Positions 1-64,000 of a stretch of 64,000 nt of DNA are shown piece after piece. The notes under the pieces are model-generated. The model worked only from the letters and a program-made list of their open reading frames with translations. It did no database searches and had not been told where the DNA came from. This DNA is from Dendrophyllia cribrosa (Eukaryota > Cnidaria > Anthozoa > Scleractinia > Dendrophylliidae), in contig JAJLRJ010000003.1 of assembly GCA_024195265.1 (NCBI GenBank), forward strand, positions 29,562,158-29,626,157, given 5' to 3'. Numbering within the stretch: the stretch's first letter is position 1; each line of letters opens with the position of its first letter. The translations under genes were made by a program, and so were the position numbers.

Positions 1-323
1 AGTGTACTGTAGCTTCGTACAGGCATATAAAGCGCAAATGTTATTTCTTCAGACCCGGAAATGCTGGGTGGTGCGACGTAACACCGTTACAAAACAATTC
101 TAAGTAGAGACTGTTATTCGCGTCCTGGGAAACCCTTGATTATCATTTGATTTAAATGTGTACAGTGTGTGCTATAGGGCAAAGGTATTACCTGTACAGT
201 TTTCCAGTGCCGTAGTTATATATACAGTGTACTGTAGCTTCGTACAGGCATATAAAGCGCAAATGTTATTTCTTCAGACCCGGAAATGCTGGGTAGTGCG
301 ACGTAACACCGTTACAAAACAAT
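1..323. repeat. 98-bp direct repeat, two copies 225 bp apart
   Basis: The first 98 bases recur at 226-323 with one or two differences. The unit begins AGTGTACTGTAGCTTCG and ends just before the inverted-repeat relic at 329. The intervening 127 bp hold no gene. An open frame across the second copy is considered chance because it runs straight into the adjacent transposon relic. Confidence 0.8.
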
Positions 324-328
324 TATTA

Positions 329-470
329 ACTATACCTCGATATAACGAACAATTTGGTTGTTTTTCCTCAAATTCTTTTAACAAGGTTTTCGATTTAACG
401 AACCCTCGATATAAGGAACCAATTTCTCCAGTCCCTTGGTACTTCGTTAAATCGAGGTTCTACTGTATAG
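329..470. mobile_element. Tigger/pogo-like MITE relic
   Basis: The right end reads, on the reverse strand, CTATACAGTAGAACCTCGAT followed by TTAACGAA. The left end is a degraded match (CTATACCTCGATATAACGAA). Repeated CTCGATwTAACGAA-type motifs lie between them. CAGTAGAACCTCGATTTAACG-like termini are known for Tigger/pogo elements; assignment rests on that resemblance only. Confidence 0.55.
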
Positions 471-494
471 TGGGATTATTTATTTTTAAGTTAA

Positions 495-737
495 TTACCA
501 TGCACTAAACTCTGCTTGTTCGTCTTCAAAACTGTTCGTCCCTTGATTTTCATCGTCTTCCCCATGTCCCACGTGCTCTCTTTCAACGGTGACTAAAGAC
601 ATTTCTGGTTGGCTATGATGTGTAGTGTTGACAAGCCCGTCTATAAAGCGCATGAGGAGACTCTTTTTACGTTCTTGGTTAAGCTTTCCTACTTCAGCTA
701 TCAGATCTTTGTGAAAAGAATAAATGGTAAAATCCAT
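495..737 (-). CDS. Probable terminal exon, unknown protein
   Basis: An open frame of 80 codons starts at an ATG at 737 and ends with TAA. Just upstream on the minus strand is a possible splice acceptor (AAATTAG at about 741), so the ATG may be internal and this may be a last exon. About 20 bases after the stop lies AATAAATAA, a good polyadenylation signal. Residues 18-32 are basic and hydrophobic (ERKKSLLMRFIDGL), followed by an acidic, low-complexity tail rich in E and D. A similar core, RKTSLLQRFVNAL, occurs in the exon at 4107-4320 on the same strand, suggesting paralogous exons or a shared short motif. I do not recognise the family. No membrane segment or enzymatic motif is visible. Confidence 0.4.
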   Translation of the reverse strand: MDFTIYSFHKDLIAEVGKLNQERKKSLLMRFIDGLVNTTHHSQPEMSLVTVEREHVGHGEDDENQGTNSFEDEQAEFSAW

Positions 738-1112
738 CACTAATTTGACTCATAAAATTAATTTAGTTAATAAAACTTAAACTTAAACTAATATAAGTTG
801 TATTTTGTTTAAATCGTCTCACTTCAGGCTTTAAAAAGCAGATTTAAATCTTAGGAGTGCCTTAATTGTGTGCATTATAAACAGCACCACAGTGATGTAT
901 ACTGCTTAATAGCTTTACCCATGAATAGTCATACTCTAGGATATCTTCTTTACACATTCTCTTAACACCGATAATAATTTCATTTTTGAAGACAAAAATA
1001 ATAAACTAACCCAGAAAAGGCAGAACAACAGCACCACTTTAAATTAAAATAGTTCTTCAAACCAAAAAAGGTACAAAACACACGCTTGAAACAGTCCTCC
1101 GGCAAAAGACTT
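738..1112. other. AT-rich spacer
   Basis: No coding frame, RNA gene or repeat could be supported here. On the minus strand it would be intron or upstream flank of the exon at 495-737. Confidence 0.5.
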
Positions 1113-1224
1113 GTTAACTGGCTCGTCGCTCTGCGACGAGTCAGTTCTTAAAATACCATTTTTTTTTTTAACTGGCTCGTCGCTCTGCGACGAGTCAGTT
1201 CTTAAAATACCCTTTTTTTTTTTT
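1113..1224. repeat. 55-bp tandem duplication with internal hairpin
   Basis: Two copies start at 1113 and 1168. Each has a hairpin, CTCGTCGC-tct-GCGACGAG, flanked by AACTGG and CAGTT, followed by AAAATACC and a T tract. An ORF through it on the minus strand is just the repeated translation of the unit. Confidence 0.8.
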
Positions 1225-1294
1225 TTCTGTCGTGTCACCTGCCCCGGGAATCGCTTTTGCTGCGGCCAACGCCGTACCTAGTTTACTTCCGGTT

Positions 1295-1345
1295 TCCAGA
1301 AATGACGTAACCTGTGATGTCACCAAAACGACGTCACGGCAGCGT
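1295..1345. promoter_or_regulatory. Cluster of CRE-like sites in a CpG-rich patch
   Basis: Within about 40 bases are TGACGTAA (from 1302), TGATGTCA (from 1316) and CGACGTCACG (from 1329). They sit in a locally G+C- and CpG-rich stretch (about 1235-1375) in otherwise AT-rich DNA. This resembles a CREB/ATF-responsive promoter, but no transcript start or adjacent first exon could be identified. Function is inferred. Confidence 0.3.
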
Positions 1346-1385
1346 CCCGCGGTCACGCCGTAACGCCGCGAACCCCAACCCACAC

Positions 1386-3913
1386 TACAGTAACCTTTAC
1401 CTTCAAGTCAACCTTATATTAGGCAAAGACGAATCGGTGGCTTACTTGTGGTAGCGTTTTCTTATAAAAGCAATTTGAAATAGAAACGTGATGTACATAG
1501 ATGCGTATTACGTGTAAGAGATAATTCTTGGGAACATGCGGGTTCTCATTGTCTTGTTGCTTTAGAAAAATTGCTGCTTTTGTTATGATACATTAAAATA
1601 TATGACAAATGTTTCTTACGCGTGCGCATGTTTATCACGCAAAAGGAAGATCTTGTTGGGGGGAGGGGTGCGTGACTCGTTCCAGACCTTCCTCTGCTCG
1701 ATTGATGGTGCAAGAGTTTATACAAACGAGTTGCTTTATACTTTCGTTGATCGTTATAAAAGCAAGCGATATCGTTCGTTTGCTGTTGTAAAACAAAACG
1801 ATACTGTAACAAGACTCGGCTGTTGGATTTGTGAGACATCGATGGTTAGTTTGATGCATCTGCTGTGACATTCATCGATCGCTTCACTTTGACAAATTTT
1901 GGTTAGATATTCTGCAAGGTAAGCGCTTGTCTGCAGCCGTTGTGAGTTTCAAACTACAACCATATGTTTTCCACATTTTTTTTCGTTTTAGGAGACGTCT
2001 AGGAGGAAGTCACGATCATTTAAGGGAAATGGCTTTGCTTTGCGATTGATATCCTTTGTATATCGCTACCGTGTGTGATTTTGCGTGTTTTCATAAGTAG
2101 TATAGCGAAGGGTATAACCAATAATTAAGCAACTATAGTTCAAATATTTACCGTTCTAAGTTTGAAGCCACGAATCTTTCAGTTTATTTTTGCGTGGTCC
2201 GGATCCGGGGTCAAAACAACTTTCAGAACTTTTCGTTTTGCTGGAACTATTTCCGTCATAATCATAATAAATTTTTGATGAAACTTATAAATTTAATCAA
2301 AGTTAACGACAGAAGTGATAATTTAGGAGGAGAGAAACAAATTTATCCCTTTGAAATATATTATTTCAGTTGAGGTAAAAATGTTGCAATTTGCATAATG
2401 TCAAAAGTAATTTGAAACCTTTCCAGTAACGCATATTAAACGCAGAGATTCCATAAAACATCTCGCAATCAGACACACGAAAATATATCTAGTTTTTATT
2501 CCTCTGTATCCGAAACACAGAAAAGAAAATTAAATGAAAAAGTGATCGCTTTAAGGTTCGCCCGAGAAACATTCACTAGCGCCAGCGAAACTCGCAAGAC
2601 ACGTGCATTGTTTACATCTTCTCCGACGGCGGTGAATTTTCAGTTGGCTGTTCTGTTCCTTCAACTTCACAAAATAAAAATTCATGAAAGGCAAAAATCC
2701 GAAAGAAGTGAAATTAATTGGGATTCCTTGTAGTAGGTGATTTTAAGGATTTTAAAGCGAAAAAAATATACAAAGTTCTAAATTTATGTTTTTTCTAACA
2801 GTACCGAGCCGATCAGAGAAAAAAATATAGACCTGAAACTGTAGCCTACTAAAGGGGGTGTGGGATGGGGGGTGGGGGCAGGTGGCGGTGTTGGGCAATT
2901 TTTCTGATCATGAATTTTTTTTCCGTCTTGATGTTGTGCAAGAATTTTTTTCGGGATTGCTCCATACCTTTTTTTCCTTTCGCTCGCTGTGCATTATTTT
3001 TTTTCTTTACTTTTGCTGTGCAGGAATTTGTTTTTAGTAATTGCCCAACCCCCCCCCCCCCCCCCCCCCCCCCCTCTTAACAATAAAATAGTCCGTCCCT
3101 AAGGAGTGCTTGAAGCGGGCTGTGGAATGTAAATGTGGACTGGACTGTGCATATTGATAGATTCTAGATTGTATATTGTGGCTTGCTAATATAAAACTCT
3201 AAAGTGAAAACCGGGTGGAAACTGAGGCCAAACGAGCCAGTTTCGAAGCCCATCGGGCTCCTTGTATCTTTAGTTTTTCTAACCAACCAAGTTATTTCAA
3301 ATAACTGAAACGGCGCCAGGCGTGTTCGATATTCAAAATACATTCACCCCATAGCTACGTAGATACCCGCGTCCAAAGTTGGAGTAGTTAAAACATGCGA
3401 GCCGTTTTGCGTAAATATTCACCACGGGAGAAAATGTTTTAAATATCAAAGTTTCCTGACATAATTCCATAATTCTTGGCCAAATTGTAGGAAAATCCGT
3501 CAAACCTACACCTCCTAAAAATTCGTTCAAATTTGACATTCACCCATGCCAACAGTCAATTTCGTAAACAACATGCATCTCATTACATCACCTCAAAACA
3601 ACGCGACCGAATGAATCAGCAGCAGCGCCCCTTCGCGTCCATTACAATAGAATAGAATTGACGGGATATTTCGTCACGTTTTTAAAATCGCAGAAGTGTG
3701 CGTGGGACAGAATACATTGAACATTATCCGATGGGCGAATATAAGTTCAATGCAAATTATTTTTTAAACCCAATTTTAGGCACATTTTGGTTTTTGATTT
3801 ATATACTAGCGAAACACCAGCAGAATACGATGTAATTAACTGGTTACATGAATACATATACAACCAACAACCAATTGCTACTCCAGAAACTTCTGATCAA
3901 GGAGACTGACACT
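1386..3913. other. Gene-poor stretch with poly-C tract
   Basis: No convincing gene. A G-rich patch lies at 2853-2890 and an uninterrupted run of 26 C at 3049-3074. A TCACGCAAAA...GGGGGGAGGGGTGCGTGA arrangement at 1637-1677 recurs in similar form near 12007-12045, suggesting a dispersed inverted-end repeat. Short open frames (for example 2542-2733 and 3333-3539) have no recognisable motif or splice support. Confidence 0.5.
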
Positions 3914-4057
3914 AGCTTTCGGTTCTAGACTTTCTGGGATCGTTCGGGTAACCAGCGTTAGTTACTATAGGTTGATGGTTTCCAGAGGCAACCATTTAAC
4001 CAATCATAGATCATATTTGTTACCCAAACGATCCCAGAAATTTCAGCACCAAAAGCT
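3914..4057. mobile_element. Foldback MITE-like inverted repeat
   Basis: The ends AGCTTTCGGTTCTAGACTTT and, reverse-complemented from the right, AGCTTTTGGTGCTGAAATTT are followed on both sides by CTGGGATCGTTyGGGTAAC. Arms are about 39 bp with a 65-bp centre. It lies in the putative intron downstream of the exon at 4107-4320. Confidence 0.65.
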
Positions 4058-4106
4058 GGTACTCTGTAGTCTCACCAAAGTTTCCGGAGTGGAAAATTTC
4101 ACTTAC

Positions 4107-4320
4107 CCTTTGCTGGTCTCTCGATGGAGTTTGTTTCCCTGGGTTCGGAAAGTTGCGGTTCTTCAGCTGAAGCAGCATTGTTGTTTTCTTCCTCGTTTTG
4201 AAAGAGAGCATTGACAAATCGCTGCAGTAAGCTTGTTTTTCTCATCCTAATTTCGAGTTCTTTCGTTCCGTCCCCTGCTTCGTTCGCGCCTTCGTCGCTG
4301 TTCACCGGATACATGACCAT
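4107..4320 (-). CDS. Probable first coding exon, unknown protein
   Basis: The minus strand has an ATG at 4320, an open frame of 71 codons, and an excellent donor (CAAAGG then GTAAGTGAAA) with the exon ending at 4107. The encoded start is acidic, then KELEIRMRKTSLLQRFVNAL at about residues 21-40, then a polar E/N/A/S-rich tail. The RKTSLLQRFVNAL core resembles RKKSLLMRFIDGL in the exon at 495-737, 3.4 kb downstream on the same strand. If both belong to one gene, the motif is repeated within it; otherwise they are paralogous fragments. No known domain was recognised, and the downstream exon that should join this donor was not found. Confidence 0.45.
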
Positions 4321-4738
4321 TTCAATAAATGTTTGAGCAAGAGTAGAAGATCCTCTTTTGTTGTCTTAAACACAATGAGAACAAAACTTTGTAAACGCCT
4401 CAGTATACTAATCAAAGGCTCCTATAACCCAACTCGTGAACTACAAAGGAAGTCTCTAAATAAAGATTCTTCATCCAATAAATTATAGCGGCAAGATGTG
4501 CCAGAGGTTTTGAGTACAGCCCGAGAACATCGTGTATAGAAAAAAAAATACTGTAAAGGAATATTAAAGGTTCTGGGTCAGCCGATTGCAGGTTGAATAA
4601 TTTTAGCGATTATTTGAATTTGGTAACCCAAGTCTCCGACAGGAAAAGACTATTTTAAAACTCCCTTTCCCGGAGCCATCATTTTTCATCAAGTTAACGT
4701 CTTAAAATAACAAAATATTTAAAGGTTTATACGTAAGG
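4321..4738. other. Upstream flank of the 4107-4320 exon
   Basis: AT-rich sequence with no supported feature. If the exon call is right, this holds its 5' UTR and promoter. Confidence 0.4.
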
Positions 4739-4879
4739 GTTAGACAATGAACGCGAGTGTTCTATGGGATATAGTGCCTCGAGCATAGATAGAAGGCCAC
4801 GAGGGCGTAGCCCGAGTGGCACTTCTATCTGATGCGAGAGGTGCTATATCCCATAGGACACGAGCGTTCATTGTCTAAC
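4739..4879. mobile_element. Near-palindromic MITE
   Basis: The left arm begins GTTAGACAATGAACGC and continues with TGTTCTATGGGATATAG. The right arm carries the reverse complement, CTATATCCCATAGGACACG then GCGTTCATTGTCTAAC. Arms are about 70 bp with almost no loop. The neighbouring GTTTATGGGATATAGAGCA at about 5630 suggests another fragment of the family. Confidence 0.75.
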
Positions 4880-5448
4880 CGTCTTAGAAAATGGTCACAT
4901 CCGCGAAGAAACCATATTTTATGCAGATTGTATTTATGAGCGTATTTTAATTGTGTCATTCACACTTGGGAATCACGTTGTTATTTTGTTTTGGATGTCG
5001 CCGTAATGTTGGTAGAATTTTACGAATAACAATGCTTTTCTTTCTTTGGAGCTTTGTTTATTCTTTGTTGTTTTGATGGCTCATTTGCTCCGGCTATGAG
5101 CCAGTATACAGAGCTCAAGGAACTTGAGGCCGTTCTGCCACTCATGAGTTACTTGCTTTTGAGAGCGTAGACATATCCGAGTGCTTGGGGAATGAATTCG
5201 ATAAAAATGCACGTTTCCAAAAGCCTACCACAGTGAACGAAATTGAGCAAAGAGAAAGAGACAGAATTCCAAAGCACGGTGAGACCAGTCTTTCGTTTAA
5301 TTTTCCCTAAAAATTGTTAAGTCGAATTTGGTTTTGTTATTTTGGTGATTAATCTCTTGCTTAAGTTATGTAAAGCGAAAACTTCAAATAAAATTGTCAT
5401 TTTTATAACTGCAAGTTGTTTTTGTTTAAATTAGCAGCCTGTAATTCA

Positions 5449-5563
5449 TTAGTATGCTCTATTTTCTCATTAGTATGCTCTATATAGAGCATGCTAATTA
5501 GGCTTTTAAACAAAGGAAAACAAAAGAATTCATTAGTATGTTCTATATAGAGCTTACTAATGA
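5449..5563. repeat. Cluster of TATAGAG palindromes
   Basis: ATTAGTATGCTCTAT occurs at about 5449. The fully palindromic form (TAGTATGCTC, TATATA, GAGCATGCTA) is at 5470-5497, and a third version (ATTAGTATGTTCTATA...GCTTACTAAT) at 5532-5562. The function is unknown. No gene lies between 4880 and 5740. Confidence 0.6.
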
Positions 5564-5740
5564 GTAGTTATTTTACCCCATAATTTCCCTGGGTTTCAAA
5601 GCCCCCGCCTCTTTACATAATTTAAGACAGTTTATGGGATATAGAGCACACAAATACTCGGCACTGATTGGCTGAGTGGGTGTGACCATTTTCTAATGTA
5701 GGTTTTAATGTTCGAAGTGTCGGGTTTTGCAAAATTAAGT

Positions 5741-5913
5741 TAGGGCCTAGTCGCACTACAGTCAAAAACAAAAATTAGCCCGTACAAAATGACATAAAAA
5801 CAAAAACATTCTACAAAAAGCGTGTCCCACCAGAATGGTTTCTTTTAATTGTTTTCCTCGATTTTTGCACGGGCGGATTTTTGTTTTTGACTGTAGTGCG
5901 ACCAGGCCCTTAG
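5741..5913. mobile_element. PIF/Harbinger-like MITE
   Basis: TIRs of about 35 bp begin GGGCCTAGTCGCACTACAG and match the reverse complement of the right end (GGGCCTGGTCGCACTACAG). Both sides are bounded by TTA, giving a 3-bp TTA duplication. TTA target sites and G-rich TIR tips are characteristic of PIF/Harbinger elements. No transposase is encoded. Confidence 0.65.
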
Positions 5914-6775
5914 TAGAAAGTATGGAAAGCGCTTTGTGCAATTCAGGGATCGTGCCATTGACCTTTAGCGAATGAAATTTGTTTCGTGTTTCCGTTAATA
6001 AACGAATTACATAATGGTTACAATTTGTATTGTACAATTAATATACAACCTTTATTGTTACCCTAAAAACTACTGTTATATGTACACATGGTAGACAACT
6101 TTTACCTTCACAGCTTGCGCGGATTTTATCAAAGTGTCTACGCTGCGCAAATTTCCGTTTACAACTGAAAGCAGCGAAACTTCACACATTTTAAAACAGC
6201 ACCTACCGTGTTATAGCATTTTCCGACATCTTTCGGCGGTCAAGTATTCTCTCATAGGGACAAAGGAACAAGTAACCGAGGTGCGACATATTCGTTCTTT
6301 TATTGTATATATGCAGCTATATATATTTGGTTTCTCAAAAGGTTGAACACACGATCGTTGATGTTACCATCTTCCCGGCATGCAATGCAACCAAACTATA
6401 TTATCAAACGCGGCGATTCGCAACCAGCTCATTTTATACAGACGCCGTTGAAGTTGGAGGTCAGTTGGTCGTAGCGGAAACCTTTCAAAAGACATCTACT
6501 TTAGCCTATTTATGCTATTAACTTTAAAAGAATATTTTCCATGTCGGGTTATGTTTACAGTTTGCTTTTAACTTCCAAGCTAGACGCTTGAAATCTCTTC
6601 ACAGATTCATGGAATCAATAAACGTTCTTGCCATTTCAAAACAATGCCAGCTTATATTAGAAGAAATATCCGTATATTTGCTTGCTTTGACTTATCGAAT
6701 CTAACAGAGCCGGTGAAATAATTCCCGCAAATAAAAATATAAAACAACAGCTACAACAAAATTCCCAGAGACAAA
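5914..6775. other. No supported feature
   Basis: Small open frames at 6134-6346 and 6303-6521 overlap in different phases and show no motif, splice support or homology I recognise. Confidence 0.4.
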
Positions 6776-7160
6776 ATGATTTGCCCAGTTTGTGGTTCAA
6801 ATCAAATTGAAGACGAAACCCATTTTCTTTTCTATTGTTCAAAATACGCAACAATAAGTGATAATTTTTACAATAAAATACAGACTTTTATACCAAATAT
6901 TAGCCATTTAGCTGTAACTGAATTGATCATAGAATTAATGAATTATTCCATTTACTTTGTAAACATGCAATTAATTAAATTTATTTCATCTTGTTTTGAT
7001 TCTCGAGATAAAATTGTTACCAATTGTAATTTAATTATTCCAACGTGAATATTATTACCATTTTTGTTTTCTTTCCTTTAGTTAGTTAAGCTTTTGCAAT
7101 ATTGTAAAATCTACAGTCATGCAAATAAAGCTAAATGTTGTTGTTGTTGTTGTTGTTGCT
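6776..7160 (+). mobile_element. 3' end of a non-LTR (LINE) retrotransposon
   Basis: An open frame encodes the tail of a LINE ORF2: CPVC at residues 3-6, then EDETHFLFYCSKY, a CCHC-type zinc motif typical of the C-terminus after the reverse transcriptase. The rest of ORF2 is missing, so the copy is 5'-truncated, as is usual for LINE insertions. The frame stops near 7048. The remaining 3' region ends with GCAAATAAAGCTAAATG and an approximately (GTT)7 tail at 7139-7159, the kind of simple-repeat tail found at some LINE 3' ends. The clade cannot be determined from this fragment. Confidence 0.65.
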
Positions 7161-7464
7161 ACTCAGCTCAACTACTCAGTACGCGCCGACTGTCCTGCTG
7201 TGTTTGTTTATGGTTATGTTATTTTTAGTTCAAAATCGATCTTCGCTTTTCTCGCTATTTTCTGACTTTTCTATGATACGAGCACTAATAAAATAATAAC
7301 TTTATTTTACGAGGGTGACACTTTACAGTTAAAAACTCACAAACCTATGGCCCTCCCCTAAATCATAAAAACTAATTTACAAAATAACCATTACAATAAT
7401 ATCCTTCGTGCGTGCCCCTATATGATCATTCAGCTCCATTTCATTTTATTTGTCTGTGACCAAA

Positions 7465-7643
7465 ATTCTCTATTTTCGAATTGCCCATAATACACTTTGT
7501 TTGTCCCCCAAATTTTGCATAAACTATTGTTTGTAAATGCTCTTGGAAGGACTGCATATTCCCAAGAGCATTTCAAAACAATAGTTTATGCAAAATTTGG
7601 GGGACAATCAAAGTGTATTATGGGCAATTCGAAAATAGAGAAT
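7465..7643. mobile_element. Near-perfect 179-bp palindromic element
   Basis: Arms of about 82 bp begin ATTCTCTATTTTCGAATTGC and surround a loop of about 15 bp. Only a few mismatches separate the arms, so the insertion should be recent or the palindrome conserved. It has no coding capacity. I recognise the family as common in coral genomes but cannot name it. Confidence 0.75.
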
Positions 7644-7996
7644 AAAACTCGAATCGGTCCACATATGCAAATAGATCTTCTCACAAACGACGCGACACTT
7701 GGAGCTTGCCGGATGTAGCCACTTTCAATTCCACGCCGATAAAAACAAACAACCGCCATAATAGATCACTTTCAACTTCAAAATTTGGGATGAAATCGTG
7801 GAATCAATTGAGTCAATTAGATTTTCGAGAAAGTTTAAACCTTAAACGACTGGATTTGGGTATATTGGCCTTTGACTTGCCTTTTTCGTATCGATCCAAC
7901 CAATTTAAAATACACATTGCCGATGTCTACAAACAGACATGGACGACAACATCAAATTTTACCACGATAATTTTATTCAACGGGTCTACTCCCGTC

Positions 7997-8590
7997 TAAG
8001 GCCCCGTCCACACGTACGTATCCGGATATTTTTGAATCCGCAACTTTTTTGTTGCGGATCGACCTTCCGTCCACACGTATCCGGCGAATTCGGCTTTAAT
8101 CCGCACTCCAGACTGGAAATTTTTGAATACGCTACGAGTTTGGCATCGTGTGGACGGTCGAATCCGGATATTTTTTAATACGCCGACGTAACAGCATCGG
8201 ATCCAGTATTTAACCGTGCGAATATTCGCTTTACTTCTGCTTGGATTTATTTCAAGTCTAATAACGTATTTACAGTTGAACTTGGCTTTGTTCAATTTAC
8301 ACGTCAACTATGCAAAACGGCGGCTTAACATTCTCATGCTTCTTTCGATATCCGACGTGCGAATCGCGCGAATCGGACGCTTAAGGCAACTGAAAAGAGC
8401 GGGAAGACAACCTCGTCCTCGAAAAGAGGAGCCCTGGGTACTAGAGCGAATACGGATACGTGTGGACGGGCAAATACGATACGTGCGGACGACGGGCGAA
8501 TACACTACGTGTGGACGCGAATATTTTCTAATCCGCAACAAAAAAGGTTGCGGATTCAAAAATATCCGGATACGTGTGGACGGGGCCTTA
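7997..8590. mobile_element. 594-bp TIR element with GTCCACACG termini
   Basis: The ends are TAAGGCCCCGTCCACACG and its exact reverse complement. TIR similarity extends about 60 bp and includes TATCCGGAT and an inverted TCCGCAAC/GTTGCGGA pair. More partial copies of GTCCACACG and TATCCGG lie inside both ends as subterminal repeats. The target duplication is ambiguous because the outermost bases are palindromic (TA or TAA/TTA). It contains a fragmentary coding region at 8216-8450. Confidence 0.8.
8216..8450 (+). pseudogene. Possible N-terminal fragment of a Harbinger-like transposase
   Basis: The frame inside the GTCCACACG element encodes a hydrophobic stretch (FALLLLGFISSLITYLQLNL), then an Arg-rich stretch ending PRPRKEEPWV, before running into the right TIR. 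Basic clusters followed by WV are seen at the start of PIF/Harbinger transposases, but no DDE domain follows. A similar hydrophobic start (VFSLLPSLIACLELNVALIN) lies beside the GTCCACACTAAAACG repeats near 55100. The two look like remnants of related autonomous elements. Function is inferred and the family assignment is tentative. Confidence 0.35.
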
Positions 8591-9045
8591 CATTGCACTG
8601 CACTGAATTACATTGAACTCACAATCAGCATTCTCAAAGATCGTCGAGTAAACAGATTGGCTAGCTTGTATCAATCCCCCGATTTTCTAGAAAAAATGAA
8701 GATAAATCAGGTTAATACCAGTTCGGCTACAATGCGTAATGCGTTGGCAGATTTTGTTCACGACCTGAGATAAATTGACTATATTTGTTGTCTTTTTCTA
8801 GCGTAAAAGCGGTGAAACGATTCTGCCTTGCCTTCGCTAATCTGAGATTTCCTTTTTTGTACATATCCTTTCTTTTTCACCTACCACAGGATCCATAAGA
8901 GAACTGATCTTTCTAACAGAGATGTTATTTTTAGACTCCTTTGCGCCAATGTAGAAAATAATTGTAAAAAAAACTCCTGTTCCAACAGTTATCCAAGTGA
9001 GGTTCTATGGAAATACAAATTATATTAAACAATTAGAGTGCAAGG

Positions 9046-9467
9046 TTAAAGGGATGGTTTCACAGTTCGGCGCATGTGCACAGATTAATATGCTGTATTC
9101 GCTTTCTTATCAATTTTATCGGTTAAAAAAAAAAACACTCAAATTTACCTCAATAATCACATACTATAATTAACACAAAAAAAGCGAAAGATGACCAAAA
9201 TTCACAGAAAATTTCAACGGATTGCACCGACAAAGTCAACACTGAATAGAACCTTTGTTCCGAAGGATTTATTCTACGCTCTGGTGGCTTTCATGGCGCA
9301 CATGGGTATGTACAATCAGCCATTCAATCAGCGGACTGACCGCGACATTTTCATGGGCAAATTTCCCGCCAGAGTTATCTACTCGCTTCCGATTGGTCTA
9401 AACAATGAAATTAAATGGCTTACGTCATAGCTTGCACATGCGCCGAACCGTAAAACCCTCCCTTTAA
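9046..9467. mobile_element. TTAA-flanked MITE, Kolobok-like
   Basis: TTAA precedes AGGGATGGTTTCACAGTTCG on the left. The right end reads, reversed, AGGGAGGGTTTTACGGTTCG and is also bounded by TTAA. TIRs are about 33 bp and include CGGCGCATGTGCA. TTAA duplication with AGGG tips fits Kolobok-type elements. The internal frame at 9191-9430 has no recognisable domain. Confidence 0.7.
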
Positions 9468-9768
9468 GCTCTCTAAAAATAGTCAAATGTAATTGTGCAT
9501 AAATTATAGAATATATTATACCAGATGAATATATCTTCCCAAGATATTATATTCCCGAGACTTTGCAGTTTATATTATATCAGATATATCTTTCGAAGGC
9601 ATTTACACCTGATTAAAGAACGTTGTCGAGTAAAAAGTATACATAAAAAACGAATGGTTTTCCAGGAATCGGAAAAAAAGCCTCGTTTGTTCTCAAATAA
9701 ATTGCACATTATTATAACAAGTTATGTCCAAAATCATCCTCTGAAAAACTTTTCGGAAGGAATAGAAC

Positions 9769-10545
9769 TTAACCCTATTTTGCCTGGGAAGGGGGAAGGG
9801 GGGAGGGGGAGGGGGGAGGAGGGAGGAGGAGGGGCGACGAGGAAGGGGGAGGGGGGGGAGGGGGGGGGGGGGGTAACAAGGTGCCCGCGCTAACTTTCAA
9901 CATTCATAACCACCATGTTTTTTGAAATTTGAGTTTTTTACCTTTTAATTAAACTTTTACATTTTTACACCATTTAGGGTTTGTTTGTTGCTTTTTATTA
10001 CTTTTGAGCCAATTTGACGTTTTTCTTTTCACAAATCCAAGATGGTGGATCCAAGATGGCGGATGTGTAGAACTAATTACGCAATTGTCACGCAATATGA
10101 CGTCACCATTCCATTTTGCGGACCCGAATGGAAACTCCTTTTGACGTGCCATATACCCTCTAGGTTTCATTTTGATGTTCTTGAAATTATGTCGTACAAA
10201 GCCATAGCTTTAATGATCTTGAAAATATGTTCTCCATATTTTTCAAAATGTGCAATTTATGACCTTTTAATGTACCATTTTAGCATTCTTTATTGCTTTT
10301 GCTTATTTTGGGTCAATTTGGACGGTTTTGTGAGGTTTTGGAGAAATCTAGAAATCCAAGATGGTGGACGCAAAATGCCGGCTGTGCAGAACTAATTACG
10401 TAATTGCCACGCCATATGACGTCATCGTCCCATTTTACGGACAGCAAAGGAGACAATTTTGGACGTACCATGTACACTGTAGTCTTAAATTAAGGTTTCA
10501 TTGTTATAGCTGTAATGTTCATGAAGTTAAGAGGAGGGGGCACCT
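9769..10545. mobile_element. Truncated TTAA element (same family as 20008-20619)
   Basis: It begins TTAACCCTATTTTGCCTGG, followed by a purine-rich GGGGA tract to 9873 and then GTGCCCGCGCTAACTTTCAA. The same order is found in the intact copy at 20008. An internal block of about 320 bp, containing CCAAGATGG and TATGACGTCA motifs, occurs twice (from about 10037 and 10354). Homology ends at GAGGGGGCACC near 10545, so the right TIR is missing. Confidence 0.7.
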
Positions 10546-10993
10546 TTCTGAAATTAAGTGCGAGGCTAAAAGGACAAATAACACGGGAAAATCCATGAAC
10601 GGCGGAATGAGTTGTCGCGGGATGAAAGAACTAAAACTGAGCTGAAAACAACTTCGAGCTAAGATTCATTGGAGTATTGGAAGACATTTCAGTTTGGAAA
10701 AAAAAATTGTTTAGCTTTATAAATTTTTCAAGTAATTTTATATTTGACTTTGTGTAAGGTTATAGTGCTCTATTTTAGGATTATCTCGGAGCGCGATTCT
10801 TTAAAATTTGCTAGCACTTATTTTGTTGTGCTGTGTTAACATTTAAAGATTATAGCTATGATTATAGCTATCATTATAAAATGTTAAGGCTTTGCAGCAG
10901 TCTGTTGTTTTGTTGTTTTGTTGTTTATCTTTATTCTTTCATGAATTTTCTAAAATGATTCCTGTAAATTCGTTCGCTTGTGGTTGTTCCAGG

Positions 10994-11103
10994 TTGTTAT
11001 TACTCATGCGCATAGCGCGCATGAGGTATGTTTCCGGCTTCGTTTTTCTTGTTATTACTCATGCGCATAGCGCGCATGAGGTATGTTTCCGGCTTCGTTT
11101 TTC
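10994..11103. repeat. 55-bp tandem duplication
   Basis: Two identical units start at 10994 and 11049. Each contains the dyad ATGCGCATAGCGCGCAT and GGTATGTTTCCGGCTTCG. Two open frames across it translate the same unit repeatedly and are not considered genes. Confidence 0.85.
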
Positions 11104-12778
11104 TTGTTATTTTTTTTATTTTTTGTGTCAAGATTTTGCATGCAAATTTATGCACGCATATTTTAGTGACCGGGTCCTCGGGTCACCAACATTCTACAAA
11201 AAATGGCTGCCGCGCTCGGCATGTGCTTGACTTTTTAAAACCGTAGTTTTGTGTCATCGGATTAATAACTCACATTTAAAATATTCAAAATGGAAAGAGA
11301 AAGCTTTAAGGAATACCCAATGCCGCTATAGTGGAGAAAAAGGAGACCTTTTAGCAACTAATCTTGCTTCGAGGAAATTCATACGCTTTTATCAGTGCGG
11401 GGCGATCAAAACCGAAGAAGCAGAGTTTTAAAGAATTTTCAAACAGACGAGGGACTTTACCGTAAAAGAAATTACAACTTTTGGTGAGACTTTATGTTGA
11501 TATCAATTTGTGATTCACTTTTTCTTTGTGTTCTGGTTAGTTTTGGAGAAATATTTATAAAACATGTTAAAATTCAATCGTAATGACATCTGATATTATG
11601 TAAACAAAACAAGACTTAATTTTATACCGGTAGTTCTAACTTCACACGCGTCGCCTAATACGCAAAGATGTCTGTGTATGTTTTGCAATTTTCATTTCCA
11701 AATCAGTTTCTAGGGCAATTTCCGATACAACTGGTGTATTTTATTCGAAAATTAGTCATACTTTTAGTCTAGACCGAGTAAAAGTTTTTGTGCACGGTCG
11801 CGTAATTCTGTTATTGAGATTCACTAAAATTGAAAAAATAGCCCGGTCGTTTGCTGATTTCATTGCTTTTAAAAGTAGTCTTTTCAAATGTAACAGAAAG
11901 AAGTCACGGTTTGGGAAATAAAAGACGAGTGTGTATTTGATCGGGAATCAATAAATTAAATATTCAAAGCGAGTACAGAAAACGCGTTTTAGCGTGTTCT
12001 TTAGTGTGTCACGCAAAATTCGTTGAGGGGGGAGGGATGCGTGACCCATTTAAAATAAACTGTATAACTTTCTTATGCAAGCGCATGAGTACAGGCTACC
12101 AGTGTAGCCTCTTGTTCTAAAAAAACACGCTGACTGCATTTTTCGATCTTCTGTAATTTTATTTACCATAGAAATGACGCCATAAAATATTCAAAACTTG
12201 TCAGTGAAACTATACTCGCCTGACGGCTCGTGGTTCCACTTGAGTTTTGATCATTTTATGACGTCATTTATATGTTAAATAAGAATACAGACAGTGGAAA
12301 AATGCGGCCAATTTGTCAAATTTATTATGTATATCAGGAATATTTTTACCGCAAACTGAGCAAGGGTTTCAGGTCCCAGATCGTCTCCACTCTCCTGACC
12401 CAGAAGCCCCCACGCGACCAGGTAAATATATGTGCCACTCAAGAAACTGAGAACAGTCCTGTGTTAATATAAGATATTACAAAATATATTAATTTAAGCA
12501 GATTATTCGCGCACGTACAGGCAAATTTATACCCCAACCGTAGTACAAAGGGGGTTAAGGCTTACAACAAGTTTGGCAACTTCTCATCACTGATTTCGAG
12601 CAACTTTTTTTCGTTCTGAGCAACTTTTTACATGTGAGCAATTTCTATTTATCAGAAATCAGAGCAGTTTTTAATGCTTACAAAATTGGTCTTACTTCTA
12701 TATTTCACAATGTGTTAAAGGGAAAATACATGCAGGTCTTGCTGGCTACGTGTTGGATCAGTTTCGTCTTGCTGTGGT
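11104..12778. other. No supported gene
   Basis: AT-rich sequence with short unconvincing frames only. A repeat motif shared with 1637-1677 lies at about 12007-12045. Confidence 0.45.
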
Positions 12779-12828
12779 TAGGTGCCAATGCAATCTAGGC
12801 TGGTCAGCCTAGATTGCATTGGCACCTA
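12779..12828. repeat. Perfect 24-bp-arm palindrome
   Basis: TAGGTGCCAATGCAATCTAG plus GCTG is followed, after a 2-bp centre, by its exact reverse complement. It would form a 24-bp hairpin. Its origin is unknown. Confidence 0.8.
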
Positions 12829-14183
12829 GCCTCGTCAAATCCAAGTTCACGGACAAAGATCTAGCAAAATTCACACGGGAGTGACTTTACTTATAAACAC
12901 ATATTTTGGGGGTTTGAATTGAGGACAAGGTTATTTAACAACAATGGTTACACTTCAAAATTGCACAAAAATGCTTAGAAAATATACATTTGTTGTACAA
13001 TTTGCACATTTTTGCTGCAGTCGACCAAACATAGGAAGAGAACCACTTTCGTTACAAAAAAAGCAACTTTCTGGTTTTTTGGAGCAGCCGTGTGAGCAAC
13101 ATTTTGAAAAATTACGAGCAACTTTTTGGGAAATCTTGGGCAACTTGTTAAGAGCTCCAATGGGGGTGGGAGGATTACACTCTTCCATTAGGATTTACAA
13201 TGTTACAATATTTTGAAAATATTTTACATTCAACAGATAGCATGTGGTTATGCCACTGCTGGGAATCTGTGACGGCATTAAAAAAATGGTGTGACCTCAT
13301 ACTACTTATGCCGTCACCATAACAACCAATTATCTCCAAACTTTATAAAAATATGTCTCAAGGATAACCGAACAGTTGCTAAAAAACCTCAACCCCTCCC
13401 CCGCCTTCCCGTAAGTCAGTGGTTTAATAGTTATCTCAGTGTATGTAAACATTCCAAGGTCTAAAAAAAGAAAAAAATGGAAAAGTAGCAAGGAACCGCG
13501 AACGCAAATGCTGCTGGTGTACGTAGGATCTATAGAAGATCTAATAAAAAGACCCAATAAAAAATCTAATAAAAGAGCCTGACGAGTTGTGTACACGATT
13601 GTTTTAGGAGTGTTTTAGGCGATAGAAAAAATAAGAGCTTACAAACAAAAATGCCAAGTCGTTTTGAACAACATTTCCTTAAGCTAAAAATCTATTTTTC
13701 TTACTATTAATAGTTTTGATTCTGAAACCACTCAAACAAAAAACCCTTAAGACTAGCAACATGCCATCACTATTTTATTGGACAACAGGCATATGCATCA
13801 AGATCTGGAGGGGAGGGTACTAGTTGCTGGCCAATATTTAGTGCAAACGTGAAAGTTGCATGAAAGCCAACTTCAAGGGGTGGTAATTTTATTAAAACTA
13901 GACAAGAGAGGTGGAGTTAGAACAGCTAGTGACAGTTAGTAGTCGAGGGTCAGTTCATCCAGGGTGCTCAAGTTTGATACCATTGCCTATCACGTGACCT
14001 GGCCAACCCTAAACCTGGAACCTAACCCTAAGTTAGGCCTGGCCCTGAGCTAAGTTTCCTCTACCCTAGAAATTGTTCTAACCCTAGAATCTTAACCCTA
14101 ACCCCAGATTAGAACTATCCCTGACCCTAGCTTTCGCCGGCGGGTGTCAAAAGCCCTGGTCACGTGACCTCCATTTCTCTTGA
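12829..14183. other. No supported gene
   Basis: GAGCAACTTTTT-type words recur near 12598-12630 and 13085-13150, suggesting a degraded repeat. CCCTAA-like words at 14005-14110 are too irregular to be a telomeric array. No further exon of the MFSD12-like gene, which is transcribed toward this region, was found. Confidence 0.45.
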
Positions 14184-15187
14184 TTAACCCATTGACGACG
14201 GTGACGTTTTACGTTTTTGAGTGATTTTCTGCATATAAACGAGCCATAGGATTTCGTGACTCCATTTTTGGGGTTACCATGGAAAGTGCTGCTGTTCTAA
14301 AACACTGAAGGCTCGAGTTTACAAGAAACGTCATTCTAACGTAGTGTGTTTGCTTCGTTAAGCGATAAGAACAGCTCAAATATGGTTTGTATGCGATTTT
14401 TGGTAAGTTTGCAGCCATTTTTCATCTTTAGTAGCTGCCTGATGAGCATCATTAAGCGTAAAGGTAGCTAAGAGTCCACTTTCTCAATGAAGCGAGTTAG
14501 GTGCTGTACTTCGTTTACAAATTTGGCTCGTTGCTCGTTGAACTGGAAAAATGGCCGCCACAAAACGAAGTAGCTTTGGGACTCGACTCTGGATGAATTT
14601 CTCGACCTACCACGGCATATTTTGGAAGTTGCGACCACTGAAAAACACAACAAGCGTGAAATTTCGGTGGTAGGTCGGAGTGGTTGTGGACTTAGTATAA
14701 ATATGAAATATGTGGGGGACGGAACGAACCCTGTCAAAATTTCTCGCTATTTCCCAACATACAGTGCGATCGTCATGTTGAAAATCGAGGCAAGGCCAGG
14801 ATGCACTAGAACGAGAGACTGTAGCTCGGCCCGGCAACGAATATGAGCAAAAAAAATCACTTCTAAGGTAGGACTAGGACTGTATTTTGTTGTAAATGTC
14901 GACTTTTGGGTTTGCAACGATGATTTCAATAAAAAAAACGTGATTTTTGTTGTTTTTCTATGACGTTAAAAACGGTCATTTTTGTTCTTCTCCAAATTCA
15001 AACGCTAATATTCTGCGAAAATCGCTGTCCTTTTTGTGTTTATTGGGTGTCTCATTTTGAAGGACTTTCTAGTCAATGCTCACAACTGCAATGTTCGCGC
15101 GATTGAGAAAGTTGCCATTTTTAAAGCAGTGGCGTCTTTTCGTTTCTCTAAGAACGATTTTGGCCGGGACCGTCCTCAAAGGGTTAA
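14184..15187. mobile_element. TTAA-flanked piggyBac-like element, non-autonomous
   Basis: The left end is TTAACCCATTGACGACGGT. The right end, reversed, is TTAACCCTTTGAGGACGGT. TTAA followed by CCC is typical of piggyBac-family termini. The 1,004-bp interior has only short frames and no transposase motif. It lies downstream of the MFSD12-like exon, probably in an intron or 3' flank. Confidence 0.7.
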
Positions 15188-15589
15188 ATTATATTCTCAT
15201 GTAGTCGAGTAGTGAGCTGTCCAGCTCAAACTCGCTCAGCGATTGGCTTAGAATACTGTTACGCTACCCTCCAAATTTGGGGGGATTGAAAATAACACAC
15301 ATTTTTCCGAATTGTTTTTGTCATCAGTCATATTTTTCAAATCGAGACTTTTGACAATGAGTTCAGTAGTTAGATTGTAATAACCTGTCTGCTATTTGAT
15401 TTTCTTTTTCTGTGTTTTTAATTTTAAATGAAACAAATATACATGTAGCTATAAAATAGAAATAAAACATGCAGACATATAAAAATAATAAAATGGAGTT
15501 TCTTTCTACTTTCTTACTTGATCGAGTTACGTAAAAAATAGGGGTCGTTCCGACAATCACTAAAATTGATAAAGTAGTTATCTTCTAAC

Positions 15590-16095
15590 CTGATAGCGTT
15601 TAGTGTCGCTCCTTCTTGTATCGAACCAGCGGCAACTGAGACGATCGCCAGATTATTTATCTCCAACATGTTATAAGCTACACCAATAAGAACAAATACG
15701 CTCATATAGTAAACAAGTGGTAGCCAGCTTATGCCATTAAATTTGCTACAAAAAAAGCATCCATTGTAAAGAAGAGGAAGTGCAACAGCGCTCAGTATCG
15801 TTCCCAATAAATGCCACGACTTCCTGCGACCCATTTGTTTTGAAATAAGGGGAATCCGCACACGGTCGCCCAAGTAGCCATTAATCGGAGAAATAATAGC
15901 ATATATTAACTGTCCAACTAACATTACTACTCCTGCGTAAGACGCCGGCAGCCCGACCACTTGCATCACGAATACTATTGTAAAAGACATATACAATTGG
16001 CGAAAAAGATCGGTAAAAACGTTCCCAACTCCATATGCGAAGCGTTGTTTGGTGTTCAAGCCTGGCCTCGGTCCGCTCGGCACTGTTAAATCCAT
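15590..16095 (-). CDS. First coding exon of an MFSD12-like membrane transporter
   Basis: The minus strand has an ATG at 16095 and 168 complete codons, then a donor (TATCAG then GTTAGA) at 15590/15589. Beyond the donor the frame loses similarity. The product looks like the N-terminal third of a 12-helix transporter of the MFS/GPH-like group, with hydrophobic segments at about residues 22-45, 52-74, 96-112 and 124-150. The motif GRRKSWHLLGT (residues 89-99) and the later EINNLAIVSV...TLNAIR match the MFSD12 pattern I know (K/R-SWHLLGT after helix 3; a LA-IP...LNS-R block). In the family such proteins act in endolysosomal or pigment-granule membranes; that location is inferred here. No downstream exon was recognised before the left edge, so the gene may have long introns or be an orphan fragment. 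Confidence 0.75.
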
Positions 16096-16479
16096 CCTGG
16101 TATCACTTTCTTAAATAAAGACGAACAAAACAATCAATGTAACCATATTGGATCTAAATGACTAGATTTTAATTGATTATTTTCTTTTATTACCGTTTAT
16201 TTCTCCTCTCTATCGTAACTTTGAAACATAAATTCTACGTGATCTAAAATAACATTCAACATCCCTCAATCGTTAATTATGTGGCCGCCATGGGGAGGTA
16301 AGGTATTTCGGTTGGGGGCGCATTTTGATGGCCTTGTCGTTCTCCGTATAGTGAGCTCCAAATACTGAAAAGTATATTGATTGTCGGTCGCGATCGGGAA
16401 GGGTTCAACTAAAAAAACGATTACTTTATTAAGCGTCGAAGTATTTAGCAAAGCAGTGCTAATTGGGGACACTATAAAG

Positions 16480-16680
16480 CATTGAAATAAATATCCAAAG
16501 TAAACTGAACATCGTTAAGAATCCCAAGTGGTATTGCTGGCTATTTGCATAGTGTGATCAAGGATTTGAACAAGGGACTACCATGTTACAAATCCAGCTG
16601 TTGGTCAGAGAGGTAAACGTGAAACCGGGGACTCCGGATTACAAGTCAGCGACTCGAACCACTCGACCATGCTGCCCCCA
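16480..16680 (-). mobile_element. tRNA-derived SINE
   Basis: Read on the minus strand, it starts GGCAGCATGGTCGAGTGGTT (A-box region) and continues GACTTGTAATCCGGAG. A related second block ends in CCCTTGTTCAAATCC (B-box-like). The tRNA-unrelated body includes GCAAATAGCC and CTTGGGATTCTTAACGATG. The head resembles a class II tRNA (Leu/Ser type), but the acceptor stem does not close, so this is not a functional tRNA gene. Confidence 0.7.
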
Positions 16681-18568
16681 TTTAAATTTGCCAACAGTTC
16701 AGAACATCTCGCCTTACTTTTGCGAAACTTCCTTAGCTTTGTTTTTCTGTAAGATTATGACGATAGGATGAGATAACTGAAAGACTAGATGAGTTCAGTC
16801 GCTGTTTTCAAGCCATTAAGATTACAAAACTCGACGAAGTTTTGAATGCGTCTATCGTTCAAGAAATGATGGTTGAGATTACTTTAAAAAATTATTGTTT
16901 AAAATCCCTCTGTCCCTCTTCTTTATAACTAGAAAATAAGTTGTCATTTTGACTTACCGTATTAGGGGTTTTAGTAAGAAGCGAACTGAACTGGCATGGT
17001 ACTAAACACTTTATGACTGAACAGCGCTAAAAATTAAATTACACCGAACCGTCTGGGGCTTCTTTTTTAGACGGTATGTAAATTTGGACTCGAATTATTG
17101 ATTTTAAAATTGATACTTAATATAGATATAATCACTAATTAAAAATATAAATAATCAGTCCATCCCTTATAAACTTAGACTTAAACATTGAAAAGTCCAG
17201 TTTTCGACACCATTACGAGTTTCCAAGCATTCTTACAATACATTTGTCATCCCACTATTGTAATGCTTATAAGATAGCTGACTGCAAGGAAAAATAAACG
17301 AATGCCATTATCTTGAAATAATTAATCAAATCATATTAACTTAAGACGTTCACTACTACAGGTAAATAAATAAAATCCCCGAGATACAGCAACAAACGTG
17401 TTTTTGTTCTTTTCTTTACGATCGGGAATGGAAGCGAAATATTTGGACCTCTTTTTATTATTCAATTTTACATTTTGAATAAAATTTGTTATTAATGAAC
17501 TGTCATTTAGGTTTGATCAGTCTCGCAAAATGAAAACATGAAAAACGTGAAGTGAAAAAGACATAGAACTTGAAAGCTTACCGTCTTAATATACTTACCG
17601 TCATAATATATGGTATAAAAACGTCTGTCCAAATTGCAAACGTTACCAGAACATTGTTGGCATAATATTTTAGCATTTATTGTAGACTCAATTAAAAATA
17701 CTAACAGGTAAAGATTTGCATGCGTATCAGACAGCTGCCTTTCAGTTCCAAAAAGTTAACCAAGGTCAAAAAAAAAAAAAATCAAAAAGAAGACATTAAG
17801 CATCGAAATCATGGAGCATGAAGATAAAATGAACGAGTTTGATCTGGTTAGCAATAAGACCTACTCAATGAACGAGATTAAATGTGTATCCAACGGCGAG
17901 ATGTTTTCAGTCAAAGATTAGCTCTATCACATTTTAATGCACGCATTAGGGGTCCATATTCACCTTGGAAGTCCACGCGTTTGAATAAATTTTAATTAGT
18001 TTTCACACATTCCTTTTCGCACCCAATAAACCAGATCTGTCTAAAGCTGTCGTTTCCAGAGGGAAAAAACAGACTTATAAAAACCTATTAATAGGTATTG
18101 TAGTTAATATTCAGCAAAAATAAATTTGATCTCTTTGCGGCAGACTAGACATAAATTTCGAAACCACGGGAAATAATATTTTGCTGCGTACCTTTCGTGC
18201 TGTTTAGCAATGGATTTTTCGATGTTTATCGCGTTTTATCACCATGCTTGGGCTCTTATTGACTAGTTTAGCTTGCATTGGTCACTTGTGCGTCGATCCA
18301 TCTGGTGAAAGTGTATTTGTATGATGTTTCGCAAAGAATTGCAATGTGTAATGGTTAGCGATCCAAACGAGGAAAACGGCGGCTGTAGCGGTAAGTGACC
18401 GACTAAGAAATAGAACCTAGGCTTCAAAGGAAGGTATGTAGATGATGTTTTATTTTTGATAGTCGGAATTTAAGCAGATTTAAGGCGAAACCTCCGCTGT
18501 AGGGAATTTTACCTGATCAGGCACAATTAATTCCGCCGTGCGGGCGGACGACGGATAAACATTAGCTA
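16681..18568. other. AT-rich gene-poor stretch
   Basis: The only frame worth noting is a 36-codon ATG ORF at 17811-17921 (plus), starting MEHEDKMNEFDLV. It follows an A-rich tract and has no recognisable domain. The stretch lies upstream of the MFSD12-like gene and may hold its promoter, but no specific element can be supported. Confidence 0.4.
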
Positions 18569-19054
18569 GGCTGCGTTTTTTTGGGAGAATCCGAAATTGG
18601 ATTTGTGATCTCGGATCATATGGATTTTTCATGACCAAAAAAACGAAAAATCCTAAAACGGATCATTTAACGTAAAAAAACCGTTGGTATGCAAATGAAC
18701 CTATTTTGACTCGCTTGTGTTTATCAGCCTGCTCGACAAATAGTTTTCAAAATATAAGCAATAAAATCTTACTGAATTTCCCATGATATGAAGTCGCGGA
18801 AGAAACAAAACAGCGAACGGAACGAGTAAATTTGCACGAAAGACCGCTTGTCAGATGTACTTTTTTCGAATCCATTCCCAAAAAAACGCTCAGATCACGA
18901 ATCTAAAAATCCGGATTTGGATTTGATCCGAAGAATCCACCCTGAGTGTGGATTTTATGGATTCATGATCCGTTTTTGGATTTGCCCAAAAAAACGCAAA
19001 ATCCGTTTTTGGATTCAGAAATCCGGATTTGGATTTTCCCAAAAAAACGCACCC
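18569..19054. mobile_element. 486-bp TIR element with AATCCGGATTTGG subterminal repeats
   Basis: The left end is GGCTGCGTTTTTTTGGGA. The right end, reversed, is GGGGTGCGTTTTTTTGGGA, with about 30 bp of imperfect TIR. Several AAATCCGGATTTGGATT-type repeats lie inside the right end. No target duplication is clear. An ORF at 18848-19183 is made of this repeat and is not a gene. Confidence 0.7.
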
Positions 19055-19439
19055 CTCGGAATGCTTGTATTAAAGCTTTTTAGCAATTCGCACAAACATC
19101 ATTTTATCAATGCTACAAGTCCGCGAATAAATGAAGCGAAATTCTGTAAGTTCTTAGTATTCGATTTTATAAAAATCATTTGAAATTACACACTACAGCA
19201 GACGACAGATCCTTAGAGTCAAATACAAGCCCGCCAAAAATCTGGGAATTCCCGCCAAAATTTATCACGCTCATTACACGCCATTTATGCAGATTAGTAT
19301 TCTGCTCTAGTTTGATTCCTGGATAGACTTAAGCCTTACACAATTACTTTAAATTCGACAAAATCTGATCAAATTATTCCGTATGTATGGATATAGAACA
19401 ATAGCAATAATCCCAAAATGAAATACTAATTTAGCTTTT
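19055..19439. other. Spacer, no supported feature
   Basis: AT-rich sequence between the TIR element and the 148-bp array. Confidence 0.4.
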
Positions 19440-20790
19440 AATCGGCGTGCTTCAGCTTCTGGCGTGTTGAGGAGATGAAACCTATTCGTGGTAGTAGACT
19501 TACAATAATTGTAACTTAGTTTGTAGACTAGGAACATTTTCGCAAATTAGTCTTTAAGATCTCTACTACCTTACGTAAGCGGCGCGTTCAAGCTTCTAAC
19601 GTGATGAGATCCATTTGAGACAGTAAATCAACATTAACTGTAACTTTGTTTGCCGACTAGGGAAATTTGTATAAATCAATGATTCGAACATAGGGGTCTC
19701 CGCTCCCTCATGTAAGCTTACAGACGGCATGCCCAAGCTTCTGAGGTGATAGGATCCATTCGAGACAGCAGTAAATTAACATTGACTGTAACTTTGTTTG
19801 TCGACTACGGAAATTTGTATAAATCAATGATTCGAACATAGGGGTCTCCGCTCCCTCATGTAAGCTTACAGGCGGCATGCCCAAGCTTCTGAGGTGATGG
19901 GATCCATTCGAGACAGCAGTAAATTAACATTGACTGTAACTTTGTTTGTCGACTACGGAAATTTGTATAAATTAATGATTTGAACATAGGGGTCTCCGCT
20001 CCCTCGTTTAACCCTATTCGGCCTGGGGGGGGGGGGGGGGGGGGGGGCACAAAGTGCCCGCGCTAACTTTCAACATTCATAACTTCTTTAATATGTATTC
20101 AAACGCCATCAAACTTTGTGACTTTTCCTAAAATTTATCTGGCAACAATTTCATATGACAATTTTTGATCACGAGACTTGACGTTTCCATGGCAACAAGA
20201 TTTTGACAGCCATGTTTTTGGAAATTTGCATATTTATACCTTTGAATGAAGAAAAACAATGTTTATTGATATAACTTTTGTATTTTTACGTCATTTAGCG
20301 TTTATTTATTGGTTTTGATGAATTTTGCGTCAATTTGGATGGTTTTTAAGAGGTTTTAAAAAAATTCAGAAATCCAAGATGGCGGATCCAAGATGGCGGC
20401 CGTATTACTAATTACCTAAAAACTACGTCATATGACGTCATCGTTCCATAGTGCGGACCGCAAAGGAGACAGTTTTGGACGTACTATGTACCCTTTAGGT
20501 TTCATTGTCATAGCCTTAATGTTCTTGAAGTTACGTAGAGGGGGCACAATGTGCCCCCCCCCCCCCCCCGCCCCCCCAGGCTCAGGAACTCAAAAAAAGC
20601 CCAGGCCGAATAGGGTTAAGCTTACAGGCGGCACGCCCAAGCTTCTGAGGTGATGGGATCCATTCGAGACAGCAGTAAATTAACACTGACTGTAACTTTG
20701 TTTGCCGACTAGGGAAATTTGTATAAATCAATGATTTGAACATAGGGGTCTCCGCTCCCTCATGTAAGCTTACAGGCGGCCTGCTAAAAT
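19440..20790. repeat. 148-bp tandem array, interrupted
   Basis: The word GGGGTCTCCGCTCCCTC recurs at 19693, 19841, 19989 and 20745. The first two spacings are exactly 148 bp. The last spacing is 756 = 148 + 608, because the TTAA element at 20008-20619 is inserted in that unit. More diverged units lie upstream to about 19440. Each unit contains AAGCTTCTGAGGTGAT and GACTGTAACTTTGTTTG. No coding function is apparent. Confidence 0.9.
20008..20619. mobile_element. Complete TTAA element (piggyBac-like termini) inside the 148-bp array
   Basis: TTAACCCTATTCGGCCTGG at the left and its reverse complement at the right (CCAGGCCGAATAGGGTTAA) define 19-bp TIRs flanked by TTAA. Just inside are a long G tract on the left and C tracts on the right. 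The interior carries two CCAAGATGGCGG words and TATGACGTCATCG. The insertion lengthens the host tandem unit by exactly 608 bp, equal to the element plus one TTAA. Non-autonomous. A truncated relative is at 9769-10545. Confidence 0.88.
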
Positions 20791-21489
20791 TTTGCCTTAT
20801 GAATTTATTCATGCAAGGTATCCTCCGCGACCTTAAGAAATGTACAAATTAGTTTGACTGTTTATTGCACGAAATGTTGTTTATCAAACAAGAAAGACCC
20901 ATTCTGAACGTGCAATCGGACTCCATTCCTGCGAAAGTATTTACATAAATTCTTATTTTCGCACTTTCTGTTATGTTAATTTTAGCGCATACACTGCTTC
21001 AAATACTTGTTGTCATTTACATTTCATTCACAAGTTACCTTGACAATGGCGTCATGGTGACACCGAAACGTCGGGTTTTATCGTTTGTTTTTGCTTGTTT
21101 ATGCCAGAATATCATTGATAGAGGCTTTCTGGTGCCCTCATCTCTCTCAGCATAAAGGCCTATTATATGTCTCATATTTCTCGTTAATCGACCTCCGGTT
21201 GGTCCTTGCTTCTCGGTTAGATACATCTACATCGAAACGTCGTATCGTCATAATTTTGTAATAATAATAATAATAATAATACATCATACACTGTATTGAT
21301 ACAGGATCACTGCATGTTTTGCTTTTGAAGAAAATGAGATTTACACAGGTTCTGTTCGCTACTAAGAACTAACGATAATAAAATAAAATATAAAGTAAGA
21401 AATACATATATGATAAAATTAATATAAACATTATTAAGATCATCAAGTCCCTTAATAAACGAAATATTGTTGTGTATACTTTCACTTCA
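20791..21489. other. Retroelement-tail-like motifs and (TAA)n
   Basis: CCGAAACGTCGGGTTTTATCG at 21062 and ATCGAAACGTCGTATCG at 21229 share a CGAAACGTCG core. The first continues TTTGTTTTTGCTTGTTTATG, and the same words occur at about 35185-35222 before a TTA array. A (TAA)8 run is at 21259-21283. These look like retroelement 3' tails; no coding part is present. Confidence 0.3.
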
Positions 21490-23333
21490 CTCGTACCAAA
21501 ATCCAAGTTTCCGACACATTTTTTCACTTAAAGTAATTTCTTTTAAATTGCAATATCATCAACTGACAAGCGATGTTTATGGTCAAGATTATGAGAGTAC
21601 GCTAAATAAAACTTTTACAATCAAAGTGATTTTGACTTACCGTGGTAAGGTCTTCTTCAGTGAAATGCGAACATCAGTTGCTGGATCTTGTATCGTCTGA
21701 AAAAAGTAGAATTGAAACCGAATTCTTAAAGTGGCTGTTCTTCGTTTACGAAATACTTAAAGTTTCCATATTGTTTAGGCCGGCAGTACGGTGTGTGCGT
21801 CTCGAGTGAACAGTTGATCAATCAAAACTATATTAATCTGAATATTTAAATACTTGTAGTTGAAAATAATCGTCCATGATTCTATTTTAACAAACCACCT
21901 AACTAAATTACTTAAACTTTGATATTGAAAATTGAATTATTGTCAATAAATAAGTGAAGGAAGCAAAAAATGTATTATTCAATAAGCTTTAGCACTGAAG
22001 TGGCATTTGAATCATCATAATTTTCGCTTAAAGTGACGGTTTTCGAGTAAATTTAGCATATTTAATTTGATCAAAGTAATTTTGACTTGCCGTAGTAAGC
22101 TCTTACTTAATGAAAAGCTACCTTTACTGTTGCTGAATCCTTTTCCTTCGGAAAAAAGCAAAATTAAAAAATAAATCTTAGCGTCTTCTTCATTTACAAT
22201 TCTTAAAACTTCCCTATTAAACAGTTTTTTTTTTTCAAAATGAACCATACACTAACAAAACGTCATATTGATTTCAAAATCAACCGCCAAGGCAGACACT
22301 ACTTAAACGTGCCTATCAACCATTTTTGCCGGTAGTACGGTAGGTGAGTCTTGAGAGTCAAAAAGGTGATCAATTATATATTGATGTAAAAATACCTGAA
22401 GTTTGAAATAACATCCATTTTTTAGCAAACTTCCTGCCTTAATAATTATTTAGCCCAAGTGATTTTGACTTACTGTGGTAAGATCTTCTTCAGTGAAATG
22501 CGAACCTGTTGCTGGATCTTGTATCGTCTGAAAAAAGTAGAATTAAAGTGACTGTTCTTCATTTACGAAATACTTACAGTTTCCGTATTGTTTAGGCCGG
22601 TAGTACGGTGTGTGCGTCTCGAGTCAAATATCAACCACCAAGGCAGACACTACTTCGAACTTGCCTATCAACCATTTTTGCCGGTAGTACGGTAGGAGAG
22701 TCTTGAGATTCAAAAAGGTGATCAATTATATATTGATCTAAAAATACCTGAACTTGGAAATAACATCCATTTTTTTTTTAAGGAAACTACCTGCCTGAAT
22801 TATTACTTAGTCCAAGTATAAGCCGTTTTGAGTCATTGTTTTCACTTGACGCAAATTCATATATTTCGGCTCATGCTTATGTCGCTAGTAACCCCCTTGC
22901 CGACCGAACTAATTGTTGCTACAAAATTGTTCATCCGGTAAAGTAAACAGTAGGACATTAGACTAGCACGAATGCACGAACGGAGCCCACTGGGAATAGG
23001 ATCTTTCACGACGTGCCTTTTGAAATATTGGATAAATTTCATTATATTCCTTCACTGTCGAATCAGCCTTGCTCTTTTTCGTTTATTAAGATAAAAGAAG
23101 CTATTCATATCCGATGGGAACTCGCCGTAGAAAGCTCTTCGTCAGTGAAACGCGAAATTGTTTAGTTGCTGGATCTTGTATCGTCTCATCATGAAAAAAT
23201 GTAGAATTGAAAACGGATTCTAAAAGTTACTGTTCTTCGTTTACGCAATGCTTAAAAATCCCTTATTGTTAATGCCGGTAGTACGGTTTGTGCGTCTTGA
23301 GTCAACGATTGATCAATTATAACTATAATAACC

Positions 23334-23987
23334 CACGCCGGGCCAGCAGGCAGCAAAAAGCGGCACCCTAGGAATAACTTTTGAATGCCTTAAGTGAGGG
23401 AGCTTAAACTTTGCAGGACGACAGACATTTAAATTACAAACAATCGTATGATTTTTGTTTTTTCAATTTCAACCGTTTTTGGCGGGAAAATGACGTCACA
23501 AGGGTAATACCAAAATTATTTTTTTCTCGTTTTAGCAAAATTAGTCAGTGATTTTGAAAGAACACGTTAAGACAAATTTAAGTGTGAAAAAATTATCGAA
23601 AAAACACGATCGGTTCAAAAGATACAGAGATCTCAATTTCGAATTTCCCGCCATTTTGTTACTATTTTTAGAAACAATAGGAAGTTTAAAAATGCCATAA
23701 CTTTTTAACCAATTGTGGTTTTTCGATAATTTTTTCACACTTGAATTTGTCTTAACGCGTTCTTTCAAAATCACTGACTAATTTTGCAATAACGAGAAAA
23801 AATAATTTTGGTATTACCCTTGTGACGTCATTTTCCCGCCAAAAACGGTTGAAATTGAAAAAACAAAAATCATACGATTGTTTGGAATTTAAATGTCTGT
23901 CGTCCTGCAAAGTTTAAGCTCCCTCACTTAAGGCATTCAAAAGTTATTCCTAGGGTGCCGCTTTTTGCTGCCTGCTGGCCCGGCGTG
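23334..23987. mobile_element. 654-bp foldback element
   Basis: Two arms of about 275 bp are inverted copies with only scattered mismatches, separated by about 100 bp. The tips are CACGCCGGGCCAGCAGGCAG and its reverse complement. Each arm contains a perfect TGACGTCA. It interrupts the duplicated-segment cluster. No transposase and no unambiguous target duplication are seen. A transcript through it would form a very long RNA hairpin. Confidence 0.85.
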
Positions 23988-24047
23988 GCCCACGTCCGGA
24001 ATCACATACATGTAAATCACCTCTTCGATTGCCATGTTGCTAGTATG

Positions 24048-24263
24048 GTTGTCCTAATGGTGTAGTGGTTATCACACCTAATAAGTACGCAGGAGGACGT
24101 GTGTTCAAATGCCACTCAGGGCAACTTTTCTTGGGTGTTTCTTGGTGTTGCGGAAGCCATTGTTGGTTAGCTTTTGTGTTGTGGTGTGGGTATTGTTCAG
24201 TGTCTTTTGAATCTTTTGTTTTACGTCATTTGGTGATCACACCATCCGCAACACCAAGAAACT
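24048..24263 (+). mobile_element. tRNA-like SINE with hairpin tail
   Basis: GTTGTCC at 24048 pairs with GGGCAAC at 24119 as a tRNA acceptor stem. Between them are an A-box-like TGGTGTAGTGGTTATCACAC and a B-box-like GTGTTCAAATGCC. The anticodon and T stems are degraded, so it is not a usable tRNA. Downstream, TTTCTTGGTGTTGCGG (about 24139) pairs with CCGCAACACCAAGAAA (about 24247). Confidence 0.55.
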
Positions 24264-25050
24264 ACCCTTTTCTTCAAACATTCATTCAGTAAAAATATGA
24301 TTATTGGGGTGTCCAGGGTTAGGGGCCGAAGGCGCGCTCGAGCTCCGCTATTAATCTAAATATTTTAATACTTGCAGTTGAAAATAATCATCCATTCTAT
24401 TTTAACAAACCACCTATTAGTAACTAATTTTTTTTAAACTTTGATAGAGAAACAATTCCTTACTAAACAGTTGTTTTCGAAATGAACCACACACTACTAA
24501 AAATTAAAGTCCTGTTGATTTCAAAATCAACCTCCGTGGCAGACACTACGTTAAACGTGTCTATTGTTTTCAAATCAACCGTTTAGGCCGGTAGTTCGGT
24601 AGGTGTTCATGAGTCTTGAGAGTCATAAAGGTGATCAATTATATATTGAGCTAAAAATACCTGTAGTTGGAAATAACATCCATTTTATTAGAGCAAACCA
24701 CCTACCTGAATTATTAATTAGCATAAGCCCAAGTATAAGCAGTTAGTATACGAATCTACCTTATTCTATTTACGTCATTGTTCGTTTTCACTTGACGTAA
24801 ATTCCTTTATTTCGGCTCATGCTTATGCTTATGATGCTAGTAAAAACCACGCATAAGTGGTCTTTGAAGTGTTTTTCTTTGCGCCGACCGAACTAATTAT
24901 TGCTGCAAAATTGTTCATCCGGTAAAGTACGTAGCACGTATGCACGAACGGAGCCCGCTGGGAATAGGATCTTTCACGACGCACAGCTCAAGATAAAAGA
25001 AGCTATTAATATCCGATGGGAACTCGCCATAGTAAGCTCTTCTTCATTGA

Positions 25051-25450
25051 ATTGAAATAAGGCGTTTTCGTAACTTGGAAAAGTTACGGAAACATGAAAC
25101 TTTGAGTTTCAGTCGCGTTTCCGAGGCGCTGATACAACGGAAAATGCGTAACAAGAAATTGATTCATTCTCTACGCGTTTCCGCAGGGTTTCCGATCACG
25201 GACACCAAAACATCTGTTTCCGTAGTGTTTAAGTTCGCGTATTCCTAACTGATTCCTGTTTTTTAATCTTTATCTTTAACCTTTAATCGAGTACTCCTAA
25301 AACAGTTAAGACTATACTAAGAGGTTTAAATATAAAGATAAAATGATATAACATATAAAACATTCTAAACGAGGAAATTTCATTCTAAACTAATTTACAA
25401 TCAGTAATGTACGTGCTAATCTATTTAACAAATACATAGATATAAATAAG
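25051..25450. other. No supported feature
   Basis: GTTTCCG-rich stretch of unknown origin; no frame or repeat end was identified. Confidence 0.4.
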
Positions 25451-25753
25451 TTAAACACGCAGTTCCGGTATAAAAGGCTTAGCTCCCCCATTGCACACCT
25501 TTTGGGTGTGAAATGCAAATTAAGGCGTCTTTCAGTCCTTTAAATATAATTTGCTTCAAAAATCTAATTAAACCAAAATTTTAACTGAGCAAAGAAATTA
25601 ATAGAAGTTCATAAAGACTTCTGATAACTTTCATAAAGTTTTTCCAAATTGTGTTAGCAATAGCCTCAGTAATGACGCATGTTATTTGTGATTGACAACT
25701 GGAGGTGAGAATGGCCAGGCCAGGCTCATTTTATACCGGAACTTCGTGTTTAA
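25451..25753. mobile_element. TTAA-flanked MITE
   Basis: TTAAACACGCAGTTCCGGTA at the left matches TTAAACACGAAGTTCCGGTA from the right, with TATAAAA following on both sides. TIRs are about 28 bp and the total length is 303 bp. Non-coding. Confidence 0.7.
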
Positions 25754-26589
25754 GATAAAAGCATAAAATTTTTTCAAGTAATAAAAAAGCAGCGTAAGAA
25801 TAATATCGTACATTTTACAAAAACTCCAGACCGGCCCAAACTACAATTTTTAATCTGAAGTTCTTACCGTTGTTTGCTCGAGGTTAAAAATCGGTCCGAA
25901 CAGGAGTAATCAAGGCCGAAATGATGGTTCCAGCTAAACAAATTAGGGCCGATTAACCGTATGTTTGCTTCAGAGGTCTGTGGAGTATAAAGTTTTCCCG
26001 CTCAAATATATTGGGCCACACTGTGGCCGAAAGAGGATGAATACGGCTTTGTCATGTGCATTTGAAGGGATATCGATTAGAAAGTTACCATCTCGCCTTG
26101 TAAGCTTTATTTGTCTCCTTATAACATTGTTTCAAAGTATCTGCGCTGGGTATGAGTATTTTTCTTCCATTTCATCAAGCTTATGGAGTCATATTTTCAT
26201 AATGGCCGCCATTTATCGAAGATGTCGCTGAGGTAAAGCCGACTTGATTTGACGATGCTTGCAGGATAGGAAGCAATCGTATGCATAGCGATCGTTGATA
26301 TGTTGTAAAAACAATGCATACAGCTCATTCAGTAAACGTGGAACGAGAAAAAGGCTAAAATATAATCACAAGTTGTCCTTTCAAAGCAAGTGAAGTTTTA
26401 AACAATAAAAACGAGCGGCAAGATGGAAAATCGTTGAAAGAAGCGCGAAAATCACGAACTGCCCGCCGGGAATGACTCTCTTTACGTATGATTAATTCGT
26501 ACCCAAAACCTCTCGGCCGTAAATCCGAGGGGGAAAAAATTCCTTGAAAAGCGGAGAAGGCCCTGGGGACGAGGTTGATTTCCTTTGAT
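25754..26589. other. No supported gene
   Basis: A frame at 25965-26231 has no recognisable domain. ATGGCCGCC at 26202 followed by a GTAAAG could be a short first exon but cannot be supported further. Confidence 0.35.
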
Positions 26590-26593
26590 CGTC

Positions 26594-26624
<31 letters not shown>

Positions 26625-26818
26625 TTTATAAAACACAATTTATAAGTTTACAATAAATTCCTTTACAAAGCCTTTAAAATGTATGTATACCTACATGTAT
26701 ATGAAAAATATATCAATAAAAGACTAACAAAAGATAGTACAAAGTTAATGTAAAGTATAATTACATTTTCAGATTTCTGAAAATCAAGAGCACTTCTTTT
26801 AAAAAAACCTATATTACA
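26590..26818 (-). mobile_element. LINE-type 3' tail with (TTA)n
   Basis: On the minus strand this is a tail ending in an ATA/TAA simple repeat (26597-26623). The same sequence occurs on the plus strand at 34060-34140 and 34640-34812, including CTTTACATTAACTTTGTACT and GGCTTTGTAAAGGAATTTAT. It directly abuts the left end of the ISL2EU-type element. Confidence 0.6.
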
Positions 26819-26912
26819 TCTCAATCCTCCGTAAGCAAAAAGATGGCGCCACGCAGTGCATTGTGGTTAAATGTACCAAAATAAGGTTAATTAACAGTCG
26901 TAAACAAACAAG

Positions 26913-26951
26913 ATGGCGGTCAGCCGCAGAGTCGACAGAAGTGGGCTCTGA
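26913..26951 (+). promoter_or_regulatory. Upstream ORF overlapping the transposase start (TGATG)
   Basis: The ATG inside a YY1-like CAAGATGGCGG opens a 12-codon frame whose TGA shares its A with the transposase ATG (CTCTGATGCCC). Scanning ribosomes would meet this first, so it may limit transposase output or feed it by reinitiation. The arrangement is seen; the regulatory role is inferred. Confidence 0.5.
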
Positions 26952-28444
26952 TGCCCTTTAGCTGTGCTGTTGCAGGCTGCGGCCATAAAAGTTGGAAAAA
27001 TAATACTCTGAAATATTATTCTTTCCTAAAAGAAGAAAAATTAAGGCGAAAATGGATAAGAGCCCTGAGTTTACGACGCAAGAATTACAAGTGGAAATCG
27101 AGCGACCGAGTATGTAGTGCCCATTTTCCTGGAGGACACAAATATGGAACAAATAATATACCCTCAATTTTTCCAAGAAGGGATTTAAAAAGTGGTAATA
27201 TTGTGTGGCCGGTAGACATTTCAAGTTTGCTGCGGGATAACACATGTCCAACCGGGGAAGACAAAAATAAATCCACCTCAACAGCGAGCGTCGATAGCGT
27301 GAACATTACCACCAAGACAGTTTCAGTAAACGCTGAGAATTTCCCACCGAAGAGTAAATCAGATAATGACAATGTGGCGGTGCTGCAGGGCTTGGATGTG
27401 AAAGAAAACCAAGACTGTACATGCAGGCATGAAATTAACAGACTGTTGGAAAGGATCAAGTCACTTGAGGAGCAACGAAAGATTGAAAGATTTGGCATAA
27501 ATAGGTTCATGCTTTCCGATTCTGATATCAGGTTTTACACCGGCTTGCCTGATTATAAAACATTTCTTGCCTTATACAATTTTCTGAAACCACGGTCGGG
27601 TTTTCAATTAAATTACTATAATGGGTACACAAATGTCACGAAACATCCATCATATGTGGTATCCAGAGGAAGACCTCGTAATCTCGTCGAGATTGATGAG
27701 TTATTTTTAACCATGAATAGACTGAGGCTAGGCTTACTAGAGAAAGACCTTGCTGATCGATTTAACACAGATCAAACGGAAGTATCTAAGATTTTTTCTA
27801 CCTGGGTTGACCGAATGCATGATTGCCTGGGACAGTTAAGTTTCATAACGGACCGTGACACTATGAAGAAGTTTTTGCCCAGCTGTTTTAAGCCAGAACA
27901 CGAGGACGTGTACCTCATTATTGACTGCACTGAGCTATTCATTGAGAAATCTTCACAAGTTATTCAGCAGAGTGCAACATGGTCAGAGTATAAGGGCCAT
28001 AATACTGGTAAAGCTCTAATTGGCTTGTCTCCAATTATGCTTCCAGCATTTGTTTCTGAGGTGTATCCTGGAAGCATATCAGATGAAGAGATTCTGTCTG
28101 AAAGTGGCATTTTGGCATTGGCCCAAAGAGGGGACAGATGGTTGGCTGACAAAGGATTTATTGTCCAACATATCCTGGATGATTATGGAGTAAGAGTTGA
28201 CACACCAGTGAAACTGGAAGGAAAGAAGCAGTTTACTCAAGAAGAAGATGTGCATAACAGGAAGAACTCTCAGGTCAGAGTACATGTTGAACGAGCAATA
28301 AGAAGGATCAAGGTTTTTAGAATTCTTAAAGGAAATATTCCTATTCGTTATGGACACCTTCTGTCAAAACTATGGAAAGTATGTTGCTGGCTGACTGCAT
28401 TCCTACCACCATTAATAAATGGCGAAGAAGAACATGAGGAGTAA
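26951..28444 (+). CDS. THAP-domain DDE transposase, ISL2EU/Harbinger-related
   Basis: This 497-residue uninterrupted frame catalyses excision and insertion of the surrounding transposon. Residues 1-76 form a THAP zinc finger (C5, C10, C55, H58, with W35), a DNA-binding domain expected to recognise the TIRs. A polar linker (about 80-155) and a short coiled-coil-like segment (161-181) follow. A helix-turn-helix typical of this transposase class lies at about 250-290 (LEKDLADRFNTDQTEVSKIF). The DDE_4-type catalytic domain has D325 (IIDCTE), D378 (GSISDEE) and E447 (VHVERAI), with WLADKGF at 397-403. All three acidic residues are present and there are no frameshifts, so the enzyme may be active. 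The start at 26951 is the first ATG followed directly by the THAP motif. It is convergent with the nuclease gene. Confidence 0.92.
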   Translation: MPFSCAVAGCGHKSWKNNTLKYYSFLKEEKLRRKWIRALSLRRKNYKWKSSDRVCSAHFPGGHKYGTNNIPSIFPRRDLKSGNIVWPVDISSLLRDNTCPTGEDKNKSTSTASVDSVNITTKTVSVNAENFPPKSKSDNDNVAVLQGLDVKENQDCTCRHEINRLLERIKSLEEQRKIERFGINRFMLSDSDIRFYTGLPDYKTFLALYNFLKPRSGFQLNYYNGYTNVTKHPSYVVSRGRPRNLVEIDELFLTMNRLRLGLLEKDLADRFNTDQTEVSKIFSTWVDRMHDCLGQLSFITDRDTMKKFLPSCFKPEHEDVYLIIDCTELFIEKSSQVIQQSATWSEYKGHNTGKALIGLSPIMLPAFVSEVYPGSISDEEILSESGILALAQRGDRWLADKGFIVQHILDDYGVRVDTPVKLEGKKQFTQEEDVHNRKNSQVRVHVERAIRRIKVFRILKGNIPIRYGHLLSKLWKVCCWLTAFLPPLINGEEEHEE

Positions 28445-28696
28445 CATGTTTCACATGCATGAAGTACTTACTGTACATTCAATTTTCTGCTCATAATAAC
28501 AATGACAATAATGATTTTAAACACATTGAATGTTTAGGTGACCATATCATTTCTCGTGAATGAAATTCTTGCTTGCCTTCTGTAAGAACTGCGTATTATT
28601 TAGGGTTCCAGTTAATTTTTCAATGCAGGGTGTCAGTTAAGGAATTCCAAAGGGTCAGTTGCCACTGTTCCCACAAAATCAAATGTTATAATTAAC

Positions 28697-28881
28697 AAAT
28701 CGAATGTGGTTTAGCGTTGTCTGTACTCTTATCTAAAATGGGTATGCGTCATCACAGTGGTCAAAATTTGTTAGGGACTCATGAGGCTGCGCCTTGTGAG
28801 TCCACAACAAATTTTGACCACTGTGATGACGCGTACTCGTTTTCAACAAGAGTACAGACAACGCTAAACCACATTCGATTT
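28697..28881. mobile_element. Nested palindromic MITE inside the ISL2EU-type element
   Basis: The arms begin AAATCGAATGTGGTTTAGCG and include CATCACAGTGGTCAAAATTTGTT. The right arm carries the reverse complement. Related sequence continues to about 29045 (TCTGGACTCTTATTGACAAC, GCCAATCAGATTGCA). A second member with the same words is at 48915-49185 inside the 13-kb element. Confidence 0.75.
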
Positions 28882-29737
28882 GTTTTTTACCACAAAATCA
28901 ACTGAAAAAGAAAATGTTTTTTTTAGAGCGCGAGCTGAAAAAGGCATTGCACGACACATTGACGTGAGCAGCGTTGTCTGGACTCTTATTGACAACGGCA
29001 AGTTAGCCAATCAGATTGCAAGACTAGTAGCAATTGTGGTAAAAAAAATTCTATTTGTCAGGTCATGTAGCTGACCAATGTCAGGTTTTTGACCTGAGAC
29101 CCCTCACTTATCTGGAACCCTGAATTTATTATGCCTACAAAAATATTCTGATAAACAGTGTAACCCTAATGACAATATTTGCTGCCAGTCTTTTTGTATA
29201 TTCTGAAATACATTTTGTAATGCAAGCCATTATGTGGAAATCAGGGTCTATAATAGGCAGCATGATCAGAAAATTAAGCCCAAACAGCGTTGCGAACACA
29301 CTGACCACAATTTTGAGGCTATGATCATGGCAATATGTTAAGTTATCTTCTATCTGTACATTCAAAGGTGATACATTTGTGACTCAGATATCCTGAAAAT
29401 TTTAGGAAACAGAATTTTGAAATGCACATTTCAAATACTGTGTTCAATGAAATTGTTCACAAGTGAAATAATAATTAATTTAATCATAAACATAACAACC
29501 AGTGTTGTGCTCTGGAAATAAATATTTATTTACATCTACTTATTTATTGTTAACAAATTTAATATATATTTAAGAGTAAGTGAAGCATTGGGCCAAAAAT
29601 CAATAATTTATGCATTTTAAAATATATTTAATATCAAACTGTATTTTTAAATAGCTAATTTTCAAACAAAGTTTTTAAAAATCTTTGAAAATAAAGGCTA
29701 GTTTAACTTAAAGCTGTCTTTTAGATTTATGAAAACA
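28882..29737. other. AT-rich gap between the two ISL2EU genes
   Basis: This is the space between the convergent gene ends and should hold both 3' UTRs. No further gene. The MITE family described at 28697 accounts for sequence up to about 29045. Confidence 0.5.
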
Positions 29738-31709
29738 TCAAACGAAGACCCGCGGTTGACCATCAGATGACAGAAAAATAACTTCTATGCATGATCGTGC
29801 AAGTTCATTTGCCCACTGCCGTAAGGGTAGTAAGTTTTCAAAACTGGGCACTTGATTTGACAGTGCTTGAAGCTTCTGGGCCAAGATATTATCTTGAGAT
29901 ATAATGTCTATTTTACTTTTGCTTAAGATTGCATTGCAGCATACTTTAAAAGCATTAATGAAATTATTGTTCTTTCTGATTAAAAAATACTTTGACTTCT
30001 TACTCTCTGGAACATAGGATTGGAGAATACAAACATTGGCTTGTGCACATTCTTCCTGCAACTGTATTTGGACAACATGAGCCCCAGTTACTGAAGACAG
30101 CGGTTCCGAATTACCTTCTGAACGGGTCTTAATTTCTAACAGACACAGTCCAGAAAGGCTAACTTGTTTTCCAGTTTTAATGTCTACAAGTGTCTTGCAT
30201 GTTTCTCCCAGAAATGTTCTATCCGGGGAAGCTCCAAAAAATTGGTCACTTTCCAAAATAAAAAGTCCACATTTTTCCACAACAGCAGCACTCTCGCTTG
30301 CAAAGCATTTTGAAGCTTCATCTTCAAATATGATACCTCTGTGAAAGTTCCTGAAATTTTTTGAGGCTTCTGCTTTCTTATTTCCGATGCAGTCCCAAGT
30401 TTCTTGAAACTCCCTCTTTCCTTGTAGACCAATCACAGCAGGTGCCTTTGATGATGTTATCTTTCCGATTCTCTTACTGAACCACTCAGAACTTCTTTGA
30501 GCAACTTCAGTAACATTTTCTTTATTTTGACACACTTGAATTGAGTCAGAAATAGCAAAACAACTCTTATCTACAGATACATTTTCTTTCTCTTTGACAA
30601 AGTTAAGTTTTAAAATTTCAGATACAACTTTAGGGCACTTGGATGAAGCTAAGTCATCACATAGCTTGGTTACTCGTTCATTATCAACTGCTGGCTCTCC
30701 GTTCGGTCTTGATGTGTAACCACAACTCACCTCCACTGGCAATTTCCGTTTTCTTCCTCCACTTTTGTCTCGCTGTACCAGATGCTTTTCAAACACAATT
30801 TCTTGCAGTGGCATTCGTTTCATGAGCTCTTTCTCTGGATCTTGTGAGGCTCTTATGGATGGTATTCCCCACTGTTGACGGACTTGTGTGCAGCTGATTG
30901 ACTTGGGAAGCTCAACACTGCATGACATGGTGGCCTCTACCAGTTTGTACGCCAAAGCAGCAACATGCTTGCAAAATCCTCGTTTCCCAGCAGCACACGA
31001 GTGGTCTTTTGCAGCTAGAATTTTTCCAGATGTCTTATCGAAAATTATTGAACACGCATAAAGCCCTTCACCAGATGAAATACCTTTGGCTTGTTTCATA
31101 GCGGGACGTGTGTAGCCTTCAAGTACAAACATGTTGTTTTGGTTCGGCAAAAGGTTGATTCGCATGGGTTTCCCGGACGTTTCGAACTTTTTTGTCTTGG
31201 AGAAGGCATATCCTTCCGTTACATGCTTTTCATCGGAAGTCAGCTCAAAATACTTCTCGACAACCGAGTGGGTAACAGTCGGAATGGCTGCCAGCGAAGA
31301 CGTCCAGCCGTTCTGGGGAATATCGCCATCGAGTATTTTCTCTAAAACTCGACGCTCATTACCGAGTGTTTCTTTCCTCTTTTGCTCGTAGAATTTCCCG
31401 TCTGGATCCTTTAGAAATTTCTTATCCCAACCATTTTCAATATATAACTGGACTCTAGTAAGGCAGAAATAAAAACCAACGCATCTAATTAAAAAATAAT
31501 TATAAGATCGATGAAAAAACAGCACTCACGCGATCTACGACTTACTTGTATTTCAGCTCTTTTAAATTGAGCTGACTTAAATTTTGGCATCCTCGACACT
31601 TTAACCATCTTATGGCTTCAGATTTGGTGAGCTTTTCGATTTCTTTTGCTAACTTGGCCCCTGGAATTTCGTCTTCAGAGAGATGGACATTTGACACGAA
31701 AGCCGCCAT
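29738..31709 (-). CDS. SAP-like/SWIM/YqaJ nuclease of the ISL2EU-type element (two exons)
   Basis: Exon 1 runs from an ATG at 31709 to 31546 (next bases GTAAGTCG). A 91-bp intron follows. Exon 2 starts at 31454 after TTACTAG and ends at 29738. The exons total 1,881 nt, exactly 627 codons including the stop. Exon 1 plus the start of exon 2 forms a SAP-like segment (KSEAIRWLKCRGCQNLSQLN). A SWIM-type zinc motif lies at about residues 189-218 (C208, C216, H218). The C-terminal third is a YqaJ/lambda-exonuclease-type domain: WFSKRIGKITSSK (379-391), FEDEA (about 431-435), GASPD (462-466) and LLEIKT (493-498), whose D466, E495 and K497 should be catalytic. In the family this protein accompanies the transposase and probably processes DNA ends or aids repair; its exact role is not established. 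Confidence 0.88.
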
Positions 31710-31790
31710 CTTGTCTGTTTTCGAAGGTTATTTTGGTACATTTACCCACAATGCACTACGTGGCGCCATCTTTTTGCTTACGGAGGATTG

Positions 31791-31990
31791 GCCGATCAAC
31801 TGCAACTGCAACACTGTAAATCCTTGGCAACCTAGGTCCTGGGTACCCTAACGTAACTTATGTCCTGTTATGTTGACTTATGAATGCAACAAAACCTCGT
31901 CTTACTAAGAAAAATCACCAAAAGTTATAAAAGAAAATTACAAGAAAAAAAAAATTAAAAAAAAATAGAAATAGTGTTCTCAATGCCTTA
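31791..31990. other. Junction between ISL2EU-type element and RT pseudogene
   Basis: Non-coding sequence with an A-rich patch (31945-31970). On the minus strand it would be the 3' end of the reverse transcriptase gene. Confidence 0.4.
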
Positions 31991-33996
31991 TTAATGAATA
32001 TTTGCGTGTCCTTTTTCGATATCAAAGTCAATGTCAAACAATTCTAAATTGACTCTCCTAGAAACTCGCGAACCTCTTAGGCAAAGTAATGCTGATCTCA
32101 ACAGTGCAAAGGACACTCTCGCCCTGATCCATGACATGGTAGTCGCATAGCTTTCCCCTTTCTTTATAGCAACTAGCTCAGCAAGCCTACTATGATATCG
32201 TTTACATTCCATCGCCATTCCACCTGTCTAATTGGCAAAACGGTAAGCCAACTGGAAGCACCTTTCTGAGTGGCAAGGTCCACAGCTCTCAAAGTTTTTC
32301 CAGACATCGAGCCTTTCACCTCGTCAAATTTATCCTTCAGATACTGATTCTTCTTCATTTCGCGCATCTCACGTTGTGCAGCGTGTATTTTATTTTCATC
32401 TGGTGGCTCATGCACCTGTGATTTTATTTGTTGGGCTAGTGGACCAGAGATATTAGTTGATGCTACATACTCTAAGGCTGCTACTTGACTCGGATTTGTT
32501 AGGCCCATGCCTCCCATTCTCACTGGCAGCGCCAGCAGCTCACGTTCAGCTTGTGTACAGTTGTGTCCTGTAATGGACGGTATGAGGACATCAGCTATTG
32601 AGCGCTCCAGAGGTGCAAGTAGATCTTCTATATCAGGCAGAGTTCTCAGGAAGTATGTCCAGCGGTGTTTTAATCCAAATGTGAACGCTGCGTAGCAAGC
32701 CTGGGGCTGCGACAAGGCAAACTCTGCCAATTTGGTCACTTGTCCCACCCATTCTTCGACTTTACCGTTGACATACTGCTCAAGATAGGATCTGGAGCCG
32801 AGCGCGGCACCCAGGTGCTTCCTTCCTTCTGTAGTGATGCTGATTTCTGTTTCTTCAAAGATGCTCCTAGCAGTCTCCTCCTTATCGGGTTTTACGACAA
32901 GCCAATATTTTCCAGCATTAGGATAGTATCCTAAGTCCGGCCCAGCCACAATCAACTCGTCCCACCACACCCTTATGTCCTGTATCGAACCACATCCTGT
33001 CGCATCATCAGCAAACCAGCATTGTTTGGCTTGACTCACTGATTGTAAACGAGAGAGCGGCTGTAAACTGAGGGCATACATGCACATTGCTAAAGGATCG
33101 CCTTGCGTAGTGCCCTCCGTAGAAATACGCTCTTTACCTCCGGTTACAAATAGTCGTGCTGGTGCTCGATAAGTATTGATTACAAATGTAGCTAATGCTG
33201 GACAAAGAACCCTGATGTTATGAAGGGCGGCAGCTCGATTTAATGAGTTGAAGGCGTTTGAGGCATCCACTAGCAGCACTGTATCAGTTTCGTCCTGCTG
33301 GAAAAAGCGTACGTGCACTGCTGCCTCACTCCCGGATTTGTGTCCAGCGCAAACCTGAAGAGAGCCATTCGATTCTAATATATCTTGTTTCGTCGCCTTT
33401 GTCACGCACTTTCCAATAATTCTTCTGATTACTTCCCCCACTCCTATTGGTCGAACCTTACCATTACCCTTATCCAGCGGGATAAGACGACTTGCAAGAA
33501 TCGGTTCAATAGTCGCGGGATCAATGTATTCTGTGCACAACCGCCGGATCAGAGTTGCAAGAGCGTCGCACAAATTAGAGGCAGATTTCTTGAATGACTT
33601 GCTAGCAAGGATCCTATGAAAACCATTAGCGTCTACATTTGAGGGACCTCCAGCGCCTTTAGTTCTTAGTGCTGCTTCTCTAATCATCTCACCAGTAATC
33701 TCATTATAGGCTGACTCATGAACCCCCTTAACTGGACCAAAGAGCAGCAATCCCAGCTTAGCTGGTTGGGCTTTTGGATGTTTGTCATGTAATTGCTTCA
33801 TGACATCATCAGTTAGGGACAATACACCTCCACAGCCATCATCAGTTAGGTATCGTAGGGCGGAGTTTATTTGCCCTTCTATGATGAGCTTCGCAAATAT
33901 CTTTGCTTTGTGTGGAGGATCATTTTTCTGGTGGGATTTAACTAGGCGTTTTTGGATTGTTCGTCCTTCATGTAGCAGCTCAGCTATTTTATATTA
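31991..33996 (-). pseudogene. Reverse transcriptase gene, internally deleted and 5'-truncated
   Basis: The minus strand is open from about 33996, where sequence meets a TTA microsatellite, through a full reverse transcriptase domain. Visible motifs are [45 protein letters not shown] and the catalytic [11 protein letters not shown]. After [11 protein letters not shown] (about 32230) the frame breaks. The next bases encode, one frame over, the family's C-terminal block [20 protein letters not shown], ending at 31991. Intact relatives as I remember them have roughly 100-200 residues with a Cys-rich segment between these blocks, so an internal deletion with frameshift is inferred. Proteins like this are frequent in cnidarian genomes; I cannot assign a clade. 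An ATG start is not visible because the 5' end is missing. Confidence 0.75.
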
Positions 33997-34160
33997 TTCT
34001 ATTATTCTATTTTTTTTATTATATATTTTTATTATTATTATTATTATTATTATATAGGTTAATATAGGTTTTTTTAAAAGAAGTGCTCTTGATTTTCATA
34101 AATCTGAAAATGTAGTTATACTTTACATTAACTTTGTACTATCTTTAAAAAAAATTAAAA

Positions 34161-34210
<50 letters not shown>

Positions 34211-34606
34211 GGTACAGTACTGTAATTGCGAATGATTTTTCTCTCTCAACCTCCGAGTCCAAACCATGGACTTTGGGATACAAAGAGGATTTCTACTTGA
34301 TGGAGAGGACCCGCCTGAGAAGTGCGCTGTAGAAAGGATAGTTATTTTCTGGAGTTCATGTATGTTGATGTTGTCAGGGATCTCGTTGATGTAGTTTTCC
34401 ATGCCCTTCTTGATGGTGACAAGGGCTCCCATAACCACCGGACTGTTGTTGTTTTGAGCCCCCACATTCGCTCAACCTCGATTTCCAGATCTTTGTACTT
34501 GTTGAGCTTTTCCGTGGTTTTGACTGAGGTGTTGATGTCCAGGGGTACAGTCATGTCAGTGAGAAGGCAGGTCTTGTCATTCTTGTTCTTTAGCACAATG
34601 TCTGGC
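34211..34606 (-). pseudogene. LINE ORF C-terminal fragment, frameshifted
   Basis: On the minus strand one frame gives KNKNDKTCLLTDMTVPLDIN and KYKDLEIEVERMWGLKTTT. It then shifts to another frame giving SPVVMGALVTIKKGMENYIN and LQKITILSTAHF. I recognise this order as the C-terminal end of a retrotransposon ORF widespread in invertebrates, which ends with a GTAH-LRKVLS block. The fragment is followed on the minus strand by an ATA/TAA tail (34160-34209), as expected of a 5'-truncated LINE insertion. Confidence 0.55.
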
Positions 34607-34885
34607 CTATTATTAATATTATTATTATTATTATTATTATTTGATTTTCAGAAATCTGAAAATGCAATTATACTTTACATTAACTTTGTACTATCTTCTT
34701 TTTTAGTCTTTTATTGATATATTTTTCATATACATGTAGGTATACATACATTTTAAAGGCTTTGTAAAGGAATTTATTGTAAACTTATAAATTGTGTTTT
34801 ATAATAATAATAAATAACACAACCACTTTATTATCATTTAACAATTAAAATAACTATTTACAATACATTAAAAATTGAAGTTCTC

Positions 34886-34917
<32 letters not shown>

Positions 34918-34920
<3 letters not shown>

Positions 34921-35052
34921 GATTCTCTCCAGTTGCCGGGTGTTCTACTGGGTAATGTTTATTGTGTCTCAGCCACTCCCTGTAGCTTAGAGACAACACT
35001 TTCCGCAACAAGTGCGCAGTTCCAAGAATGGCCGATATTTGTACCCTTCCAA
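34918..35052 (-). pseudogene. Second LINE ORF C-terminal fragment
   Basis: The minus strand encodes QISAILGTAHLLRKVLSLSY followed by REWLRHNKHYPVEHPATG, then runs into a TAA array at 34886-34918. The block is homologous to the end of the fragment at 34211-34606. Only the last 45 or so codons survive. Confidence 0.5.
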
Positions 35053-35221
35053 GAAAGTTATTATTATTGAATAATAATTATTAATTAATAATAATAATTA
35101 TTATTATTATTATTATTTTAATTACTATTATTATCAATAACGATTTGTTCAAGCATAAGCAAGCAAAAACATTATGACATGACGACAACGTCGGTTTTTA
35201 TCGTTTGTTTTTGCTTGTTTA

Positions 35222-35255
<34 letters not shown>

Positions 35256-35260
35256 GTTAC

Positions 35261-35932
35261 TTTTTTTGTTACTTTTATTTTTTTTTTCCAGCTTACTTAG
35301 GCATTTCTTTTGAATCTCTCGTTCTTCGGAAATCATTCCTTTTTCTGTTCCAGGTAAGTTTAGGTTTCAAACACACCTCTTGAGTTGTTTAGGCAAAATA
35401 ATTGCTGCGGAACGAGCGCAGCGAGTGAGCAGCAACATAATCACGATTTAAGAGAAATATATGAGAAAAAAATATAAGCTAGGAAAAATCTCGAATTGAT
35501 CGCTTTTTACCAGAATTCACTGCGCCACGAACACATTTCGGGCCAGAATGCACTGCGCCACGAACAATAGCCTCGCTTGCTGCTTCAAGCTGTTGGCTGC
35601 GAGATTTGTAATATTTTGGTCCAACATGTCCCAGTCGAAATCGAAACTGAAGTGTCGAAGACTACCGCGAGTTGAGCGAGGACTGTGAGGCATGGTGATA
35701 GGACCGTTGGATAGCAAAGATTTTCGAAGATTATACGGAATAAAAGACAAATTTATTTTGATCTGAATCACTCTGACAGCGGTTGACGGAGACTGGATTG
35801 AGCTGAGCGCGTGGGGACGCGAAACCTGAGCTGAGCGCGTGGAGACGCGAACACGATACGGCTAGCTAGTAACACAACATATTAACCTAAATTTTCACAC
35901 CTCCCTCGTGGTGAACGCGTCCTTTGCTCAAC
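35261..35932. other. Spacer before the DIRS element
   Basis: No gene is supported. GCGCGTGGrGACGCGAA occurs twice at about 35806-35850 as a short tandem repeat. Confidence 0.4.
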
Positions 35933-36605
35933 ATTCTATTCTCTTTCACTACGTTCAGCCGAATAGAATACATGTCTATGACATGCTCAAGGAAAACAAT
36001 TGTATAGGGAGAGGCCGACCAGCCGTACAAGCTTTATTTGATTTCATACAATTTTTCATTTTACAATAAGTAGCATACACACTGCGTAAAACAATAACAC
36101 TATAATTTACTATACAACACTATTATTAAGACACAGTGCTCACGTGGCTCAACATCTGTTATTGGTAAATATAGTAGCTAAAGCGACTACACGCCGGACG
36201 CGAAAAACCGGACGATGCCCGGAAACATGTTCTCCAACCCAAGTGCGTGTAGTCAAATAACTTCCCTGGAGGTTAAGGAAGAGCTACATAAAGGTATAAA
36301 ATGATTGATTGATTGAAAATATAATGGTAGCGGGGGGCGGGTGGGAAGTGAGCTTGTAACTGGTGGCGTCAATGAATGAACCTCGTGGAAACGAGCAATA
36401 TATCTAACTCCAATTCCCAAAGGGGAATTGAGAACAACATTGCCATGCTGCAATGTCAAGAAATACGATTCTATTCTCTTTAACTACGTTCAGCCGAATA
36501 GAATACATGTCTATGACATGCTCAAGGAAAACAATTGTATAGGGAGAGGCCGACCAGCCGTACAAGCTCAAACCACAAAGCGAAAGGGAGGGGAAACAAA
36601 GAAAA

Positions 36606-37550
36606 TTAAATACCTAAATTAAGAGTAACGTCCAACTGATTTTTTAAATTATACCTACAATATAAATCTTTTGAACTATCGGAGGCCCAACGACCATGAT
36701 GCCTAATTTTACAGTCAGACACATTATTATTAGCCGCTGCAGAAGCACCCCCTATGCGAAAACTGTGTAGATTGATGTAAGTAGTGTCAACGCCAGCTAA
36801 TTTCAGTTTTGACAAAATAACTTCTCTGCAACGGGTTTGAGAAAGAGACTGATCCCCTCGACATTTATAAATCCCCTTAGATTTGTAGTACTGCATCCTA
36901 GGGAAAATAAAATCGTCGCGATGCTCGTCAACCTGACACATCGCCTTGAATCTAACAAGACATTGATAAGGACATGTTGATCTCCCCGATTTTGCCACAA
37001 TAATAGTCTTTCCACGACCAGACTGATCGGTTTTACTTTGGGGAATGTAAAGAGAAAAATAACAATCGAAAAATGTGACAAAGGACCATTTCAAAGCAAT
37101 GATTTCGTCGAAACGAAGGAAAGCAGCAAAAGCCAATAAGGCCATAGCAACGTCCCTCAAGTCTAAAAGAGAAGCATTTTCATGGCCAAATGCAGCGACT
37201 AAAAGTTTAAAATCGTCAACTGTAACAGGTTCCCTGATCCTTTTAAGACCTTTGGAAGCCGATCGGCAGGCACCGTCGAAAACGTGAGGAACAAAAGACG
37301 AATCACACGGATTTCTGACCCCGTAAAGGTCATGAAAATGTTTAAAGGCGTAGAAAGCGTTACGAATAGTGCTTTGGGTTTTCCCACACTGAACCAGATG
37401 AACCAGGTAAATGGCTACGTAAATATCCTCTGCTGGGAAAAATGTTACTTCACCGAAGGATGCGGCCCAGCTTTTCCACTTTTGAAAGGCGTACATGTAG
37501 GAACGAGACGTTGAAGGGGCTCTGGAATTGTGTAAGGTTCGTTGGACCAA
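36606..37550 (-). CDS. DIRS tyrosine recombinase
   Basis: This 314-residue frame replaces the integrase of LTR elements by cutting and rejoining DNA through a tyrosine. The N-terminal SAM-like region (about 5-100, SRSYMYAFQKWKSW) precedes the catalytic domain. R146 (FLRFDE), K173 (QSKTDQ), H262 and R265 (LHSFRIGGAS), H285 (HHGRW) and Y297 or Y300 (KDLYCRY) form the expected R-K-H-R-H-Y set. No ATG opens the frame: it starts at a TTG, so the true start is upstream, spliced or lost. It is the last gene of the DIRS element, next to repeat B. Unlike gag and pol it has no visible frameshift in its core. The 480 bp between it and the RNase H remnant is non-coding. Confidence 0.85.
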   Translation of the reverse strand: MVQRTLHNSRAPSTSRSYMYAFQKWKSWAASFGEVTFFPAEDIYVAIYLVHLVQCGKTQSTIRNAFYAFKHFHDLYGVRNPCDSSFVPHVFDGACRSASKGLKRIREPVTVDDFKLLVAAFGHENASLLDLRDVAMALLAFAAFLRFDEIIALKWSFVTFFDCYFSLYIPQSKTDQSGRGKTIIVAKSGRSTCPYQCLVRFKAMCQVDEHRDDFIFPRMQYYKSKGIYKCRGDQSLSQTRCREVILSKLKLAGVDTTYINLHSFRIGGASAAANNNVSDCKIRHHGRWASDSSKDLYCRYNLKNQLDVTLNLGI

Positions 37551-38029
37551 CGTAACCCATATTCCTTAGACGGGGATCCCTGAGATCCGGAATTTTTTGT
37601 TGTGGACCATAAACCCAACCTGGAAAAACCCAAGAAAGGAATGAAACAAAAAGAAAAAGAAAAACTCGCGTAAATATGCAAAATAATACAAATGCAATAA
37701 TTTATTGATTTTAACGAAGGAAGATGCAATAGTAAACAAGCATAACTGAAGAAATATATGCATAACAAACCGATGAAATACTGATGTCACACTATAAAAT
37801 ACAATGAAAACCATACTGTAGGCATAAATCCAGCGTTACCAAAGAAATGTTGTCATTACTGGCACAGGGGTTACCAAACGTGGAATTTGGTAAAGTAACA
37901 CCTTGGAAACGGAATGTAAACATGCCATACTGTGGATATATCAATAAAGGAACAATCCTTGTCAAAACTTAAAACCGCAATAAAGGGACACTTTAATAAA
38001 CCCTGCCATACTGTGGGCAAATAGGCTAA

Positions 38030-38643
38030 TTAAGCCGCAGAAGCATCCAGACGGATGACCAAAACTGGAGATTTAAACTCTGTGGGTCCAAATATAGTGT
38101 TGGCAACAGAACCTTTAACAAAAATACCCCTGGAATTCTTAAATTCGACAACGTCAACCACAAAAGGACATGACCGACCATAAGGGAAAATAAATGGCCA
38201 AAAAGGTGACGACGGCCATTTGGGCACTACAAGAGTTCCCTTAGCCTTGCAACAATACAAATGAAAAAGAACCTTAGGGACAAGATAAACCGGTGGCACC
38301 AACCAATTGTTTTCGCCCGCCCAATTGGAACTGGAAGCATCAACGCCTTCACAACCAGGGCACCAAAACTTGGACTGAAAACGGTTACATTTATGATTCG
38401 TATTGTCGGCGAATCTATCGAAGGTAAACGGGCCCTGAAATGAATTTATAAAAACAAAATTCAGGGGAAACCCCCCAATCGTCATAATCAACAATTCTAC
38501 TAATGGAGTCAGCAATTTGATTATCGGTCCTAGGGATCCATTCGATCTCCAATTTAACCGCATTGGCAGCGCAAAAATGAAAATCTGTAAAGCGAGGGAA
38601 TGAAGCCTTAAACACGTACTACCCTTGTTGGTAATAATAGCAG
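38030..38643 (-). pseudogene. Distal RNase H and pol C-terminal part of the DIRS element
   Basis: The minus strand reads AAIITNKGSTCLRLHSLALQ at the 38.64-kb end, then in a second frame KLEIEWIPRTDNQIADSISR (the last catalytic aspartate region of RNase H). It then returns to the first frame with RFADNTNHKCNRFQSKFWC and VPPVYLVPKVLFHLYCCKA, a DIRS pol C-terminal module, ending in a stop at 38030. At least two frameshifts are visible. The proximal half of the same RNase H is at 51813-52022. The two halves are separated only by the CATT-flanked 13-kb insertion. Confidence 0.8.
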
Positions 38644-38860
38644 CATTAACGCGTTCCAAAATAAAATGGGTTTTTCCAAACTTGCTATTTTCCGTGGACT
38701 ACATGGATATTTCTCGGAGCCTGTTCTGTGTTCATTGTGGATCTTATATTCCCAACAACAACCAAACTAGTTCAGCAAAGAATGTCTTTATTTAACTAAC
38801 TAAATTTTACAGTCCGTGTGAAACGTGAATAACAGTTATGTATGTGCTGAACCAAAGCTG

Positions 38861-39742
38861 CAGAAATTCTGCACTTGGCAAATTAGTGAATTCAATTAGG
38901 ATGCAAAAATTCTGCATCTTGATCAATAGTTAAATATACTCAAATTCACTGCACTGAGCTAAGATGCAGAAATTCTGCGTTTTGTAAAATGAAGAAAAAT
39001 CAACCAATATCCACTGCACTGAGCTAAGACGCAGAAATTATGCATTTGGTAAAATGACTAAAAATCAGCCAATATCCACTGCACTGAGCTAAGATGCAGA
39101 AATTCTGCGTTTGGTAAAATGAATAAAAATCAGCCAAAATCCACTGCACTGAGCTAGGATGCAGAAATTCTGCATCTGGTAAAATGAATAAAAATCAGCC
39201 AAAATCCACTGCACTGAGCTGAGATGCAGAAATTCTGCGTTTGGTAAAATGAATAAAAATCAGCCAAAATCCACTGCACTGAGCTAAGATGCAGAAATTC
39301 TGCATTTGGTAAAATGAATAAAAATCAGCCAAAATCCACTGCACTGAGCTAGGATGCAGAAATTCTGCATCTGGTAAAATGAATAAAAATCAGCCAAAAT
39401 CCACTGCACTGAGCTGAGATGCAGAAATTCTGCGTTTGGTAAAATGAATAAAAATCAGCCAAAATCCACTGCACTGAGCTAGGATGCAGAAATTCTGCAT
39501 TTGGTAAAATGAATAAAAATCAGCCAAAATCCACTGCACTGAGCTGAGATGCAGAAATTCTGCGTTTGGTAAAATGAATAAAAATCAGCCAAAATCCACT
39601 GCACTGAGCTAGGATGCAGAAATTCTGCATTTGGTAAAATGAATAAAAATCAGCCAAAAGCCACTGCACTGAGCTAAGATGCAGAAATTATGCATTAGGT
39701 AAAATGAATAAGAAATCAGCCAAAAGCCACTGCACAAAACCA
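38861..39742. repeat. Left subterminal array, 65-bp palindrome-bearing units
   Basis: Twelve units start at 38963 and repeat every 65 bp (39028, 39093 and so on to 39678), with two diverged units before them. Each contains GATGCAGAAATTCTGC, a dyad centred on AATT, then GGTAAAATGAATAAAAATCA and CCACTGCACTGAGCT. Variants alternate GCGTTTGG with GCATCTGG, hinting at a higher-order 130- or 195-bp pattern. These are likely transposase-binding or structural repeats. Confidence 0.93.
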
Positions 39743-39936
39743 GCTACAGTAATTCACTTCTAATTCTAAAGGATTCAGAAATTCAGATGCCCAGTCAATG
39801 AACTGAACAAAACTGGCTATTCACATCTAATTCTAAAAGGATTCAGAATTTCTAATCCCCATGTCACTTCCATGTAACTGAACAAAAAAGGCTATTCTTA
39901 AAAACTTAAAGGATTCAGAATTTCTGACCTCATCAC
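39743..39936. repeat. Degenerate AAAGGATTCAGAATTTCT repeats
   Basis: Three or four loose copies of AAAGGATTCAGAAtTTCT with AACTGAACAAAA continue past the left array, and another lies at about 40230 beyond the nested TTAA element. They look like an older, decayed array of the 13-kb element. Confidence 0.5.
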
Positions 39937-40133
39937 TTAACCCTTTCACTCCCAGAGTCAATTATGGAGACTGTAGTGCAGTCCTAACTATTGAGTCTTT
40001 ACTTTTGCATGTACTTTTGTATCAGTACTTTTGCATGGTACAGTTACCATTTGTTTTTCAATATTTTACAACACAAAATTTGGGATTTTTATTGAATTTT
40101 GATATTTGACACTTTTGGGAGTTAAAGAGTTGA
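39937..40133. mobile_element. Degraded TTAA element nested in the 13-kb element
   Basis: The left end TTAACCCTTTCACTCCCA is clear. The right end TGGGAGTTAAAGAGTTGA is a mutated inverted copy. The repeat flanking it on both sides (AAAGGATTCAGAA) supports insertion into a pre-existing array. PiggyBac-like TTAA/CCC termini. Confidence 0.55.
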
Positions 40134-40928
40134 CTGAACAAAACCATGAGTGGAATTTGTGATCCTTTCAGTTTGATATCAACTTAAGCAGTTGAAAAAC
40201 AACCCGACAAAATTCAGGCTTCTAATTAATTCTGAAAAGGGATTCAGAATTTTAATTTTTGTTGCCCCCATCACTTAAACGAACAAGACTAATAGGAAGG
40301 TCCAGCCTGTTTCTGGATGTTTTCTTTGTATTGTGTTTTTCCTCTGATGTTCACAAGGAGATGCCACTGGTCGTACTTCTTTTGGCCTGGTCAACATATA
40401 TGTACTGTTATACATGTACATAAATGAATGATCTCATTTGTAGTTCTGCTAGTGATTCCATTTCCTGAAAATCAGATATAGTATTGACCTTTAAATTACT
40501 CAAATTTAGCATTTATTAATCAATAAAATTAATATTATATGTATAATATTTCATGACATTAAGTAGTGCAAAAACCCAAGGCTTCCCCAGCTCAACTGCC
40601 TTTTACAGAAACTCTCTATTTAACAACCTTGTTCCACCTACATGTACATGTAGGTCAACATACACAAATGTAACTTGAATTTTGTTTAATTTCTAAATGG
40701 TGCTCACCTTTACAATGTGCATTTGTGGGGGTACAGGTGTAGCTAAATCTGTAAACATTCAAAAAGAACTTTGGCTGTGTTCCAGAATAGAGCCAAAAAT
40801 CTGCAAAACAATAACATCATATACAACTTAGCTCAATGAAAATTTCTCTGCAAGCCCAAGTGCATGTAAATTCTGGCTTCTTTCAGACAACAAGACAGGT
40901 CTAATAGCCCTTACTAATAACACTAATA
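40134..40928. other. Non-coding body of the 13-kb element
   Basis: No ORF of interest. Three TACATGTA octamers lie at 40411, 40640 and 40646. Confidence 0.4.
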
Positions 40929-40936
40929 CATAAGGG

Positions 40937-41113
40937 CAGGGCTGTCATTAAAGGCCGGGGGCTGGGGATTTCCCCCGGCTTCTATGAGCATGAACCCCGG
41001 CTACTTTCATAGGAAACAAAAGAAAAATAAAACCCAAAGAACTTCCCTGCTGTTGAATTCCCAGCCTACTAATTGCATATACCTGGCAACTTGAAATCTT
41101 AGTGACAGCCCTG
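40937..41113. mobile_element. hAT-like MITE with perfect 8-bp target duplication
   Basis: The ends are CAGGGCTGTCATTAA and, reversed from the right, CAGGGCTGTCACTAA. CATAAGGG occurs immediately on both sides (40929-40936 and 41114-41121). CAGGG tips and 8-bp duplications are diagnostic of hAT elements. It is 177 bp and non-coding. Confidence 0.9.
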
Positions 41114-41121
41114 CATAAGGG

Positions 41122-41710
41122 TAATAAAAGAAAGCAAACAAGCTATTGACATTGATTTTATTGATACACAACATTTAGACAAAAATCTCAGAGCAGTTGG
41201 CAATAGACATCTGTCACTCTTATCTTACATGGGAGGAGAAAGGAAACCAATTTCATTTTTCACTGCTTGTTGATTTCTTTTTGGGCCTGAAAACTATATT
41301 ACAGATATTGCCCTCATCACTTTGCAGTTTGGTTTTTCGCTTGAAATTTAACATGGAATTCACTCGTCAGGCAGTGAATTTTTCTTTGATACAAGAAAGG
41401 TGTTGGGTTACAAGTTTCGGTTTTGAAAATAATAGGAAAGCTCTGCTTTGGACAGCATCTTTGTTTGTTTCTAAAGCAACCGGGGGACCGTTTCATCTCA
41501 GTGTATCATCAAAATTTCTTTCAATTAGGTCAGTACAGTATGCTTGTTCTCATTAACTTATTTGTTTGATTTAGACAATTGCTTTTTCTTAGCATGAAAT
41601 ATTGTTTTCTTTCTTTGACATTCATTCACAAGGCCAAAAAAGCTTTAGCTTTTAACACAAACTAGGCATAACATTTGATTTATCTATTTAGGAGAATATC
41701 TCAGTTATAT
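41122..41710. other. Non-coding body of the 13-kb element
   Basis: A 119-codon frame at 41197-41556 starts at TTG and has no recognisable motif; no splice sites support it. Confidence 0.35.
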
Positions 41711-41717
41711 AGTAGGG

Positions 41718-41990
41718 CATAGTTAATAGAACAAACTGGTTATGAAGCTCGTCAAATTTCAAAAAGAGTGTACAAAGCTGCTTTGTTTTATGTTGAACGA
41801 ACCGTGACCCTGCACATTGTTTTGTTTAACCTGTAAGCCCAAATGTTTCTACTGGTCAGTTGCTCATATGCATTTCAATACCTTTTGTGTTTTGTGCAGG
41901 GTCAAGGCAAACGAACAAAAGAAATGGAGAACAAAAACATATAACAAAGGACTGACTGAGTTTCATAACCAGTTTGTTCTATTAACTATG
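41718..41990. mobile_element. hAT-like MITE with AGTAGGG duplication
   Basis: CATAGTTAATAGAACAAACT at the left is matched by its reverse complement at the right; TIRs are about 36 bp. AGTAGGG flanks both sides (41711-41717 and 41991-41997). An inner inverted pair (TGACCCTGCAC/GTGCAGGGTCA) is present. It is 273 bp and non-coding. Confidence 0.8.
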
Positions 41991-42049
41991 AGTAGGGGAT
42001 TAAATGTCTTAATATTGGAGAGGAGTCTACATGTAAATTTCGAGTTCCA

Positions 42050-45213
<3,164 letters not shown>

Positions 45214-45235
45214 AGGCTATTTGTACCAATAATGC

Positions 45236-45379
45236 AAATGGAGCGATTTTAGAATACCCGTCCACTTATTTACATATCCCCAAACGTTTTAAAGAACGAA
45301 GCATATGAAAACAAAAGAACCATTCTTATTCAATGAGATGCAAATAAGTGGACGGGTATTCTACAGTTTAGCCCATTTG
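45236..45379. mobile_element. Inverted-repeat MITE, copy 1
   Basis: CAAATGG...TAGAATACCCGTCCACTTATT at the left is inverted at the right (AATAAGTGGACGGGTATTCTA...CCATTTG). A diverged second copy is at 47665-47776. Confidence 0.7.
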
Positions 45380-46146
45380 ACTGAACCTTCTTTTGCTGTG
45401 AGTGACAACACGTGTTTGAATGTTTGCTGTAGTGGTCTTCGCTTTTCTTAAAAACTCTTGAAAATTAATCACTTTACTTACATGAAACAACACTGCAAAG
45501 TTTCTTCTGGCTTCTAACGCTCCAAAAATGTAAAATACATTGCATTTATTTCCCGAAGCGACCATAAGTTCTTCGAGTTGACCGTTAAACGTTTCAACAG
45601 CCCGCCATGTTGGTTGTTGAGCAAGCTAGTTCCCAGGGAAGCCGTGAGTTCGGCACATGCGTATTGCGAGTTCTAACGTCACGTGGGGCTTTTGAGCCAA
45701 TGGGAAAGTGCGAGAATTTCAGTTTGACTTTCACGCGGGCAGAGTTCAATTTACGTTCTAACGTTTATGGCAAGAGGAGTTATACATGTAAAGAAGATGA
45801 ATTTTCTTGTGGCTTCCTTTTCTCCATGTGAAGTACTATTCCAGTCAAGTTCAAGGACGTTGTATGAGGAAAAGGTAAGCATTTATAGGGAAGCTTTGTA
45901 GGCGGTTTATAGCAGTGTTTGCACGAAGCACAGCCATGAGGTTTCTTTGCTTGTAAGCTTATACATGTATTTTCATTTTCGTAAGTTAGTCTTGAGAAAA
46001 CTTTGTCTTTTTACAAACATAGAGCTTAAAAGTTTAATATCTGAAGTTAGAAGTTGCGTGGGATTCTGGCAGGCTTCCTGAGAGGAATAGGGCACCACAG
46101 ATCAAGTAGCACGATAACATCTGTTCGCTTTCATGTTAGTTAAAAC
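45380..46146. other. CpG-containing stretch with possible divergent exon
   Basis: On the minus strand, an open segment before a donor-like CATGTAAGTAAAG (about 45480) includes GQLEELMVASGNKCNVFYIF and GALEARRNFAVLFH. On the plus strand, GCCATGTTGG near 45603 opens a 74-codon frame. The sequence around 45590-45700 is CpG-richer than its surroundings, as in a bidirectional promoter. This could be a captured host exon or chance. Confidence 0.3.
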
Positions 46147-46838
46147 TTAAGGTATTCGCATGTATTATCGGACACATTTACATCATCGCTTTTATCAAAG
46201 CGCTTGACAGACGAACAACCAAATTCTTCTTCCACCAAAAGCTTTATAGAGTTGTCTCGATAGTTTCATTCCAAAATTGTCTAGAAAGCGATATATCTCC
46301 GACAAAACTGATTACAAAATTATCCATGCCTTGATAGATTATCGGACACGCTGATTGATTATCGGACATGCAAATCCTATTGAAAATTTCCGCCAACAAT
46401 GTGCGTACGCAAGTCTTTATCACATCAGTGTATAGGCCGTCCGATCATCGATCACTGGCATACCCGAAAAGAAGTACCCCTAAACAGCGGTAAACTGCTC
46501 AGAAACGGTAGGTACATCATGTATGGGAAACAAAATGGAGGGGAAGTTTCCCACTCGATGGATTTCAGAACAATCTTTGCAGTTTTGCGTTCAACTTTTG
46601 GAGTTTTTTTCCTTGCGTAAGGGAAAAATGATTGGAAAATCAGAGCGCCATTATCGCTGCAGGTACGAGGAACAGTTTTATTTCCAAGATATTCAGATTT
46701 ACGACACAAGACTCGGTAGTTGAACAGATTAAACTTTATTCAGCTGATAGCACAGGCATTCCAGCATCTTTCTTTTTATTTTTGTGGGATTTTGGATATA
46801 TTTTCGTTAGCGTCCGATAATACATGCGAATACCTTAA
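46147..46838. mobile_element. TTAA-flanked MITE
   Basis: TTAAGGTATTCGCATGTATT at the left and its reverse complement at the right, both continuing ATCGGAC. Internal copies of ATTATCGGACA lie near 46340 and 46365. Total 692 bp. Frames inside show no transposase. Confidence 0.8.
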
Positions 46839-46845
46839 GTTATGT

Positions 46846-47547
46846 CAGGGCGTAACATGTCGATAATTTCGAAAGTCGATAAAAATCGATCGTTGTCGAT
46901 TTAATTCGATACTAATTAATCGACAGATATCGGACATCGATAAAAATCGATCATAAGATTTCTTGTGATTTTGATTTTGATCGATTTTCTATGTTACAAT
47001 TCGATTTTGATCGATTTTAATCGACAAGTATCAAAATATGAAGATGTATGGCAGGAGGCAAGACTGTACTGCAGTCGAACGCGGGCTAATGAAGCAACAA
47101 CAAACCACTTGGTTGCTCAGTTTTTTTTTTAACTTTATTGTCATACAGATTTACTTTAGAGCTGTTTACACTTATATAAAATGCTCTTCAAGCTACATGT
47201 ATTGATTATTGGTCTGGTTAATTTCGCAGCTGATTAAAAATCTTGTTAAAATCTTGTGATTATCGACTTTTATGAGGCGGTACGCACCTCTCGGAACGCC
47301 TCACAAGATTGGCTAAGAAAACAATAGAACAAACAACAGAACAATGGACCCTAGACCTAAAAACAATACAAGTGCGTGATAACCAGGTCCAATGAAATTA
47401 GAGGTTCTGAAGAGGTGCGTGGCTACTGACTTTTATCGACAAATTAAACTTGTGGATTTAAAATTATCGACAAATATCAAGTACTATCAACTTATCGACT
47501 ACATGTACGTTTTCGATGATCCATTTTGATTGACATGTTACACCCTG
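46846..47547. mobile_element. hAT-like non-autonomous element rich in ATCGAT words
   Basis: It begins CAGGGCGTAACATGTC and ends with the inverted GACATGTTACACCCTG. GTTATGT occurs directly on both sides, consistent with a hAT duplication of 7-8 bp. The left and right thirds contain many TCGATAAAAATCGAT and CGATTTTGATCGATTTT repeats. It lies 8 bp from the TTAA element to its left. Confidence 0.8.
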
Positions 47548-47664
47548 GTTATGTTGACCACTTTTAAACACCCTTCTTCAGCAGGGTTGATATATACATG
47601 TAAGAATGACCCACTCATTTTTTTTTTTGTATTTTAATACAAAATTGCAATTTAAGAGCTTGGA

Positions 47665-47776
47665 GAGATTTCAGAATACCCAGCAACTTATTTACATATT
47701 GCTAAACAGTAAATGTTTAAAAGGATCCATTGTTATTCAAAATAGGTGGCAGGGTATTCTTTAGTTTAGCCTTATT
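47665..47776. mobile_element. Inverted-repeat MITE, copy 2
   Basis: CAGAATACCCAGCAACTTATT at the left and AATAGGTGGCAGGGTATTCT at the right match the family at 45236-45379, with more substitutions. Confidence 0.6.
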
Positions 47777-48059
47777 TACCAGTTAATCGTATCAAAAACA
47801 AAATTCTCGATTGTGATTGGTCATCCGCCTGCCTATTTCTTACGTATTTACAACTTTTTGTAATTGGATAGCTGTAATTGGACACCTATGTTGCATGTGC
47901 GTCAATCAGTTGCACTTAAATGGGTTCCTTTTGCTGTTTTCCTCTTACTTTCCAACTGATAAAAAATATCCTGCATGTTTTGAGTGCAAAAAAGTCCACA
48001 GGGTTTTAATTTCAAATTTTGTTATTGATGCGATTAATTAATAATTGAACTTAGTATGG

Positions 48060-48156
48060 TTCAATTCAGGGGTAATCGTGCTTGCAATTTCAAATCGTCC
48101 TTGTGCTACCTGCTTGTCCGATTTGAAATTACTTGCCCGGTTACTTCCTGAATTGT
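48060..48156. repeat. Imperfect 97-bp hairpin repeat
   Basis: TCAATTCAGGGGTAATCGTG plus ATTTCAAATCG at the left, inverted at the right as CGATTTGAAATTACTTGCCC and TCCTGAATTG. Confidence 0.6.
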
Positions 48157-48914
48157 ACTCCACTCAGTCCAATTACTAGTTGCTCACATGCAACAATTTG
48201 TTGCAGTTTTTGGTTTGTATTTTTAACCAAAAGAACATTGTTTTAAAACAGATTTGTTGTAATTAAATTTCACAGTGAGCCGACCCGACCCGAGCTGAGA
48301 TGCAGAACAGCTGCACCATTCAGTTTTTGTACACAGATCGTGAAATTTTTTAGTTATTGTTCTTAGAGAATAGCACTGCATACTATTACTAAAAATAGAT
48401 CAACCCCCACATGTATGCAACTCGGACAAAGTTTGCTGTCAGCTAAAAGGCTTCGTATGAGCGGGATGTGTTTTGGATCTGAAAAATCAGTGAAATCAGC
48501 AGTAAACATGATTTGAACATTTTTAGGGCTTCGAATATAATAAATACAAGGAAATGTTACATCAGGGAGCGAAAAACTGATTCTGTAATGTAGATTTTGG
48601 CTTCAAATTTAATAAATTATGTGACGAGGCTGCACAGTGAAATCCGATCATCGGACTTCCAATCTATAAGCTCTCATGCGATAAGGCTGAAAACATTTCA
48701 CGACTTGTACCCAAGATGTGTGCATGAAAAATATGCATGGATACATGTAGGTTCCAAATGATCCAGAATATACATGTAGTGTATGTATTTGATACAAATA
48801 CTGTTTATCGACCCCCATTCATACAAGCAAAGCAGAACAAAAGGTCTTAAAGATGACAACACAAATTTGTTTTTGAACAAAAATCCTGTCTTTGAGTGCA
48901 TGTATATTTAGCAA

Positions 48915-49185
48915 ATTTCCACCGGTTTTCCGTGGTGTGGACTCTTATTTACCACGATTTACATCGTCACATGGTCAAAATTTGCTGCTGACTCACTCGT
49001 GAGTCCACACCACGGAAGAAAGGTGGAAATCTGTTTTTTCACCACAATATTTAGAAAAAAAGACAAGGAAAAATCGAAGTTTCGTTACAAAATGTGATGC
49101 ATTGCGTAATGTTAGTGTCAGCACTGTTGTCTGCACTCTCATTTACCACCCGCATTGACCAATCAGATTGCAATTGTCTGAGTCA
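48915..49185. mobile_element. Palindromic MITE, second member of the 28697 family
   Basis: ATTTCCACC...CCGTGGTGTGGACTC is inverted at 49003-49030. The interior shares ATGGTCAAAATTTG and GTGAGTCCAC with 28697-28881. The downstream TGTTGTCTGCACTCTCATT and ACCAATCAGATTGCAA match the tail beyond that element. Confidence 0.65.
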
Positions 49186-49382
49186 CAATGGGGGGTCAAA
49201 AGTATTTCATCTCAAGTCATTAGTGTGCAGTGCTACATGTATTACTCTAGATAGGCTTTTGTTTAAATGAATTTTAAAATAAGTGTAAGGTGCAGTGGAT
49301 TTTAGACAATGTGCCCTATAAAAATGTAATTATTATTATTATTATTACTAATACATGAATTAATTTAGCAGCAAATAATTGT

Positions 49383-50160
49383 TAAGGTGGCTGAACACAG
49401 TTTGTACACTCTTCAATTTCAGCTGCTTACAGTATGTGAGTCAGTGCATGCAAAGTTTTGAGAAAAACAAACGTGGTGCCTATTCAGCAATCATTTTATT
49501 TTGCTCAGCGTGGATCGCGAAAATGTTGTTTTTCGTCTTAAAATCAAACAAGTTGTTGTTTGTAAAAATGTTCGTTAAATCAATAGATAATCTACGTATA
49601 GAACCATTGAAGAAATACACTGCCTTTTTGGTCATTTTTGTCTTTGGATCGAGAACCCAGTCAAATGCAACGCATGCGCAGTTGAGCACAAAATTGTGAC
49701 TGGATGTTTTAGTGACTTTCATTGGAAATGTGCTGATTTCTACAGAACAACTCATTAGATTTTCAAGAAATTTGGCACAACCTACCACCAAAGGAGATTT
49801 TTACAAAATGCAAACATATCAAACAACAAATTACAGAATATGCCTCTGTCAAAATTACATGAGACCAGTGTTAACATGTGAATATTTTTACGCGTTTACT
49901 GGAGACAAATGATGGACAAAATCTAATGATTAGATTTCCTGAAAATAAACGAAACCAAATATTGCGGGCTGATTTATTATCCATCATGTTGCCATGGTAA
50001 CACCCTAAGAGCTCAACAAAAATTTAAAAATATAAAGCTTGTTGCTTAATCTTATGCCTCGCCAATTTTGGGTACCCAGACATTAGTGGTTTTAAAATGA
50101 TAATAGATGATGCATACATGTACAGCTGTAGGTACAGTAAAACTGTGTTCAGCCACCTTA
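49383..50160. mobile_element. 778-bp TIR element with AAGGTGGCTGAACACAG ends
   Basis: TAAGGTGGCTGAACACAGTTT at the left is the reverse complement of the right end. The outer TA may be a target duplication (Tc1/mariner-like) but the terminal bases are ambiguous. Frames inside (49379-49699, 49480-49791) have no recognisable domain. Confidence 0.75.
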
Positions 50161-50343
50161 CATGTAAGTACACTGCATGTCATTGACTACAGTGCAAAAT
50201 TTATGTATCCTTTCAATTATGGGCATGTGCCCTAGTGACATAATTTATGCATCATTCATTTGTTGTAGATACAGTAGTAAATTAAGTGGAAAATAAGGTC
50301 GTGCAGAATTTTTGCATCCACCTTTTTCAAGCCACTTGGTTGA
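50161..50343. repeat. Diverged start of the right array
   Basis: ATTTATGCATCATTCATTTG and TTGTAGATACAGTAG here are a degraded 109-bp unit. Confidence 0.55.
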
Positions 50344-51462
50344 GATGCAGAATTTCTGCATCATTCATGTGTTATAGATAAAGTAGTGAATTAAGCGGAA
50401 AATTAGGTCGTGCAGGATTTTTGCATCCACCTTTTTCAAGCCTCTTGGTTGAGATGCAGAATTTCTGCATCATTCATGTGTTGTAGATGCAGTGGTGAAT
50501 TAAGCGGAAAATAAGATCGTGCAGAATTTTTGCATCCACCTTTTTCAAGTCACTTGGTTGAGATGCAGAATTTCTGCATCATTTATTTGTTGTTGATACA
50601 GTAGTGAATTAAACGGAAAATTAGGTCGTGCAGAATTTTTGCATTCACCTTTTTCAGGCCACTTGGTTGAGATGCAGAATTTCTGCATCATTCGTTTGTT
50701 GTAGATACAGTAGTGAATTAAGCGGAAAATAAGGTCTTGCAGAATTTTTGCATCCACCTTTTTCAAGCCACTTGGTTGAGATGCAGAATTTCTGCATCAT
50801 TCATTTGTTGTAGATACAGTAGTGAATTAAGCGGAAAATAAGGTCGTGCAGAATTTTTGCATCCACCTTCTTTAAGTCACTTGGTTGAGATGCAGAATTT
50901 CTGCATCATTCATTTGTTGTAGATACAGTAGTGAATTAAGCGGAAAATTAGGTCGTGCAGTTTTTTTGCATCCACCTTTATCAGGTCACTTGGTTGAGAT
51001 GCAGAATTTCTGCATCATGTATTTGTTGTAGAAACAGTAGTGAATTAAGCGGAAAATTAGGTCGTGCAGAATTTTTGCATCCACCTTTTTCAAGCCACTT
51101 GGTTGAGATGCAGAATTTCTGCATCATGTATTTGTTGTAGATACAGTAGTGAATTAAGCGGAAAATAAGGTCGTGCAGAATTTTTGCATCCACCTTCTTC
51201 AAGTCACTTGGTTGAGATGCAGAATTTCTGCATCATGTATTTGTTGTAGATACAGTAGTGAATTAAGCGGAAAATTAGGTCGTGCAGAATTTTTGCATCC
51301 ACCTTTATCAAGTCACTTGGTTGAGATGCAGAATTTCTGCATCATTCATTTGTTGTAGATACAGTAGTGAGTTAAGCGGAAAGAAAGATTGTGCAGAATT
51401 TTTGCATCCACCTTTTTCAAGCCACTTCGTTGAGATGCAGAATTTCTGCATCATCCATTTCT
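50344..51462. repeat. Right subterminal array, 109-bp palindrome-bearing units
   Basis: GATGCAGAATTTCTGCATC recurs at 50344, 50453, 50562, 50671, 50780, 50889, 50998, 51107, 51216, 51325 and 51434, exactly every 109 bp. Each unit also carries an imperfect second dyad (GTGCAGAATTTTTGCATCC), then TTTTTCAAGCCACTTGGTTG, TTGTAGATACAGTAGTG and TTAAGCGGAAAAT. The palindromic core is shared with the 65-bp array at the other end, although the rest of the unit differs. Repetitive frames across the array are not genes. Confidence 0.95.
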
Positions 51463-51775
51463 GTTGGAGTTACTCTGCTGTAGTTTATCTGCAGTAGTTA
51501 GGCCTTTGGATAAGAATACCTTTTCCATACTGCAATTTTACAGGCCATTTTCTGTCTCCGTCTGTTACCCGTAATTTTTAACTGTAGATTTTAAGTGTGA
51601 AATTCTCTTCCGAATAAATATGGTTTATTACAACAACTGTTTAAAATTGTGATTTCGTCGTGTTTACAGGGTATGGCTCCAACTTATGGTATTCCTGCAG
51701 TGAAGTATTTTAATTTTCTGGCGGAAATCGCGTTTTATACCGTGCTAAATTGGGCTTTATGACTGAATTTTGGAT
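51463..51775. other. Right end of the 13-kb element between array and TIR
   Basis: No gene. This segment corresponds in position to 38681-38860 at the other end but shows no sequence similarity to it beyond the TIR. Confidence 0.45.
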
Positions 51776-51812
51776 TTTGGAAAAACCCATTTTATTTTGG
51801 AACGCGTTCATT

Positions 51813-53264
51813 GTGATTGTCGGTAAAAATTTTGACAGTTTTGCCTTTGACAAATGCGTGAAAAGATTGCAAACCGCGGAGAATAGAAAGCATTTCCCGC
51901 TGATTGCTATCAAGCAATTTCTCGTCGTCGCTGAAAACTTTGTGAAAGAAATGTTTCTTCCCCGAATCAATAATGTGCAGATAACCACCGCATGCAAATT
52001 GACTAGCATCGACAAAACCCAAAATAACGGGTGTGGAATACTCAAGGATACGCGCACGATTAAATTTGCTACAGTGGGAAAGCCAGAAGATGAGCTCCTG
52101 ACGCGACTATTGCGAAAACGGCGAGGTACTCAAATCGAGATGATCATCCTAAGAGGCTCTAAGACCAACGGCAGTTTGCAAAAACCTAGGCATCAATAAC
52201 GAAACGTTCCCAACCGCGGGTCTAAAGGAAATGATTTTGCCGACGACAGAAGCTAATTGTCTAACTTTGACCCTGGGAAAAGTTTTGAGGATATCGGTGA
52301 TGCAACGTTCCAAATCGACAATTCTCCGTTGCGGTATGGTAATAACGCCTTCAAGCAAATCCCAAATAATCCCTAACCATTCTAGCCTTTGAATAGGAAA
52401 CCATTAGCACTTATCTACATTAGGGACCACCCCGGCATGAACCAAATCAGTATGAACTATATCGGAAAAAATCTTTGCTTGTTGGAAAACCTTCGCATAA
52501 CCAATGCCATCGTCGAGAACAATAACTATGGGAATACCCCGGCTTCTCCAAAAGCGAACGAGAGGCCGAAAAAATTTAGTAAAAACATAGAGGGCCGATG
52601 ACAACCCAAACGGCAGGACGTTGAAAGAGAAGACTGGATTCGTGACCAGGAAGTTTCCATTCGAAACTCAAAAATGTCCAAAAGTTCCTGTTAACGTCAA
52701 TATGATGATAACCTGACTTCATGTCAAATTTGAATAAAAAACCATCCCGCTCAACGAAGTTCAAAAAAGTTTTCCAATCTTCTAACTTGAATTTAGACTT
52801 AGAAATAACTTGATTAACATGCCTAAGATCCAAAATCAAACGCTTCTTGCCTTCCTTGTTGATAGAAACGGAAAGTTGATAAATAACACGCGGCTTAAGT
52901 TCGCTAACGACTATTAAACCCTTTGAGAGCAAATCAACCACGGCTTCATTTACAAAAACCTGGTTATGGATAGCCGAAGCATTATTCCTTAGGTGACAAT
53001 AGTGTGAAAAGGAATTGAATAACCATTATAAATAATATCTAAAACCAAAGGGTCATTAGTGATGGTTTCCCAAAATAACACATGGGCTTTGATTCTGCCC
53101 TTGACAATAGGTGCCGCAACACCCTGTACATACTCGACAAAATTTTGGGAATAATCTTCGATCACCCAAGAAGTATAATACTGGTACTTATCTTCAAATA
53201 AATCTTCAAGTTCCTCATTAGAAGCAGTTTTTGATTTACTGTTCGTTAATCCAGTGTTGTCCAT
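51813..53264 (-). pseudogene. DIRS pol: reverse transcriptase and proximal RNase H, frameshifted
   Basis: On the minus strand a start at 53264 (MDNTGLTNSK) leads through an N-terminal domain (LFEDKYQYYTSW, PLVLDIIYNGYS) to the RT in several frames. Motifs include KKRLILDLRHVNQ, FKFDMKSGYHHID (motif A), a fingers/palm segment, IVIVLDDGIG (the Y-x-D-D position, here LDD) and VRQLASVVGKIISFRP in the thumb. RNase H starts VDASQFACGGYLH and continues REMLSILRGL and FTDNHN, where the 13-kb element interrupts it. Breaks occur around 52960, 52600, 52380 and 52100. Activity is lost. Confidence 0.82.
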
Positions 53265-53369
53265 TGTATTAACAGCTAGGAGTGTAGACGTATCGCCTAG
53301 TTGAGCGCCGGGAGTAAAACGCTGTTCAATCTCTGACTTCAGGGTGTCAAAAGCATAATATTGAACTTC

Positions 53370-54111
53370 AGGCGTTGGTTGAGGAGGGGTTCTGGCTTGG
53401 GAAAAGCTGAGAATTGGAAGCGAAGACGCGCGCTTTTCTTGCCCAACAATCCCTCCACCAGTGGCCTTGTCTTCCACACGAATTGCAGGTGCTGTTCTGG
53501 TTACATCTGTTGTAAGAAGAACCGCGGGGCTGAGAGTCGAAATAGCCAGCTTGAGTTCCCAACTTGCTTGAGTCGTTTGAGCGACGAAAACGACAATCAC
53601 CGCTATAACGCTTAGAGCGGGTTGCACGCTTCTATTTTGCCGCAACTGCCCTGCGGTCGGCACTGCGAAGTTGCTTGTCGTCTTCATCGTCCAACGCGAA
53701 TGCGTTCGTCTCGTAATTCTGTACCGTCAGCCAACCGCCTTCTGAGGAATCGGCGATTTTGATACGGCGATTTCTTTCCTGAATGCGTTTGATAGCGTCT
53801 TCCAATTTTGAACGGGCGACAAATAAATCTTTGTTGTCAAGGTGTTCCTGGGCTTCTTCGACGATTTCACCAACCTATATGTTGAATTTGTAGTTCTGTT
53901 CGTTTCCTTTATGCTTAAATGCGTACTGAGAGTCCAACTTAATTTTCTTGGGGATATTCACCACCTTGCTCGCAGCCAAATCTAGCTGTTTCTGGATTTG
54001 CGTATTTTGGTCGTCCAACTTGGTGAGAAGGAAAGCTTTGAAATCGTTTAAGTCAGTTTTGGTTGCCGCGGAAGCTGTAAGTGAACCGGCTTGCTGAGAA
54101 GGTTCGGTCAT
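53370..54111 (-). pseudogene. DIRS gag with CCHC zinc knuckle, two nonsense codons
   Basis: The likely start is the ATG at 54111 (MTEPSQQAGS). A coiled-coil-like segment (TKLDDQNTQIQKQLDLAASK) follows, then a first stop just after YKFNI (about 53876). The frame continues VGEIVEEAQEHLDNKDLFVA, hits a second stop after RRAVAAK (about 53636), and ends with a zinc knuckle CNSCGRQGHWWRDC near 53450. This fits the ORF1/gag of DIRS elements, which packages the RNA. Repeat A (54143-54261) is its leader. A frame from 54300 merely reads through the leader. Confidence 0.7.
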
Positions 54112-54261
54112 ACTGTTGGCCTCGTGAGCAGAAAGAAGAAGCGAGCTTGTAACTGGTGGCGTCAATGAATGAACCTTGTGGAAACGAGCAATATATCTAA
54201 CTCCAATTCCCAAAGGGGAATTGAGAACAACATTGCCATGCTGCAATGTCAAGAAATACGA

Positions 54262-54906
54262 ATATTCAGACATTGCAAGAACTTGATGCGTGAATTTCAA
54301 AACAAAATTAGTCTTATCAGCTGGAGTTTTCGTCGATTCATCCCGGTTACATTTGCTTTGCTTCTCCTCAAAAACGAAAGAGAAAAATCTGTAATACCAG
54401 CTGAGCGAGACAATAAAACAGCATTATTACAACAAATTTACCGCAGCAATTACTATCTTTTGGATACACTAGTACTAAAATATTTAAATGCTGTTTCAGC
54501 TGTGTGCTCCTTACCCGTTTTAAGTTCTTTGAAAATCACATAGTCCAGGATGACCTCTAATCGAGCAAACGTTTTTAATAAGCAGCGTTTTTATTCACGC
54601 TTATTTACTCTTAAGTGAGTGAAACACGAGTCGTCGTTTGCTGTTTTCGTTTAAATCGGACGTTTTCCACGGGAATCAGATGCTGGTTCCTTTCCGGATC
54701 ACATTTATAGGTTTAATTAGCAAAACAACGACTCTGCACGTGCAATGAAAGCGTGAAAAAAAAAGGTTCAATTAGCAAAACAACGACTCTGCAAGTGCGT
54801 TACACACTTTGGTACATTTCTTTGGAGAAGCACTTATGTCCAATTAAGTCCAATCTTATGCGTTTTCGTTTCAAAACGCATACTTTTATATCCGTTTTTA
54901 CCGATC
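54262..54906. other. Flank with a short 55-bp tandem duplication
   Basis: GGTTTAATTAGCAAAACAAC followed by GACTCTGCA at 54710 recurs at 54765, a 55-bp spacing. Similarity covers about the first 34 bp of each unit. No gene. Confidence 0.5.
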
Positions 54907-55342
54907 GTCCACACTAAAACGATTAAAAACGGAGATGTTTATCTACGAAAACGGAGTGGAGACTTTTGAAAACGCAGGTCTATCGTTTTAGTGTGGACGG
55001 CAAAATCGGAGCTTTCCAAAAACGCTTACGTCACAACTCATTATGCAAGCTCAGCCCCAGTTGCAAACAGTATTCAATATGGCGGACGAGCTTGTGTTTA
55101 CGGTGTTTAGCCTTCTTCCTAGCTTGATTGCTTGCCTGGAGTTGAATGTGGCACTGATTAATTTACAAACAAGGTTTTTGACATTGAGTAATGACCATTT
55201 ATTCAATGTAAGTGTCCGCGCCCGCTTAATTGAAGAGTTCGCTTTAAAAGAGGCAGTTTTTACGGTAAACATGGTAACAAAATTTTGGGACATCGACAAT
55301 ACAGGTTTTACTGTATTTTTTTCTTCCACAAAACTTCACTAG
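54907..55342. mobile_element. GTCCACACTAAAACG element fragment with transposase-like start
   Basis: GTCCACACTAAAACGAT at 54907 is inverted at 54982-54998, with AAAACGGA words around both. Then comes an ATG-containing frame (about 55078-55342, plus) with VFSLLPSLIACLELNVALIN, which resembles the hydrophobic start of the frame at 8216. Only one terminus could be found. A related non-autonomous or truncated DNA transposon is the best reading. Confidence 0.5.
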
Positions 55343-56274
55343 TTTCGGGTGTACTTAAAAAAGTGAACATTCGTCGTTCGTGCTCATTTTCGGCGCACGA
55401 AGGAATTTGTTATCCAAGGAAGTCAAATTTTTCACATGGTACTGGCTTGATCAGCGCCAGGGTCAAAAGAGAAAGACGGTGCCAAGGTAACAGTATGCGT
55501 GCACGTGTGTTAAACTTTCATTTATAGTTTTGAATTTAACGGAGTAACAGTACGTTTTCTGGTTTCATTTCGTTTGATCCCTTTTTGTCATGGAGCCAGA
55601 CAGTTCGTCTTAGCCAAGGCCTAGTTAGCGAATGTTGTTCAAAACAAGATGGTTCCAAATCATCCCTGCAAAACAGCTAGTGGTTCAAGTATCAGGTTGA
55701 AGACGCAGAAGAGGCCATTAGGATTGCGATTTTACAAATCCAGTCCATATTTTGAAAAGCCAATGTACTCCATATTTTAAAATAGACATTTCTCACGCGG
55801 TGGCCATGTTGAGTCCCAGAAGCCAATGAAAAGCTTCGTTTCTGCACAGGTGTCTAAACTTGTCCTCAAGTTTCTCGCTGCGATGCTAGACTGCAAAATG
55901 TTTTGTTTTACTTTTTTAATGTTTTTTTTTTTTGTAATGCAAAATGGCGGCTGCGTGATAAAGGTCTTTAAGTCAGTCCGCTACGCGAAAGCTCGCGGTA
56001 TTACGGTTTGATATGTGGACGATAAAAAATTCTAAACCTTCTTTGTGAGACATATAAATTCGCTGTTTATTTATTTATTTATTTTAGTATTTTATTGTTA
56101 TTTTTGGTAATTTGTTACTACCCGCGACTTTTATCCACACCCGCACCCGCGACTTTTACTCGCGACTCGCGACCCCATTTCTTTGCCGTTCTCTTCAAAA
56201 GAACAACGTCAAATGACCAAGTTCGAGGTTTCCTTCCTCGGTCTGAAATAGAACTCCTTTCTTGCGAAATTTAC
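55343..56274. other. No supported gene
   Basis: A TTTA microsatellite lies at 56068-56085. Frames here lack motifs. Confidence 0.4.
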
Positions 56275-56442
56275 CGAGGGGCGTAGCTATCTGTACGCAC
56301 GTACGCACGTACGCACGTGCGTACCTGAAAAAGTGGAAAAAAAAAAAAGATTTGGGACTTGAGGGTGGGGGGAGGAGGTAGGGGGAGTGTTTGAAAACAG
56401 TGATCATGCGTACCTCTGAAAAATTCCTGGCTACGCCCCTGT
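56275..56442. mobile_element. hAT-like MITE
   Basis: AGGGGCGTAGCTA at the left and TGGCTACGCCCCTG at the right are inverted copies; CAGGGGCGTAGC is a familiar hAT terminus. The interior has three GTACGCAC tandem units and a purine-rich GGGGGGAGGAGG tract. The flanking TTACC is shared but the 8-bp duplication is not clean. Confidence 0.55.
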
Positions 56443-56908
56443 TACCTACTGACGTTTTCCCTGTTGTTGCCGTCGTGGTTGCTTTTAAAGGGTTTCTTTC
56501 TGAAATTTTAAACCTTAATTGCACAATTCACCTTGGTAAAAGTTGTATCGTATCTGAGACAAACAATTTGAGAATTTGTATTTTCATTGGCATGAAAACG
56601 ACAGCGAGGGCATGTAGAGCGGGCAGCTGGCAACTTGCTGTCAAAACGCAACACTTTATTGGTTGGTATACCTGGAAAAGAAATCGACCCTACTATCTAG
56701 GTAGGCTTTACCTAGGAAAAATTATATTTATTTTTTTCCAAGAGGGCACGGTAACGAATCCTGCAATCTGATTGGTTCTTAGCGCGGTCCGGATTTTCCT
56801 ATCTCTGCCCACGGGCACGGTAACGCTTTCGCGAACCTTTCGTGAGTGATGTGACTTCGTTGTTCTTTAAGCTTGTAAGCCCTGGTTTTATTGAATTTTC
56901 CCGTAAAT

Positions 56909-57123
56909 TATGGACCCAGACGAAAGCTACCAAAGCGAAAGTGAATTTGATTGGCCAGATAAAATATTTAACGACACAAATGAAGAAAACAATGAAGAAA
57001 ACCAGCAAAGTTTCACCATGCATGGCTGATCGGTCGGTTGACAAACACGCTAAAGACGAGGTATCAAAAAGACTCAATGAAGAAAGAGTGATTAAACTAC
57101 TGGGTGGAAGGAAAGATCAGCCG
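56909..57123 (+). other. Possible N-terminal coding remnant
   Basis: ATGGACCCAGACGAAAGC opens an acidic frame (MDPDESYQSESEFDWPDKIF) that stops after about 40 codons. One frame over, MADRSVDKHAKDEVSKRLNE follows and ends at 57123. Acidic starts of this kind are found in Crypton-like tyrosine recombinase genes of cnidarians as I remember them. The upstream flank is CpG-richer and has ATTGG words. This could be a decayed recombinase start or a first exon; evidence is weak. Confidence 0.25.
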
Positions 57124-58261
57124 TAAAATTAAAGGTCAATGTTATCCCTCAAAAAGGCGAGTACAAGTTTGGATTTTATGATTTGTTGATTTCATTGTTT
57201 GTTCGGCGTTTGTTGTTGTTTTTTTTCAGTTTACAAAGCGGCTTTTGGCTTAAAAAATACTGTAATTAGACAATCTTGCGCTTGTTTACAAAGTTTTTGA
57301 CTCCATTTGATTCGTGTTCTTATTTTTCCGTTTCTTTTTTCTTCTAATCGAGATTCTGTTAATTTTCATTAAAAAAGTCTTGCTTAAATTTCTCATTTGA
57401 TTCTAGTTTTGTACTAGCTTGTTGTCAATATAAATTTTAAAACACGCAATTTCGCGATCGGATTTTACCAGATAATTTGGACTTTCACTACATTGCTCGG
57501 TTTGAAAGCTTTTATTTCGCAGTTGTTACCTTCTTTTATCTAAATTCTGTAAGTTTTCATTCAAGAAAATACGATTTTTAAATTAGAATAGCTCAGTTTA
57601 AGCTTTCGCACTGCTACATGTATGAATGAATTACGCTTGACTTTTCTTTTATACAAAAATTTTAAAAGTTTTTAAAGTATCTTCAGCTTTCCACGGCTTC
57701 GCTGTGGGCAAGAACATTTCTCTAACCTCACCGGAAGCAAACACAACAGCCGTTTATTCTACCGAGAGACATAAACTAATAGAAATGAGTTCACTTTGCA
57801 AAGTAAGTTCTTTTGTTTATGAAGGAAAAGTTGTGAAGATTGGTTTTGCACGCGTTGTGTCAGTTTTGCTTGACGCGGCTCGTAAAGACATGATTTCTTG
57901 GAAAGCTGTACAAGTGTATCACGATTTTCTCTTCAAATGGCTGAATTGAAGTAGGAAAAAAATAAATAAGTTATTTACCGGCCTTGGTCGGCAAATAGCA
58001 TATATATATATATTTTTTTTTTTTGATGGCGTGACCATTGTTACCTACATGTAGGTATACATGTAGGTAACATCGGTTAAACGAAAAAAGAAATTACCTT
58101 GGTCTGATGTAAGGGTGCATTGATATATATAATGGCGCTATTGTTTTTCAGCACGTGCAAAGGAGGTAAATTTTACCTAGGTAAAATCGGTTGCACGAAG
58201 AAAACAACTTTAGCTAGGTAAGTGCAAATTTAAGCATGCTGCGGCTATAGATGGTTTTCAC
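57124..58261. other. No supported gene
   Basis: A short frame at 57704-57949 has no motif. A (TA)n run is at 57998-58012, and a near-palindrome GTTACCTACATGTAGGTA with TACATGTAGGTAAC follows at 58040-58071. Confidence 0.4.
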
Positions 58262-58398
58262 TCACGTGACCTTCAGTCCTGTGGGACTCAAACGACAAAG
58301 GCCATGGCGGCCATGTTGGTGCACATAACAAAAGGAGTTCATTAAATTATTTTGTAGGTGTGCACCAACATGGCCGCCGTGACGTAACGTGAAACCCA
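58262..58398. mobile_element. Inverted-repeat MITE (CATGGCGGCCATGTTGG)
   Basis: ATGGTTTTCACTCACGTGAC at the left corresponds to GTGACGTAACGTGAAACCCA at the right. Nested inside are GGCGGCCATGTTGGTGCAC and its inverse GTGCACCAACATGGCCGCC. Confidence 0.65.
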
Positions 58399-59531
58399 CC
58401 TATTGGTCAAATACGATACGTATAGGTATGTACGTTTTAATGGCTATTTATAGGTATATACGTTTTAATGGCTATTTATTTATTTATAATTTTGACATTT
58501 TATCCGAACTCTCGATAAAATCCCATACAAATCCTTATATTTTTGTCGTTGAGTATTATTGTTGCGAGCATGGGCTCCCTGTGATTATTGCTTGGCAAGC
58601 AATTTAATGACAATATTTTTTCTCTTCCTATACTGCCGTCAACATAACGAAAACAATACAATAAAATGCAATATACAAACTTTATTCTACAGAACGCAGT
58701 ATAACAATCGGGACACTGTCTGAGGGAAAAGGGAAACTGCTTAGTTGTCGACAACTTGCCTCACACACTATACGTTTTGAGTTTGCGATAACATTAGTTG
58801 TCGATAACAAATAGTTGTCGACATCTGTAAATGTCTAGTCTGTGGAGGTCTTACTATAGCTAATTGTTTACAGTTCTGATAAAACTAACAATATTTATTC
58901 ACTGGTTTAATACAATAATTTTTTTCCAAAAATATGAGTGTCGGCAGATACATACTGCGCATTCCAAACAGGTGTCACAGTCTTTTTAATTACAGCCACA
59001 CGACAAATTTCTCAAATCTATCTCATTTACACAAAACATTTTCACGTATAAATTCAAAAAACTAATTTTTAACACAAAAAAAAACTAGCTGTAGCTCAAA
59101 TATTTTAGTAAAACTAAACTTGAGTTCGACACCCATACACTTTGCTATCTATTTACTGTACTCAGATTTTATATGTTCGCAAATGGTAAAATATTGCAGT
59201 ATAACGGATAGTTGTTTGTTTTTGATTACCTGTGTGTTCTTTGAGTTTTAAAGTGATTCATTATGGCACAACACGGCCCTATTTATAATCCACAAGATGG
59301 TTGGATGATCTAAGAATTATGCGCATGAATGAACTACAAAAAAAATTTTCCCGACATCATTACGTGAAAAATCCTAAGGCCACTAAACCTGTCGCATAAA
59401 TTAAAACATACAACAGTCAGAAACTGGATCATAGACAAACCAAGTAATTTCCTGTTTAACCAAAAATTGATGTAATTTTCGACTTCTTTCAATGTCTTTT
59501 ACAATGCTTAAACGAGCCAGCAAACTTCAAA
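58399..59531. other. Possible 3' UTR of the minus-strand membrane protein gene
   Basis: No coding frame. GAATAAAG on the minus strand near 58684 could be a polyadenylation signal if the exon calls at 59532-60233 are right. A 27-28-bp duplication (ACGTTTTAATGGCTATTTAT) is at 58429-58478. Confidence 0.35.
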
Positions 59532-60233
59532 TCATTCATGAGAGACATAGCTTGCTTTCTTTTCGGGAATCACGACAACGTCAAATGAAGTAGTGTTTGA
59601 TTCTGTTTGAACAGTAGCTTCTTCATTGGGTGAGTACTCTAGAAAGAAAGACAAACAGTATACGGTTAAATTAGCTGGTGACAATGCTGAATATGGCATG
59701 CCGCGACTGAACAGATATCATGGGTATCAGCATAGTCAAACGTCTCCCTGTGCGATTGCCTCTAATAAGCAACACTATTTTTAAATGGGCATTGTCACGA
59801 TGATTTTGCTGTTTTGTGGTCAAAGCTGCACTTTGTTTAAATACAGCACAGAGAGAAAAATAAACAAGTGATTTAATCTAAGGAGATCACGACATACTCA
59901 AGATTTTCCAAAACACAGTGATGAACCTTGAAAAAATTGGCCAATATTTTGAAGTTGCAATCCATTTCCCACCAGGCCCTTCCCAGCCAAAGGCCATTAA
60001 AAATGCTTCAGTACACTAGTTAAATATTATTATTTTTAGAGAGCATTGCCCCTTTAACATTAAACTGTTTTGGGGTTATGGAACATCATTATAGACTGTA
60101 CCAACCTTTTCTTGTAGAACATAACGACGACGATTGGGAAAACAAAACCACCAGCGAACCAGCGAGCGCCAGTATAGCAGGAACCATGGAAAATACATGA
60201 CGTACATAATCACTGCTCGCATTTGATTCAGAG
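59532..60233 (-). CDS. Candidate last two exons of a single-pass membrane protein
   Basis: On the minus strand an exon at 60233-60106 follows TTATTTTAG and ends AAAAG before GTTGGT. A second at 59638-59532 follows TTTCTTTCTAG and ends at a TGA. Joined in phase they give a hydrophobic segment (SMVPAILALAGSLVVLF) then a short tail (YSPNEEATVQTESN...VVIPEKKASYVSHE), as in a type I membrane protein. However, the downstream half of the hydrophobic exon is also membrane-like in another frame (FVFPIVVVMFYKKR), which looks more natural, so a one-base indel or pseudogenisation is possible. Upstream exons would lie beyond the gag insertion to the right. No family is recognised. Confidence 0.35.
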
Positions 60234-60536
60234 CTAAAATAAATAAATAAATAAATAAAAATAAATAACTATATAACTATTTGATAGCGCACTCCGAGGA
60301 TCAAATTTCACTCATGTTTCATCCGCAGTACACATATATGATTCTATTTCGTCACCACTGCCACAGGGATCCCACGAGATTGCATCACGCATGCGCACGT
60401 CAGTGCTTATCGCTTCGCGCCGTCGGTGAGCAGCAAAAACTTTTGCTGAATGAAATTTGGAAACTTTTCTTTCGCACTTCGTTCTTATTCGCTTCAATAG
60501 CATCAACTGAAAGAAAGAATAATCGACTACAGGAAT

Positions 60537-61253
60537 ATGAGCGCTGACGACAGGGAAAAAACAGATTCCCGTGCAAACTCCGCCGGGATCGAGGAGGAAA
60601 ACAGCTCGACCGACATGGCGGGAGTTTTGCAAGGCTTACAAAGCTCACTCACACAACTTGTCGAGGCTTCGAAAGCCCAAACCAAAGCTTTTAATAGCCT
60701 CAGAGAGGACATTATTCTGCAACCCGATCCAGAAGAGGACGAGGAAGAGGATATGGCTGGACCGTCCAATTTACTCGACTTAACCGCGGCCACAAATCAA
60801 CTTCTCGACTCGAGCAACGGCCAAAGTCCAAAGTCCTCTCCTTCCACTTCGCGCTCTGACTCAGAGCCAAACAACGACCTTCTCGACAGCCTGACTCAGG
60901 CGCTATTATCGAACCACAAAAAATACTCCGACATTGAGGGGAAAATTGCCACTCTTGTTGACAATATTCTGACTGGAGAACTGTCACAAGACTCAGTGAA
61001 GGAGAGAGGCGAGAAGTATCCGCCGCCTGCAAATTGCAAATATCTCACCCCAACTTTGGTGAACGAAGAAATCTGGGACCTACTGACTAGAAAGAACAGA
61101 TCAGTAGATCTCGCTTTCCAACGTGTGCAGGAACCGATTATTCATGGGTTATCCTCGCTCACAATACTAGCCGACCGGCTATTCAAAGATATTCAGAGTG
61201 CGAAGACTGTGAACGCACGGGAAACCCTAACACACGTGATGGAAGTAGTATAG
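60537..61253 (+). CDS. Orphan DIRS-like gag ORF
   Basis: The 238-codon ATG frame has a helical N-terminal half (GLQSSLTQLVEASKAQTKAF), an acidic linker (DPEEDEEED), and a C-terminal block YPPPANCKYLTPTLVNEEIW then DLLTRKNRSVDLAFQRVQEP. The block resembles the conserved part of ORF1 in DIRS retrotransposons of animals, which binds and packages element RNA. It stops at 61253, shorter than typical, with no zinc knuckle, RT or recombinase downstream. It is not the gag of the DIRS element at 35.9-54.3 kb, whose sequence differs. Probably a truncated insertion; domestication cannot be excluded because the frame is clean. Confidence 0.55.
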   Translation: MSADDREKTDSRANSAGIEEENSSTDMAGVLQGLQSSLTQLVEASKAQTKAFNSLREDIILQPDPEEDEEEDMAGPSNLLDLTAATNQLLDSSNGQSPKSSPSTSRSDSEPNNDLLDSLTQALLSNHKKYSDIEGKIATLVDNILTGELSQDSVKERGEKYPPPANCKYLTPTLVNEEIWDLLTRKNRSVDLAFQRVQEPIIHGLSSLTILADRLFKDIQSAKTVNARETLTHVMEVV

Positions 61254-61328
61254 TAGTTGGGGGCACGAGAGCATTTTAGAATTTGGGTTTTCAGCTGGGT
61301 ATTTCTGATTGAATTTTATATCATCTCG

Positions 61329-61480
61329 GGATTCTCTACTCAGGTTCTACTCAGTTTTACAAAATGGATTCTCTACTCGGGTTCTACTCAGTTTTACAAA
61401 ATGGATTCTCTACTCGGGTTCTACTCAGTTTTACAAAATGGATTCTCTACTCGGGTTCTACTCAGTTTTACAAAATGGAT
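61329..61480. repeat. 37-bp tandem repeat, four units
   Basis: GGATTCTCTACTCGGGTTCT followed by ACTCAGTTTTACAAAAT starts at 61329, 61366, 61403 and 61440. Three frames read through it and are artefacts. Confidence 0.9.
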
Positions 61481-61877
61481 TTCCGAAATGGATTTCCAAC
61501 AATGAATCAAACTCTGGGATCAAAAATGGAACTCAAACTCTGGGATCAAATGCTGAAATCAAAAACGGGGATGGAGGAGAAACCTTGGGTCAGCATTGGA
61601 TTCCAGTCTGATGGTCACCCTTGGACTCAGTCTCGGGAACCAGTCGTGGATACAACCTAGGCCGGCACAGCTGTGCCGTGACGTCATTACATTTATATAA
61701 TGACTTCTTTGGATGGGGGATATGATAAAGAATAATCTCAAAGATTATTCTTCTAATCGATTGTGGTACCATGGGAAACAATGAATGAATGAAAAAATGA
61801 AAACAAAGAATGAATGAAAATGAAAACAAAGAATGAAATGAAAAAATGAAAACAAAGAATGAATGAAAAAATGGGAA
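61481..61877. other. Simple-repeat flank of the polymerase gene
   Basis: AACTCTGGGATCAAA words repeat at 61508-61555. A 25-bp palindrome (AAGAATAATCT/AGATTATTCTT) is at 61729-61753. GAATGAATGAAAAAATGAAA-type repeats run from 61780 to 61872. No Polinton TIR could be identified. Confidence 0.5.
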
Positions 61878-64000
61878 TTATATTTTGTAATGTCCATATG
61901 CATAGCTGGTGATACCATCTTCCTGTATATATCTTTTATCATCAAAACAACTGAGTGATACTTTATTAATCTCATAACTTCCTAATTGATGGTTTTGGCT
62001 TCTTATAGTTTTCATCTTATGTAGCATCTGTTTATTTCCTAATAACGTTTCTTTATAATCTTGATGCTTGATATCATTTTTGATGACATTTTTCTTAATT
62101 CCCTTAGCAGTCTTTCCTCCTTTTTGGTTGTCTTTCATGTAAGTGTACATTTTAGATCGTAGACCGATGAATTCGGTTATTGGTATACCTAGTGCCTCAT
62201 CTTTGAATTTTCCGATTACTTTTTTATTTGTCTTATCAAAATACGGTGAGCTTTCTGGGTGGTCGCTGTTATCAAATTTGTCTTTATTATTCCAAAAATC
62301 TTGGTATACATCCTCAGTTTCAATCTGATATGTTAGACTATCTGTATCAGTAAATAGCAATCTAGCCTTGTCCCCATACTGCTTCTTAATATAATTATAA
62401 TGAAAATCGTACATTAATGTCTTGCTTAGATCCAAGATACACATACCCACATATGCCGGCCGGTTTAAGGTTAGTGTCTCCTTGATCTTATGGACAGCTA
62501 CTAGATCCTCATTGAATATCTTACTGCTCACATATGTTGGTTTAGCAGCCATTTTTAATAGTTTTTTCTCATCAGTAACTAGTCTCACATCTTCTCGTTT
62601 TCTGATATTTTCCATTGTTTTTCCGAAGACTGAATTGTTCATTAGTTTGAAGAAGTCTTTCTCAAACGAATTTTCAGCATTAGTTCTTTTCTGAGTGTTG
62701 AAATCAATATATTGCTTCAACCATGCGGACTGATTAAATTCAAGCACTCGGTGGACTTTAGTTATTTTCAATCCAAGATCTGTATATAATTGAAGGTTTC
62801 TATAATGCAGTACATACTTTTCTTTGTTGTTCAAAGTTGGAATTAATTTATGTATGATGCCTGTTGATATTTTATATTTCTCCGCAATTTTTTTGCAATA
62901 ATCTGATAGCATGCCCTCAGTTACTTTCACCTTTTCCGGTCCTAATGGGTAGTCATTGTGAAGGTTGTGGAGTTCTTTGGGATATTCTAGGTCGACTTCG
63001 AGTATCAAACCCTTTTTACTGTCTTCTTTGTACTTAGCTAGGTTAAGATTGTCAATCTGTTTTTCTGTCATCCATTTAAAACCGCCAGTAGGTAGGTATT
63101 GGCTCATTGCCCAACCATACAGATTATTGGCATCAAGATACATGATATACTTTGAGGGCGCCTTCTCATTGTATAATTTCATGTATTTATTGTTTGCTTT
63201 ACTGTATCGATGTGCTATGTATGATATATCACCCCTCATACCTTTTTCAATAAATTGAAACATATCAATATCAGTCAATAGTTCTAATTCGATACTAGTC
63301 ATTTTTAACATTGCATCCCAAGACAAACCGGGAGATGTGAAATAGTGACAGGGGTCAAGTTTGTAGTATTGCAAGCAAGTCTTTCTAAAGTTCTCAAATA
63401 CATCCGCTAACAAGAGTACGTCAGATTTTAGATACAGATCGTGGTATTCCCCCATGTTTTTAAGAGAGAATGTTTCCCAAACAGTTTGAGCATGCTTGTA
63501 ATCTTCATCTGATATATGATTGCCATTCAATATACTGTAAAATTCTTCTTTTGATGGTAGCTTTTCATTGAACTTGTCAAAACTGTTCATGAAGTCGTAT
63601 GGATATACTCCTTTTCGTGCCATTAAATCAAGGTTATCACCTTTGAATGTTTGAGAGGTATATTTTAATTCTTCTTTTGGTAGATTACTAACTAATCTAT
63701 CCAGACTAGAGCTCATAAACTGGAAACTATCAAGAAAGGTTAAGTGATTACCAAGCATGAAAGCCATGTATTTTTCCATATTGTTTGGAATACAATTGAT
63801 ATTCATTTCACATTTTTCACCTTTTTTATTTGTATATATATGCTTCTTGACAATTTCACCAATCTCTTGCATTATAAAATGACTGTCATACCCACGGAGA
63901 TTGTGAAATATTACTGGAATTTTATCATTTATTTGAAAGTTGAGATTACAATCTTGATGAGCAGATCCTCTGTATTTACCAGTTATATGACAATGATCTC
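61878..64000 (-). CDS. Protein-primed family B DNA polymerase, Polinton/Maverick type (partial)
   Basis: The minus-strand frame is open from the window edge (64000) to a stop at 61878, so at least 707 codons are present and the N-terminus is outside. The start at 63872 is only an internal methionine. Upstream of it lies NLRGYDSHFIM, an exonuclease motif. Polymerase motifs follow: YLDANNLYGWAMSQYLP (motif A), KLMNNSVFGKTMEN (motif B) and LFTDTDSLTY (motif C, the D-T-D catalytic pair). This is the DNA_pol_B_2 family, found in Polintons/Mavericks and related viruses, which copy linear DNA from a protein primer. No frameshift is seen in the visible part. Whether integrase, ATPase or capsid genes accompany it cannot be judged. 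Confidence 0.9.
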   Translation of the reverse strand, partial: DHCHITGKYRGSAHQDCNLNFQINDKIPVIFHNLRGYDSHFIMQEIGEIVKKHIYTNKKGEKCEMNINCIPNNMEKYMAFMLGNHLTFLDSFQFMSSSLDRLVSNLPKEELKYTSQTFKGDNLDLMARKGVYPYDFMNSFDKFNEKLPSKEEFYSILNGNHISDEDYKHAQTVWETFSLKNMGEYHDLYLKSDVLLLADVFENFRKTCLQYYKLDPCHYFTSPGLSWDAMLKMTSIELELLTDIDMFQFIEKGMRGDISYIAHRYSKANNKYMKLYNEKAPSKYIMYLDANNLYGWAMSQYLPTGGFKWMTEKQIDNLNLAKYKEDSKKGLILEVDLEYPKELHNLHNDYPLGPEKVKVTEGMLSDYCKKIAEKYKISTGIIHKLIPTLNNKEKYVLHYRNLQLYTDLGLKITKVHRVLEFNQSAWLKQYIDFNTQKRTNAENSFEKDFFKLMNNSVFGKTMENIRKREDVRLVTDEKKLLKMAAKPTYVSSKIFNEDLVAVHKIKETLTLNRPAYVGMCILDLSKTLMYDFHYNYIKKQYGDKARLLFTDTDSLTYQIETEDVYQDFWNNKDKFDNSDHPESSPYFDKTNKKVIGKFKDEALGIPITEFIGLRSKMYTYMKDNQKGGKTAKGIKKNVIKNDIKHQDYKETLLGNKQMLHKMKTIRSQNHQLGSYEINKVSLSCFDDKRYIQEDGITSYAYGHYKI

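Follow-up and report, generated by a model that had tools for sequence, protein, structure and literature searches.

The element in the window and its insertion site

The window, a 64,000-nt stretch of Dendrophyllia cribrosa DNA, contains a 13-kb unit with terminal inverted repeats (TIRs), a tandem array near each end, conserved interior blocks and several nested insertions (Table 1). The inverted ends and flanking CATTs described in the first-pass annotation are confirmed, the two TIRs being perfect. The unit had also been interpreted as a clean insertion into a DIRS RNase H gene, and joining its flanks with a single CATT does restore a single minus-strand frame that stays open through FTDNHNAAIITNKGS. 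The joined 251-nt site had ten matches in the whole genome. Two of these are the window locus itself, split into query positions 1-128 and 125-251, with CATT as the 4-nt overlap. Five other DIRS loci run across the junction without the element (four over positions 1-251 at 74-84% identity and a fifth, 88% identical, over 29-251; small gaps occur in some); these are known from alignment spans and not from their letters, such that a single CATT was not seen directly. The remaining matches comprise one that covers only positions 1-83 and, at C20:36.56 Mb, two pieces separated by ~0.6 kb.

Table 1. Features of the window copy (positions in the window)
Feature	Position	Strand	Details
Left CATT of 4-bp target duplication	38644..38647		
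Whole element, subgroup A copy	38648..51808		13,161 bp, nested insertions included
Left TIR	38648..38680	+	33 bp
Left subterminal array	38942..39735		65-bp unit x 12.2; palindrome GATGCAGAAATTCTGCATC
MITE-like segment	40913..41113		Ends GGGCTGTCATTAAAG / CTTAGTGACAGCCC by eye; present in three A copies tested, skipped in more distant relatives matched
Nested insertion	41718..41990		Shared with C12:3.47 Mb copy; absent from C1:55.9 and C18:29.3
Nested 3.2-kb unit	42047..45216		~155-bp inverted ends (90%), CT microsatellite; empty site by flank test in C18:29.3 and C12:3.47 and by alignment in C1:55.9
Interior block conserved in A, B and C	45395..46142	+	Promoter-like
Nested insertion	46149..46853		Perfect inverted ends of 30 bp; C18:29.3 has the empty site, C1:55.9 and C12:3.47 carry other sequence in its place
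Nested insertion, ~155 bp	47273..47428		Lacking in C1:55.9 and C12:3.47 by flank test and in C18:29.3 by alignment
Short interior block	48173..48264		91-96% identity between A, B and C
Right subterminal array	50242..51460		109-bp unit x 11.2
Right TIR	51776..51808	-	33 bp
Right CATT of target duplication	51809..51812		

Approximately 4.3 kb of the 13.2-kb window copy is nested DNA that one or more sister copies lack. The earlier description of a very large 13-kb unit thus holds for the length of this copy but not for its native size, as the core in sister copies is ~7-9 kb and the rest consists of nested insertions. The C12:3.47 copy, which carries the same 0.27-kb passenger, lies on another contig and has the target duplication TGGT rather than CATT; at least this much nested DNA has therefore moved together with the element.

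A family of paired ends with palindrome arrays

The first-pass annotation had proposed a genome search with the TIR, reasoning that hits never paired with 4-bp duplications would speak against an element; we found that hits pair genome-wide and that the pairs carry such duplications. A relaxed tip pattern gave 181 matches in the 627-Mb source genome (86 forward and 95 reverse) compared with none on either strand for the reversed control, and the TIR 30-mer gave 64 matches compared with a control of 0. There are 21 convergent pairs of subgroups A and B (up to 36 kb) and 23 of subgroup C. Perfect 4-bp duplications, of 22 different sequences, flank 27 of the 29 pairs tested (17 of 19 A/B pairs and all ten C pairs). 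The exceptions are C3_31 (TGAC/AGTC) and a 34-kb pair on C20 (TTTT/TCCT), the latter perhaps representing the ends of two separate elements. The tip matches and the paired ends with 4-bp duplications therefore indicate a real family, and its tips fall into at least three subgroups (A, B and C). Copies of subgroup A differ little: outside the arrays, the window copy diverges from three others by 0.97% of 5,167, 1.9% of 6,120 and 2.1% of 5,664 aligned bases. The tip patterns had no match in viral contigs and none in prokaryote contigs, and all six Rfam matches over the element fall below the gathering score.

A chance inverted repeat or a misjoin is very unlikely to be the source of the window unit, because the TIR 30-mer matches far exceed the control and duplications flank both A/B and C pairs. 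The uninterrupted sites at other DIRS loci also speak against an assembly artefact or chance repeat, we found nothing in support of one, and we consider its probability to be practically nil.

The near-tip tandem arrays of subgroups A and B have the palindrome TGCAGAAWTTCTGCA in common, and the shared subterminal arrays anticipated in relatives are indeed present. In the right array of the window copy it appears about twice per unit, once in perfect and once in degenerate form, and there are no sites in the window outside the element. When scored with up to two mismatches in 14 copies, the palindrome has 7-15 sites at the left end as read in all 14 and at least eight at the right end in 12, the exceptions being C1_15 (none) and C12_30 (one). 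Interiors contain none in 13 copies and one in C12_30. From this distribution we infer that the palindrome is a putative transposase binding site. As scored, C1_15 lacks one array, and thus either that array may not be essential or the C1_15 copy may be dead. En/Spm (CACTA) elements likewise carry subterminal repeat arrays at both ends, where they are bound by an element-coded protein, but they differ in having CACTA tips and 3-bp duplications.

Coding content of the family

The absence of a visible transposase reported for the window copy was upheld there by Pfam and extends to all 19 copies read (14 whole and five in part). These copies include one of the 23 C pairs; among those left out are the 32-kb pair at C20:38398800-38431261 and the 14.8-kb pair at C16:47781556-47796374, which has the duplication GCGG. 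For two A pairs at C19 and for the C20 pair, reading was confined to the ends. Six-frame Pfam scans covered four of the 19 and returned no family above cut-off in the window copy, the compact A copy C18_29, the B copy C5_18 or half of a C copy; the others were judged by their listed open frames plus selected scans. Five open frames of 125-233 aa from C12_14, C4_5, C1_55 and C12_3.47 likewise had no Pfam match above cut-off, the 154-aa frame of C4_5 being left out of these scans.

A longer relative coding for the transposase had been suggested, but none was found, and the longer coding copies that were read hold other elements. Large genes in four copies sit in inserted elements. The C3_26 ORFs of 551 and 318 aa were rejected as the family transposase because they lie within a nested 5,310-bp element that has its own tips (CATAACCAGAAATCC) and duplication (TGCC) and whose site is empty in C3_31. 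In C18_26, the zf-AD and DUF6589 as well as the RecQ genes were also rejected, as they belong to a nested element of 10,644 bp bounded by 82-bp ends and a 9-bp duplication (ACTTTTCAA). The large genes of C18_7, which have Helitron domains, and those of C22, which are Maverick-like with ~460-bp inverted ends, were rejected too, the element borders being approximate in both cases. A retroelement-like zf-RVT fragment is present in C1_15.

Parts of the interior are more conserved between A and B than the TIRs are. Islands of 26-127 bp, chosen by an 85% threshold, are 88-100% identical between these subgroups, and the longer conserved block carries a splice-donor-like GAAAAG/GTAAGC (promoter and donor were both read by eye). 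These islands and the conserved donor-like site might suggest that the element is autonomous, with the islands being short exons of a transposase diverged beyond the reach of Pfam. However, open frames in the A and B consensus cores do not exceed 125 aa, there are indel differences in the donor exon, and the candidate start codon is missing in B. The six-frame Pfam scans were also empty, although an unfamiliar transposase could escape Pfam. We therefore consider autonomy to be quite improbable; the conserved block may be what remains of the promoter and first exon of an autonomous ancestor.

Superfamily placement and mode of movement

With paired tips, a constant 4-bp duplication and no transposase of its own, the unit has the features of a non-autonomous TIR DNA transposon. 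Its superfamily stays unplaced, as the first-pass annotation had concluded from tips and arrays, but its tips or duplications speak against placement in Sola2, CACTA/Transib-type elements, piggyBac and Mutator. Academ elements have 3-4 bp duplications, with which the family agrees, but a 4-bp duplication is not diagnostic of Academ because other superfamilies have the same. The 4-bp duplication also agrees with Ginger1; six-frame Pfam scans gave no rve integrase-type match, though the scanned copies are non-coding. None of 27 duplications is the TTAA of piggyBac, and the 4 bp seen in 27 of 29 pairs differ from the 8-9 bp of Mutator-like elements such as Muta1.

Sola2 elements resemble the family in their 4-bp duplications, short TIRs and length of several kb, but their duplications are AT-rich, e.g. 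AWWT (PMC3627910), which only four of our 27 fit; this comparison covers TIRs, length and duplications. Coral CMITEs are also non-coding inverted-repeat elements with interiors kept better between families than their TIRs, but they are ~100 bp long with TTAA duplications and piggyBac-like tips (PMC2872659), whereas members of the present family have a core of 7-9 kb, AACG tips, arrays at the ends and 4-bp duplications that vary in sequence. Muta1 and its relatives, Mutator-like elements of Aedes, have subterminal tandem repeats beside a palindromic terminal motif as well as non-autonomous derivatives (PMC5225508), and the first eight bases of our element, AACGCGTT, also form a palindrome. Muta1 differs in its 8-9 bp duplications and its 9-15 bp repeats inside ~150 bp TIRs (PMC5225508), compared with units of 65-109 bp over ~1 kb here.

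The CMCT clade (CACTA, Mirage, Chapaev and Transib) has 2-5 bp duplications, which cover 4 bp, and ends that are mostly 5'-CA..TG-3' (PMC12730594). Moreover, the nested C3_26 gene encodes a RAG1/Transib-fold transposase with a 4-bp duplication inside one copy, and a transposase of this fold in the same genome could move the family as a CMCT member. This is highly improbable, as that gene belongs to its own nested element and the family ends are AACG..CGTT, i.e. AA..TT rather than CA..TG. In addition, of 91 matches to the RAG1-fold protein (79 of 350 candidates scored), we found one, at C3:26073171, inside an AACG pair, as judged by eye among the 100 of 181 tip matches listed. The fold search took in only the nested C3_26 transposase and leaves room for families missing from it. 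Among the papers listed in literature searches, no title or abstract start describes the family, which is no proof of absence, and the papers containing the string AACGCGTTCC concern no transposon by the same measure.

The window unit is very probably a large non-autonomous cut-and-paste DNA transposon moved in trans, and mobilisation in trans, proposed from the window copy, is kept as the best inference. A transposase made elsewhere would bind the palindrome arrays and, once bound, pair the element ends; cutting would occur at the AACGCGTT tips, followed by joining to target DNA opened by a 4-bp staggered cut. A bolder proposal, which we regard as rather unlikely, is that the tips, 4-bp duplication and palindrome-array ends are the hallmarks of an animal DNA transposon superfamily that is still undescribed and has an unrecognised transposase, and that large gene-free members persist since their arrays outcompete the autonomous parent for transposase and so spread passengers.

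Many non-autonomous inverted-repeat elements are short, whereas the core mobilised in this family is ~7-9 kb long and free of genes, and the nested insertion common to two copies is a passenger that has spread by means of the ends of another element. The array palindrome offers a direct bait for the missing transposase, and finding that protein would place these elements in a superfamily.

Insertion into a DIRS-type element

The inverted ends of the element are perfect over 33 bp with CATT at either side, and the element splits into halves a DIRS-type RNase H frame, a reading made by visual inspection of the sequence that rejoining restores (FTDNHNAAIITNKGS). We searched the source assembly with a 251-nt query in which the flanks were joined with a single CATT and obtained 10 matches. 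The window locus was recovered as two pieces overlapping by CATT, and the junction was crossed, as judged from match spans rather than letters, at five loci with 74-88% identity (C4:15.89, C12:38.73, C1:54.40, C12:2.79 and C17:19.47, contig:Mb). Of the other matches, one was partial and two were pieces at C20:36.56, separated by ~0.6 kb. The junction-spanning loci and the CATT overlap of the window pieces therefore indicate that the insertion is clean, bearing out the footprint claimed by the first-pass annotation. The THAP/DDE_Tnp_4 and YqaJ genes elsewhere in the window we take to be an ISL2EU-like arrangement.

Features in the window and elements nested in other family copies
Feature	Location	Strand	Details
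THAP + DDE_Tnp_4 gene and YqaJ gene	window 26891-31525		convergent
Reverse transcriptase ORF	window 32176-33993	minus	RVT_1, 30.2 bits (cut-off 29.6); near DIRS element
Phage_integrase-type recombinase	window 36609-37565
Element under study	window 38648-51808		13,161 bp
Extra block	window 41720-41991
Extra block	window 42055-45210
Extra block	window 46149-46853
Extra block	window 47273-47428
Nested element	C18:26.07 Mb		10,644 bp; perfect 82-bp inverted ends; 9-bp duplication ACTTTTCAA; codes zf-AD + DUF6589 exons, RecQ-like helicase on opposite strand
Helitron ORF	C18:7.01 Mb		within B copy; OTU, DUF6570, Helitron_like_N, PIF1 and endonuclease domains
Maverick/Polinton-like element	C22:26.42-26.44 Mb		within older family copy; ~460-bp inverted ends

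A family with three tip subgroups

The family is a real non-autonomous transposon. Across the source assembly (627 Mb, 22 contigs), a terminal 30-mer with up to three mismatches gave 29 forward and 35 reverse matches and a relaxed 23-base tip gave 86 and 95 (locations listed for 100 of the 181), with none in either control. Copies were divided by tip sequence into subgroups A (AACGCGTTCCAAAATAAAATGGG, that of the window copy), B (AACGTGTTCCAAACTAAAATGTG) and C (AACGCGTTCCAAACTAAAATGTG), the last with 55 ends and 23 convergent pairs in a 24-mer search. Identical 4-bp flanks were found in 17 of 19 A/B pairs, the exceptions being C3_31 and a 34-kb pair on C20, and in all 10 C pairs; this test covered 10 of the 23 C pairs and took in neither C18_7 nor C18_26. 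The duplications are AT-rich, of 22 different sequences and without a fixed motif; among the pairs with identical 4-bp flanks none is TTAA, none has a length of 8-9 bp, and few fit AWWT. The tips are AA..TT, whereas CMCT (CACTA/Mirage/Chapaev/Transib) ends are mostly CA..TG. We assign the family to no superfamily. Because A copies diverge by 1-2%, we regard the family's activity as fairly recent.

Native size and interior symmetry

We compared the window copy with A copies C1_55 and C18_29 and, over the interior only, with C12_3.47. Every extra block of the window copy is absent from at least one sister copy, and the 46149-46853 site is occupied by other DNA in C1_55 and C12_3.47. A native size of 13 kb, as first proposed, does not hold: extra blocks account for ~4.3 kb, and the lengths of the B core and of C18_29 are ~7.1 kb and 6.9 kb, respectively. 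Neither C1_55 nor C18_29 has the block at 41718-41990, but it is present in C12_3.47, which lies on another contig and has TGGT as its duplication; this is most simply explained by movement of a copy in which the 0.27-kb passenger was already present. One older A-like copy, flanked by a TTGA duplication, is 35.7 kb long and contains a Maverick-like element.

Between A and B, interior islands (chosen at ≥85% identity) are 88-100% identical, the outer ends are 72% (left 150 bp) and 80% (right 76 bp) identical, and the orientation of the interior relative to the ends is reversed. A, B and the C22 copy have in common a block that resembles a promoter and includes a donor-like site. Among the 40 candidates that were scored, out of 3,745, an interior block occurs in two inverted copies at at least eight loci. 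Three of the eight lie between C tips (C2:22.12, C4:23.44 and C22:31.32); at the other five, no tips were among the matches listed. These inverted double blocks and the reversed A/B interiors look as if they came from a symmetrical ancestor.

Coding capacity and end arrays

No transposase assignable to the family was found among 14 copies read whole (the window's and 13 others) and five read in part (C18_26, C18_7, C22, C12_3.47 and half of the C copy C5). Pfam searches in all six frames gave nothing above cut-off in the window copy, C18_29, the B copy C5_18 and the half C copy; a weak SAM_NCD1 match (20.1 bits, cut-off 24.3) lies in the left array. Remaining copies were assessed from open-frame lists and scans of selected frames. 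The source of the window is probably a cnidarian, judging by the named relatives of one nested protein. In the other half of the C5 copy, ~1.4 of 4.4 kb matches the non-coding A core.

Tandem arrays adjoin the tips of the window copy, with 65-bp units at left and 109-bp units at right; one B copy has 69-bp units. A and B units share the palindrome TGCAGAAWTTCTGCA and are otherwise little alike (~65% in pairwise matches), and in the half C copy the unit is 68 bp long and contains the related TTCAGAAATTCTGA. At the right end, C1_15 has no palindrome sites and C12_30 one. The palindrome may be a binding site for a transposase dimer. What makes the family unusual is a core of 7-9 kb that lacks genes, together with its palindrome arrays and its passengers.
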